Shown: one piece after another, positions 1 through 64,000 of the stretch
How the letters are laid out: every line of letters begins with the position of its first letter
Numbering within the stretch: position 1 is the stretch's first letter
Source of the DNA: Rhodocollybia butyracea
Lineage: Eukaryota > Basidiomycota > Agaricomycetes > Agaricales > Omphalotaceae
DNA length: 64,000 nucleotides
Assembly (NCBI GenBank): GCA_015501585.1
Contig: JADNRY010000147.1
Location: 1 to 64,000 of the forward strand
Reading direction: 5' to 3'
Notes under the pieces: model-generated
What the model saw: the letters and a program-made list of their open reading frames with translations, nothing else
What the model was told of the DNA's origin: nothing
Database searches by the model: none
Position numbers and translations under genes: made by a program

Positions 1-535
1 ACTACGGGAAGGAAAAACAATGGATTTGATTGTCCAAAACACAATCTAAATGATTGTCTTACACTCATATTGATTGTCTGAACCATTCTTAATGATTGTC
101 CAGTTTACTCAAAAAGATTGTCTTATACCTTTATATTTATTGTCTGAACCAATCTTATTGATTGTCCAGTTTACTCAAAAAGATTGTCTTATACTTTTAT
201 ATTGATTGTCTGAACCAATCTTAATGATTGTCTAAATTACTCTTATAGGTTGTCTGAACTACTTTCAATGATTGTCCTAACCTTTCAATATGATAGTCTG
301 AACCACTCTATATAACAGTTCAGGACTATCTAAATGATTGTCAAAAACACTCCAAATGATGGTATGAAACACTCAAATTGACTGTTCAGAACACTCAATA
401 TGATTGTTTTTGGAAATGGGTCACAGTGTCTCGAGACAATCATTTGGATTGTCCAGCAATCACTTTGAGTCCTTGGAACAATCATTTGAACTAATCATTC
501 TGAGTGTGTGTAGCAATCATTTGGGGTGTCTTACA
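1..535. repeat. Left subterminal repeat array of CACTA element 1
   Basis: Some twenty to thirty degenerate copies of a 10-15 bp motif around (A/T)ATGATTGTCT, spaced about 20-25 bp, mostly in one orientation and then with reversed copies (AGACAATCAT) after about 430. In CACTA elements such arrays bind the element-encoded DNA-binding protein. A near-identical array lies at 37723-38230. Confidence 0.8.
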
Positions 536-2885
536 GCATCACTTTTGATGATTTTCAAGTGCTTTCCAAGCATCTTTATAGTAGTAAAAGTATATTTAAT
601 ACATATAGATTCTACCCTACCGTTCTACACAAGAGGTCAGAAGAGGGCAACTTATCTTGGATTTTGGGAAAGCATGTACAACGAAGAGAGCGAGCATACC
701 AAGATCAACTGTGTTAGGACGTGATAAGCTAATCACTGTAGGCGTAGGCGAAGCAAAAAATAACTTATCTTGATGTTGAATGGTAACGAGCCATCAAGAT
801 GCACGGAACAACCACACTGAAAGAGGAAGATTGAAAAAAAAAGGTATGCGGAGCTTACCATTTAACAGGCGAATCATGGGTCGTGCAGGCCATAACAAGG
901 GGCTAGAATTGAGGCTAGCTGGAAGACTGTTACTTTCGTTGACGTGGGGGAAGACTAAAGCTTGAGTTCAATGGCCTACCTAGGAAGTCACTGAGCAATA
1001 CTTGGAAAACTAACAAGAGCAAGCGTGCGCGTCAGCTCAGAAGCGGCGAATGTAGCAATCGACGAAACACGCGCACGCATCAGCACGGAACCAGCGAATG
1101 TAGCAATTGACAAATCGTTGGACGGATTACAATGGCGTCCGGCATGGCCGCTGGTGAGAATGGGGGTCGTGATTAGCGGCAACGTACACATACTAGGAAT
1201 TGACTCAATAATTGCCATACAACGGTGTTGGCCTAGCGCTTGACTCTAGTCTCTAGTTGACAAGACAACGTACTGGGCTCCGAGGGGAGGCCAGGTGTTG
1301 AGGCGAGGGACTAGATGGTGACGGGGGAAGAAACGTTCATCGCCTCCAAATCTAGCGACGGCTGGCGGTGGGTGTCCTTACAACGGCGGTGATATCTCCT
1401 TGGCAAGGTGTGTTAGGCGGCGAGGCGGATGCAGACCCAAGGTAGAAATCCATACGATGGCTGAGGGTCCTCACGATGGTGGCTGGAAGACAATCCAGCC
1501 ACCAGCGGAGTTCACCAGCACTGGAGGAAAGAAAGGGACTGGTGAGCGAGGGACAAGATAATTTAAAGTGACCCACGCACCTTCGAGTGGGAGGTTGCAT
1601 CAATACTGGTCTGGGCGGTCATGCTGTGGAGAGAAAGGGAGGCGTCAAGTTGTGTTGGATGGTCGCGGCCTTGTATCGTTGATAGCTGTGGTTAAAAGTA
1701 CCTAACGAATATCCTGTTGTTGCAAGCCTGCCATAGAGAAGCTCGAGTAAAGGCCACCGCAATGTTCAAAACTTGAAGACCGCTTCTATTCCCAGTATGC
1801 GGCGAAAAGGATTGCAGAGAGGGCCGGGCGTTACATTAAGAGATTTATATGCGTCATGAAGTTGCAGGTATCCAGCGGTTGCGTTGATGGGTAAGGGAAG
1901 GAACGGCGTACATTGGTGGTGTTGGTGCTGCGGTAAGTTCAACTGACGTGACCATGTGATCTGTCAATCTCGTTCCGTTCATTCCGATCATCCCGCCTGT
2001 CATCATCCCGCTTGTCCCGGATTTTTCGTATGCACACAATGTACACTATCAGAAGCAAGATTAAAAAATTCTTGGTAGATAAACTGGCTGTACCATTGAG
2101 GTAAAGGTTAACCGGCGCGCTCCCATTGAGAAACAGCCGGATTCCATGCTCCACATATTGCGCGGAGACGGAAAATGGAAAGTACAAGTCGTCCAAGTCA
2201 GGCTTGGACAGTCATTATGTCCGAGTTGGGCTATTTCACTCTGAGTCAGTCTATAGGCTTCTGTAGGCTATTGTAGCGACGAACGAGTCTGTAATTGCAA
2301 ATAAATTACCTTTGTTGTGATATTTTCAGATCAACGCTCAGGCTCACGCGCTCACGTGTAAAATTGTACAGTCTACTTTACCACCATCTCAAGGCCTCAT
2401 CAACGACTCAGACCATTTAGACTGTCTGAGCGGCTGGTGACTCAAACTCCCAGTTTCCCGGATTCTCTGATTGCGCCCGGCATATGTGCTCCGGGCATCT
2501 GGCTCAGCAGCTGATACGGTAGGTAGCCCAAACTACTTGGCTCACAGCCACCTTGCCAGATACAAAGGATGGGAATGGGGATTTTATGGGCGCGTTAGCA
2601 ACAATATTATTTCCTAACAATGGGTACTTCGTAGACGAAACCAATGTTATCGAGTGCAGAGTCAGCAGCATTTGATGTCATATAGAGCTCCCGTTGTGGT
2701 CCGGACGGAGTACATCCTATTGGCCCAGGGGTCTGTCCTGAGACGAATTGACTTATTGCTGATCAACTTCTGACCTTTGATACTCAACAATCTAGATACA
2801 TTTTGGATATATACAGACGTCCTCTGTCACTGCGGCACCTACACGTGATGAGCCTTCTCACTTATGAATTACTCATTCAACAATT

Positions 2886-4634
2886 TTGATGTACAACAAC
2901 TCCGAGGTACTTACAGCAACTAGACATGCACTACCTTTGATTCCAAAGCCTGTTTCACAAAAGGAGACTTCTAAGAACTTGAGTACAAACCGTTCCGAGC
3001 GAGCCAAGACCACCAGATCGACTCCACCACTTCCAAAAATTATTACTCCAGCGCCTCAGCAACCGCACAAAGTGTCTCACCGCAAGTTTCATTTTACTGA
3101 CAAGTCTACTATGCTCCCAGGTGTTCCCAGAGCTTCGGGAAATTCCTAGGAGGTTCTGGGGATGTTACAATGATGATCAATATTGAGTCAATGAAGTGTT
3201 CCACTAAGCCTGAAGAAGCGCCAGAATTAATTCGTGAGCCCCAACCTGGACTGGATACTTTGAATATCACCACATGCGAGCCCATTATTCAATATGATGT
3301 TCCCGAGAGCCATGGACACCAGATCGACTCCACCGTCTCGGAAAATTACTTTCCCAGCGTTGGAGCAACCTAGCACAGTGCATCAGCAACAAGTTCAAGC
3401 TTCTTGAGCCTACAGTGATCCTAGATGTCCCTACTGCCTCGGAAACCTTCCTGGGAGGTTCTAGAGATGTGAGGAAGATGGATATGGAGTCGACATTGAG
3501 TTCCGAGACAGCTAAGTGTTATTTTACTTTGGATGTGCAAAGGCTAGCTGGCAATCATTCTGTTTGATCTGAGACAGTGCCCAAGTTTAATCCCCAGCCA
3601 CCAAGACTTTTGTTGGAGGATATGCGCACCAAATGCGAATCCAACCCGAGTACTGAAGCTATGATATCAGCTACGTGCAATTCTGCTAATTTCATTCATG
3701 ATTCTACTGTGTTGTCTTCTCCAGCTGCTATTGTTTGACTACTGCAACTGGTGTAGGAGGGTACAATGTCCTCTAGCACTTCCTATCACCCCCCGAGTCG
3801 ACAGACATTGGATACCATTGTGTTTCGAGATGCTACACTTGTCCCTAGTGTTGTCAAAATTGCTAAGTTGTGCTTTGGATCGTTCTGTGTGTGGTTCTTT
3901 GACTCAAATTCAGATTTTGATACCGGATGGGTAAGAACTCGTCCACGGCCTCAACCACCACCAAGGATCATTGCTCCAGCATACCACCAGCCCAGCAATG
4001 TGTCCCAGCGCAAATCCCGGATTATTGACAGGTCTAGTATGATCCTAGCCGCCCAAGAGCTCCGGAAAATTTTGTACAATATATTAAGAATGTTACAACA
4101 AGAGTTATCGAGTCGACAAAGCGTTCCGATGACCCTGAGTATCACTCCACCCACATGTGCAAGAGATAGCTCACGCTAGTTTGATTTTACTTGGAGGAGA
4201 TATTCCACTCACAGCTGCTTTGTTGCAGTCCCTCAAGTTTAATTCCAAATCATCGAGACTCCGGCTGGAGAATGCACATACAGAGCGAGATTATGATCCC
4301 ACTCAGGATATCAGACCGGCTAAGTATTATTCTGTTAGCCCAATTCATGATTTTACACCATCATCTATAGGTGCTTTCAACCCTCAAGAGCGTTTGAGTG
4401 CAACGATGCTATTCCCCCCGGAAATATCTCTTCATTGTGACTGTTGTAGGTGTCAAATGCATGCCCCACGCACTAACGCCTCACCCTCTGGATCGTCGGA
4501 TTGTGTATTCTGTCATTGTACAAGACTTTGTGCTAGTCCCTAGCTGTGTTGCAACAATTGCTGAGTTTTTATTTGATTATTCCGTGTACATATTCTGTGA
4601 CATTTATTTAGGAGCATTTTGCCCATACAACTAG
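2886..4634 (+). pseudogene. Degenerate tandemly duplicated coding-like region, unknown function
   Basis: Several short open frames (2886-3149, 3170-3373, 3766-4179, 4157-4543) encode related proline-rich peptides. The motif VSHRK, followed by a D-x-S-x-M pattern, recurs as VSQRK near 4000, and the phrase for 'RSTPP' with its DNA context recurs about 300 bp apart (around 3012 and 3316). This suggests an old gene segment duplicated in tandem and then decayed by frameshifts. I recognise no family. It lies in the interior of CACTA element 1, so it may be cargo or a remnant of an element gene. Low confidence that any of it is expressed. Confidence 0.3.
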
Positions 4635-5414
4635 TCCGTGTGGTGTGTGACCACTGTGTTATCTCGAATTTATTTGCCTTGACCAATGTCCTTTGCTTCC
4701 ACTTCTCATAATCAATCTACAGCTCTTTGCATTTAAGTATGCAAAGCAGTGCACTTGTTTGCATATAGAACAATTGCCTGGGTAGCCGTGCATAACTTGG
4801 ATTTGAAACTTTCTAGAGCCTTAGACATTGTCAGACGCTTCCATTTGGCCACCATTATAATTAGAACTCTCAGTAGATGAACCAGAGAAATTATACTTCC
4901 AAGAACGCCCCAATACTCAAAGCTCGGCATAACCGACTGAGCAAGCGCTGAGACATCCATCCACACCATGTTGAACACTATACCATTGAAATTTCCACGC
5001 CCGAGAACAGAATCCAAAGTTTTTCATCACAACGCAGGGTTTGGTATAAACACCAACAAACTCTCTGTTCTTGTGTATTTCAAGCAAGTTGCCCCGCAGA
5101 GATTTTGCTATATGCGGCTCTGGTCTACTTGTGCTTGGAGTGGTTTGTCGCAGACGGTGTCAGGCGGTCTTGACCAGCAAGGGTGCATTATAGTCCTATC
5201 TCAGACTCACTATTCCCCTACACTCAATATACATTCTGTCAACATTCTGTAGAGATCGGAAACATAAGACATTTAGAAAAACATCTGAGGAAGTGTGTGG
5301 ATCTGTATAAGAAATCGAAACACCATCTTCTTCTGCACATCACTTATAAAGGTGTACAGATGTTGCATGGGTGGACTCATGTGTCCTCTTTTTGGAAAAA
5401 CTGATACCCCACAG

Positions 5415-6324
5415 TAATGCACAAAAAGTCCGGTTCGGTCCGGTTTGCAGTAAATCATTGAGGACCGAGGACCGAACTTCTGGTCCGGTTCAGAAAATTT
5501 GCGGACGAAAAGACTGGACCTCCGTCCGGTTCGGGTTCTGGATGCGTCCGGACTCTGAACGCGAAATTTATTGTGATTTAAATACTATTGTGAGGCGCAG
5601 AATCTCCAGTAATCTCTATTGACCCAAGCTAGCAGGAGCAATGAAGTGAATCCCTTCAGAGCGCTGGAGAACCTTACAACTGACCAGATAAATACCCAAA
5701 TGGGGGGAAGTTATACAATGGAGAGTCTGAAGCTTCAAGGTAGCCATTCTGGTTCATGCTCCCTACTGTCTACATAGCAAGTTGTCTAAAAAGTATTACA
5801 AAAGTAGCTAACCCAGCTTGAAACCTCACAAAAAATCTACACCTTCTCCATAGTAGACTACTTAGCTACATATTTAAACCGTGGACTCTGGAGTTCCTAG
5901 ATTATCCTAAAAACTGCCAAGAAACTCTGCCATAGCTTGGACAGAATTGGCACTTTAAGTTGTGAGTCAGGTACTGTTTCTGAGCTCTGATGCCAGCTTG
6001 TTTAATACCCAAACTATGTAGCAATACTAATATACGTGTCTAAGCTTAATTGTTGGTCACAGCTCACAGCCATGACTCAGTTCTCATTGCTCCTCAGGAG
6101 TGATAGAATCACTTCATATGGTCGGCAATATAGTCAGCTTGATGACACGTCCGGACGCGTCTGAATGTGTTATGAACGCGTCCCAAATCTCTGAGATTGG
6201 CCGGACGCTGGACGGGACTTCAGGTCCGGTCCGGGAAATTGCTGGACCATGAACCGGACTTTGAGTCCCGTCTCAAAAAGTTCAGTCCGGACGCAGGTTC
6301 AGGACTGAACTTTTTTGTGCACTA
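5415..6324. mobile_element. Non-autonomous hAT-like element, 910 bp, 8-bp TSD
   Basis: Left end TAATGCACAAAAAGTCCGG and right end CTTTTTTGTGCACTA are imperfect inverted repeats. The element is flanked by a perfect 8-bp direct duplication CCCCACAG (5407-5414 and 6325-6332). An 8-bp duplication and TARNG-type termini fit the hAT superfamily. The interior near both ends is rich in CCGGA/TCCGG words in inverted orientation. No transposase is visible. Confidence 0.8.
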
Positions 6325-6811
6325 CCCCACAGCACGCGGTGGAGACATTTGACTATACTGTATAATTACGACTGTAAGTTCATCGATTTGGAAAATTTGG
6401 GTCAAAATTAAATCGAAAAAAATTGGAATAATCAAAAGAAAATTACTGGCGGCTTGGGATTTTTTTGGCTGTTAGGCGTTACGTGAACCTACGGTCAAAA
6501 TTATACAGTAGATGCTAAGTCATTTGGCCCAGGTGATATACCTGGTCTAGTATGTGACATACCTCTACTGTCTCTTGAGAGTATGGCCCTATTTTTCAAG
6601 GTATGTGACATAACTCTATCACCACCAGCTTGTGCCTTTCCTCTCGTGGCATAGACCTCCCAGTGTCCACTCTTCCCACCAGGGGACTTGCCTATCACCT
6701 CTCTGAAGATTGATATGTCACCTACAGGAGGAATGTCCATACCCCTGCAGCATGATCTGCTTGAGGTTGCTATGGATAATCTTACCACACCTAATCTTTC
6801 TGTGCTCACTG

Positions 6812-7466
6812 TAAAGATGTCCACGAGTCCAAGTTATCCGCAGGTACTCGCAGGTATGTCTACCTGCGGATCCAGGTATCCGTTTCCCACGGATCCATAC
6901 AGGTCATGGGTATCGATCCAAGCAAATTTGTGCTACCTGCAAGTATTTGTGGGGAGGGCAAGAAAAAAAAAAATTCGCTCAAATAATGGCTTGAATATGC
7001 TCTCCACTATGCACTAGACCTTGTCTGAGCAGCTCATCTGTCCACATAGCATGTAGCAAGTTAGGAGTGGCTATATGCACTGTTGTACACTATACAATCA
7101 TGATGAATATAGTCCCTCTTCAACTTCAGTGACTTGTATCACTCAAGGACCACTGTTCTCTACCCACATTATACTCTATTCTACATACTAAGCACCTACT
7201 AAGTGTCTCACACTCATACCTTGCATGTAGTGGCCATTTCACTATTATTGTAAGTACTAAATACTTGCAGGTACTCACAAGTAACTTGTGAGTACCTGTG
7301 TTCACTGGGATCCGCAAGTACCCGCAAGTACCTGCGTTAAAATACCTGCAGATCCCGGTATCTGTTTCCCACCGATCCGTGCAGGTCACGGGTAGCCCCT
7401 TGGGGCCCACAGGTACCTGCGCAACAGATTCAGGTTTACCTGGATCCAGACTTGTGGACATCTTTA
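6812..7466. mobile_element. hAT-like MITE copy, GGTACCTGC-rich family
   Basis: Begins TAAAGATGTCCACGAGTCC and ends with the complement ACTTGTGGACATCTTTA. A second copy in reverse orientation is at 54615-55299, including the shared central sequence (T-run and CATGATGAATATAG-like core). Flanks share CTCACTG (left GCTCACTG, right GAGCCTCACTG), a degraded 8-bp duplication. The arms contain many GCAGGTAC/GTACCTGC palindromes able to fold into a long hairpin. Confidence 0.7.
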
Positions 7467-7984
7467 GAGCCTCACTGTCAAAGTGATTGTGCCCAGAGCA
7501 CACCGTGTTGATACAAATCTCTCTTTCCTGTACTCCTTCAGCCATATCTAGGACTTCATTCAGTGCCCTGGGTGTGCCTTGACAGTCCTAGCACTGGTAA
7601 GTCTATCTGTATCTGACCATTCCACTGTCGATTTGCTACAGCATCTAGGCTCGCTAAGTTGTAGAGCTGATGCTGGGGAATCCAAATGAATACTTTGATG
7701 TCAAACTCACGTGTCCAGTAACCAAAGAACTAATTGAAAAACTACACAGCGGCAAAGATGCTCACACCTCCGATGTGTCTCCTGTAGAACCCCTTGTCCC
7801 TCTTCTTGAATCTTTGACTCTGCAAGTGCAGAAGAGTGGAATTCATTCAGTTGTTTGTTTGTACTGTATTATCATGATGGGTACTGAATGCTGCAAGAAT
7901 AAGTGCAGAGGTATCATGTCTAAGCTAGATCCTATTTTTTCTGAGGATTGAATAAACTACCTTGCTCCACCCTGACATTAAATA

Positions 7985-8303
7985 GTCAAAATGATTGTCT
8001 TAATTCTTGGCACTCTAAATGATTGTTTGCTCAAGACAATCATGTTGACTGTCCTTAATAGTAGGCAATCCAAATGATTGTCTTAGATTAGGCACTCCAA
8101 ATGATTGCTTACTCAAGACAATCATTTTGACTGTCCTCAATACCAGGCAATCAAAATGATTGTCCTAAGTTATGGGCATTCTAAATGATTGTTTGCTCAA
8201 GACAACCAAAATGAGTGTTTGGCAAAAAAACATCTAAATGATTGTTTTTTCAAAAAATGATTGTCTCAGACAATCAAATTCATTGTTTTTCCTTCCCGTA
8301 GTG
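7985..8303. repeat. Right subterminal repeat array of CACTA element 1
   Basis: Repeats of AAATGATTGTCT and AGACAATCATTTTGA alternate up to the right terminus at 8303. This is the counterpart of the left array at 1-535 and supports 8303 as the true element end. Confidence 0.8.
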
Positions 8304-8491
8304 GGCTACTTATAAGTACCAGTCATGTTTCAGTACTGTATAATTGTGACCAGATGCCGCATAATGCATAACGGGACCCCCAAGCATGGGGCATTTTGCA
8401 ATCCATAATGCATAACAGGAGGGTCTGAGCATGGTATTTCTCAAAATGTCACAAATTTTTGCGGCGGGCCTTTGCCCCACCTATTTATTTG

Positions 8492-8580
8492 TAAGGATGG
8501 ACACAACTCCTGGTTAGATTCCGATACCTGCGGGAAACACCCATGGGAATACCTGGAAACCTGTAACCCATGGGTGCCAA
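8492..8580 (+). mobile_element. Truncated hAT-like end (TAAGGATGGACAC family)
   Basis: TAAGGATGGACACAACTCC and the following ~70 bp closely match the left end of the 12986-14504 element, including the CCCATGGGAATACCTGG words. No matching right end was found nearby, so this is either a fragment or an element whose other end has decayed into the array at 8560-9510. Confidence 0.5.
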
Positions 8581-9510
8581 CAATCATGTATGCACCTATC
8601 AAGGGAGTACAAGATGTACATAATTGTGGCCTCAGTGTTACATACATGGTGCCTATCTGTATCCTTAGTGACATATATTCAGTACATATCTGGTGCCTTG
8701 GTGTAATGGAACAGGTACCTATTTGTACCCTCCGTGTTTTATACTGGGTGCATATCTTGGGTCTTGATGGAGTGTATCTGGTACATATCTGGCGCTTGGT
8801 GTAACATGACTGATATCTATCTGTAGCCTTGGTGGACCATTTCTGATACATATCTGGTGCCTTGGTGAAACATGACCAGTACTTATGAGTAGCCTCAGTG
8901 ATACATACCTGTTACTCATCTGTACCCAATATTGTCCTGCAAGGCTCTAGATAGGCAACAAGCATAGAACATGGAGGCTGTTGATAGGTACCAGTTCAGA
9001 TGGTGCAAGATATGCAGGTACTGTATATGATCCACTCAGCTACTTCTAGGTAGTATCAAGGCACCAGATATGTACTGAATATGTTCCACCAAGGCTACAG
9101 CTAGGCACCAGGTATGTGACAACAAGGCAACATGCGTGTACTGGATATGTTCTACCAAGGCACCAGATAGCCACCAGCCTGAGGGTACTCATAGGTACCA
9201 GTTATGTTACACCAAGGCACCAGATATGTACCAGATATGCCCCACCACGGCTCCAGATACACACCAGGTATACAGCATTGCAGCAACAAATAGATATCAG
9301 TCATGTTACACCAAGGCACCAGATATATACTGGATACAGGCTACAGATAGGCACCAAATATGTACCATACATGTACTGGATATGTTCCACCAAAGCACTA
9401 TACACTGTTGTGGCTATACACATGTGCGAGATATGCTCCACCATGGCTACAGATGGCCACCAGATATGCAATATCCAGGCTAACACTAGATACCAGATTA
9501 TACTCCAGCA
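8560..9510. repeat. Inverted array of ~40-45 bp tandem repeats
   Basis: Units of the form ATATCTGGTGCCTTGGTGTAACATG repeat head-to-tail from about 8580 to 8900. Their reverse complements (CATGTTACACCAAGGCACCAGATATG) repeat from about 9055 to 9500. The two arms face each other around a short centre near 8950-9050. All open frames here simply translate the repeat, so no gene is called. The layout resembles the subterminal arrays of a DNA transposon or one large hairpin. Confidence 0.7.
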
Positions 9511-11035
9511 ATGTGCACAACTTAACATTTCTTCAACATTATTTCTTTGTTTTGTATAAATTTTACAAAAATTTATTTGGTATCACTTTGCTACACCTTT
9601 TGCATACTTTGCACACTCTTTCTATATCATTGCCCACAATTGTTTGCATAAATCATTGTCACATTCATGTACTTTTTAACATAATTCTATCATATAATTG
9701 ACAACTCATATATCCCCCATGTTGCCACATCATTAGACCCCAACTTGCAACTCAAAAATCAATAACATCCACACTTGTCCTTTGTACATTTTCTGTCAGT
9801 TCATCCAAATCTGCTAAAGTAATGATGAATATATAGATCAGTGCAGATGTCAAAGTTATCATAGTTTCCTTATCATTTATTGTGTTTAAACCCCATGTTT
9901 TTTTAATAATGCAGTACCCTCATTGTGAACAGATAGTAAATGTGTATGATATAATAGGTATAATAGTTTACAGATGTATTCCCTGTATGTGGTAATGATT
10001 ACAGTGAAATTATGCTAATCACATACATCATAGCTCCCCCACATTTAGACCAAAACTTGCCACATTTACAATGAATTAACAGTGATATTAACCATTCATA
10101 TGTTCATTATAGTTTCATTGTTCATAAAACAGCTTACATGAGCCTGTGTTGACATAACTTTAACATTTATCTTTAGCATATTTTCAAAATGTAATCACCA
10201 GCTCTTGTGATTAATTATGAAGATGCATTTGAATAATTTGAGTATTAATTGTGCTCATTTGTTCAGCATACATCCTTTGCAATTCTGGCTTGTTATAGGT
10301 AAAAACCCAGAAAGCAACTTCCAGTAAGTCAAGTGGAATTATAGGAGATGTTTTGCAAAACTTTTATGTATGTTTTTCATATATAGCGCAAAGAATGTGT
10401 GATATATAAGCATTATATATCTTTATATGCTCAGCATACATCCTTCACAATTCTGGCTCATTATTGGTAAAACCCAGAAAACAACTTTTATAGTAGATGT
10501 TTTGCATAACTTTTCTGTATGTTTCTTGTATATAGTACAAGGAATGGATGACATATAAATATTATATATCATCATATTCTCAACATACATTTCTCACAAT
10601 TCTGGCACCTTATAGGTAAAAAACCAGAAAGCAACTTCCCATAAGTTAGGTGAAATTATAGAAGATGTTTTGCATAACTTTTCTGTATCTTTTTGGTATA
10701 TTGTACTAGGAAGAGATGACATACAAGCATTTTATATTGACTTTAAGCATCATGTTTCCATCATACCTCCAGAATAACTTCTGCCCCTTGTAAATATCTA
10801 ATGACAAATCTATATATCTCAGCTTTAACATGATTTTACAATGATTTTACCAAAAGCATCAAAAATTATGTGATTCCCACTTGGTGAGATTTGCACATTT
10901 GTTCAGCATATATCACGGCAAATCACGTGAACCTGCATCCAGTGTCTGCTCCTGCTAAAACCAAGATTGGCCTATATCTCGGAAACAAGGCATTTTGAGA
11001 GAAAACTGACACCCCCCTGCCCCCCTATCAGTCAC
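9511..11035. other. AT-rich gene-free DNA with a ~155-bp tandem repeat
   Basis: No credible coding frame. From about 10260 to 10740 there are three diverged copies of a ~150-165 bp unit, each starting with a CAGCATACATCC-like word followed by AATTCTGGC and AACCCAGAAA (starts near 10262, 10431, 10575), with a weaker fourth near 10750. The remainder is low-complexity AT-rich sequence. Confidence 0.6.
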
Positions 11036-11039
11036 CTCT

Positions 11040-11260
11040 ACCTAACCCTAACCCTAGCCACTGTCCCGGAAAAAAAAACCCTAACCCTGAATCCTAACCC
11101 TAACCCCTAACTAAACCCTAACCTTAAAACAAGCAGGGGCAAGCCCCTGCACCCCAAAAATATTCTCAACCCTAACCCCTAACTCCCCAGTTTTGGCAGT
11201 GTTTTGGACAGCTCTCTAATGTTAGGGTTAGCCCAAGGGGCTAACCCTAACGAGAGCTGC
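11040..11260. repeat. Interstitial telomere-like CCCTAA tracts
   Basis: CCTAACCCTAACCCTAGCC near 11040, more CCCTAACCC runs to about 11180, and a palindrome TTAGGGTTAGCCCAAGGGGC near 11222. TTAGGG is the usual basidiomycete telomere repeat. Here it sits inside the window between other repeats, so it is interstitial: an old fusion, break-repair product or element part. Confidence 0.7.
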
Positions 11261-11875
11261 CCAAAACTGCTTAATAAGCCTATTGGGTGACTGTAACAGT
11301 AACCGTATTGGTGACCATGGTAAAGGTAGCTTTGACAATTATCGGTGACCTTTAAAAAGGGCTGACAGAATCTGATGCACCTTCCAAGTCGGAGGCTGGT
11401 ATGTTGGTTAGGACTTCTTGGAAAACCACGTTAATACACAATTTTTGCGCCTAGGCATGTAACTATACTTTTGACACACTGTGTAGTATATACAATGCAA
11501 TAAGAGAACTATATGGAGCCCAAGTGTGATAGTTGTAGCAGAAGTTTAGTATCTTAACAATAATACTTAGCTAGCCATTACAATATGCCTACAAGCGTAA
11601 TTGGAAGCCAAGCTAGCAGGGATACTTGAGGTGCCCAGAGATGTTAACACTAGGCTAGTCAACCTAGTTTCTACTCAGGCGCTTATTACTCTACAAAAGG
11701 GACGTCTTGAAGTGGGATAAGAGCTAGCTGACACACCACCCAGGGATATATTCAAAAGAGGGAAGGCAAACCTTGTACTTTAGAAACGGCTAGTTCAACC
11801 ACCTCCCAAGATATTGTAGAAGGTCAGCCAAAGGTACTTTAGAAAGGAAATACACTTATAGATACTGGGCTAAGT

Positions 11876-14734
11876 ATGTTAGACAGATTGCAGCATGAGA
11901 GATGTGATCAATACCTTTGTTCAATGCGCAAGGGTCGTGCAAAAAAGGCTCATGAATCATCCAAGCAAGTTGCCATCCCTGTCTGGGAGGAGGAGCGACT
12001 TCCCAAATCAGATTCTATTACTCAGTATCAGATGGCTTGGGGCAAAAAATTCTTCCTTGAACTGTCAGATTTTCTATGGACTAATCGAAAAGATCCAGCA
12101 ATACTTGTGAGTCTAATCATATGAAGTAGGGGTATATTCTGATATTTCTTTCAGGGTTTTACTCCAAAGCTAAAGAACTATATTTTCAACCAGCTTTTTG
12201 ACAAGGCTGTCTTCTCTGCTGAGGAATACAATGGTCTGACTTTTGAAAGTAACCAAATTTACCGGGAATAATTACACTGAATAATTACACTATGTATGAC
12301 CTGCGTAACAGCCAGGACTCTATTAATCCATGAACTCATCCCGATATTGCTGTCCTTGCTGCTCTAGACAGTCCCCATCCTTTTGTCTATGGTTGAGTTG
12401 TCAGAGTATTGCATGCAAATGTTCGTTTTACTGCTCCACCTGGTTCATTGCTCAGGTCAATTCCATTGAAGCGAGTCAATTTTCTCTGGGTCCGATGGCT
12501 TGAGTATGACACCTCATAGGCTGCAGGATGGAGAGCAAAGCGCCTGCACCGAATCAAGTTCCTTGATGCTAGTAGTGATGATGCATTTGGCTTCCTTCAT
12601 CCGGCTGACATTGTTCACTCAATGCATCTCATTGGTGATTTTGATTCACTTGGTGCAGACAATGGGCTTCCGAAAGATTCAGTTGGTCAGTAATTTGAAA
12701 CACTGGAATGGCAAGGGCCTAGAGAGCGTGAAGAAGAGGACTGGACATACTTCTTTGTGAACATGTAAGTGCAAACAATTTTTTGCTTTGCTTTGTTTCC
12801 CAGAATTTCATTGTAGGTTTGTGGAAAGTGACATTTTTATGCTGTTCCGAGGTGATGGCATTGGGCATCAGGAGCTTCATGAGTATCTGCAGCCTTTTGC
12901 ACTTGATGCAGGAATTGACAAACTAGACTTACCTGTCTATGATTCCAACTTTGAACAGGTCTTGGGCAGTGACATGAATTCAGATTAAGGATGGACACAA
13001 CTCTCGGTTAGATTCCGGTACCTATGGGTAACACCCGTTGTGGTAGTTCTAGCTGCTCTAGCGGTAGCTAGTACTCCACTTGTTACATTTACTATTAGTT
13101 TACTTTGATGTTCACTTATATGCCAGTTTATACTGTATTGCTTCATTCCCCATTATTAAATCACTCTTTACCTACAGTCTATTTTGTCTCACTTCTATTA
13201 CTTACTATTGCTTACTACTTACTTGTCCCTTACTACACTTGCCCTATTCACCTCTTGTTCTCTTTATTATTGTGCTTGTGTTACACTTACGGCTTCGAGC
13301 TATTATTTCCCCACTCCCTTATGTTTCAAGGATGTTGTCACATGTACGCCTACATGCCCAGCACTATTCCGATGCTACTACGACGTTATACATTGATTGC
13401 AAATCATTAATTTGATTGGACTGCCGGACATACCGGGTATTCGTCCCTCCCACTTCTCCTACATCGTTCCAGCCATCCCGCACTCCCCTCTCTCCAGGAT
13501 TGTATCCCAAGGACGCATTGCACCTACTCTTGCGTCAGCCCAAACCGCTAGGTCATACAAATATTCAGTATTTCAGAATTGAGTGTTATTATCTCACATG
13601 TTTTATTCCATCATTTGTTTGATCTTACCATTTATCTTTTATCCATTATTCCCCTCCTGATCCCGAAACTTCTCCGTACCTCCTAGGGGGTAGACAACAG
13701 TCGTCGGAGCACACCTGAGCCGTGACGCTTGGAATTGGTCGCTCCATTCTGTCCTCACTGACTGAGCTAGGTGGGAGGCTCTGTTTTCTAGTCATGTGTG
13801 TATCCTGCACTGCTCTGTCTTTCCCATCGGAAATCCGGAAGGCTAAAGGTATTTCTCCTTCGACCAGACTGTTCTGTTCCCTTATCCGATCTCTCCGCAC
13901 GAGTTTCACTATTATATTAGCTTAGCAACTCGGCTACATTTATGTACCTTTACATACTTGTAGATTTATGAATTAATTCCCTCTCTCTCTTCTCCCTTCG
14001 CCTAATCGATGCCTTATACTCTGTGACTCTTATATTGTGTGATTACGACGTTGCCAGCGAGTTCAACAAGTGCCGAGCTAAGTGTTAAGCTCATTGTGTT
14101 ATTATTTCTATCTACTCTAGCCTACTTCTTAGGTTTAATACCTTTGAAGTGATATTTACTGCTACTTCTACATTGGACCCGACTGGAAGACCCCACCGGT
14201 CCTCGCTTGGACTTACTTCACCGTGGGAATACCTGGTAACCTGTAACCCGCAGGTGCCGGTACCGAGTTCTCACGGGTTAGACCCGGTCACAGGTCACCT
14301 TCTTGGGTGGTATCTGCAAGTAAACTTGCAGGTATCTGTGATTTTATGCAGGTACCCGCAGGTTTACCTGCAAAAACCTGTGACCGGCGGGTCCCGGTCC
14401 CGGTTCCCACGGTGCAGACCCGGTCACAGGTCGGGGGTTAATGCCGCCGGTTACCTGCGCGGCGGGTGGCCGGTTACCGGCACCCGGAGTCGTGTCCATC
14501 CTTAATTCAGATTCAGGGGACTTAGATCATGAGTGCACTGATGAAATCAACTCAGACAACCTGGATCTCTCTGATACAGATCCAAAGGGGGATGGTAACG
14601 AGTATGAGGAGGAGGAACTTGAGGAGGGATATACTGGGTGGGATGAGGAAGTTGTGCCCACTGGGAACCCTGAACTGGACGATGACAATTGGATTGATGA
14701 GCTTGGGCCAGAAGATGGAGAGGATGTGTTTTAA
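11876..14734 (+). pseudogene. Plavaka-like transposase, C-terminal remnant
   Basis: Degraded plus-strand copy of the C-terminal third of a Plavaka-type transposase. The first exon (11876-12106) contains AKKAHESSKQ and WGKKFFLEL. A GTGAGT..CAG intron (about 12107-12153) precedes a frame with FTPKLKNYIF. The sequence then breaks into several frames that still encode RVNFLWVRWLEYD, GWRAKRLHRI and DDAFGFLHPADIV, parallel to LYVRWFGR and EAFGFVDPCDVI in the copy at 46110-51393. A further intron precedes FMLFRGDGIGHQ. The acidic tail ends in DELGPEDGEDVF and is split at 12985/14505 by a hAT-like insertion whose removal restores the frame exactly. Several internal stops make it a pseudogene. The upstream two thirds are not visible. 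Confidence 0.75.
12986..14504. mobile_element. hAT-like element, 1519 bp, inserted in a coding tail
   Basis: Starts TAAGGATGGACACAACTC and ends with GAGTCGTGTCCATCCTTA. It is flanked by the 8-bp duplication ATTCAGAT (12978-12985 and 14505-14512). Excising the element with one duplication copy joins the host codons for MNSD to SGDLDHE in a continuous frame, confirming the boundaries. The last ~300 bp are rich in CCGGTTACC/GGTAACC-type words. The interior (13030-14130) is T/C-rich; its open frames are not recognisable as a transposase. Confidence 0.85.
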
Positions 14735-15299
14735 TATTAGAGTAGTGGTAAAATTCAGCTAAACTAATGCTATTAAACAACAAGCGGCAAATCCTGAGTA
14801 AATATGCTTGGAAACAGACTAAAAAAACTCTAAAAAGAAAATCCTCTTATGAAATAGTACTTACATGTTAGCAGGATTGATTGATTGACCTCACGGAGGC
14901 TAGCGGGCAGTCAGAGTCAGCGTTGATCACAGCCGGGGAGCACTACCGGTAGTCCACAGAAGCTTTTGTAATATTGGCTACATAATGTATAACATAATAC
15001 ACTTTCATCGCAATGATACATAAGTATAAATCCTTATCACAATGATACCTACATTATGAGCCCTCATCACAGTGATGATGCATGATACCCCAATTATAAT
15101 ACTCTTATCATCATGACAGGGCATGATAGCCCTGGTACCATCCAGTTTTCACCATGACATGGGGATTACATTTCCTCAAAACCATGAGGGACATGATAAC
15201 CCCGAGTCACTGCTATATCGGATGATAACCTGGTTAGTTCAATGTTCTCATTGTTACGAGTCTTTATAAACTTCTACAACTAGTTACAATTGTTCAGAC
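14735..15299. other. Gene-free DNA with ATCACNATGATA-type repeats
   Basis: No coding signal. From about 15005 to 15230 a loose repeat built on TATCA(C)NATGATA and ACATGATA recurs roughly every 25-35 bp, in both orientations. Confidence 0.5.
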
Positions 15300-15830
15300 A
15301 TTTTGGTGATGGCAAGAATGGTGTAGAGTCTTCACACCGGTTTTCACAGTCCACTGGTGGCTCATCCTATGAAGATTTTTTGACTCTTCTTGCATCTAAC
15401 ATCCGTTGTTGCTTGAGGCTCTTCACTAAGGATTTGGGATTTGGATTTACATGAGAATGTTAAGGCTGTCAGGTTGGCCGTTTAGTGTCAAAGTTGCCTC
15501 CTGCAGCTTGATCATTTGAGAAGGCATGAAACAGAGGATTTCTGCCCAACCGTTTCCAACTGCAGGCTAAAGATGGACACAAGTCCCAGTCATACTCCGG
15601 TACCAGAAGGTGAAACCTGTGGGAATACCTGCTAATTTGCGACTGGTTCCCATGGGTTTTGACCCGGTCCCAGGTCACACTTTTCTGCACTGGTTACCAG
15701 GGCTGCGGGTCGCAGGTTACCGGAACCAGGACTCATGTCCATGCTTACTGCAGGCACCTTCAAAAAGAAAGCAGATACACCCGTGACCCGACACATAAGT
15801 ACCCATGATCCATGTACTGCCATTTTGATT
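15300..15830 (+). pseudogene. Unrecognised coding fragment
   Basis: From about 15300 a plus-strand frame reads through HFGDGKNG and SSYEDFLTLLASNIR to a stop near 15450, then resumes in other frames. A small element (15568-15747) is inserted in it. Removing that element leaves a frame containing FQLQAPSKRKQ. I do not recognise the family. Confidence 0.25.
15568..15747. mobile_element. 180-bp hAT-like MITE with perfect 8-bp TSD
   Basis: Begins TAAAGATGGACACAAGTCCC and ends GGACTCATGTCCATGCTTA. It is flanked by CTGCAGGC on both sides (15560-15567 and 15748-15755). The termini match the 12986-14504 family, making this a short internally deleted relative. Confidence 0.85.
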
Positions 15831-17035
15831 TACAACCTTTGCTTATTCCAGTATTCCAGTAAAGTGCAGATTGGATTACTTACCGGTACCAGCACTGTCA
15901 ATTGAAGAGGTTTATGTTCTGTCTGATTTCCTTTGAATTATCTCATTATAAAAACTAGGCTGGTTGGTTGGTGTGTGTAGGCACAGCGGGTACATTGTGG
16001 GATTCATGCCAATGATGTGCAAAGGGGGGTGAAAGTGGCATTCCTGTTGTCTGTATTTTACATGAAGGGCGACAAAGTCTTCAAGTTTGTCCAAGTTTCC
16101 TCAGGTTGTATTGCATAAGGTGTCCATAGGTGATATATTGAATTATGATTGAGTAGCAACAAACCCAAACAAAACCTGTTTGACTTTGTACAAACCTTCA
16201 TCAGCAAAAGTGCATGCCCGCTGTAAGGGGTTGAGCATTTCCTCATGAGGCTTGAGAATGTGATACAGGGCGATATAAGGCTCCCACCTCCTTAGAAGGC
16301 ATACAAGGTGACATGAGGGTTTCAAATCCCTCACAAGGCATACAAATTCAAATACAATTTTTACTAATTACCATTGTTCCAATACAAGAGCAAGTTGATA
16401 ATGATAAGCACAGTTAGTACAACAGGTTTAGTGCAACATAGAGTCCAGAATAGAGGTGGGCACGATTGCACACTCGAATGCATTTTCCATTTGCGGCGCG
16501 AATATGGAGCCTCAAAAGGTCATATTCGCACTTGAATGACCCCCTGGAGTCCAAATGCATTCATGTGAGTGCACATTCAAATGCCCAAGGATCCATATTC
16601 ATGGACATTTGCGCGAATGTGGCGCGAATATGAGCATAATAACTATTCTACAATAATTATACTTGTACTACAACTACTTATTAAATGCTTTTACAGTAAT
16701 GGTTAGTTTGACTTGCTGGAGAGGGCAACGGGGGATCAAAAACAAATGTTGCGAGACTTTATAACGTCGTGGAAGATCACATGACCCTTGCGGGACTTTA
16801 TATAAAGTCCCGCAACTTTGTTTAAATCCCCCATCTCTCCCAGGTAAGTCAGGTCATATAACGCCTATTGGCAAGAGTCTTACATTCACACGAAGGAGCA
16901 CGACAAATGCTATGTGATTGTGTACTCATAGGTGTGTAACTTGATTTCCTGGATCTCTCAGCTTCATCGGTGGCACTGGAACACGACAAGTTGACATTCC
17001 AGACATTCCAGAGCTTTCAGTACACATTGCAATGT
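15831..17035. other. Gene-poor stretch with a possible lone hAT end
   Basis: Short minus-strand frames between 15912 and 16334 read FVALHVKYRQQECHF and YIALYHILKPHEEM-like peptides in shifting frames. They may be a decayed gene but match nothing I know. At 16451 the sequence TAGAGGTGGGCACGATTGC resembles a hAT terminus, followed by CGCGAATATG/CATTCGAATGC words in inverted order to about 16640; no partner end was found. The rest shows nothing recognisable. Confidence 0.35.
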
Positions 17036-17250
17036 GGCTCGCGCGCAGCGTGAAAGTTAGCGGTTAGGGTTTAGGGTTAGGCGCCGCCAAAGGAGGCTCG
17101 CGCGAAGCGCGAAATTTAGGGGTTAGGGGTTAGGTATATTCTGCTAGCGTAAACGAGGCTTTAGCGTGCCTGCCGACGACTTCCCGGCTTGGGGGACCCC
17201 CCCGAAGGGGAGGGGAGGGAAGCGGAGGCAGGCCCGAAGTTTACGCGCCT
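17036..17250. repeat. GC-rich block with telomere-like and CGCGAAGCGCG repeats
   Basis: Two parallel phrases, GGCTCGCGCGCAGCGTGAAA and GGCTCGCGCGAAGCGCGAAA, are each followed by TTAGGG-like runs (GGTTAGGGTTTAGGGTTAGG and TTAGGGGTTAGGGGTTAGG). The block then becomes a GC-rich stretch around GGGGGACCCCCCCGAAGGGG. Composition is sharply different from the AT-rich flanks. It is not recognised as an RNA gene. Confidence 0.5.
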
Positions 17251-17915
17251 GCGGGATTACAATAGAATTATTATTATGCCGTCTTGTTATAACAATAAAT
17301 AATCATACAATGTAGTTACTTATAATAACAAGTAGATAATTATTATATCTGTGTCCTGAGCTCCATATTTTTAAGCGCGGAGCCCCAGCTCAAGCCCCAG
17401 CCCAGGCATAACTGTCTTGGTCAGTAAGGATTACTGACTTCCCTTCCCATGGTATGATATGAATAACATTTAGCCAGGTGATGTGTCAAACTCCAAACAT
17501 ATTGATGATGAGGCATTCATATTTGAATATGTTGATGATCATTATCCAAATCTGAATTTGCACCCAGGCCTGCTTTGTGCTCCAGAAGCTGGACAATTGC
17601 CTGGCTCCTCCTCCAAGAAGCAGCTTGGAGGGCATTCCCATGCTCCCCCCCTTGGGCATTGACATCTGCTTTGTGCTCTGAAGAAGCTGGACAACATCCT
17701 TGTTTCCCACCCAGGAAGCTGCCTGGAGTGCATTTCCATATTTTCCCCCTTTGGCATTTACATCTGCATTGTGCTTTAGAAGAAGCTGGACAACACAGAT
17801 GTGTTGTGGCCAGGAAGCTGCAGCTGGCTGGAGTGCATTCCCATAGATTCCTCCTTGGGCATTAACATCTGCATTATGCTCCAGAAGAAGCTGAACAATA
17901 TCCTTATTTCCCTCA

Positions 17916-18288
17916 CATCAGGAAAAGCCGTTTTTGCCTAGGTGACCCCAGAGTGGCCTAAAGCAAACTAGGTGACCTATGAATCCTATGGCATCCTAGG
18001 AATTTGGGCTCGTCCCTTGCCAGTCAAGGCTCTTGAGGATTCCCTAGGGTATCCTAGGCAAACCCAGGGCAACCCTAGGTTTGCCCAGGTCTACCCAGGT
18101 GTTCCCCAGGTGTTCCCCAGGAGCACCTGGGGAAACCTGGGCAGACCTAGGCTTGCCTAGGGAATCCTCAAGAGCCTTGACTGGCAAGGGACGAGCCCAA
18201 ATTCCTAGGATGCCATAGGATTCATAGGTCACCTAGTTTGCTTTAGGCCACTCTGGGGTCACCTAGGCAAAAACGCCTTTTCCTGATG
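17916..18288. mobile_element. Palindromic MITE copy 1 (CATCAGGAAAA family)
   Basis: A 373-bp near-perfect palindrome. The left arm CATCAGGAAAAGCCGTTTTT is mirrored at the right end, with arms of about 170 bp meeting in CAGGTGTTCCCCAGG-rich DNA. Flanked by CA (17914-17915 and 18289-18290). Removing it with one CA rejoins the ankyrin frame as AAFEGNKDI. Other copies at 25214-25451 and 36538-36890 have TA flanks. Confidence 0.9.
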
Positions 18289-20219
18289 CAAAGGCAGCTG
18301 CTTGGAGTGCATTCCCATATTTCCCCCCTTGGGCATTTACATCTGCATTGTGCTGCAGCAGAAGTTGAACAATATCTTTGTTCCCCTCACTTGCAGCCCC
18401 TGGAGGGCATTCCCATACTCTCCACCTTGAGCGTTTACATCTGCTTGATGATCCAGAAGAAGCTGGACAATATCCTTTTGCTGAATCCAGGAAGCTGCAG
18501 CTGCCTGGATTGCATTCCCATAGGTTCCTCCTTGGGCATTAATGTCTGCATTGTGCTCCAGAAGAAGCTGAACAATATCCTTATTTCCCTCAATGGCAGC
18601 TGCTTGGAGTGCATTCACATATTTCCCCCTTGGGCATTTACATCTGCTTTGTGCTGCAGCAGAAGTTGCACAATATCTTTGTTCCCCTCACTTGAAGCCC
18701 CATGTAGGGCATTCCCATACTCTCCACCTTGAGCATTTACATCTGCTCTATGATCCAGAAGAAGCTGGACAATATCTTTGTTTCCCTTAATGACAGCTGC
18801 CTGGAGTGCATTCCCATATGTCCCTCCTTGGACACTTACATCTGCATTGTGCATCAGAAGAAGCTGGACAATATCCTTGTTTCCCCTGCTGACAGCTGCT
18901 TGGAGTCCACTCCCATACATTCCTCCCTGGGCATTTACATATGTGTTGTGCTCCAGAAGAAGCTGTACAATATCCTTGTTCTCCCCTTTCACAGCTGTGT
19001 GGAGTAGATTATCATGCATTCCTTCTTTAGCATTTACATCTGCTTTGTGCTCCAGAAGAAGCTGAACCATATCCTTGGTTCCCCGCTCACAGCTGCCTGA
19101 AGTGCACTGCCATACATTCCCCCTTGGGCATTTACATCTGCTTTGTGCTCCAGGAGAAGCTGAACCATATCCTTGTTTCCCTCACTGACAGCTGCCTGGA
19201 GTAGTACATTCTTATTGATTCCTCTTACATCTGCTTTGTGCTTCAGAAGAAGCTGAACAATATCCTTGTTTCCCCTGCTGAAAGCTGCATGAAGTGCACT
19301 GCCATACTGGCAGGTTTGTGCTCAGACACTCTATTTCCAAGCCTTTCCATATGTAATGGCCACTTTTCTGCAGCATAGAATGCTAAAGGATATTCCTCCT
19401 CAAGCATATCCAGGCTCTCGGGCAATGTCATCTCCTGCGAATCAAACTGGAGCAGATAAATAAGGCATGTTTGAGACATAACAGAATGACCCAAGTCCTC
19501 ATTGACTTTTAACAGTTTGCTTATGTCCACTTGAGCATGAGTTTGAGTGAGAAACTCCTTCACAGAATTGTGTGCCAGTTGAACAATATCCTTTCCCAGA
19601 ATGTTCCACATGTTTTCCTCCCTAACAACAGTAATTAATGTGGAATCCAAGATATCATAAACTCCGTTTTCAAGTTCCAATGACCGTGCTTCAGGATCAA
19701 ACATTTGAGCTTCCAAATCAACAGCCAGAATCTCTGTAACCTCTTGGATTGATAATGGTTCAAATGCATAAGCCAACCACATAAGAAGTTTTTCTGCATC
19801 ATGCACATGTTCACTTTCTCTCATTCTTGTAATGGCCACAGTGTAAGTTTCCTCCAAGGTTTTCGGCAACTTTCTTAGGGCATCCCGGATGGCTTTGGGT
19901 GTTTTACATTTTTGCAGCACAATTACTTGGCAGTCAACCCAACGGAACCTTTGACAGTTTGTAGTTAGCCACAATCAAATCTTCACTTAGGATTACTTAC
20001 TGTCCCTGTGCACCTTCAGTCAAATAATCAATGATTTCTGTGAACAGTTCTGGTTTGAGTGTGCGATGCTTTAGCTTGTCATGAAGATATTTGGCAACAT
20101 CATCATGAAAAGCATCTTGTTCCAAATTAAGATGAATGCTCTCTGTGACACCATAGCTGGCCTCAGCTACATATTGGCTAGTTACAGCTATGCACAAGTT
20201 TTCTCTGGCAGGAGCAAGA

Positions 20220-22377
20220 TGTTATGACTTGATCAATAGTCTTGTCCAAACCTTCACAGTACGTAACTCAGCAGTAAAAATGATAAGAGAAATTAATGAG
20301 ATTATAGAGCAAGCCTTTCCGTTCGTTGAAACCGCTAGGCAAAAAATATATACTCAAACAACTAGGCTCAAGTAAAGTTAGTAACTAGTTTGTAATACAA
20401 AACTCACAGAAGTTATTATTTGGAGATAGCTCGACAAATAATAATATGATTACCCTCGGAGATAGCTCAACAAGCAGTAATATGAATCAGAACTAGTACT
20501 CGGAGATGGCTCAACAAGTAGTAGTGAGTGTGGTGTCTAGTACTCGGAGATAGCTCAACAAGTAATAGTGAGTGTGGTGTCTAGTACTCGGAGATAGCTC
20601 AACAAGTAATAGTGAGTGTGATGTCTAATACTTGGAGATAGCTCAACAAGTAATAGGAAGTTGCAACTCGGAGATAGCTCAACAAGTGGCAATTAAAGAA
20701 GTATTCACTAGGAGATAGCTCAACAGGTGAATGTTGATACGGCCCAGAATTGTTTGGGCATAAACATGCAGTATATGCGTGTTTTTGGCACCAAGTCATG
20801 CTGTATTAAAGATATGCACTGTACGAAGTATTCTAGAATCCGCCGTTATCGCGCGGCATCATTAAAAGACACAGATGTTAATTGTTGATGACATCAAAAC
20901 TGAGTCTCGGCAACAGAACACAGTTGTAATCAATGATAGTGCAAAGAATACTGAAACCCACCACAAATATGACTTATATTCAGACTATTGAAGCGATCCA
21001 AAGGTATCTTATTACAACTAGAAGACTACTAGACAGAAGGAACAGGTATCAACGTTAAACGGTCCAAATGGGACTTCCCATCAGAAATTGATGTGAGGAG
21101 ATTAAGAATAACAAGAGCATATGTACTCCCGCACAACTCGTATGGTGTATTTTACACTGTGATATTGAGATACAGTATATAAGAAGGTGTCCCCCACGAA
21201 ATAGAGGGAAGCACTTTCCTCCCCCCATTCCTGTTACAGGGTTGGTGTGGTTGGTTTGTGTCTTCTAGTGACAAGTGCACATTAAACAAGAGTACAAGTT
21301 AAATGAAATAAGAAAGTATAAAGAAAGAAAACCAAAGTCCTCAGTAACTACCTTATGCTCCAGAAAGTTAATAGCAGTGAGAGTGTTGTGAGTAGCGCAT
21401 ACTCTCTCTGTCAATTGTACTTTTAGTGTAAAGTCTAAGTTCAGGCAATTGAAAGATAAAGATTAAAGCACGCCCGAGTTTGTTAGAATCTCGAGACAGA
21501 AAATCTATCACAACCTTGTAAATATGATGCAGATGTATGTACTTGCAATAAGAATTCTGATTTGTTCAATGATAACCCCCTTGAACTCATGTTAGTCTTT
21601 GGTGTGTGTTGGTGTTGGTGTGAGATATTCAGCTTCATAGTAGCATTTTATGCATAGCCCAGAGTCGGCATATCAATGTTAGTGGATACAACTTGGAGTT
21701 AGCTCAACAAGATGTATAAATGTGTATTGTAGCTTGGAGATAGCTCAACAAGATACAATGAGTTGGTCTGGTGATTCACACAAGTGATAACAGCAAACAA
21801 GTGGGGGTTTGGATTTAAGAAAAATAATACGTCTAACGTACATTGGTAAATCTAGACTACTTATATACTGTGCAATGTGTACTAGTTAGGAAATGCTGCG
21901 GAATGACTAGATTTGAGTCATAACTGCGGAAATACTGCAGATGAGTCAGTCTGACTATGTAATGCTGTGCAATGACTAATATTGAGTCATGTATGCGGAA
22001 CCGTAGTTGACTCAGATATCTGGCTGTGCAATGACTGATATTGAGTCATTGATGTAAAGAGGCTATGCAATGATGTCATAGCTGTGGAGCAGTGATGTGA
22101 TATCATAACTGCGGAGCAATGGAATGACATCATGATTGTGGAGTAGCAAGATGACATCATAGTTGTGGAGCTAGAATGATGTCATGACTGTGCAGACTGT
22201 GCAGTGACTGTTAAAGATCATTCTGGTGTTCTGGAAGAATGTGTGCAGCATTAACCCAAATGGTGTTGAATAACTAATGAATGTAAAATGTTAAGTAGAA
22301 GTATTAATGATAGTGTTCATAGTTGGTTACAGAAGAAAAAAGATTGGGTGTATAGGATTTAGATCCGGGTCATAACA
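20220..22377 (+). mobile_element. 2.16-kb LTR-type insertion (solo LTR) in the NACHT gene
   Basis: Begins TGTTATGACTTGATC, ends CCGGGTCATAACA, and is flanked by a perfect 5-bp duplication CAAGA (20215-20219 and 22378-22382). TG..CA ends with a 5-bp duplication are the LTR signature. A plus-strand TATA-like TATATAAG sits at 21176-21183, midway, as expected of a U3/R boundary. No internal direct repeat or coding region was found, so a long solo LTR is the simplest reading; a non-coding LTR element is the alternative. It splits the NACHT domain between Walker B and the TSQ (sensor-like) segment. Confidence 0.8.
20404..20740 (+). repeat. Minisatellite GGAGATAGCTCAACAAG in the LTR insertion
   Basis: Eight or so copies of a 17-bp core GGAGATAGCTCAACAAG spaced about 30-45 bp from 20416 to 20735. 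Two more copies lie near 21692 and 21735, on the other side of the putative promoter. A different repeat (GATGTCATNACTGTGGAG and TGAGTCAT words) fills 21900-22200. Confidence 0.8.
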
Positions 22378-23538
22378 CAAGATACCTGAAAACATCCACT
22401 GGTTCATTACATTCATCCATGGCATCCAGCACAAGATATGCTGGGCCAAACTCCTTGGAAACAACTGCCAGAGTATCACTTAAATCCTCAATAGTAGGTT
22501 TCATAAGGCCTTGGTTGCACTTTGTGTATAACTCATGCAGAGCAGGATGGATTCCTGCATCATTTGTAGCCATCTGGAGCAAAAGTGACTGAATCAGACC
22601 CTGGGCATTAGTTTTGGTCTGTGTGTTATCACGGTTGTCAAAATAATAGTAGCAGCAGAGTAATGCTGGATTAGTCTGCAGATTTTTTATGATGGTTGCC
22701 CTAAGAAATCATGTGAGAAATCAGGAAATTACCACCATCTTTATTTTGCATGCATACGAAAGTAATGTTTTGCCTGAGCCCACTTGATCCGCTAATGATT
22801 AGATTGAGAAATACCATAAAAAAGAATTTTACCTTTGCCTTGTATCCATAGGGTGCCAGATTTACCTTGTTGCCATTTAACAAACTGTGAATCTGAAAGT
22901 ATCCATTCTCCCGTCCCTGGTGTCTTCTTATTGCATGCTGCCACAAAATTAGTAGAAGGATCTGGAGCCTTTAACCAATCACGGATTTTCCAAATATCAA
23001 TCGGTTCTTTGTTTGGACTGTCAGTTATTTAATTAAACAATGAAATCAATAAAGCCTACTCCAGTTGTTATAATTGTGGATATTTGCTTTGAAATGAGGG
23101 TGATCAAATTAGTTACTATTTCGTCTGTCAAGACTAATATGAGCGGCTCACTGATGTTGTCCCCAGAAATATTTGTGAAGGTTGCTCTGTCTATGCCGAA
23201 ATTGGATGCACCCGAGAACATGGATGAATGTCCATTTGCTGCGGCCATGCGTTGAATTCGCAATTTTCAAGTCATAAGTTCAGCGAAGTGACTTACGTTG
23301 ACCTTCGGTTTCTGGACCTCGAAACATCTCCGGAGTGGAGGTAAAGTTTCCTACAGAATATGACCTTTGGGTACTCATCAATAATCAGATAATGGTGGTC
23401 GCAGTCGAAGAAGGAAAGAAGGAACAGTGGTGTGCACGGCACACGTGCCCCAACGGCGTAATCCGGAACTCCGAAATGAAGCACTGACAAATCAGCGGGG
23501 GCTTTGGGGGTCAAAGAGATTACTTTTATATTGTACAG

Positions 23539-23900
23539 TTGTACTACGACTCGGAGGCGACAGGTGTTGATCGATGCACAGGTAATGTTAATGAACATAC
23601 ACCGTTAAATTTTGGGATTGACTCCTCAGTTCTCTCGAATTCTCTTTGGCTTTTGGACTCGGCGTCGGTTTTACGGCTACGAAACACCGCAACCGGACCG
23701 TTGAAATTAGATAATCCACGACTTTCTTTACTCTTTCCTCATTCTCAACAGACGGAAAACCAGAAAGCTACTCTAGTTTCGGCGATTTGCAAGGTGTAGT
23801 ATGGAAAGCAAGAAGGGTCTGCCACGTCGGATCATGAATTTTGACGTAGCCGAACTGATGGAGCCAAATCGGGATATGGACCTCGAGGACCCGTTTTAAT
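23539..23900 (+). CDS. Hypothetical gene 3' end, with inverted duplicate at 26451
   Basis: An open frame 23539-23799 is followed by a frame encoding MESKKGLPRRIMNFDVAEL and a stop near 23899; an intron or frameshift would be needed to join them. The last ~100 bp are about 90% identical, in inverted orientation, to the 3' end of the minus-strand frame at 26451-26924. I do not recognise the protein. Confidence 0.3.
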
Positions 23901-25213
23901 TATGTAAATCTATTACTATCTTACCTCCATCGAATGAGAAGTTTTTAGAATTTAGTAGGGCATACCCATGTCACGGCTGTGCAAAAGATGACTGTAAGTG
24001 TGCAAGCCTTGATAGTACATACTACGGGTGACCGTATTTAAATTTACTGGTTCTTTGAGCGCCTTGTGAGCGCCTGACAGCCTGCGCTAAGCTCTTTGGA
24101 CTCATCACAGGTGGAAATGCATTGCCTTCATCAGATGGAAGGTTAATAGTTCCTTGAGCTAGTTTGTCTTCCTTCAACATTGCATCATCAGGCTTCAGGA
24201 TTCAGGTGGACTTGAATGATTTGTTTGTGATTTGTTCCTTTGGGCTTGAGGCAAGCTTGAGGCTCAGTTCTATTGAACTTATTAATCTCAACATATATAT
24301 CTATCAAGCTTATTCAGCCAGGGATTCAGCCGGAAACGCTGGAACGAGGCTGGAATCATGGCCCTATGCAAGCCCTATGCCAACCCAATTGAACAGCATA
24401 TCATTGATTCCACAAATGATTATTAGCATGATCTTCAAGGTGTCAATGTGATGTAGTAGTACTTGGGCCAAGACTTGGGCCAGACGGTATGGTTGATTAC
24501 CTCGGTGGCTTTACCACTGTTTACTTGAGATGTTATTGTCGCAGTGAAGCCGATCTGGGCTGCGCGCGCCGCATAGAAGTCCCGCTACCTCGCACACTTT
24601 GGGATAAGCATGAGGATATCCTTTCTTCTCTTTGCTTTCTTTATTCCTCAACCTTATTCCATTATTTTCTTTGTTCTTTCTATTTACCGCATCGGCGCAT
24701 AAAGCTTTGGGTACCTACAACTTAGCACCCCAGTTGATCACTTGATGTGTTCCTCGGACATCATGTTAGTAACTAGTCTTACAGTTATGCTATTTACTAA
24801 TGGTAGGCCAGCCTACATTTCAGATTCCATTCTATATTTATGCAAATGGCCAGTTAGATTAGTGCTGGGGTTGCTTTTTTGTCTACCTAGTAGTACCAGC
24901 TTTCAAGGAACTGGAGAGCTACTTATTGTTGGCTTACTGATGCTCAGATAATGATAACTACGATACACCAATAATCTCGGCAATAAGAATCTGTGATTTA
25001 CTGGCTACCGCTCAAATCCATTTGTCCCCGTAAGCTGGCTGCATCTGAGTCTGCTAGTAGCCTGACCTCAGCCACCATATGGTTCAGGAGGGCTCCAGGT
25101 CTGGGTTGTTAGGAAAGGTATTTGTCCTCCGTATCACATATACTGCTTTGGCATTCCATCTATATTCTTTGTTTCACCTTTATGTTTATCCATTAGTTGC
25201 TTCCACCCGGCTA
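23901..25213. other. No recognisable gene
   Basis: Short open frames only. The sequence around 24485-24730 is pyrimidine-rich with a CGCGCGCCGC patch and might be an LTR fragment, but no termini or duplications were found. Confidence 0.3.
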
Positions 25214-25451
25214 CATCAGGAAAAAGTTCCTAAAGCCCAGGCTCCCCAGAGACACCCCCCCAATCCTAGGCAACCTGAGGTAACCTGGGATACCCAGGCT
25301 CCCCCAGGTCATCCCAGGTCAACCCCAGGGCAGGCCAGGACAACCTGGGGAGCCTTGGGTATCCCAGGCTGCCTCAGGTTGCCCCAGGTTGCCTAGGATT
25401 GGGGGGGTGTCTCTGGGGAGCCTGGGCTTTAGGACTTTTTAATTCCTGATG
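25214..25451. mobile_element. Palindromic MITE copy 2 (diverged, 238 bp)
   Basis: Left CATCAGGAAAAAGTTCCTAA, right end TTAATTCCTGATG, flanked by TA on both sides (25212-25213 and 25452-25453). The arms are nearly perfect inverted repeats (GCCCAGGCTCCCCAGAGACA and its complement) around a CCCCAGG-rich centre. Shares its termini with copies 1 and 3 but not the arm sequence, so it is a different subfamily. Confidence 0.85.
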
Positions 25452-26450
25452 TACAGGCTCATCTATTCTTCCAGCCTAAAACTTATACTTGAGCCCCCAG
25501 AATCATCAGTGCATCACCCTCAGTTGTTCATACACTACAACTGAGGCTTCGTTCTACATGGGTTATTCTAAAGCCCTGAGGCAGGGTCTGAGCTCCAGCT
25601 CACTACTGGAGCCTGCAGACTCAGTAGTAGAAGCACAAAAATAATTCAGCTGTTCCACTCTTCCACATAGTATTATTGTAGTATTAGCATGTCAATATAA
25701 ACTAGTAAATACAATCTCTAATAGAGTTAATTGCTCAAGTAATTGCTAGTAAATTGGTTAGCAAGTAAGTAAGAGAAATATGCACTCAGCACTCCAGGAC
25801 TCACACATTGAAGGGTTTGACTGGGGTGCTATACTGTATGCCAGCGTGGTAGATAGAAACAGCAAAGAAAATAAAGGATCGTCTATGAAGCCTATTTAGG
25901 AATAAAGAAAACATCTTGGAAAACATAGGACTAATCCATAACACATATACTTATCCCGGGTCACACTGCGATGGCAGGACCTCTCCAGCCTGAGCCGTAA
26001 GTCTTCTTAAACAGTCTGGCAGGAAGGTAGGACTCGGAGCATACGCCGGTTCTGCGCTCAGCCCCAAAACAGCAGCTCAGTGACCTGTAAAGATTACATG
26101 CATGACTCATGACTCATGAGCGACAACTGGCCACGGTACAACGAATGTACGACTCGGATAGTAGTACATAGAAATAACACAGGGAGGGAGCAAGGGTAGC
26201 CTACACAGAGGGTATGACTGCCATATTGGAGTCCAAAGAGCTCAGTGTTGGCTTAGCATCTGTCAGGCAAGGCTCTCAAAGAATTGGTAAATGGAATAGT
26301 ACATATGGTCACTGTACCGCCAAGGTTTTGTCTTTGTACTGGTACAATTGCGAAAGCCTTTTGGATAGCCATGACTGTGCATGGGTATGCCCTACTAATA
26401 ACTTCGAAACAAGCAAGACAATAATGAATAGATAATAATAAATTGCCTGA

Positions 26451-26924
26451 TTATAATAGCAGGTGCCCGAGGTCCATGTCCCGATTTGGATCCATCAGTT
26501 CGGCGATGTCAAAATTCGTGATCCGACGTGGCAGGCCCTTCTTGCTTTCCATAGTGTAGCTTGAATGATACAAAAAAATTTTAAACTCTGCATGCTGTAT
26601 AGCTCTCGCTCCCAAAGTCTTTGGAATTACCGTTCTAAATCTCCTGGCATAACGAGTTAGGTTCATTCGACGTTCGCCATTCCTTCTGTTCTCAATTTCT
26701 ACCTCTAGTAATTTGATGTTTCTATGGAAATTGACAACATCGAACAACAATCTGCACTCTATTCCATGCCCGCATCTCTTCACCCGAAAGTGGCTCAGTG
26801 CAGCCATCGCAGTAGTCTTCCTGGTCAGATCTATCCACTTCCCAAGAGATCGGAAGTGGATGTAGAGGAAAACAAGCTGACTGCGCCTTTTTGAAGGGAT
26901 AAGTGAGCTGTACAATACACGCAA
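26451..26924 (-). CDS. Hypothetical protein, 157 aa
   Basis: A minus-strand open frame from ATG at 26924 to a stop at 26451. The middle is rich in Arg (RYARRFRTVIP) and the C-terminus MESKKGLPRRITNFDIAEL repeats, inverted, the end of the frame at 23539-23900. No domain recognised. The reuse of the same 3' segment by two otherwise different frames suggests it is a repeat, so coding status is uncertain. Confidence 0.3.
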   Translation of the reverse strand: MRVLYSSLIPSKRRSQLVFLYIHFRSLGKWIDLTRKTTAMAALSHFRVKRCGHGIECRLLFDVVNFHRNIKLLEVEIENRRNGERRMNLTRYARRFRTVIPKTLGARAIQHAEFKIFLYHSSYTMESKKGLPRRITNFDIAELMDPNRDMDLGHLLL

Positions 26925-27099
26925 TGAGTATGTCGTTACAATTCCCTTTAATTTTTAATTTTGAACCGAGACTCTTTCTAGGCAGTGCAATCCAGCGATA
27001 TCATCTCAAGAGCTCATGTTGTCGTTTGATGTCGCGCCGTTACAAGGCGAGATTAGGGTTTTTCACCAGGAGCTGGCCGTGAACGCGTGAACATGAACA

Positions 27100-28740
27100 C
27101 GCACATCCAGGCAACATCGTCCTAAATGTAGTACTGAAAGCTCGCAAGGACCGGGTGTTTTTCGTCAACCCGGAGCTCACCGGCACCAGTCACCAAGGGG
27201 GTGCGATTGTGGTGCAGATGGTGGAGGTGCCGCTGGAGGACAGGGTAAAGGCGTTTTGTGAGATATCGGTCAGTGGGTCTGGGTTTTATAATTGTTGTGA
27301 GTTTGATGCTTCAAGAAAGTTTCGCATTCCTGACTTTTTTTTTTAGCGACGAATGTTATTCAATGGGATTTGGTCCTCTTTTCAACTTAAATCCACAGAC
27401 GAGGGTATACTGCGATATTGTTCAACGGTCAACGGACACGTGGCTCTCCTCGCTCTCGATTTTTTACACGTCCTCCTCGCAGGGCTCACCACCATCCTTT
27501 CTCCTTAACTCGCCCTGCTACTACCGGATATCTTTCTCCATCTTCCTAGCATCTCACTTCCTTCTTCCCTTGCCAACAACCAAAAAGTCTCCATAACCCT
27601 CGTGGATGTATTACCCCGCATTACTTAATGTTCTCTCTCGCCTACTTTGACCAACTCTAGATCCCAAAAAGCCCGTAAATCCCCAAACTTGCAACCCATC
27701 TCATCTGGAAACTCCTCCATCTGGGCTGTTCTCAATCCCTCCATCCAACATCCTCGCCAACGGTCTCGGTACAGCATCCGCCGTGAAACCATGGCTCGCT
27801 GCATCCTCTCGGCAAACTATTGTACGCAGAGGGAGATAAGCAGGTAGATGCGGAAAAGGAGTGGCAAATTCTCATAGAGATGCGTGCTGCTATCGGGAGG
27901 GGACAGCCGAAGAGTGCGGATGCGGTGTTTTTTTGCATGGGAGGGGTCGCAGAACGCCTCTTCCTCGTACAGCTATAACTTCCTCAGAGACGTTGAATAC
28001 TGTTCTGCAGTCCGAAAAGACTGGGAAGGTGAACGCGAATGCAGGATATTCGTCGAAGGTTGTGCGGCATTTGCTGGAGAGAGGTGATGGTCGGGGATGT
28101 AGATTGTGGGAACGCGCCGACGATGGGTGATGGGAATGGTGCGAGTCCGAGTGGGAACGGCTTGTTGGAGGTCTTGAGGCGGCGCGGCGATTGGGTATGT
28201 TCTTTTATTGTTTTTGTATCGTTCATTTTTACTGACTCCTTGGTCTTTCTTGGAACCAGCCCTCGATATCCCTAGCTCTCAAAACCGTAAAAGACCTTCA
28301 AGAGGTCGACGTCGTCGCGTGTTTGAGTTTCGTACTTGCGTGACACCGGCAAAGCCAGGCTCAGGATAAATCCCAACGAGCTCAGGGGACCTCAAGCGAT
28401 GCAATGCAGGTGGACTCTCCGCCAAGTCTGGGTGTCGGCACGGATGCAGACGTCCCAACTCTCCCGGCGTTTTTGAGTCTCCTACTGCACGCGCGGTTTT
28501 CTGCTTCCACTGCGTCTTCGAACACCACCACTTCCCTGAATTCGTTGAACTCAACTTCCAACACCTTAACCGTACCCACCTCAGTCGCCTCCGCCATGCC
28601 GACCTTCTCAACCCCCGCTCTCCGTTTTGCTTTCCGGCGCTATCTCTCCCACGTCGATGACGTGATATGTATTCTCGCAAGTACTCAGTTATATAAGATG
28701 CTTCTAGCACAGAATATAGCAAGTAAAAGGAGTTGATGAG
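27100..28740 (+). pseudogene. Decayed multi-exon gene of unknown function
   Basis: CpG-rich, coding-like plus-strand segments appear in shifting frames: NIVLNVVLKARKDRVFFVNPELTG (residues partly joined across a frame break, about 27115-27180), VQMVEVPLEDRVKAFCEIS (to 27270), EKEWQILIEMRAAIGRG (about 27860-27905) and FFCMGGVAERLFLVQL (to 27975). A plausible intron GTATGT..CCAG (about 28195-28260) joins LLEVLRRRGDW to PSISLALKTVKDLQEVDVVA. The last segment reads VDSPPSLGVGTDADVPTLPA (28404 on). Composition and codon texture differ from the surrounding transposons, so this may be a former host gene. I cannot name the family. Confidence 0.35.
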
Positions 28741-28885
28741 GACTCTTCCGAGATTGGCTCAGATTGCCGGCGGTCCGGGCTCATCTCAAGGAGACTCCCG
28801 CCATCTAAGCAAGGGGACTATATACTTAAAAAGTGCATAAAGTAGCTGTCTAAGGGATAATTAGCCTAAACTTGGGAAATATTTA

Positions 28886-29987
28886 ATGTTTGGTGAACAG
28901 GCTATCAATTGTGCTCAGTCTATCTACTATACCGTATTAACGGCTGTAACAGCCGTCAAAATACGGTCAATATGGTTACTTACCGTCATGTATGCCGTGC
29001 CGTATCAAGAACATCGAGGGGTCAATATGGTACCGTTCTGTTGCAGAGCCCTAGCTGGTAGTTGGGGATTGCTGGGCAGCAGCATTAAGGATATCTTCAT
29101 CAATGTACCAGACGCCAGATTGCTTATAGTTGACATTCTGTGGCCACATGCATATAGATGGCGCTCTGTTCATTTCGTCAAACTGGAATTTTTTCCGAGG
29201 AATGAACCCAGAAAAGAACTAACGATGCTAGAATCATTTACATTTATGCCTGGATCCACTGGCCCTCAGGAGAGTCCCAAACCCATACTCACGTGGTCTA
29301 ATTCGCCGAGGCTGCACACGCTCAGCCTCAACATCTCCATACATGTCCTCGACCAACTAGTATTTCCATGGCATCAGATCCAGCATCTCACAATGGAAAA
29401 CATCGATGTTGACGAGATGCACTTGGCTCTCTGACTATCCACCTCCCTCATCTCAGCCACATTCAACTATGATACCAATGTTAATGTGGAATTTCCTCCA
29501 GATGGATCTCTGGCTCCTCATGACCTTGATCTGGGCGCCAACATCTACGCCTGGGGACGACAAGGCACATACACATATGTATATGTCTCCAGGACAGATG
29601 CTGCCCTTTTTGCAAGAATTTGGGATCCAGATGCCCAGTCCGAGTAGTGCGCTGAGGGATCTCACGAGCCATGATAAGATTGAAGTGGTTGTCAGGATTA
29701 TCGAGTCAAGATTCGAGCACCCGGATACCAGTTCCCCAAATGGCCAGAATAACATGAATAACACAAACACGCAGAACCAGAACAGCCAGAACAGCCAGAA
29801 CAGCCAGAACAGCCCAAATACTCACATCCCAAATACCCCAAATCACGTACCATCTCCTGCCACCCACACGGGAACCATTCTCAAGTGGATCCACCTCGGA
29901 CGTCTCTGGGCTGCGTGCATGCCTGATAAACTCACACAACGCCTCCATGCGCTTGAAGATGTGGGTTTGAAAATCTCCGGGTTGTAA
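28886..29987 (+). pseudogene. F-box/LRR-like protein, probably frameshifted
   Basis: 28886-29434 encodes a protein whose second half (LESFTFMPG, SPRLHTLSLNISIHVLDQL, PWHQIQHLTMENIDVDEMHL) has the leucine-rich texture of the large basidiomycete F-box family, though the F-box itself is not visible. A second frame (29406-29987), offset from the first, carries VVVRIIESRFEHPD, a low-complexity Asn/Gln/Ser tract, and a C-terminus LGRLWAACMPDKLTQRLHAL. The two frames overlap out of phase, so a frameshift or an unseen intron lies near 29430. The family assignment is tentative. Confidence 0.4.
29766..29816 (+). repeat. AACAGCCAG/AACACAAAC coding microsatellite
   Basis: CAGAACAGC-type triplet-compatible repeats encode an NSQNSQ tract in the F-box-like frame; tandem in-frame units suggest replication slippage. 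Confidence 0.8.
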
Positions 29988-32900
29988 GAAGTGTAAGTGT
30001 TTCAGCTTTCAGCGGCGCGCTCATGTATGCTATGCTTAAAACTCGAAATTAGTGTTTTCCATGTAGTACATTTGCAGAAAGCTCCTCAAAGTACCGCAGG
30101 TGCCTTATCCCAACAATGAAATGAAATACAAAATGAAATACAAAATACACAAACTCTTTCATTCACTAGTGATCCCCTTGTGGGGGATTTTCGACATAGC
30201 TTGCTGGGCATTATGTGTGGCCCTGAGGACACTTCATGGTTTGGTCCTCTACGTTGAAAGGTTGATAAACTCACCAGTAAGCCCAACAAAACTTCATAGA
30301 ACATCAGCTTCATCAGGAATTTAGTGCCAACTCTGGCACTAACTCATCATTTACACGTGTAATCCGCATTCCAAGGAACTCAGTTGGTTCTCCTAGATCA
30401 CGACATTCCCATAATTTCATAAACTCATTTTTCTTTTTAAGAACAAGATCTTTGTCCTTGCCAAAAAAGAGTGCGTCATCAACATAGATGATGGCATTTA
30501 TGGTTTTGCCATTTGATTTAAAGATGTATACACCAGCATCTGAAGAGCAGCGCTTAAACCCAATTTTCCCATGGAGGCATTACATTCCTTGCACCAGGAT
30601 AAGCTAGCTTGTGTCAGTCCGTATAATGCATGATGTAACCGCCATACTTTTGGTGTGCCTTCTTTAATGAAGTCTTTAGGTTGTTCCATCTAGATCTCCT
30701 CATCTAGCTTGCCATAAAGAAAAGCCTGTTTGACATCAAGAGCCTGGATTTCCCAGTCCTCCAATGCGGCTAAAGCTAGGAGAGTTTGTACAGTTTCAAA
30801 CCGGGCAAGTGGTGAGAACAACTCATCATAATCCACACCTTCTACTTGTGAAAAACCTTTTGCTACGAGTCGGGCTTTATAGCGACCATCAGATTTTTTT
30901 AGTAAAAACCCATCGACAACAGATAGGTTTGCAACCTTTTGGTAGATCAACTACTTCAAAAACATTTCATTTCTTCAAACCATTGATCTTTTTCTTTCTT
31001 TCAGCAGATGGTAAATGACAATATGATGTTGGAGAAATCCAATTATCAGGATTATTCCTAGCAGCTGCGTGTTTAGCAGGTATCATTTTACTGTCAAGAT
31101 CTGTGATAAAAGATGATTCTTCTAGAGAATCAGAGATCACTTGCAAAAGAAGGTATTTTTGTAATTCAACTCCTCCTTCCTGAGCTAGTTTAGTCAGAAG
31201 TGCTTCCTCTTCTATGTCAGAATCCAGATTAGCGCCAGGTGGTGGCGGTGTGACCATACGGTCATCAGGATTCAATGGACGTGGTGGTGGAACCAGTGGC
31301 GGAACTTGATCAGGAACTATATTGCGAGCAGGCACAAGTCCACGTCTAGTGTGTCCAAAGTGCTCAGCACATTCTTCACGATCAGCTTGTCGGCTCCAAG
31401 TGCCAGGCGTGGGTATCATGCCAGGGCGCAAGGGTGCACAGCATTCTCTGGTGGGGTTCACACGTTTCCATGCTTCAATGTCTTCAGGATGGTAGCTGAA
31501 TGGATTAGGATTGGGAACAGGTGGTGAAGGGTCTCTTGCTTGAGGTGGAGGGGTGGGTGATCAAGATGGTACCGGAGGATCGGAATTTGGAGCATCATCA
31601 TCACCAGGCAGATCTGGATCTGGGCCAGCTGGTGGACTGTGCAGTCCATTATCCGGTTCAGTAAACGGTTGTGGTTGATCTTCCGGGAATTCTGGATCAA
31701 ATGGAATGTCTGCACCATTACCATTTAAAGGTTGCGAAGGTTTCACAGGCGTGGGAGGAACAGGTATAGTGGGTTTTACTCCAGAATCAGATTCGGATTT
31801 GCACTGTGGAAACCATTTCTCATAGAAAGTTGCTTGTGCAGCATGCACTATGGAATTATCGCTACACATGAATAGATATCCTTTGCTTCCTTGATCATAT
31901 CCAATGAAAGTCATCGCTTCAGAGTGTGGAGATTGTTTATTTTTTTGCTTGTCAATAGGAATAAAGACATAAGCACCACAGCCAAAGGTTCTGAAGTACA
32001 AGACATCAGGCTTCTTTTTGAGAAAACCTTCAATTGGTGTCTTCCAGTTCAATCAACGGATCAGTGTGTGGTTGTACACATGTACTCCTGTGGAATATGA
32101 AAATTGCCACCAGAACTCTGGACAGCATGCATGGTGTCGCATGGCTTTGGATTTTTCCATGAGTGTACGGTTGATACATTCCGCTCTACCATTCTGTTGA
32201 TGAACATAAGGTTCGGACATTTGAATATCAATACCCTCGGATTTGAGAAAGGAAGTAAATTCCTTTGAGATAAGCTCTCCCCCTCGATCTATGCGGAAAC
32301 GCACAAGTTTGCGTCCAGTTTGTTTTTCAGCCCAAGATTTGAAATCCTTGAAGGCTTGAAACGCTTCTGATTTTTGTCGCAGCATGATTGAAGTCACATG
32401 AGAAGAGCAGTCATCCAGCAGAGTGATCACAAATTTAAATTTATGATAAGAGATGGTTGGAATTTCAACCATATCTGTGTGAATTAAATCCATAGGATTG
32501 GATGCTCGTTTCTCGGACTTAGGATATGCTTTGGAGGCAGCCTTTCCAAGCGCACAACCTTTGCATGGAGATTCTTTATCTGGTATTGACAACTCAGGTA
32601 GTCCGTTGACATTTCCAGGAGCATTGTGTAATATGACATCGCCGGGATGTGCAAAACGGTTATGCCAGGTGTTAAAATCATTAGGAGATGATATCATGCC
32701 TATCTCAGATTTCACTACATCGGCCTTTAGCCAGTGAATATTATCCCTGTCGTTATTGGGATATAAGGTCATGACTATTGAGTCATCATCCGTCTTACAA
32801 ATAACTGATTTTTCAACGTTAATAGTTGTGTAACAACCCTGTCAATTTAATAAACCAACAGATAGAAGTCAGTGTGTGCAATGCAGTTGGAAAAACATTG

Positions 32901-34053
32901 GGTGTAACTTACTAGTTGTGAGGATTTTTCCTTCGCCGTTGTCATGCCTTATGTAGATGGTTCCGGCACCTTCAATAAAGGTTGACATATGTTTGTCAGC
33001 AGTCTGGACAGGTATCAGATGTGTGAATTTTTTATAAGACACAAAGTCTTGCCAATAAGGAGTGAAATATCCAGATGCACCGGAATCAAGCAGCCATGTA
33101 TTAAATATCTGACTAAGGTTCTTATTTGCACCATGCACATCATTGGAAACCATTTTATTTAATCTACCCTCACTAGGAGGTACAGAGTTCAAGAAGCGTG
33201 GAGAATGTGATACATAAGGTCCATTTGGACTGTTCAATATTCCAGCCATATTATTGAACATCTGTTGTAATGAGTGCAATTGGTCAATGAATTTTTCCTT
33301 AAAACTATTAAGGGAAGCTTGCTAGAAAATAAGGCGCTCATCTCCAGAGCCATACATTTCCTTGTAATCATCAATGTCCATATTGACTTTGGTCTGAGGC
33401 CAGAGGTGATCGGAGAGATTGACCTCTACTTCCTCAATCTTCATCCTGTCAAGGACAGAGTTGTGGGAGGCTTCATGGAGGAAGCTGTCATTAATGCGCA
33501 AGGCAAGGCATGTGGCAAAGTTAGAGACATTGGAAGTCTCAACTTCAGCTGATTCATGAGCCTTTCCTTTGCCTTTACCACCTTTCTTTCCACGGCATGT
33601 CTTTTTGTCTTTGTCAGAAGAGGAGGACCAGTCATTAGAAGGTTTGCTGTCTGGGTAAGGCGCTCCCTTCTTGTTGTCTTTCTTCTTTTTCTGATCATTC
33701 CAAGAAGATTTGGAGTCAGATTGACGTTTGACGCAGGAGATGCGGGCCGCAAGTGAGGTAGCGTTGGATTGGCGGTGGCAATACTCATCCTGAATAATCG
33801 GCATGATATTGGATGGAGTAAGGAGAGTAGCATCTCAAGAAAGGATTGTCATCGCAAGACTATCCCATTGAGTAGGAAGGGCGGCCAAGAGGATCATAGC
33901 TTTTACTGGTTTGGGAAGAATAAGACCAGAGCCGTCAAGGCGGGAGAAGGTTGATGTCAATGAAGCCAAGGCTAGGGTGGGATTGGCCCTTCCATCAATT
34001 TGGAAGTTAATGGCCTCTTTAAAGATGCCAAAAGTACCGGCAGAGCTGGGTTT

Positions 34054-34459
34054 TATCACAAATCTAAGCTCACCTGCTTAATGTGTTGATAGGGGAAGTA
34101 AGAAGCTAAGTGTGAGAGAGATGCTTGTATGAAGACAATAAGATGTTCTTGAGTCTGGGGACTGTAGGAGCAGACCCCACTACTTATATACATGTGTAAC
34201 TAAATAGGACCCAGAGTACTTTACTCTGGGTAGTTCCAGAAGGTTCTACTGTCAAGGTTCTACTATCTGTCAAAAGGTGTCACCATCTGTCAAAGGTGAC
34301 ACTGTCTGTCAAGGTTAGACAGTAATACATCTGGTATCTATCTATTTTAAGTAATAAATAAGATATAGATCTAATGTAATGATAAGCCCATGGCACAGAT
34401 AAGATATTGATAGATAAGATAAAATATAAGATAAAGCAAATGAATAGAAATCTGTGACA
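34054..34459 (-). mobile_element. Solo LTR, 406 bp, in copia gag
   Basis: On the minus strand it starts TGTCACAGATTTC and ends AGATTTGTGATA (probably TGTGACA with one C-to-T change). It is flanked by the 5-bp duplication GGTTT on the plus strand (34049-34053 and 34460-34464). A minus-strand TATA motif (TATATAAGTAG) lies about 34182-34190. Direct short repeats CTGTCAAAGGTG-like fill 34255-34315. Removal rejoins gag IKKIYGKP to SAGTFGIFKEA. Confidence 0.8.
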
Positions 34460-34646
34460 GGTTTTCCATAGATCTTTTTGATTTCAGCCCAGGTTTTGTA
34501 TGCTTCATCCTTTAGGATCTGATGTCATCAGGAAGTCGGAGGGCAATTAAGCCCATGGCTTGGTCATCAAGGTTGTCCCAGTCGTCAATCTCTTTCTGTA
34601 TGTCAGGAAGCGGACTATGCGCCTTAAAGGGAAACAAGCGCGTTGG

Positions 34647-35284
34647 AGCGCTTAATGGGAATCAGCCGATACAATGGACCGGCAGCACTCTATCAATCAA
34701 TACATTGAGTTAATCGGAGATAGAATTAGTGATTTGACACTCCATGGAACCCTTTTCAGAGTTTACTTAATTATCTGAATGACTCATATCATATTAAGTA
34801 GTCATATGTAGTCAATTCTCGGTACCATAAGTAGAGAGTCAGTATTACACCAAAGGGGTCACATAAGGGAACCGGGGGGTACCGAAACACTATAAAAGGG
34901 GCCTGTGATTCGATTCTGTTTCCCCAGACTTCTTATTTTGTAACCATCATCTTGTGAATATACACTCTGACTACTATCTTGAGAGAACACCTTGAGAACT
35001 ATCCATTAACTTGATACTTATTGAGCATTACCACTAAGTATATTGTTTTGAAGCCTATATTGAGTATTATTCCAGTATAGTGATCTTACCAGCATCCCTG
35101 ACAAGTTACTGAGCTATTCCAGTAGTAATTACAACCTACCACACCTATTGTGACGATTACTGAGCTTTTCCAGTAATACTTACAATTTATTACATCTGTT
35201 GAGACTGTAGCAATCCAGTATATACCAAACCTAAGGCTAATCTACTGCCTAGTGAACCCGGAACTTGAGTATATAGATTACAGT
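34647..35284 (+). mobile_element. Second insertion in copia gag, probable solo LTR
   Basis: About 638 bp of non-coding DNA separate the N-terminal gag (35543-35285) from the next gag segment (before 34640). The candidate 5-bp duplication is GTTGG (34642-34646 and 35285-35289). A plus-strand TATA box TATAAAAGG is at 34891, followed by short repeats TGAGCTATTCCAGTAGTAAT (near 35110 and 35160). The ends AGCGCT..TACAGT are not canonical TG..CA, so the exact boundaries are uncertain. Confidence 0.55.
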
Positions 35285-35559
35285 GTTGGCAAAGGAGAAT
35301 TGTATTCAACTCTTCACACTGTCGCTCAGTGGTCGTGATATCCACATCTTTGTTGGTCTTGTGGGTGCCAGCTTTGACTTCGTCAGCAGTAGCTTTGCGA
35401 TATTGGCGGACAGGTTGAGTGGAACGGCCACAAACAACAGACCAGCAACGAGAGGCTCTGAGGAGCACAGTCATTGAACTAGACCATGAGGGGTAGTTAG
35501 CCCCATTGAGGAGAGGAACACTAGAGAGGTTTGAGAGAGACATGTTGATAAGGTTCTAG

Positions 35560-36535
35560 AAAAAGTAGAGCAACAGTCAGTGACGTGCTTCCACAGGTTG
35601 TGGGCTCAGATCATAACAACAAAGTTGGAACCCAATGACAAGTGTTTTCAGTGTTGATCGCATATAATTATCCATCCATTTTCCATCCACTGATCCAATC
35701 ATTCCAATTTGGACTCAGTCACTTAAGTTGATTGGAACACAAGTAGGGTAACTGAATGCCAAGAATATGTGTTCAGTCAACGTTCAGATGTGCTTTGCAG
35801 CACAATCAAACAGTATCCCTTCAGCATGTGAAGAACTTAAGGCAAGCAGCAGGTAGGTAATATGTATGTACAGTTATTCTACAAAGGCCAAGAACCCAAT
35901 GATTGTTTGCAGTTTGCCAGCGGATGCACATGAATGCTTTTATGGCTATTATAGCGGTGACCCCAAGTCTACCTGGCAGGGAATAAAACCCTAAAGGGAA
36001 TGCCATCACAGCAAAGCCCTTAAACAGTTTGTTCAATCATCGGGTGCCTATGTAAATACATGTGTGTGTCAGTGTGCAAAGTCATGTATATTTTTGAACA
36101 ATGCAGGAATGGAGAGAAATGCAATCCATGAATGTTACCATGTACCATGACCAGCTATGCACAACATGCAAACTTTGTACACTCCAGGAATGATCATTGG
36201 ACGTTCATTGAACACTGTCTAACCAAGTGCAGTAAGCACAATGGAGGGCACAACATGCGTTGTTGAAGCAATCCGGGGCCCATAACCTGTAGAAACAGCA
36301 GTCAGTCAACACAAGGTTGACAGCATACTCACCTTAGAGTGTGTGGAGGTTACAGAAGATATGAGAGTGCTTGTTGAGAGCAGAACAAGTGTCCAGACGA
36401 ATAGTAGGATTCTTGGTTATTGTTACAGGTAAATATCTGCAGTATTTATACTACAGAATATAATAAACCCTATAACAATGTATGAGTCTACTTGAGTCAT
36501 ACTGCTAAGCATAGTGCATATACATGTGCATAATG
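35560..36535 (-). promoter_or_regulatory. Probable copia 5' LTR/leader region
   Basis: Upstream (to the right) of the gag start lies about 1 kb without coding. On the minus strand it contains a TATA-like TATAAATACTGCAG (about 36440), then a long leader ending GGGTTCCAACTTTG, followed by TTATGATCTGAGCCC just before gag, which could be the primer-binding junction. LTR ends were not resolved because no 3' copy exists in the window. Confidence 0.4.
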
Positions 36536-36537
36536 TA

Positions 36538-36890
36538 CATCAGGAAAAGCCTTTTTTGCCTAGGTGACCCCAGAGTGGCCTAAAGCAAACAAGGTGACCT
36601 ATGAATCCTATGGCATCCTAGGAATTTGGGCTCATCCCTTGCCAGTCAAGGCTCTTGAGGATTCCCTAGGCAAGCCTAGGTTTGCCCAGGTTTGCCCAGG
36701 TGTTCCTGGGGAACACCTGGGGAGCACCTGGGCTTGCCCTGGGTTTGCCTAGGATACCCTAGGGAATCCTCAAGAGCCTTGACTGGCAAGGGACAAGCCC
36801 AAATTCCTTGGACACCATAGGATTCATAGGTCACCTAGTTTGCTTTAGGCCACTCTGGGGTCACCTATGCAAAAACGGCTTTTCCTGATG
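36538..36890. mobile_element. Palindromic MITE copy 3 (353 bp, TA TSD)
   Basis: CATCAGGAAAAGCCTTTTTT at the left, its complement at the right, flanked by TA (36536-36537 and 36891-36892). More than 90% identical to copy 1 at 17916-18288, including the words TTGACTGGCAAGGGAC and GGTCACCTA in both arms. Confidence 0.9.
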
Positions 36891-36892
36891 TA

Positions 36893-37722
36893 CCCTAGAA
36901 GATGGAGTCCATATGGTAATTTATAGGCAATGTTCATAGGTACTGCAAGGCAGTGTACAAGCTATGTATCATAAGACTAATAGCAAATGGCATAATTGAC
37001 TACATCTATACGAACCTGCGTAGAGGCTGCGTCTAGTGTTTGAGGGTGAGTTTCAACATAGCATATTGACAGTTCATCGATCGTAGTATAGCAAGTGCGT
37101 CTAGTCCACTCACATTACTGATTAGATACGACTCATAAGCGATAATCTAGTTTCAACATAGAAAAGGGGCGATGGTAAGCAATTGGGTTCTTGACCCTTT
37201 GATTCCAGCATTTGCATTTACATCACACAATTCACAGGGACGTTCACTTGATGCTGCATGTGTAGATCTTGCTAGCTGCCGTTGAAGATGGACACGAGTC
37301 CGGTTCTTTACAGGGGACTCGCGGGTTTGACCCGTGAGAAAACCCGTCTGACTGGGATCCGCCGGATCCCGGTACCCGTTCCCACGGGTCCCGGTCAAAT
37401 CACGGGTCATGTTTCTGAAAATAACCCAAACCCGCAGGTACCCAGACATTTTCAGCAGCAATATATATTGAACACAATTTTTACTATGAGTATATGGACT
37501 ATTATTACCTACTACTATTTAACTTGTACAAATTACTAGTCATTTGGCTGGGGGAAGAAACAAAGTTGTGGCACCTTATAGTATGCTGCCACAGGGTCAC
37601 ACTGCCCCAGAACCTATGTTAATATGTTCTGGGGTCATGTACAGTGGTGTTCCAAGGTCACATCACCCAGTAGCAACTCTCTATAAGTTGCTGCAACTTT
37701 TTCCTCCTAACAAGCAACTGTT
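36893..37722. other. Gene-free stretch with a small hAT-like MITE
   Basis: No gene seen. 37283-37453 begins TGAAGATGGACACGAGTCC, contains CGGGTACC/GGTACCCG-type words and ends in GACATTTTCA, an eroded version of the TAAAGATGGACAC family termini. The flanking octamers (GCTGCCGT, GCAGCAAT) agree at five of eight positions. Confidence 0.45.
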
Positions 37723-38230
37723 CACTACGGGAAGGAAAAACAATTAATTTGATTGTCCAAAACACAATCTAAATGATTGTCTTGCACTCATATTGATTGT
37801 CTGAACCATTCTTAATGGTTGTCCAGTTTACTCATAATGATTGTCTCATACCTTTATATTGATTGTTTGAACCAATCTTATTGATTGTCTGAACCAATCT
37901 CAATGATTGTCTAAATCACTCTTAAAGGTTGTCTGAACTACTTTCAATGATTGTCCTGACCTTTCAATATGATAGTCTGAACCACTCTATATAACAGTTT
38001 AGGGCTATCTAAATTATTGTCAAAAACACTCCAAATGATGGTATGAAACACTCATATTGACTGTTCAGGACAGTCTAAATGATTGTTTTTGGAAATGGGT
38101 CACAGTGTCTTCAGACAATCATTAGGATTGTCCAGCAATCACTTTGAATGCTTGGAACAATCATTTGACCTGTCTTAGACACTCTTTCTGAGTGAGGGTA
38201 ACAATCATTTGGAATGTCTTACACTCTCAC
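37723..38230 (+). mobile_element. Second CACTA left terminus with subterminal repeats
   Basis: CACTACGGGAAGGAAAAACA starts at 37723. The next ~500 bp match positions 1-540 of the window, with the same ATGATTGTCT-type repeats in the same order and small deletions. No matching right terminus (CCTTCCCGTAGTG) was found in the rest of the window, so this is either a truncated element or a large one whose right end lies beyond 64000. The gene at 38520-40132 starts about 290 bp inside. Confidence 0.85.
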
Positions 38231-38519
38231 TTTGATGGTTTTCAATTGGTATAGCAATAAAAGTATATTTACTACATACAATAATTATCCCCACTACCTA
38301 ACTGAAAAGAGGGTCCAGAGAAAAATCAAAGTGAAATCACTTACTTGGACAGCAATGATTAACAGAAGAACAAATACAAGATCTAGAACAACTTGGAGAG
38401 CAACAGAAAAGACTTTACTCAATACACCATGGATGAAAACGACAATGTAATCATGCCCTGTCTGAGTTTAGCAGTAAATTAGTGTAGAAAATTATGGATG
38501 AAGAGCGTACACTGCCTGA

Positions 38520-40132
38520 ATGAGTGAAGGAACAGTGATGTGCCCACAGTGGTGGTGGCGACTATCAATTGCTGAGGGCCGAGTCATTGAAGAGGCTACC
38601 AGTCGGCTCCGTGATGCAATCGAGTACGTCAAGGATCAGACTCTCCTTCAGGCAGAGGTTCTTAGTACTGTACAAAAGCACGTCGATCTTCTTGTGAGCC
38701 TCTTTTCGCCTTTTTCACGGAAGCCTGGCCTTGATATCCTGCCTCCATAGACCACGTCTTTTCATAAGGAGAAAGTACTCAAATTCCCCGCGAACGTTGG
38801 TGTCCTTGAACAAGGACATGATCTCCTTCTCCGCGCGATGAAGATCTGTCCCAGCGCTAAGACTGCTCATTCTGCGACTGCTGTGCGCCTCGGCAATTTC
38901 ATCAACGAGCTCAACCTTGCGCTGGTAAGCCCGGTTTAGCATATCCGAGAACAAACACTTATAGATACCAACCCAGGCGGCGTCGAAGAAGGTTTCCTCG
39001 GGGGTCACTGGTACTACAGGGCCAGGCCCTTTCACCACTACCCGCGGTAAGCCCCCTCGCTATGCTACCATCCTGGACTACTGTCTTCCGTCTAAACACG
39101 ATGTAGTAGGGGCTTCCAGTGCTGCCAACGATGACAAGCCCACCGATTATGCGGCAAAATCCGCCGCTCTTTCTACCATCTCGTTCTCCAAGGAGTCCAA
39201 AGAACCCTCGAAGTCGACTAAAAGCTCTAGTAGCTCCAAAGGTACCATTCTCATCGACGACGAGGACGAACCCATGGAGGAAGATCATCCCGCTACGCAG
39301 ATCGCATTTGTAAGTTCTCTTTTCTTAACATATATTATAAAATCCATGAAGCGTGCGCCTGTACGGATCCCACGATAACTGTGCTGAAGGAACCGTAGGG
39401 TTACCATTCACGCTCGGGCTTGCCTCTCCCAAAAGGACCATTTGGCTCTCGGGCTTGGAATCAACGAGCGGTCGTACTGACTAAAGAGTTCCAGGATCCC
39501 CCGGAAATTACTGACGCGCTGGCTCGCGCTCAGGCTTCGAGGAAGAAGACCCGAGAGTCTAGGAAGTCCTCGAAGGCCAAGGTACTTAGATCCTTTCCTC
39601 GGGCCCTGTAAACACTTTGGCTGACGTCTCCACATAGGCTTCCGGTGAAGTGAGTACTTCATCACTTAAGAGGAAAGTCGAGGAAACGCCTGTTGCCAAT
39701 GAAGCGGCCAGTCTTGTCAATGAGTACGGAAAGCGCATGCGTTTCGACGCTGAGCTCATTGATAGCTCTCCCGAGGATGCTGGTGAGTATTTATAACGTG
39801 TTTTAACAAATCCGTCTTACATCTGTTGCGCAGTTACTCGTGCGCGACGCGAATGCGTTGTGGCCAAGCAATTCCTTGCTTCTTTGACCGGCCAATTTGG
39901 CGAACTCGACTTTGCCTCGATGACCGATACCAATCTCAATGTTCTCTTGAATATTCATAGGAACGAGTATCTCGGGAACCTGAGCAAGACCCAGGTCTTT
40001 TACGCTCGTGCTCTCCAAGCTCAGAAAGTCACAGACAGCTTGGTCCACCTTTTGAAGTTCAGAGAGGACTCAGAAATGGTAGAAGGTGTACGTCAACTTT
40101 CTCTTGAACATTGTCAGACAAGTGGGCGTTAA
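38520..40132 (+). CDS. Intact six-exon gene beside a CACTA terminus, unknown function
   Basis: Six exons can be joined without a stop: 38520-38693, 38751-38924, 38965-39309, 39399-39581, 39638-39782 and 39834-40132, giving about 439 residues. Donors are GTGAGC, GTAAGC, GTAAGT, GTACTT and GTGAGT; acceptors all end in AG. Residues 1-60 are helical-looking (GRVIEEATSRLRDAIEYVKD). The middle is Ser-rich (STKSSSSSKG) with an acidic patch DDEDEPMEEDH, then basic KKTRESRKSSKAK and LKRKVEE, possible nuclear signals. The C-terminus (NLNVLLNIHRNEYLGNLSKT) looks like a coiled coil. The texture resembles lineage-specific Agaricomycete proteins with a Cys-rich DNA-binding head, but that head is missing here, perhaps cut off by the CACTA end or encoded further upstream. 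It could be CACTA cargo. Confidence 0.65.
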
Positions 40133-40266
40133 TCCACTATGCCTTCAGTGAGCATTGGTTGTTGTGAATGTACAGGGATGGAGTGTGCGATGTGTCAATC
40201 CTCCCTGTTAGCATCGTTGGAGTGGTAAATAACTTGTAAGTTTTTCTCTCTGGACACTATATCGTT

Positions 40267-40560
40267 CATCAGGAAAATACCCCCTTTACTCAAGGAGAGT
40301 TGAGCCAACCTGGATGACCCTTCAGCCAGCCTGAGGGCTGTATGGCCCCCAATGGTCATTGGGGGCCATACAGCACTCAATGCAAGGTTGATCTATTTCA
40401 ATCCACTGAAGCCAACTTCAAACCAACTTCAAACCAGCTTCAAGCCAACTTCAAGCCAACTTGGGTAACTTGAGCAACTTCAAGGCAACTCAAGTCAGTC
40501 TCAAGTCAGCCTGAACTCAGCTAGAGTAGTCCCAAGTCAATCTCAAGCCACCTGTGAGTA
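40267..40560. repeat. Lone CATCAGGAAAA end and CAAGCCAACTT minisatellite
   Basis: CATCAGGAAAATACCCCC at 40267 matches the MITE terminus, but no mirrored end follows. A perfect inverted repeat CTGTATGGCCCCCAATG/CATTGGGGGCCATACAG is at 40338-40375. From 40395 to 40550 an 11-12 bp unit, CTTCAA(A/G)CCAA, drifts into CTCAAGTCAG. The reverse-complement version of this minisatellite occupies 42960-43265. Confidence 0.6.
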
Positions 40561-40673
40561 GGCAACATATTACTTCAAGAACATTCAAGTCACAACAACT
40601 AAGTGTTCAAATGATGTAATTTGTATACAAACAAAGTACAAAATAAATGATAATAACATAAGATAATAGCAAA

Positions 40674-41870
40674 GTTTAGCGTGAGTACAGCAATAGTAAG
40701 GGGGTACCTAGGAAATCTAAACGAGCCCTATAACAAAGAAATGGAATGAAAACTGAGGGGAATATGGCAAAAACAGGAAAAACCACCTAAATGAGACTGA
40801 CCAGGGTGAGATGACCAAGATGGAAAGTGACCAAGAAGTGAGTGGAGGAGCATGGAGAGGGTCCTAAGTGAATGTGAATGGGCCCTACCTCGGAAAAATT
40901 GAGTGAAAATTGAAGGAGTTATGGCAAAAACATTGAAAATCACCTATATGACGAGAGAGAGATGGAAAAAGTTGGGAATTGCTCTAGCGTGAGTACAGCG
41001 ACAGTGAGGGGGTACCTAGGGGATCTAAACGAGCCCTGGACGAAAGAAATTGAATGAGAACTGAGGGAAATATGGCAAAAACAGCGAAAATCACCTAAGT
41101 GAGACTGACCAGGGGGAGATGACCAAGATGAAAGGTGATCAAGAAGTGAGTAGAGGAGCATGGAGAGGGTCCTAAGCGAATGTGAACGGGCCCTACCTCG
41201 GAAAAATTGAGTGAGAATTGAAGAAGTTCTGGCAAAAACATTGAAAATCACCTATATGACGAGAGAGAGATGGAAAAAGTTGGGAATTGCTCTAGCGTGA
41301 GTAAGGCGATAGTGAGGGGGTACCTAGGGGATCTAAACGAGCCCTGGACGAAAGAAATTGAATAAGAACTGATGGAATTATGGCAAAAACAGCGAAAACC
41401 ACCTAAATGAGACTGACCAGGGTGAGATGACCAAGATGGAAAGTGACCAAGAAGTGAGTAGAGGAGCATGGAGAGGGTCCTAAGCGAATGTGAACGGGCC
41501 CTACCTCGGAAAAATTGAGTGAAAATTGAAGAAGTTATGGCAAAAACATTGAAAATCACCTATATGACGAGAGAGAGATGGAAAAAAGTTGGGAATTGCT
41601 CTGGCGTGAGTAGGGCGATAGTGAGGGGGTACCTAGGGGATCTAAACGAGCCTGGACGAAAGAAATTGAATAAGAACTGATGGAACTTATGGCAAAAAAC
41701 AGCGAAAATCACCTAAGTGAGACTGACCTGGGGACAGTAACCACGATGGGGAGCTATTCAAACAATATTGAAGCGGTGGGGAGAGGGTCCCTAGGGGATC
41801 TAAACGAGCTCTACATCGAAGAAATTGAGTGAAAACTGAAGGAGATATGACAAGAACACCAAAACTCACC
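40674..41870 (+). repeat. ~307-bp tandem repeat, about four copies
   Basis: Units begin with TAGCGTGAGTACAGC-like words at about 40678, 40985, 41292 and 41601 and share GGGGGTACCTAGGGGATCTA and AGTGAGACTGACCAGGG. Minus-strand open frames of ~103 codons (FNVFA..FTQFFRGRA) repeat with the unit; they are by-products of the repeat, since 307 is not a multiple of 3 and each frame dies at the junction. Confidence 0.85.
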
Positions 41871-42349
41871 TAAGTGGGACAGACAGTATGGGGAGTTGCT
41901 GAGACAAGATTAAAGAGGCAGAGAGGAACAGTAAGAAGGAGTAAAAATGCAATGCTCTATCATGACCAGTTCCAAAGAACCTCGAGAAAGGTGGCAGCTG
42001 CCTGTAACTGTGCTATCTTAACCATGTCCAAGCTCGGCCTCTCGAGAAAGACAGTTACAGTGAGAAAATAAACAAAACAAATGGGTAATAAAGAAAGACT
42101 AATGGTGGATGGATTTGTTGGCAACACAGCAGGGAATCCCAGAGACGATGGTGAAGGAGCGAGAACATGCAAGTTGAATGATTTGTCATAAGTTAACACA
42201 TGACCATCATACTTAGGCATTTTTTTTGTCTTCTTATTATATCTCCTGCAGTTTTCATGCAATTTCTTCAAAGTAGGGCTCACTCACATTGCCTGAAAGA
42301 CATTCTCTATGCTGCTTTGATCTCATATGATCAGTTCCCCATGTTGTTC

Positions 42350-42840
42350 AGCACTCCTCAGTTCATTCTCACTTAAGTGATTTTCGCTGTTTTTGCCATA
42401 TTTCCATCAGTTTCCATTCGATTTCTTTGTCCAGGGCTCGTTTAGATCCCCTAGGTACCCCCTCACTATCGCCTTACTCACGCCAGAGCAATTCCCAACT
42501 TTTTCCATCTCTCTCTCGTCATATAGGTGATTTTCAATGTTTTTTGCCATAACTCCTTCAATTTTCACTCAATTTTTTCCGAGGTAGGGCCCGTTTCACA
42601 TTCGCTTAGGACCCTCTTCCATGCTCCTCTACTCACTTCCTGGTCACTTTCCATCTGGGTCATCTCCCCTGGTCAGTCTCACTTAGGTGATTTTTGATGT
42701 TTTTGCCATCTCTCCCTTGGTTTTCTCTCATTTTAAATGTAGGGCACATTCACAGTCTCTAGGGAGCCTCTCTATGTTCCTTTATTCACTTCCTGTCTTT
42801 GCACTTTCCTACCCTGGTCCCATCCCACACTACCCCCAGT
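42350..42840 (-). repeat. Inverted copy of the 307-bp tandem repeat
   Basis: The sequence is the reverse complement of about 1.6 units of the 40674-41870 array, e.g. GATCCCCTAGGTACCCCCTC at about 42446 against GAGGGGGTACCTAGGGGATC. The two arrays face each other across a unique centre (41870-42350) with no convincing gene. Confidence 0.85.
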
Positions 42841-42959
42841 TGTATAGAATTTGTCTAGATACCTAATGACCTCTGTCTACACAATTGATCTTTTTTAAAC
42901 CTAAACCTCATTCAAGTTCAACTTAAATAGCAACTTTGGGCATTACTACTCTACAGTTG

Positions 42960-43265
42960 AACTCAGTACATGCCTTATACCAGGTTAAGCTCAAGTTGAC
43001 TTCAGTTAATCTCAAGTTAACCTCAAGTTGACAAATCTACTGAGGTTGACCCTGGTTGATCTCAAGCTAACAAATCTACTCAAGTTGACCCAGGTTAGCC
43101 TCAAGTTGGCAAATCTACTCAAGTTGGCCCAGGTCAACCTCAAGTTGACAAATATACTCAAGTTGGCCCATGTCAACCTCAAGTTGACAAATATACTCAG
43201 GTTGGCCTCAAGTTGGCAAATATACTGAAGTTGGCCTCAAGTTGGCTCAAGTTGGCTTGAGTCTA
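42960..43265 (+). repeat. CTCAAGTTGAC / AAATCTACTCAAGTTGG minisatellite
   Basis: Units of 31-37 bp built on CAAGTTGACAAATCTACT repeat from about 42985 to 43260. The open frame 43028-43228 merely translates them. Together with 40395-40550 (reverse orientation) it forms the outer arms of a 3-kb inverted structure. Confidence 0.8.
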
Positions 43266-43873
43266 TTAGCCTTTTCCTCATGTGCATCGAGGATATTTTT
43301 CAAGTGAGCATCATCTACAGCAAATGCAGGTGCGGCCTGCAAGAGAATTGCATTGAGATTCTGTGTCTCGTATGCCCACTCCGCGAAGCTAATGTCTGCT
43401 CCCATCTTTGCACCCATTACTTCTCGTCGCATCTTCCCTTCCCATCCCTTTTTCAAGACCAAACCTGCAAGCTCTGCGAGGTATGCTTGGAGCATGAGTT
43501 TGTCAATTCAAATCTGGCTTGCTGTGTACCACTGGATTAAGATTGGTTCCCGCATTTCGTCCGCGACAAAACTGACAATGTCAGCTGATGTGCGAGCAGC
43601 ATTATTCTTCAGATATTGTTCACACGCCCGACGCCATTGTTGGAGAATTAGAGGAGTGATAGTACCTGCTTCGAGGATAGGACAATGGTCCAACTTGGGG
43701 TGTGTGATTGTGGCGAGCTGTGGTGCCATGGTGGAAGAGCGACTTTTTAATGGAGTGATTTCGTTTTCAGAGTCAGATTCATGAGACGTATGTGTGACTA
43801 GAGGTATTCTGGAGACGGCAGGTAAGGTGGCAGTAGTCTGTGGTGATACGGGTCGAGAAGACGGCGGGGACAA
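43247..43873 (-). pseudogene. Retrotransposon gag-like protein with one nonsense codon
   Basis: Starting near 43726 (MAPQLATITHPKLDHCPILE) the frame reads through GTITPLILQQWRRACEQYL, SFVADEMREPILIQWYTAS, one TGA at 43508-43510, then IDKLMLQAYLAELAGLVLKK, and GADISFAEWAYETQNLNAIL to 43247. This is the layout of gag domains that fungal LTR elements (and derived host genes) share. The only in-frame stop fits CGA-to-TGA. The C-terminus runs straight into the minisatellite at 42960-43265. An upstream Ser/Pro-rich segment (43873-43730) may be the natural N-terminus. Confidence 0.6.
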
Positions 43874-45596
43874 TAACGGTGACAGAGACGGTGATGGTTG
43901 CCATGGTGTCGAGTCGACTGGTAATGTCGGGTTCTCGAGTCTGGCCTGTTTCCTTGTACAAAGAGGAGTAGGTGTTGATGGTTTTTGGCGAGACAGTGTG
44001 AAGACTGTTCGGTGTTTAAAAAAAGTGAAAGGCCACTGTGTGTAGCCTCACTAAGATCAGACAGAATAACAAGAACAAGCTATGATCTTTAATACGAGCA
44101 TTAGTATAAGTAAGAGATAAAGAAGTAAAAGGGAAAGTAAACATGTAGGTAAGGTCTGAGTCCGGACCGGTAGGAAATGAGTCTGTGTAGTACGCCGTAC
44201 TTACACAGATACAACTGGAAGGCACTGATCATATGGTGGCTATCTACAGTCAGTTCTTAAATCAAGGTTGCAATCCAGTAAACAGATTCAGTTCCAGAAT
44301 CACAAACCAGAATCACAGGCAAGGTGAATCGCTGTGACAATCCAGTTTTGTACACAAATGTTTAGATAATTGATGGTGATATGGTTATTTAAGCTTGCTT
44401 GCTACTAGATGAACATGGTCCAGTGGAGGTGTCAGAGGTGTTGGTAGAGGGAATTGTTGCCATTGAAGACAATTTAAATTTTAAATACTGGTGCTCAATT
44501 GGCAGTGGAGAAATATCTATTTTTAATTGATTTTTAAGCCTTTTTTTGGCAATGCATATCTGGGATTTTATGTACTAACACAAGTACAGAGATGAGAACA
44601 AATAAATTACTGGTTAAGGAAGGAAGGAAGGAATAAACCAGCGTGATCCCATTAAGAAACGGCTTGGAAACAGCACAGTTGCGGCGGCGCTGGAGGAAAT
44701 TGTAACACAAAATACAATGTGATGTGACAACAGATTCAGAATCCAAATCAGAATCGCTGGACTTTGCCTGTCATTGGTCAAAGTTGAATCATGATTCTGA
44801 AGCGATTATCGTGTTTTGGATCGCTCCAGAATTGTTCCAGAATTGCTTGGTGAATTGCATGTGATTCTTAGAACTGACTGTAGCTAACCTTAACCCAATA
44901 TGGTTGAAGGTATTTGTCAAGTCTAGTAGATGTATGACCAGACCCAACCAAGGTCCAGTCCAAGAATGCTGTCTTATGACAGCAGTCATTAACATTGCAG
45001 GAGTAGAAGCATTCATGCTTTTGATTCTGGATATAACCATCAAGGCTTTAAGCCCTGCATTCATTCACCTAGTGAACATCAAAGTCACATCCAGTGGATG
45101 ATGACACATGTACTTCTTCTCTTAAAGAGGGGTAGAACCAAGCAGAATTTCCACATATCAAATTCTCAGTTAGAATTTATTCAATTGCGGTACTCAAAAA
45201 TCTTGAGTATGCTACCAAAATTCAACTCTCGGAAGTATCTGAGTTGTTTCCTGCCATGGGGCATTGTCCCAATAGTGGTTGAATCAGAAATTTCTGATGC
45301 AAGCATAACAGGATGGGTGCAAAACCCATGTTAAGTCAGTGGCCAAAAACTAGGCATCTTGACACAATTCCAGGCCAATCACGTGTCTCGGCCTGGACTA
45401 CAGTCAACTTGGTTGACTTATAGTATCGCAAGTAGTGGGACAAATGTCCCACTGCATTAATTATTATGTGCCACTGTTCCACAGTAGGCATACCACCAGA
45501 CCAACACTGGATTGCGAGTGATACACCATCACTAGCAGTCCATATTCCGGCATTAGTCTATTTGATTAACATCTGAGATGTTAATCAAAATCTAGT
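43874..45596. other. No convincing gene
   Basis: Short frames only. 44265-44880 contains many GAATC/GATTC words (CAGAATCAC, GAATCGCTG, CATGATTCTGAAGCG) in both orientations and could be a decayed MITE. 45100-45330 has a weak frame ending SDASITGW, loosely recalling an RNase H-like motif, but it is too short to call. Confidence 0.35.
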
Positions 45597-45764
45597 GGGG
45601 GAGGGTGTAACACCTCCACCATCTTATGGACTTAGTCCTGACCTGCCAGCACTATCACTAAGTAGCACTCCATCTGATCACACATCCCCACTATTTAGTA
45701 ATAACGGCCTATTTAATACTCAATCTTATCTATTAAGTCATGCATAGTATAAAACTCATGTCTA
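45597..45764 (+). repeat. Possible LTR fragment preceded by a polypurine tract
   Basis: GTGGGGGAGGG (polypurine) immediately precedes TGTAACACC at about 45607, the usual join between a Ty3/gypsy interior and its 3' LTR. The LTR would be cut at about 45764, where the Plavaka-type element begins. No second LTR copy or target duplication was found. Confidence 0.35.
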
Positions 45765-45805
45765 CATCAGCAAAAATGTCAGAAACATTTATGCGCATGT
45801 AAGAA

Positions 45806-46095
45806 GTAAGAATATTACAAGGTCTAACAAGCCAAGGTGGGTTCCTTACAGCCTCAAACAAGGTCATACAAGTTGTGAGGAGATTACAAGCCATAACAAG
45901 CTAAGGTATTCTTACAGGGGCGAACAAGGCCTTACAAGCAATGAAAATCTTACAAGCTGCGAAAATCTTACATGCGCACACAAGCTCATACAAGATATAA
46001 CAAGCCACGGGAATCTTACATGCGTGAACATGGCCGTACAAGCAGAAACGAGCAGTGACAATTATTACATGCATAAATAAGACTGTACAAGCACA
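45806..46095 (+). repeat. Left TTACAAG subterminal array of the Plavaka-type element
   Basis: About 15 copies of (T)TACAAG(C) or ATAACAAGCC spaced 10-25 bp, e.g. CATACAAG, CCTTACAAGC and CTTACATGCG. The mirror-image array lies at 54310-54545. Confidence 0.85.
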
Positions 46096-46109
46096 AACGA
46101 GCAACAAAG

Positions 46110-49100
46110 TCAGAATTTATCAAATCCAAAAAGCTCCTCCTCATTTGCGTCGCCTTCTCCATCATCAGGCCCCAGGTTGGACTGACCATCCACTTCGCTG
46201 TCACTCTGGCTGTGCCCGAGTCATTCTCAATGTCACTACCGCCCCCATTTTCGAGTTCCATGCTGTCAAGCTTGGTCTCCATATCCACACTCTCATCATC
46301 CGATATTTCACTATCTCTGAACTGAACATTATTCTGCTCTTCAAAAACCTGTGTAGCATCCAGTGTTGACTTGTGCCCAATTCCCCCACCCTGGAAACGC
46401 ATGAACATGTCACAATCAACCCACCTGCCCCAAGTCAGGGTAGAAGATTGAATATCAGAGAGACTCACATGTTCACATAATATCGAAAATAGTCTTCATC
46501 ATTGGCTGTCTCCCTACGTGCAAGTGAGGGCCCTGGCAGAAACTGGTCAGTTTTCCCATGTTCGAATGCTGGAATAATATGACAGCCGCGGATAACATCA
46601 CAGGGATCAACAAATCCAAATGCTTCTGCATTGTCAGAGCCAATAAATCCAAGCATAGGCATCCGTTTGGCATGGATACCGTAAGACTGCTGCTCAGATG
46701 TTGGCACACGACCAAACCACCGGACATAGAGAACATTGAATTTCTGTGGGCTTCTGCGAGATTTAGAAAGTGGGCCGGAGTGGAGAACATCAAGGTGGAA
46801 GATGCCAATGATGTGTGCAAACCAGTAAGGGTGTTCCACACGATCATTGTCATTAGAAAGGAGCATGATATCAGAATGGGTTCGGGGGTTGCAAGAATCC
46901 TGATCACGTCGCATATCATATGTAGTGTGATTGAAGCGAATGACTTTATGCCGGAAAATTTTGTTGTTTCGGAATGTGATAGTAGCGCGGTCTTTATCAG
47001 TGAATTCAGATTCATTTTCAGGTATACCAAGGATACGTTCCAGGATGTGGTCTTTGAGTTTTAATTGAAAATTCTATGAAATAATGAATCAGTAGAAATT
47101 TGGAAAGAAATGTTTACTGACATACATTGAAAGCCAAGTCATCAGAAAGGTTTCTCAGCCAAAGAGTAAGATTTTCCAAGTAACGAGTATTTGAGGAGAT
47201 GTGATAGCGATCAGTCGGGTTGGTGAAAGGAAGAGGGTCGGTGTCAGTAAAAGATAACGTGGGTCCAGAAGTGACCGACTCGGATGCTTTCTTTTTTCCA
47301 AGTTTTTGGATTATACGAGCGCACTGTTCATGGCGAGCAATTTGAAAAGTGAACTGAATCTTATTGGTTCGCTTGTAGAGCTTCTTGACCCGCCGGTGCT
47401 CAAGTTCACCCTGTGAATCTTATAAGGCAGAAAGAGGTGACACAAAAAATCGACTTACAATCTGTGTACTATATGAGTCGGTAGTTCCAAAGGTACGAAT
47501 TGTCCAAGGATAGTTGCCAAGAGCATGAAACTTGTATGTATTGATGTTTAATATTTTCTTCTGCGATATTGTGTTGCCAAGGGGTTTTGTTCCCGATTTT
47601 TCTTTCCTTTTTGCCTTCTGATGAGCCTGGCGTCGGGCTGCTGCAGCCTGTTCTCGAGGAAGAGCATGGGTGTCAAACTGTTCAGCAGTTTTTGTAGTGA
47701 ATGAGCGAAAGAGTTGGCCAAGTTTGGTGGTTGCCACTTCAAATGAGTCCAGCGTAAGGTCAGTGTGAAGTCGCAACTTGGCGTAAGCATGCCAAGTAGC
47801 CATCTGTGCAAGAAGGTCTTGAACAAGATCATCAATTTCCTGCGACTTGGAAGCAAAAAGGCCCTCAAAGCATGCTGGTGCACACTGACAAGATGGTTAA
47901 TAAATACATACAAGAAAGTAAAGCCAACGCACCTGAAGAAGGTCTTCAAAATCTCGGGCCGCAAGTTTCTTCAGTTCAGAAACATTATTCACAAAGTGGC
48001 GAATAGTGCTCCGACCAAAAGTAGGGGTGTTTCGAAAGCTGTGGACAATCTATTAGAATTATCATCAGCAATGGGAGAGAAAAAACAAACCGACTGTTGA
48101 GTTCCTGCACTACATCCTTCCCCATTACATGGCACATGCGTATCAAGTGAATAAATAAGTCTTTAAATGTCCCAATTTCAACCTCATGCATCAAATCAAC
48201 CACAAAGAGAAGGAAATAATCAAATCCAAGATCGTCAAAGGCTTCGGAAAAGGCGTTCTGAATGACCAGTGAGAATGATACTAGAGGAAAAAACATACAT
48301 GCTTACGCGTGTAGGAATCAACAAGCAAATCTTGAACTTTCTTACTAGCAAGAGACTTTCCATGCTTGAAGAATTTTTTTCTGGCCTCTTCAATGATTTT
48401 TTGTCGCTCTATGTTATCAGATTGCCTCAGGATTTTATGACGCGACATATCTTGCCGAGTTCCTATTTCATGCGCCTGGCTCTTCTGAGTTGTACAGCGC
48501 GGGCAGAGGTGAGTCCCAAGATCTTTAATACTAGCAAGAAGGCATCTAAGAAATATGTTAGATATAAAGCAATTCCAAGTTTAAAAAAATATACTTCTCG
48601 GGATAGTCTGCTGAGTAGGTAAATATGCGTGGATAAAGTCGCCGAAGAACCCCATCTGGACCTTTCACAACAACACCATGGACATACGCATCAAGAAACT
48701 CAGGTGTGAGAAGGAGTTTCCAAACTTCATGCTCAAGCTCACGCTTAAGGTGTGTTTTCATTGCATCTGTTAGCGGCGAGCCAAATATTTTTGTATACGC
48801 ATCTTCAACCTGATTTGGAAGCTGGAAAAAGTCAGTGATGACTCCGACTTCAAAAAAAATGATAACTTACTGATGGAAAGTAAACTAAGTGATGTGCCGC
48901 AAACTTGGTGGGCTTTGCACAAGTATACTTGGACTGTGAGCCAAACCACAGGTAACCGGGGCAGATAGATGCTGTTCTGAAGCTTGCCAGATGAGTCGAG
49001 TCTGAATACATCATGATAGGAGCAACAACACGCTCAAGATTACATCCTGGCTCAGGCGGACTAGTGAGAACTTCTTTTTCCATATTCAAAAATGCATCTG

Positions 49101-51393
49101 ATGAATAAACCTCTCCGTGAACACGAATAGGTTCGGGGTACCCATCGCACTCCCACATCTGCTTATACCCCCGTAGATGGTACTCAGAGGCCGCTTCAGA
49201 TGAGTATGCCTCTCTCATCACATCAAGGAGATCCTAGTGAATAACACCATCAATATCTACTGTTGGAGCTTTTTCCTCTCGAGTTTTTGATCCAGTACAG
49301 GGGAGAGATAGCTTGACGGAGCTCTTTTTCCACCCAGCATGCGTGTTGAACGGCAGACCTTCAGCATCCAGATTGGGAGCATCGAGCCGTTTTGCTTCCT
49401 TTCGAGCGCTGAACCCATGCAGATCCTTTGGATCAAAGTCAGGTTGCTGGATAACCTCGTCATTCAAGCGCTGGATATAAGCAAGGCCATCAGAGTCATT
49501 GCCATTGTAGGCAAACTTCATCATATAGTAGGTGGATGCATTGGGGAAGGGAGCAAACAGATTAAAGCTTGAAGATGAGCTTTCGGTATCAAAGGGGTGT
49601 GGGTCAGATGATGTTTGCAGTCTGAACACACTCTTGGGATTGCGCGCAGGTGCTGGAGCAGTGTAGAAAGTATTTGCATCACAATAATCATCCAAAGAGA
49701 TGAACTCGTCAGGCTGATGAGTCGGATACTGAGTAAAGATACAAAACAGTCCAAATTCATCCAGTTCTGTTGTGACATTTGCCATCGGAGGAAGAGGAAA
49801 TAGTTCTGGAGATGGAGAGCGAGATGGCGGGTTTACAGGTGAGGAGACTACAGGAGGAGCAGGAGGAAGAGAGCCATATCGGGTATGATCTGGTACCATT
49901 GGAGGGAGAGTATTTGGTTGAGATGGAACATAATCCCAGAAAGCTGCCGGTAAATAACGCTGTCGTTTTGGACGGCCAGTTGTGGTGGTTTGAGACTGTT
50001 CAACCGCGGGAGGAATATCTACATCAGCCGCGTTCATCTCTACATTCATCTCTACATCCATATTGTTGTCCTCAGGCTGTAAATGACATTGAACAAATTG
50101 TTCATTAACTATACATGAATTCTCGTACCTTGGTTTCAGAAGGTTGTCCGTTGTTGTCTTTGGGGTATCGGTCCATTTCAATATCCTGCTAGTGTAAGGA
50201 TCTAGGCGGAATCCTTCGAGCGCGGGTTACAAACCTGGAAACCAAAGTGCGGATACGCTCCGTACTTCTGTTGTTCAGCCGAACTGGGAAAGTTGGTTTG
50301 AGATGTGAAAGGATGTGAGTGTAGAACGGTTCCAAAGTGCCTATGGGATGTAAGACTCGTGTCGGGATCGTCCAAGGGACTAATGTAGGGACGGAAGGTC
50401 CGTACTGGCGATAGAATGAACTCGGTGAGTAAACCTAAGAGTAGATGAGTTTCCGACTCGAAGGGTAGGACCCACTAAGTGCAAGCGGCTTTGATAGCGA
50501 TATGAGCGGAAGCAGAAGGTCAAGCGGTAGCTGACCTGATGCGGCGCAAACAGAGCGGAACCAAATAGATGATAGTAAATTGCAGAGGTTGTGAAAACAA
50601 TGGAGTGAAGAAACAGAGTTAAAGAAACAGATAAAGCGAGAAACCGGAACACACAAGAGCACACGAGTCAAGGGGTTAAGCAATATTTCCAATCTACTGT
50701 ACTTGACATGGTACGGAGCTAGATATAGGGTACTCGAGGACCGGAGTAGCGATAGGTAATAATCTGAGAGTAGAAAAGACAAGAATAGCCAAAAGAAGTA
50801 CAAGGGATGAAAGACAACAATGAACATAAGCGGAAGCAGCGGGATGAGCATAAAGCATATGTATGATTGTAAGAATGATGGAGAATGGATCGACGGGATC
50901 ATAGAAAGTGTACAGTGAAGGGAAAAGTAAAACGGAAGCAAAGTGGAAGTGTATCGGAACCGGAAATGCGGCGGAAGCGGGTTATGTAATGGTAAGCAGG
51001 AAACGTCGGCAGTCTGTATATGCCTAGGGCATGACAGCTAGTCTAGATTAATAGTAGGTATACAGCAGGTGACTGACTGGCCCACTTCTTTGGCCATGAT
51101 AGGAAAGGCTTGCAATTCATTTGACACCTAGTTCAACAGTCAGTAAGTATAAGTATATCAATTATCTGAATAGAAAAAGACAAACGGGGTTTTTCTTTCT
51201 TTCGAGCCTCTCTCTTATCCTTCTTCCGCTGCTTTTCTGCCATCTGAAATGCTTTGGCTGTCGCCTTGCGACTATTGGCTAGCTCAATAGTCGCGCGATT
51301 GGCCCCAGGACACTTATTCTCATGCCACTTTTTGCCTCCAAAGCATGGGTCGTAGGATTTTCCACAGCGCTTCCAGGATGTTTTGTTGGCCAT
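46110..51393 (-). pseudogene. Plavaka transposase, nearly full length, with two lesions
   Basis: Multi-exon, reads right to left. The first exon (51393-51190) has a C2H2-like KRCGKSYDPCFGGKKWHENK. Next comes a Pro-rich segment with LPAAFWDYVP, then FAPFPNASTYYMMKFAYNG and DPKDLHGFSARKEAKRLD (to 49390). Downstream exons carry YSDSTHLASFRTASICPGYL and FAAHHLVYFPS (49220-48870), GVLRRLYPRIFTYSADYPEK (to 48600), LGTHLCPRCTTQ, VVDLMHEVEIGTFKDLFIHL (48200), ATWHAYAKLRLHTDLTLDSF (47780), ELEHRRVKKLYKRTNKIQF (47400), FNVLYVRWFGR, EAFGFVDPCDVIRG and, after a GTGAGT..CAG intron, DCDMFMRFQGGGIGHK. These blocks in this order match the Plavaka family. Lesions: an in-frame TAG at 49234-49236 (fits CAG-to-TAG), and a frame change near 46200, after which another frame gives LGPDDGEGDANEEELFGFDKF with its stop at 46110. 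A solo LTR sits in the first intron. Confidence 0.85.
50193..51036 (-). mobile_element. Solo LTR, 844 bp, in the Plavaka gene intron
   Basis: On the minus strand starts TGTCATGCCCTAGGC and ends GATCCTTACA. The 5-bp duplication GCTAG (plus strand) is at 50188-50192 and 51037-51041. It falls between the zinc-finger exon and the exon encoding DIEMDRYPKDNNGQ, so it enlarges an intron rather than breaking a codon. Rich in CGGAAGC/CGGAACC words. Confidence 0.85.
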
Positions 51394-51676
51394 GATTTTA
51401 TCGAGAGTAAGTATCCAAAATTCAAGTGTAGTCGTGCAAAGACAAGCTACAAATCAAGGAGTGTAAGACTGACTTGATCAAGCGGTAAAAAACCGACTTT
51501 TCCAGAGGGCAGAGAGAGCGTTAAAATTTTGAATGCGTGAGGAAAGAAGAGAAGCACTTTAATCTTATCGTACTTTATCTTGCACAATCAGATTTGATTA
51601 AGTCCAAGGTCACCTGATCTATGATACGTCGCGATTTACGCGAAGATTTCTCACTCTCTTTTTTGTTACTACCATC
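51394..51676. promoter_or_regulatory. Divergent intergenic region between transposase and DUF6698-like gene
   Basis: 283 bp separate the two starts. No repeat array or strong TATA box stands out. Because the genes are head to head, this interval must hold both promoters if either is expressed; that is inferred from layout only. Confidence 0.4.
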
Positions 51677-53941
51677 ATGGCCAAAAAACCTCCAGCAAAA
51701 TGTTCTGGCTCCACCGCTGAATCTTCTTCACAAATCGGAAAGCGCCGTCGAGTCTCTCCGGATTCCTCTTCAGAGTCCTCTAATTCAAGTGACAGCAGCA
51801 ACAAATCCGAAATGTCCAACAGCAACAAAGAAAATCAGAAACCGCATACAAAACCTACATCTCAGCCTTCCAAGTCAACAAGTAGACAAAAGGAGAAGCA
51901 AAAGAGGAAGAAAGGGAAGGAGAAAAAAGATAAGTATACCCCGGGGCTGTACGTAGTTATTTTATTTCTAGGACTGTGCTAACGTGGATTTCAGTGACAA
52001 AAAGAGTTCAAGACCTTTTGTCAAGGCTGGCCGATGGGCTGTCCTAGATATTGACCTCTATCTTGATGTTTCGGCCATCGAAGCGACGGTTCTAGCATCT
52101 AAAGCGATGATTTTGAGTGAGTTCTCATTTTTACCTCTTGATTTCAACGCTAACAATTTCGAGGCCCGATGATACCGACTGTCAGGAAGTGAACATTTCC
52201 TGACTGACAAATTGGACACATGATTGAGCACATGATTGTCTCAATATTGTATTAATGACATTTGATAACAAACGAGTCATATGGTCTAATTTCGGGTGCA
52301 ATATAATGACCCGGAACCCGGAACCGGAAATGAATTATATTATATGAGTCAAAATGACTCGGAACATGACTCTGAATGACTCAATATGACTTAGGTAGCT
52401 AGTATAAATACCGCTCAGTAGATACATTGTACCCCAGCCTTGTTATTTTGGAACTATTACCTTTGTGCAGCATAGCTGTGAATTGAACCTTGATATGAAT
52501 CTTAGTTGCTAACTGTGAATATCCAGAAGCATCACCAATTACCTGCTTACAACAGAAGAATCCCTGCTTATTACAGAAGAACCACCTTTACCTGCTCACC
52601 ACAGAAGAACTACTTTTACCTGCTTACCACAGAAGACGTCACATCTGTTTGATCAGAATACCAGAATATTACCTGTTAACACAGAAGAACCATCGGAAAC
52701 CACACTGTTAAATCAGCAACACCAAACTCGATATTGTAGTAAATCTGCCCAACGGGCCCCTCACTATACTGTACATTGGGAAGATCCAATCGTGAACGGA
52801 TCTTTACACCGACACTCGCCTTCTGAAGTCTTGGGAAAAGTTGCTCAAAATATGCCCACAGCTGTGCGCTCTGTTTCGTAAAGCAACATCGCTCAAGGGC
52901 CAGGTTCTGTATACTGAAGCGTTGGAGACTGTCCATTGGTTGTTATATCTTCATTTAACAGCTTACTCTTTTCTCTTAGATTGCCGGCAGCGCTCGTTCC
53001 GCTCGTGAATACCACAGTGCTAGACTTCGCCAGGACATCTTTGAATACATTGAGGAAATGGACGTTGATCCCGAATACAAAACGATGCCATTTGAAGACC
53101 TGAAACGCACCAAGAAGACAAAAGCGGGTCGTGGCTGAAACCATCCTTCCACTCTTGGACTCATAATTCCTATGCAGCATCGGAAATCACTGTTCGAAGA
53201 TAAAGAGTATGTGCACTCGTTTTTATTGCATATATGCTAAGTTTTCTGCTATAGATTCTCTACCAAAGCCACAAACGGCAAAATTCCAATGCCTGCCACC
53301 AAGTGGCCAGCTTTCCTCTACCACATCGACACATATGATCCCAAGGACCCAGAGCGCGGTCTCTTCCGAGGCTATATTCTATACCGGGTGATTCATCTTT
53401 TCACTTATCACTTTGCTCAACTGATATTCAGCAGGTTTTCAATTCGATTTTCTTTGGTGCCAGCTCTGCATTCGACGGTAAGATCCAGCCGAAATCTATC
53501 GCAGTCAAGAACAGGATGCAAAGGGTGACTGGTCATCACATTGCATATGCCGCTGTCCAGGTGCGTTTTCCGTTTATGTTCTTCTATTGCGTTAGTGATC
53601 TCAACCTTATACAGGCCCGCTTTGTACTTTCCGCAAGCGACACATGGAACCACAATGACGACGACTTCTGTGACGCGGAATTCTACTCGGAAATTGTGGA
53701 CTACTTCAAAGACAACCCCGAAGATGAAAGAGTCATCCGTTTGTTGGAGAGCTGGAACAAGTACGTCCTCGCTTTCTGTTGTCTTACTCTCTCTGACATT
53801 GGTACATTTAGGAAGGTATTTGGTCATCCTCAAGGGCGGCAAGATAGCGCCGTCGTCAAAGAAGCACCCATTACGCAGGACGGCTCAAACACTCCTCCTT
53901 CCAGTACATCAATTGTTCGTGCCGCGCGAAAAGCCCCCTAA
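51677..53941 (+). pseudogene. DUF6698-like accessory gene of the Plavaka-type element
   Basis: Exon 1 (from ATG 51677) encodes a Ser/Lys-rich leader (SPDSSSESSNSSDSS, then basic RQKEKQKRKKGKEKK). Exon 2 has VLDIDLYLDVSAIEATVLAS. The next exon, after removing the solo LTR at 52180-52808, reads DDTDTRLLKSWEKLLKICPQ and ATSLKGQVLYTEALE. Later exons carry HSARLRQDIFEYIEEMDVDP, MPATKWPAFLYHIDTYDPKD, RGLFRGYILYR, IAYAAVQ, ARFVLSASDTW and FCDAEFYSEIVDYF. Blocks such as WPAFLY, YDPKDPERGLFRGY and EFYSEIVDYF match what I recall of DUF6698, a fungal family often next to transposons; its biochemical role is unknown. Divergent orientation to the transposase suggests a shared promoter region (51394-51676). 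An in-frame TGA at 53136-53138 (RG*NHP) fits TGG-to-TGA. Confidence 0.65.
52180..52808 (+). mobile_element. Solo LTR, 629 bp, in the DUF6698-like gene
   Basis: Starts TGTCAGGAAGTG, ends GGATCTTTACA, flanked by CCGAC (52175-52179 and 52809-52813). A plus-strand TATA motif TATAAATA is at 52403. A 21-bp-class minisatellite (TACCTGCTTACCACAGAAGA type, six copies) fills 52535-52690. Excision with one CCGAC restores the host frame DDTDTRLLKSW, a strong check on the boundaries. Confidence 0.9.
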
Positions 53942-54309
53942 CTAGACAGATACGGCGTGTAGCAGCGACTGCCAATGCTGCTCCCGCTCACGCCATTGGT
54001 GCTCCAACTTAGAATTAGTCTCCATTGGCTCTTGAATTGTTTATACCGATGTTCTTCACTCTCACGAACCATTGTATCCCATCGCGCATCGGACTTCTTG
54101 CTGTACCATCATCACTTACACTACTCATTTTGCTCACTTTCGCATATATCTTGGACTTATTGTTGTAGTTACTTACTGCTTATTGCTCATTGCTCGCTTA
54201 TCGTTGTAGTTGCTTGTTCATTGCTCGCTGTTGTATTCATTCACTTCAAATACACTGTTTCAGTATCATCAAGAACGATAGTAATAAGGGTAATAAAAAT
54301 CAGATGCTT

Positions 54310-54545
54310 GGTATGATAAAAGAGCCTTGTGTTGGCTTGTATCACTCTAGGGCTTGTATTGGCTTGTATCAGCTTGTAATCACTCGAGGAATTGTATTAG
54401 CTTGTATCAGCTTGTATCAGCTTGTATTCACTCTAGGAATTGTAAGGGCTTGTATTGCCTTGTAATCTGGCATACCTTGTAAGCGCTTGTAATCTTTCAG
54501 TAAAAACAAGCGCATACAAGGTACGCCGACCTTGCAAGCTATGCG
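54310..54545 (-). repeat. Right GCTTGTA subterminal array of the Plavaka-type element
   Basis: About 13 copies of GCTTGTA(T/A) (e.g. GGCTTGTATTGGCTTGTATC), ending in ACAAGCGCATACAAGG. This is the inverted counterpart of 45806-46095. Confidence 0.85.
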
Positions 54546-54614
54546 CGGCTGGTATGCCCTTGTTTTCCTATGTCACCGCTTACGGTGGACCTACTCTTTT
54601 GCTGATGACTAGTG

Positions 54615-55299
54615 TAAAGTTGTCCACAAGCCCGGGTCAAGTAGTACCCAGATCCATTGCACAGGTACTTGTGGGCCTCAAGGGGCTACCCGTGACCCGT
54701 ATATATCCGTGGGAAACGGATACCCGGATCCGCAGGTAGTTTAACACACAAGTACTTGCAGGTACTTGCGGACCCCAGCCAACACAGGTACTCACAAGAT
54801 ACTTCTGAGTATCTGCAAGTATTTAGTACTTACAATAATAATAAAATGGTTACTACATGCAAGGTATGAGTGTGAGATACTCAGTAGTAGGTGCCTAGTG
54901 CATAGAATAGAGCATGATGTAGGTAGAGAACAGTAGTCCTTGACTGATACAAGTCTAGAAGCTAAAGAGAGACTATGTTCATCATAGTGTACTATAGTGC
55001 ATATAGCCACTTATAACTTGCTACATGCTAGGTGGACATATGAGCTGCTCAAACAAGGTCTATTGCATAGAGGAGAGCATATTTCAGCCTTTATTTGTGC
55101 GAAAAAAAAATATTCTTGCCCTCCCACAAGGTGCTTTTGGCTTCTTGCAAGTACCTGCAAGTAGCTTAATTTTTTTGAAGCGATACCCATGACCCGCTGT
55201 GATCCATGGGAAAAGGATACCCAGATCCGCGGGTAGTGATACCTGCGAGTATTCCCACGGCTCCTACTTGCGTGGCACTTGGACTCATGGACATCTTTA
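54615..55299. mobile_element. hAT-like MITE copy B (reverse of 6812-7466)
   Basis: Starts TAAAGTTGTCCACAAGCCC, ends GGACTCATGGACATCTTTA. Flanking octamers GACTAGTG and GTCTAGCG agree at six of eight positions. Over most of its length it is the reverse complement of 6812-7466, including AACAAGGTCTATTGCATAGA-like core words. It lies immediately outside the right end of the Plavaka-type element. Confidence 0.75.
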
Positions 55300-55540
55300 G
55301 TCTAGCGCTTATGTACTGTAGTTTTTTTTACACCTGTAGTACACACATAGCTAAGCCTTGTCATGTTCTCTAGTGTGAATTAAGGATGACTACCCTAGGG
55401 GTGTTACATGCCCAAACATTTCTTAGTAAGCCTACTATGACTCACCACTTTTGCCCCCCTACAGGCTTATCCAGTTATATTAAAATACACTCTCAATACA
55501 GTATCAGGTTTTATTATAATAGAGCTAATACTACAGGTGA

Positions 55541-55996
55541 ATATCTTTGAGAACTGTGGCATGAACATGCTTATCGAGGCTTACCATCGTGTTCTCAAGG
55601 GAAAGTTTCTTCACAGCAAGGATAACCAACAAGTGGACCATCTGGTTCACTGTCTCATAAATGAGATGGTTCTGTACAGTCATTTCAAGCAGTTTTGTTG
55701 ATGAGGATCAGGATGATGTGGAACTGCCTCCAACTTATCTTGTTCAGCCTAAATCTGATCTTTCATGCCATTACAAGGTTAATCTGGAATCTTACACTTG
55801 CTCATGTCTTGACTTTCCCTTGATTCGCTACTGCAAGCATATCTGTGCAGCTCAAGCCTTTTTTGGTGAAGAGACTTCCAAACCACCACTACAAATCAGT
55901 TTCAACAATCCATCTCCATCTCCCATCATCCTTGCTCCTTCAAATACACAGCCAGCCAATTCAACAGACTTGCTTCTTGATAAGCTCAATTCATGA
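55541..55996 (+). pseudogene. MULE transposase C-terminal fragment (SWIM zinc finger)
   Basis: After an AG acceptor near 55536 the frame reads VNIFENCGMNMLIEAYHRVL and HSKDNQQVDHLVHCLINEM, then shifts, then YKVNLESYTCSCLDFPLIRY followed by CKHICAAQAFFGEE. The CxC..CxH pattern (C-S-C and C-K-H) is the SWIM finger found near the C-terminus of fungal Mutator-like transposases, and the preceding N-x2-E-xxH-R-x-L block matches the end of their catalytic domain. A frameshift near 55680 and loss of everything upstream make this a remnant. Confidence 0.65.
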
Positions 55997-56438
55997 CATG
56001 TTTGAGTGATTAACTGAGTGAAGATATGATGGTGCTTTGGAAGAGTGATCACCCTTGAGTAGGTACAGAGCATGGGCCATGTCACCCCAGATCTTACTGG
56101 CAACCCAATACTCCACCAATGTTTGAGCTGGCCCTGCACTTGTAGAAATTACAACTTGCTGCACACCTACGGTCAGGGAATCATTGCATGATGATTTCAC
56201 TGCATCCATTATAACACACACACTGTCAGGGTCATGAAGATCATGTAATGAACACTCTGCTGGAATTGGTAACTGAGAGAGGACCAATTTCAGAATGCTG
56301 CACCATCAAATGAAAGAAATTTTCCAGCGCTGAGGAAATGATGCAGTGATGAGAGAGGTGCAACAGCCTGAGCAGATAATTCAAGGCTAAATGTAAGTGC
56401 CGATAGCAGCTTATTCTATTTGGAAACCCAGTTTCCAG
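55991..56438 (-). pseudogene. Unrecognised minus-strand coding remnant
   Basis: A minus-strand frame from 56287 reads PIPAECSLHDLHDPDSVCV, VKSSCNDSLTVGVQQVVIS and VEYWVASKIWGDMAHALYLL to a stop at 55991. Upstream minus-strand frames (to 56453) are in other phases (LLRLLHLSHHCIISSALE). No family recognised. Its upstream part abuts the left end of the element at 56445. Confidence 0.3.
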
Positions 56439-56478
56439 CAGAAATATGGGCATAATAGTGGGTAAAAAATCAAGTGAA

Positions 56479-57118
56479 CGTATGTGAGCATCAAGGAGGA
56501 TATTTCCTTGCTTTCTCCTGATGGCGGCATATTTTCTTATCTCATACTTTGACTTCCTTATTTATTATCATAACACTCAATCTTTGGCCGCATTTTCTAA
56601 CGAGAGGAGAACAGCAGCATCCCCAATCTACCTTAAGTCAAAGCCAAGGCAAAGCGGCAAAGCTATCACCTCTAGACTCGGATATCTCAGAAAGTGAAAT
56701 AAGCGCCCAAGATTAGATAAATAACAAGGCGCTTATACTATATCAGAGATGGTTAGCAATTTCGGCCAGCGCAATTCTACTTCTGCCTTTGCTCTCTCGG
56801 CTCACTGTTTGCACGCAACCACACAATAAAGAATACCTTGTGCAACTAGTACCAAGCATAAGAAAGACAAGAAAAAGCGCAAAAAATGGCTGTACAAACC
56901 TGACAAGCTGACAGCAAACCAACTTCGATAGAAGCCTGGGCTCCTCAAATGCCGAACCAAGGCTCAATCTCCTTGTCTCTACTACAGACAATGGACAGTT
57001 TTTCTTTTGTATCTTCTTCTTCTAGCCACAATGGGGTGAGTGTACATAAAATCTGCGAGAAAGGGATGGCATAGCTCGTCCTTTTTTCTTCCTGTTTCTT
57101 TCGGCTATTCTGACAGAC
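56479..57118. promoter_or_regulatory. 5' region of the TET/JBP-integrase element
   Basis: 640 bp between the left inverted repeat and the first plus-strand gene. Minus-strand open frames here (e.g. 56743-56991) show no domain. A TATACTATATCAG stretch near 56733 is AT-rich but not a clear TATA box. Confidence 0.35.
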
Positions 57119-59134
57119 ATGTCCATTCCTCACCTTGAACCATCTATCTTGAAATCTTGCAAGAATGCGTCGCTCTCACCAGCAAAATGTACAGTCTACT
57201 GTGGCCAGTTCTTTCCTGAATCAGGTGATTTTACGAACATTAGTCCAACAACAAAATGTGCTATATGCGGATGCTTGGCGGCATCACACATCCATATTCC
57301 AATGCACAGCGAGGTTAGTGTCATTTCCCTTGCCCTTCTTCATTTGCATCTGAGACCCTGCCGTTTACTTCAGAACAATGGCGGTTCTCCAAAATTGGGC
57401 CTCAAGGTAAGTTTCTAATAAACGACCATTATTTTGCTTTTTTAACTGGTACGTCTCTACTCGTGGCCTATCCAGGCTGAGAGACCATATCCAGCAAGTT
57501 CTGCTACTGCTGATGCGATGTTCTCCTCTCGTGCTGGCCTCAAACCTTCTAGTAACGCGTTCTCTGCTTCACCCTTTTGCGATCATACAAAGAGTCGAGA
57601 GGAGCAGTCTGCAAAAGAACCAGAGAGCTCTAACTCAACGTCAAAGTGTTGGGCGTAAGTCATTTTCTCTATATTTTCCCCTACATCTCACAAGCGTTAT
57701 ACGGCGTTTAGGGTGACAACGGGGCATAAAAGTTCTCACTTCGCATGGATGACTTTTGTGAACTTAAACGGACCCTGTGCAATATGCGCGGGCCAAAGAA
57801 TTGCGCAGAACTTGACGCTGTGAGTGGGTAAGTTGTGTTTCTAAAATATTTAAACCTTTAGCTTAAAAAACTCACTCAGTGGACGGACGGGGCCGAGAGA
57901 CATTATTGGGTATACGCTGGCTATGCTGATGCTACCAAAAGCACCAGGAAATGGTTTGATCGTCTGAAAAAGGGAGCCCCGCATGGTGTTTATTTTGAGC
58001 AGCTCAGAGACCTTATCAAAGATGATATTGTTGAGCCAGCCCAGGAACTCATCCAGCTCTCTTTGACGATAGCATCGTGGACCCAGGTTGAAAAGGACAA
58101 GTTTAATGTTCTCTTTTCCTTAGGTTTGTTTCAACGCCTTCTCAGCTGATTTTTTGCCTAACATTACCTTCACTCATAGGCCCCTTTGGCCTCAACCTTA
58201 TAGTGACTTGCATTGAAATGTTCTTGCAAGAAGCTGCATCTGCAGGGAAATCTTTTGGCGAAAAATTAGCATGCGAATGTCCCGACATCCTCACCAGCTT
58301 TAGATCTCTCCCCACTGCCCTTCTTTCTTTGGTCCGCTACTTTTGACAGGCCGTCTTTAGAGGCTTGTGGGACCCCAAAGATGGCTTTTCTCAGCTGTTA
58401 ACGGCTCTAGAAGCGCATGGAGGTTGTCTTATAGTTAGTAATTTGCGTTGAGAAGCCCTGTGTGGTTGAGACTAACCCAGTGTTTTTTTCAGAATGGCTC
58501 ACGGCACTCTGTCTTCAGTTATGATCTTGAAAGTGTCGATCTCGACAATTTCTCTGCTTATGACATCCGAGAAGCTCTAATCCAAGCGTTTGGGAGCATT
58601 ACCGAACCTGCTAAAATCATCAGCTCTGCACTTTGTGGCGGGGCTTTTGGCTTACATGGGTTCTATCAGCGTTTTGCAGAGCATGTGCTTGACCGCATGG
58701 GCACCAACTGTCAAGAATATGAAAAGATATACCAGTTATTGGCTTGTTTGTGTCAAGCGCTTGCTCACAGGCTCATTAGCCATGCCGCCTCATTGCCCGG
58801 TACAGCAAAACCAGATGCTCGCTCAGCAGGTCGCCCTTCCAAGAGAACACCTCCCACCAGGTCATCATCTCCCTTGCCCTCAGAGACCATGGCCAGCACA
58901 TCAGGCTCAGCCGACTCTCCCTCTAATAAACCCATCCCTTCCCATGTTGCTGCAGCTGAAGCCTTTGCAGCACGTGTTTCACTGTTTACTTGGGAAAATT
59001 TTGTGAGAGATCTATTACGGGACTTTCCGCATCCCAAACTGTCGAAACGACTGGATCATGCTGTTATCCATGGCCTCCCAGCGGCACGGCAGTACTGTCA
59101 GTTAAATCTGGTGAGTAAATTTATTAGTAGTTAA
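57119..59134 (+). CDS. Unknown multi-exon gene with N-terminal Cys/His cluster
   Basis: Exon 1 (57119-57312) encodes MSIPHLEPSILKSCKNASLS and then C-x3-C, KCAICGCLAASH (C-x2-C-x-C-x3-H), a possible zinc site. Following introns (GTTAGT..CAG, GTAAGT..CAG, GTAAGT..TAG) lead to KLGLK/AERPYPASSATADAMFSS and then, around 57890-58130, WTDGAERHYWVYAGYADATK and RKWFDRLKKGAPHGVYFEQL. The last exon (58495 on) has VDLDNFSAYDIREALIQAFG, YEKIYQLLACLCQALAH, a Ser/Pro-rich linker, and FVRDLLRDFPHPKLSKRLD to 59134. An in-frame TGA near 58345 (VRYF*QAVF) interrupts one model, so the copy may be inactive. I recognise no family. Position between the left end and the dioxygenase suggests an element-encoded accessory protein, possibly DNA-binding. 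Confidence 0.5.
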
Positions 59135-59667
59135 CAGGCGTACCATCCCGACCAGAACATTGGTGAACCTGCGGAATGGAGAAGTATTGCTCTTGTCTTG
59201 ACTCAGGCTATCGGAGCTGCTAGGGGCCGGCTCTGAGCCGTTCTGGTCAGTTTTCTTGTGCAGAGTACGCCCTTAATATTTCTTGCCAGCTGGTGTTCTG
59301 CTCGTTCCAGCATTACCTTTTCTTGCTGAGCCGTTGGGCTTCTCTATTTATAGCAATTGTTTCTGGCATGTTTGTTCTTGGCTGGTACCGTAGTGCTTGT
59401 ATATTTTTGAAGGATTTTTTTTGTTATCCTGGTGAATACCTTTTCCCTGTATCTTTCTTGGGGATAATAATAGATTTATTGTCTTAATTTCCTGCTGATT
59501 GAGCTGGTTGAGCATGCATATTGAGTGTGCATATTGGGCGCTTAATCGATCATGTGCAGCGCAGTTTGTTGCATTGCTCTCCATCTCAAACACTACCATC
59601 CTCCCTCTTCTCTCTTCTTTTGCCTTTCTCATCTGTTGAAAACCTAATTGACACTGGATATCGCTGA
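59135..59667. other. Spacer between the unknown gene and the TET/JBP gene
   Basis: No coding domain. A plus-strand frame at 59293-59487 is hydrophobic low-complexity (FCSFQHYLFLL) in T-rich DNA, probably 3' UTR or promoter of the next gene. Confidence 0.4.
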
Positions 59668-61556
59668 ATGAGTAACACCGTGTCTGGTAAGTTGCGTTTC
59701 TATACTCTCAAATTTTGTTGTTGTTTTTGCCTTGTATTTATCCTGCCCTTCTCTGTACGTGTTTCAAAGGTTCTGGCTATTCTGACTCTCTCTATGGAGT
59801 AATAATATGCTAGTTATCCCTGAGAAGTTGCGTACGCTACCTTCACAACTTGTGTACGTCATCACTACTTTACCAGCAGTGTTGGCTCTCTTTAAGGAGC
59901 AGACAGCGCATAAAGCTCTTTGAATTTTCAACACCTTTCCCCTCCTTAACTTCTCCTCCTTTTTGAAACATAACTGAGTCTAATCATAAATTGCAATACA
60001 GCACCATTCCAAGCGTTGAAACTACGTGTGGAATGTTTCAATCTCGAAGAAGCACTTATTAACGACAACCAGGCTTGTATGGAGGCAGAGGATGCAGGAG
60101 AAGTGCTGGATGATGAAGAGGTGGAGCTTGATGATGAGTTTTTGGCCAATGAAGATACAAACGCCCCCTGTCCCACCTCAAACATGCCTTGCTCAACCCC
60201 AGTACCCACCCCTAGCACTATCTCTCCCACCTCATTGCCGGCACCCTCCTATCCGTCTCCTCTCCTATCAAAAACACAGAAGTCAAACCAGCGCAACCAT
60301 CAGAAGCAGCGTGCTAAACGCACCTTGAAAGCTGAGGCGCGTAATATGGAGAACAGCCTCAAGCCTCCAGCGGTGAAGCACACTCAAGGCGCTAAGCCTT
60401 CTGTCATGGATTTTGATGCATTGTCTCTTCCCGTTTCCACTACTGGGTGGACGGGAGTTTGCTCAAAGCTTTCAGCAGGCCTTCAGCGCGTCTGGCATAA
60501 CCTAGCTGTGCTTACGCAGATGAGAGGCTTCTTAATTGGGACGGCGAGTCATGCATAGTTCTTGTTGACCGCTCTGACCACATCATCATGGTGCTTGGAG
60601 GCGTTCCCCCTGGTGCTCGAGGTCCTGAATGGCAAGAGCTTCTAACAAAGCTAAATGCTGCCGTCAGGAGCTGCAGCAATCGCAGTACTTTTGCAGCCAA
60701 GGAGACAAGCCACTATCAAGGAAATTTCCGCTCTCAAGCTACAGGTATCAGCTACGGAGGAGGGCGTCAAGCTCCTGGAAATGTTAAGATTAGTGGGGTT
60801 GTCAACCAGGAAGAGATGCAAAAACTCATGCTTGACCATAATATGCAGAGGGTAGTTGGCTTTTCAAATTGTGCATGCCTTTTTCTTTATTACTTTCTCT
60901 GCTAACACCCTGCCTCAGCTCTCTTCAACGCATTTGGCCACAAAACCTTCTGTGAATACAAGGACACACTGAAGGAACATATTGCCCGTGACTCTCGCCT
61001 CCGCCCTACGTCACCCAGCACTGTTTTTGCTGCCACCACCGTCAACTTTGGCCCACAGACATGCACCCCCCCTCACCTTGATGCTGCTAACGCCGCTCAC
61101 GGATGGTGCACAGACACTGCTGCTGGAGAGTTTGACCCAGACAAGGGAGGTCATCTTGTCTTGTGGAATCTCAATCTAGTTATTCGCTTCCCTCCTGGCT
61201 CCACTATCCTTTTTCCCTCGGCCCTCATCATGCATTCAAACATCCCAGTGTCCCCACATGAAACATGCTATTCCATTGTTCAATATTCTGCAGGCGGTCT
61301 TTTTTGTTGGAGGCACAACGGGTGGCAGTCAGACAAAAAGTTCTTTGCAAAGGCTAGCCAGAAAGAGAAGGAGCAGAGAGAAAAAGACCGAGCACAGCAC
61401 TGGAAGGTTAATTTGGGGAAATTTACGCGATGGAGTGACTTAGTAAGCGGCGATTGGCAAGGGAAGAGGAGGACAGAGGCGGGTCTGGATGAAATGAGTG
61501 AACTCAGCGAGGAGGAGAACATTTGCCCAGCCAAGAAATGTGCTCGTCAACACTGA
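59668..61556 (+). CDS. TET/JBP family 2OG-Fe(II) dioxygenase, catalytic Arg lost
   Basis: Starts MSNTVS at 59668, with a GTAAGT..CAG intron (59687-60001) before APFQALKLRVECFNLEE. An acidic and Pro-rich linker (60080-60260) and a Lys-rich stretch precede the catalytic region: NWDGESCIVLVDRSDHIIMV, GISYGGGRQAPGN, then ALFNAFGHKTFCEYKDTL, VFAATTVNFGPQT, PHLDAANAAHGWC, GGHLVLWNLNLVIRFPPGS and LIMHSNIPVSPHETCYSIVQ, YSAGGLFCW, with a charged C-tail. This is the fungal TET/JBP arrangement; family members oxidise 5-methylcytosine. The Fe ligands are present (HLD at 61073-61081, distal His at 61233-61235). The position that should be the 2OG-binding Arg (E-T-R-Y-S in relatives) is Cys, TGC at 61266-61268, which fits CGC-to-TGC. 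A frame change near 60505-60540 needs an intron ending at CTTACGCAG. Confidence 0.8.
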
Positions 61557-61738
61557 GTTTACAGCTTTGATACTTACATCTTCCATAAGTAAATAGTAAA
61601 ACAGTATATTAGCTAGGCTGTAAAACCGTTCTCATAGCATAATATGAATTTTTCAAGTGCTCTGAGTTATGCTTTAGCATACAGCCCCGGAGCCAAGCAT
61701 CCCGCCCGGTACAAAGCTTCTTGTTCTTTCCAGTCACT

Positions 61739-63338
61739 ATGGCCAGTGATTTTCAAGATCGTGCTCACCACTTCTTCACCAAATGTCATCGCTTGACATC
61801 ACAGGCAAAATGGATGACCAATGCTCTCCCCAATGCTGATATCGGAGCAGTCAAATCACTAGTTCACAAACTTTATGCGATTCGTAGGATTCTAGGTGAC
61901 ATAGATGATCCTTTTTCTACACCAGCCAGATGAACACTGATACTGTACATCAAGCACTGTATACGTCCCCTTGAAGAATTCATTGACAACCCTCCTCCTC
62001 CTCCTTCAGCAAATATTCCAAAAACTCATACTGGACAGAAAGGACGTCCATCGTATGCTCTGAACCTTGAACAAGCTATTCTACTTCATAAACTTGGCTT
62101 GTCCTGGGGCTCTATAGCAGATGCGATGGGATGTAGTTGCAAAACCCTGTACAACCACCTTGAGCGAGCAGGACTTTCGGAAGCCACACAGCATCCTTAC
62201 ACCAACATTTCCGATGAAGATCTTGATCAAAAAATTTGGGAAATTGCTCAAGAGCATCCCTTCATAGGCTTTGTAATTGCCTTGGGACATCTGAAGAGCT
62301 GACGGAGTATTCATGTGCCGATTTGATGCGTTCAGGATAGTTTTTGGCGTATTGATTCAGATGCAGTGTTGCTGAGGTATGTGCTTTAAGTTAAAGAAAA
62401 AAATCTACCGATTCCGCTTTAGATGGGGTAACCTCATGAAGCGCAGAGCTTACAAGGTTTGGGGAGCAAATGCACTTTGGCACCAAGACGGCAACAAGAA
62501 GCTTTGCCCATGGGGATTCTGGGTCCATGGTTGTGTGGACGGCCACTCGAGACTCATTATCTACCTTCAATGCTGTTCAAACAAGACTTCGGATACAGTG
62601 CTAGGCTTGTTTCAGAATGCTACCACGACCTTTGGATGGCCTAGTCGAGTTTGGGGTGATTTTGGAAAAGAAAACAACGGGATTGAACTATCTATGGTCA
62701 CTCATTGGGGTGAAGCTCATAGAGCATACATACGTGGAAGGTTTGTTTTGTGTTTGATCTGTTGTTTCTGCATCTTTTAAAAAAGTGATATCAGATCCTC
62801 ACACAACATTCGAATTGAGAGTCTTTGGCGGGACATACGGAAGGACACCCTTGAGGCATTCCGGAAAATATTTGATTACCTGGAGAAGAATGGCTTACTT
62901 GACATGACCAACAACATGCAACGCCTTTGTTTATATGCTGTATTCCAACCCCGGATACAGGATTCACTACGACGCACCGCTGATGCTTGGAACCATCATC
63001 AATTACAAACTGAACACCAAAAGACGCTGCTTGCTCTCTATGAGCTGAGCCATGAGTATGCCAAGACACGGGGATATTGGACTGGAGACCCAGGAGATGA
63101 CATCCAGACTGCTCAGCACCCATCCTATGGGCTTGAGGATGAGGGGGTTCCAGGAGATCATCAGGTTCCAGAAGAAGATAGCGGTAATATTTGGGTTAAC
63201 GAGGATGAGGACATCACTTTCGTGCAGGAAGCATTTCAGAAGATGGACTTTGATATCACACGAGACGACGACAACTGGGGTATTGATGTTTATTGTGAGG
63301 CTGTCTTATTATTTAAAGCTTTTGTTGATGCTTTATAG
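61739..63338 (+). pseudogene. DDE integrase-core transposase with three in-frame TGA codons
   Basis: Starts MASDFQDRAHHFFTKCHRLT at 61739. A helical N-terminus is followed by a Pro-rich linker and a helix-turn-helix (LGLSWGSIADAMGCSCKTLY), then QKIWEIAQEHPFIGF. An intron (GTATGT..TTTAG, about 62377-62423) leads into the catalytic core: LWHQDGNKKLCPWGFWVHGC (first Asp), VWGDFGKENNGIE (second Asp), an intron at about 62743-62796, and NIRIESLWRDIRKDTLEAF (Glu), then WNHHQLQTEHQKT. It matches the fungal integrase-core family (DGNHK-, GENV- and RIERLWRD-type blocks), not KDZ. Stops at 61931-61933, 62300-62302 and 62324-62326 are all TGA in one frame and fit CGA codons. The acidic tail ends at 63338. 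It would catalyse strand transfer at the 34-bp repeats if intact. Confidence 0.8.
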
Positions 63339-63738
63339 CTACTACTTTGCTACTATCTATTAAATAGCAAATTCGGTGCTTTGTCCACCAGTAATAAATT
63401 AATTGGGCACTTGTAAATTGCAGCGGTCAAGATTTAGAACTTGACCGTCGCCATTTACCGTCACGAGGTCCTGCAATTTTGTTGCAGACTGACAGTTTGT
63501 CCCAGGGTCAGTAATTCCAATGGAACAAAATATAACTTGTTATAAAAGTGACAACATAGTAACAACCATGGTTATACACCAGGAGTTCAAGGTACTACTG
63601 TTTTGTAAATATGCCGCTGCTTTGTGTAATTAATTACGAGAAAGCAGCCACCCCAGAAAGAAAATGCACTGTAATCAGAGGAAAGTAGCTAGTAAATATG
63701 CCGCCACCAGGGGAAAACAAGAAAATACAGTCTTGATA
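63339..63738. other. 3' region of the TET/JBP-integrase element
   Basis: 400 bp without a gene between the integrase stop and the right inverted repeat. An inverted pair GGTCAAGATTTAGAACTTGACC is at 63425-63446. No further structure was recognised. Confidence 0.5.
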
Positions 63739-63778
63739 TTCACTTGATTTTTTACACACTATTATGCCCATACAGAAA

Positions 63779-64000
63779 CCAAACCCAGTTTCCAGCAGAA
63801 ACCCAGTTTCCAGCAGAAACCCAGTTTCCAGCAGAAACCCAGTTTCCAGCAGAAACCCAGTTTCCAGCAGAAACCCAGTTTCCAGCAGAAACCCAGTTTC
63901 CAGCAGAAACCCAGTTTCCAGCAGAAACCCAGTTTCCAGCAGAAACCCAGTTTCCAGCAGAAACCCAGTTTCCAGCAGAAACCCAGTTTCCAGCAGAAAC
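63779..64000 (+). repeat. 18-bp satellite CCCAGTTTCCAGCAGAAA, at least 12 units
   Basis: From 63783 to the window end the unit CCCAGTTTCCAGCAGAAA repeats without a mismatch, so the array continues beyond 64000. One more unit lies at 56427-56444, on the other side of the 7.3-kb element, which therefore sits near the array edge. Perfect homogeneity points to recent amplification. Confidence 0.95.

Follow-up and report, generated by a model that had tools for sequence, protein, structure and literature searches.

The window, a 64,000-nt stretch of a Rhodocollybia butyracea contig (C436), carries one IS3EU-type DNA transposon at positions 56445-63772. Three genes (57119-59236, 59668-61556, and 61739-63338), all on the forward strand, lie between its ends; the earlier note had also read three co-directional genes. 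The features are as follows.

56439-56444, no strand: target-site duplication CAGAAA, left copy (from the sequence)
56445-56478, forward: left terminal inverted repeat, starting TATGG (from self-comparison and a 34-mer search of the genome)
56501-56537, forward: inner (subterminal) inverted repeat, left arm (37 nt, 86% complementary)
57119-59236, forward: gene 1, with an N-terminal Cys motif and a weak likeness to a J domain at the C-terminus (BDP27DRAFT_1368035, P0155, in another annotation)
59668-61556, forward: predicted TET/JBP-fold dioxygenase gene, with an intron at 60871-60918 in the domain part, a 7-nt gap near 60527, and the 2OG Arg changed to Cys
61739-63338, forward: DDE transposase gene (PF24764), three exons, with in-frame TGA at 61931, 62300, and 62324
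63691-63727, reverse: inner inverted repeat, right arm, pairing with 56501-56537
63739-63772, reverse: right terminal inverted repeat, finishing CCATA (the same end recurs on C557 and C1316)
63773-63778, no strand: target-site duplication CAGAAA, right copy (from the sequence)

We examined the boundaries of the element. The inverted termini of 34 bp with one mismatch, proposed earlier, were seen at 56445-56478 and 63739-63772, and the two 34-nt arms were 97% complementary. When the terminal 34-mer was searched in the 95.6-Mb genome of the same fungus with up to three mismatches, four occurrences were detected, namely the two window ends plus a single end on each of C557 and C1316, and the reversed control gave none in the same genome at the same threshold. 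The right end was independently confirmed, as it borders a different flank on C557 and C1316. Because similarity between these two copies and the window begins only at ~60454, the left end is supported by symmetry and by the duplication. The 6-bp CAGAAA duplication named in the earlier note abuts both ends, although it sits inside an 18-bp minisatellite whose unit itself includes CAGAAA and is therefore weaker evidence than usual. Joining the flanks minus one CAGAAA gave the same minisatellite array with a short irregularity. This minisatellite, the insertion site, occupies the window from 63773 to 64000 and onward (L067, 13 exact units), with one unit left of the element. The TATGG..CCATA termini with 34-nt repeats agree with IS3EU ends (TA..TA, repeats >30 bp), and the 6-bp duplications expected of IS3EU were found in the window (CAGAAA) and at two copies of a second lineage described below (AGTGGG and CTCGGG). 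Elsewhere in the window, ORFs left of the element (55441-55996) are, judged by look, presumably what is left of a MULE-type transposase and include a SWIM-like Cys/His motif, and ORFs at 32053-33834 on the minus strand are what we take to be Copia-type retrotransposon pieces.

The transposase matched PF24764 (8.7e-32 and 1.5e-22), and the DDE residues were recognised by eye in its spliced frame. In DDE elements of this class, the transposase cuts at the inverted ends, and staggered insertion cuts lead to 6-bp duplications; the window transposase would have acted at its own ends by this usual route. The KDZ transposase (PF18758) had 144 matches in the genome, none on C436 among the matches listed, and KDZ was ruled out as the mobilising enzyme of the window element. 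The earlier note had described a TET/JBP gene that shares an element of verifiable boundaries with an integrase-core transposase instead of KDZ, and had set a KDZ transposase in the same unit against its own reading. The description was borne out, as the ends, the PF24764 gene, and the TET gene were all located and no KDZ transposase was listed on C436. The label "Cys-rich" given to gene 1 held for its N-terminus and failed for the remainder. A Pfam search of gene 1 gave nothing informative, and the structure model of a gene-1 relative had a mean pLDDT of 35. Intact gene 1 was seen once in the genome; as an intact part, it is not replicated.

Next, we analysed the dioxygenase, which is predicted to belong to the TET/JBP fold dioxygenases. 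The TET fold was predicted in an AlphaFold model of a relative (P0002), to which the window protein is linked by alignment only. Matches to Pfam Tet_JBP (PF12851) were weak, with 19 of 65 relatives at E ≤5 and a best value of 4.6e-5, and P0002 reached 13.4 bits, below the cut-off of 34.9. A profile search of the PDB by sequence gave seven matches at E ≤10, none of them TET. Among the resolved rows of alignment A2, the HxD...H motif and the 2OG Arg were retained (H 62/63, D 62/63, second H 65/65, and Arg 63/64), and the sole resolved row without the Arg was the window copy, which has Cys. According to the main text of Kojima 2025 (PMC12730594), AG-type TETs are marked by Asp at the place of CcTet Asp337 and Gly or Ser at that of Gly331, and PE-type TETs by HxE; for the PU type it states no such residue. 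Unlike CcTet of Coprinopsis cinerea, the proteins examined here, by motif spacing from the first His, had Asn at the Gly331 place (63/63 resolved rows) and Cys at the Asp337 place (62/62). The PE mark was also absent, HxD being present in the window and in 62 of 63 resolved rows. The lineage therefore reads as HxDxxN...WC and, judged by these residues, would carry the stated marks of neither the AG nor the PE type. Since hTET2 has Asn at the Gly331 place, 5mC is the predicted substrate of this TET-like enzyme.

The window copy is dead, because it has the three in-frame TGA codons, the 7-nt TET gap, which shifts the frame relative to two sister copies, and Cys at the 2OG Arg. The window family comprised three loci, with both ends only in the window copy. 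The C557 and C1316 copies share one right flank and therefore look like one insertion that was duplicated later. The earlier note had named as support further full-length copies that share the ends and the three genes; these did not emerge: C557 and C1316 lack the left part, and intact gene 1 occurs once. Within the DNA that replaces the left part, an IS3EU transposase piece precedes the TET exon by 0.6 kb and runs on the opposite strand (C1316:206198-206428 and C557:33682-33912). In 2863 ungapped columns of the three copies, we counted 150 single-copy substitutions, including 69 C>T changes within CpG sites and 33 T>C changes that produce a CpG, a pattern that would fit methylation and deamination. 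The CpG observed/expected ratio was 0.57 for the window element and 0.55 for the remaining sequence of the window, compared with 0.82 for the C716 element of the second lineage; the window element and the DNA around it are equally poor in CpG. The three copies differ mostly at CpG, and therefore the window family did not escape decay.

We also found a second IS3EU lineage with TET genes. The C716 element was 8768 bp long, with perfect 235-bp inverted ends (TATGC..GCATA) and the duplication AGTGGG, and the C628 element had the same ends and the duplication CTCGGG. At C545 and C444, matches to second-lineage end sequences were present on both sides. The five loci compared were 65-98% alike at the DNA level, and a Pfam search of further ORFs of the C716 element gave nothing informative. 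A long branch of 1.21 (support 1.000) separated the second-lineage transposases from that of the window, and the TETs formed a separate clade (100/100). The separate transposase branch and TET clade indicate at least two entries of TET into IS3EU in this genome, unless one ancient acquisition was followed by later TET gene replacement. Matches to the 235-bp ends also occurred as inverted pairs ~1 kb apart (e.g. C125:46517-47585, C442:89233-90211, and C589:49648-50690), which are likely non-autonomous (MITE-like) relatives of the second lineage.

Linkage of TET and integrase genes elsewhere, as the earlier note had anticipated, was observed in the same genome, where TET-IS3EU pairs recur. The listed matches were merged into at least 134 TET loci (fragments included), 53 IS3EU-transposase loci, 90 KDZ loci, and 44 hAT loci, and expected pair counts assumed uniform placement. 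Among the matches listed, an IS3EU transposase lay within 8 kb of 13 TET loci (1.2 expected), KDZ within 8 kb of 28 (2.0 expected), and hAT within 8 kb of 4 (1.0 expected), the last indicating some general clustering. In the window family, TET was upstream of the IS3EU transposase on the same strand at three loci, 0.5-0.9 kb apart. In the second lineage, it was downstream on the same strand at eight loci, 2.7-3.0 kb away in seven and 6.8 kb away in C1083. The IS3EU-TET pairs of C902 and C712 were on opposite strands and >6 kb apart. By orientation, 27 of the 28 KDZ-TET pairs within 8 kb among the matches listed were on opposite strands. No TET was present within 8 kb of 38 of the 53 IS3EU loci among the matches listed, which counts against the main explanation given below.

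Some other TET-like loci were recorded. Two of the three genome matches to PF20515 (Tet-like) lay 8.8 kb upstream of an IS3EU transposase on the same strand (C902:25385-35030 and C224:9535-19175), and these loci, 98.8% alike around the transposase, are possibly a third IS3EU-TET pairing with a different TET type. At C712:26332-38418, alpha-kinase, TET (31%), and IS3EU transposase matches were found on one contig with TET in the centre; this gene order recalls that of Kojima, yet the alpha-kinase and the transposase share a strand. TET genes 49-52% identical to that of the window were found at L047 and 11 loci grouping with it (C642, C904, C805, C533, C25, C1272, C561, C437, C1008, C158, and C663), with no KDZ, IS3EU, or hAT match within 10 kb of the TET genes of this group.

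To place the window TET, a tree of 45 rows was used, from which P0062 and P0011 had been dropped (motif residues missing); its loci were the best 30 TET matches, so that C444 and the majority of the KDZ-linked TET genes, at 30-45% identity, fell outside. The three window-family TETs formed a clade (99.7/100), which grouped with C463, C1268, and C1027 at 60.3/89 and, with C506 added, at 95/99. In C506, C1027, and C1268, a KDZ gene was located 2.8-3.1 kb upstream of TET on the opposite strand. The nearest TET genes in the genome, among the matches listed, were 74-81% identical over the matched part and KDZ-neighbouring. C463 was tied to the KDZ-neighbouring C1027 solely by DNA that the two share beyond the TET exon; an ORF beside its TET was considered as a KDZ C-terminus, for which Pfam and tblastn against eight KDZ loci gave nothing. 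In blastn (E ≤1e-5) against C463, C1268, C1027, and C506, three of which extend only 1.5 kb past the TET exon, similarity to the window element was 68-73% and confined to 60064-61516, inside the TET gene. As the similarity to KDZ-neighbouring loci covers the TET gene only, capture is likely, and the simplest reading would be gene-only capture from a KDZ element. The direction from KDZ to IS3EU is suggested, but weakly supported, because the branch nesting the window TET among KDZ-linked ones had a support of 60.3/89.

With a probability of about 0.68, we regard the locus as an IS3EU transposon with ends, a DDE transposase, and a predicted TET/JBP gene likely captured from KDZ, the product of whose intact relatives would oxidise 5mC of the element and ease silencing. 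A TET gene would have passed singly from a KDZ-type transposon into IS3EU. In line with the proposal of Kojima in the main text (PMC12730594), the predicted TET product of intact relatives would oxidise 5mC on the element, and this oxidation may ease its silencing; the countering of host methylation by the element's enzyme is plausible. Counted against this explanation are the single both-ended copy, which is broken, the CpG decay despite TET, the weak Tet_JBP matches, and the 60.3/89 branch.

The single complete copy, the one intact gene 1, the broken window TET, and the IS3EU loci that lack TET are also what would be seen if TET and gene 1 were passenger DNA acquired by chance, with no benefit to the transposon. 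We consider this unlikely, however, as in the deeply separate second lineage TET recurs at eight loci with order and strand unchanged, five of its loci are 65-98% alike, and the TET family has retained its catalytic residues. It is rather improbable that the enzyme modifies DNA for a purpose other than relief from silencing, its product base (e.g. 5hmC or a further modified base) marking the element for transposition or regulation. Hypermodification is also raised as a TET role in the main text of Kojima (PMC12730594), and the CpG decay of the window family gives no sign of protection, but no gene for a further-modifying enzyme was recognised in the element. There is a very slight chance that the dioxygenase hydroxylates protein (prolyl residues) and is no DNA enzyme, as the names given to P0054, P0102, and P0114 and the matches of 34 of 65 relatives to Pfam 2OG-FeII_Oxy_3 would have it. 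Beyond the preferred reading of an IS3EU transposon whose captured TET eases silencing, we tentatively suggest, as slightly less than an even bet, that an undescribed mushroom TET lineage (HxDxxN...WC) serves as a transferable anti-silencing cassette, a single gene passing between KDZ and IS3EU, with at least two independent IS3EU acquisitions and possibly a third of the PF20515 type.

These results add mushrooms to the hosts of TET-carrying IS3EU transposons, with the element boundaries located, and suggest that TET genes move between unrelated transposons in mushrooms too. As one genome holds >100 TET-like loci, next to transposases of at least two unrelated kinds, it can be asked directly whether transposon-borne TET lifts silencing by cytosine methylation. 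The decayed window family is a warning that TET carriage is no guarantee of escape.

The earlier note was aware of no such element; however, TET-positive IS3EU is already reported in Kojima 2025 (December; PMC12730594), whose main text describes it in seven rust species (Pucciniales) and Tuber indicum. In these elements, TET lies between the transposase and an alpha-kinase gene on the opposite strand, and the rust families have TAYGG..CCRTA ends, repeats >30 bp, and 6-bp duplications (PMC12730594). The same main text lists Kyakuja, Zisupton, EnSpm, Plavaka, and Helitron2 as TET carriers of Agaricomycotina, cites Iyer 2014 for Kyakuja-type KDZ transposons with TET, and reports no movement of the AG type of agarics between unrelated transposons. 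The window element resembles the TET-positive IS3EU of that text in its transposase family, ends, repeats >30 bp, 6-bp duplications, and TET/JBP gene, but differs in its agaric host, in the order gene 1-TET-transposase on one strand, and in HxD instead of HxE. Alpha-kinase (PF02816) had 14 matches genome-wide and none on C436, C557, C1316, C716, or C628. An agaric IS3EU-TET, this gene order, this TET lineage, and the KDZ link were not found in the main text of Kojima, Table S1 apart, or in literature searches. Compared with KDZ-TET transposons, the window element is unlike in transposase family, ends, and gene orientation and alike in its nearest TET genes. The general kind is known; as far as the main text of Kojima shows, an agaric IS3EU with TET and a different gene order without alpha-kinase, a TET lineage without PE or AG marks, the link to KDZ, and a second TET-carrying IS3EU lineage are apparently new.
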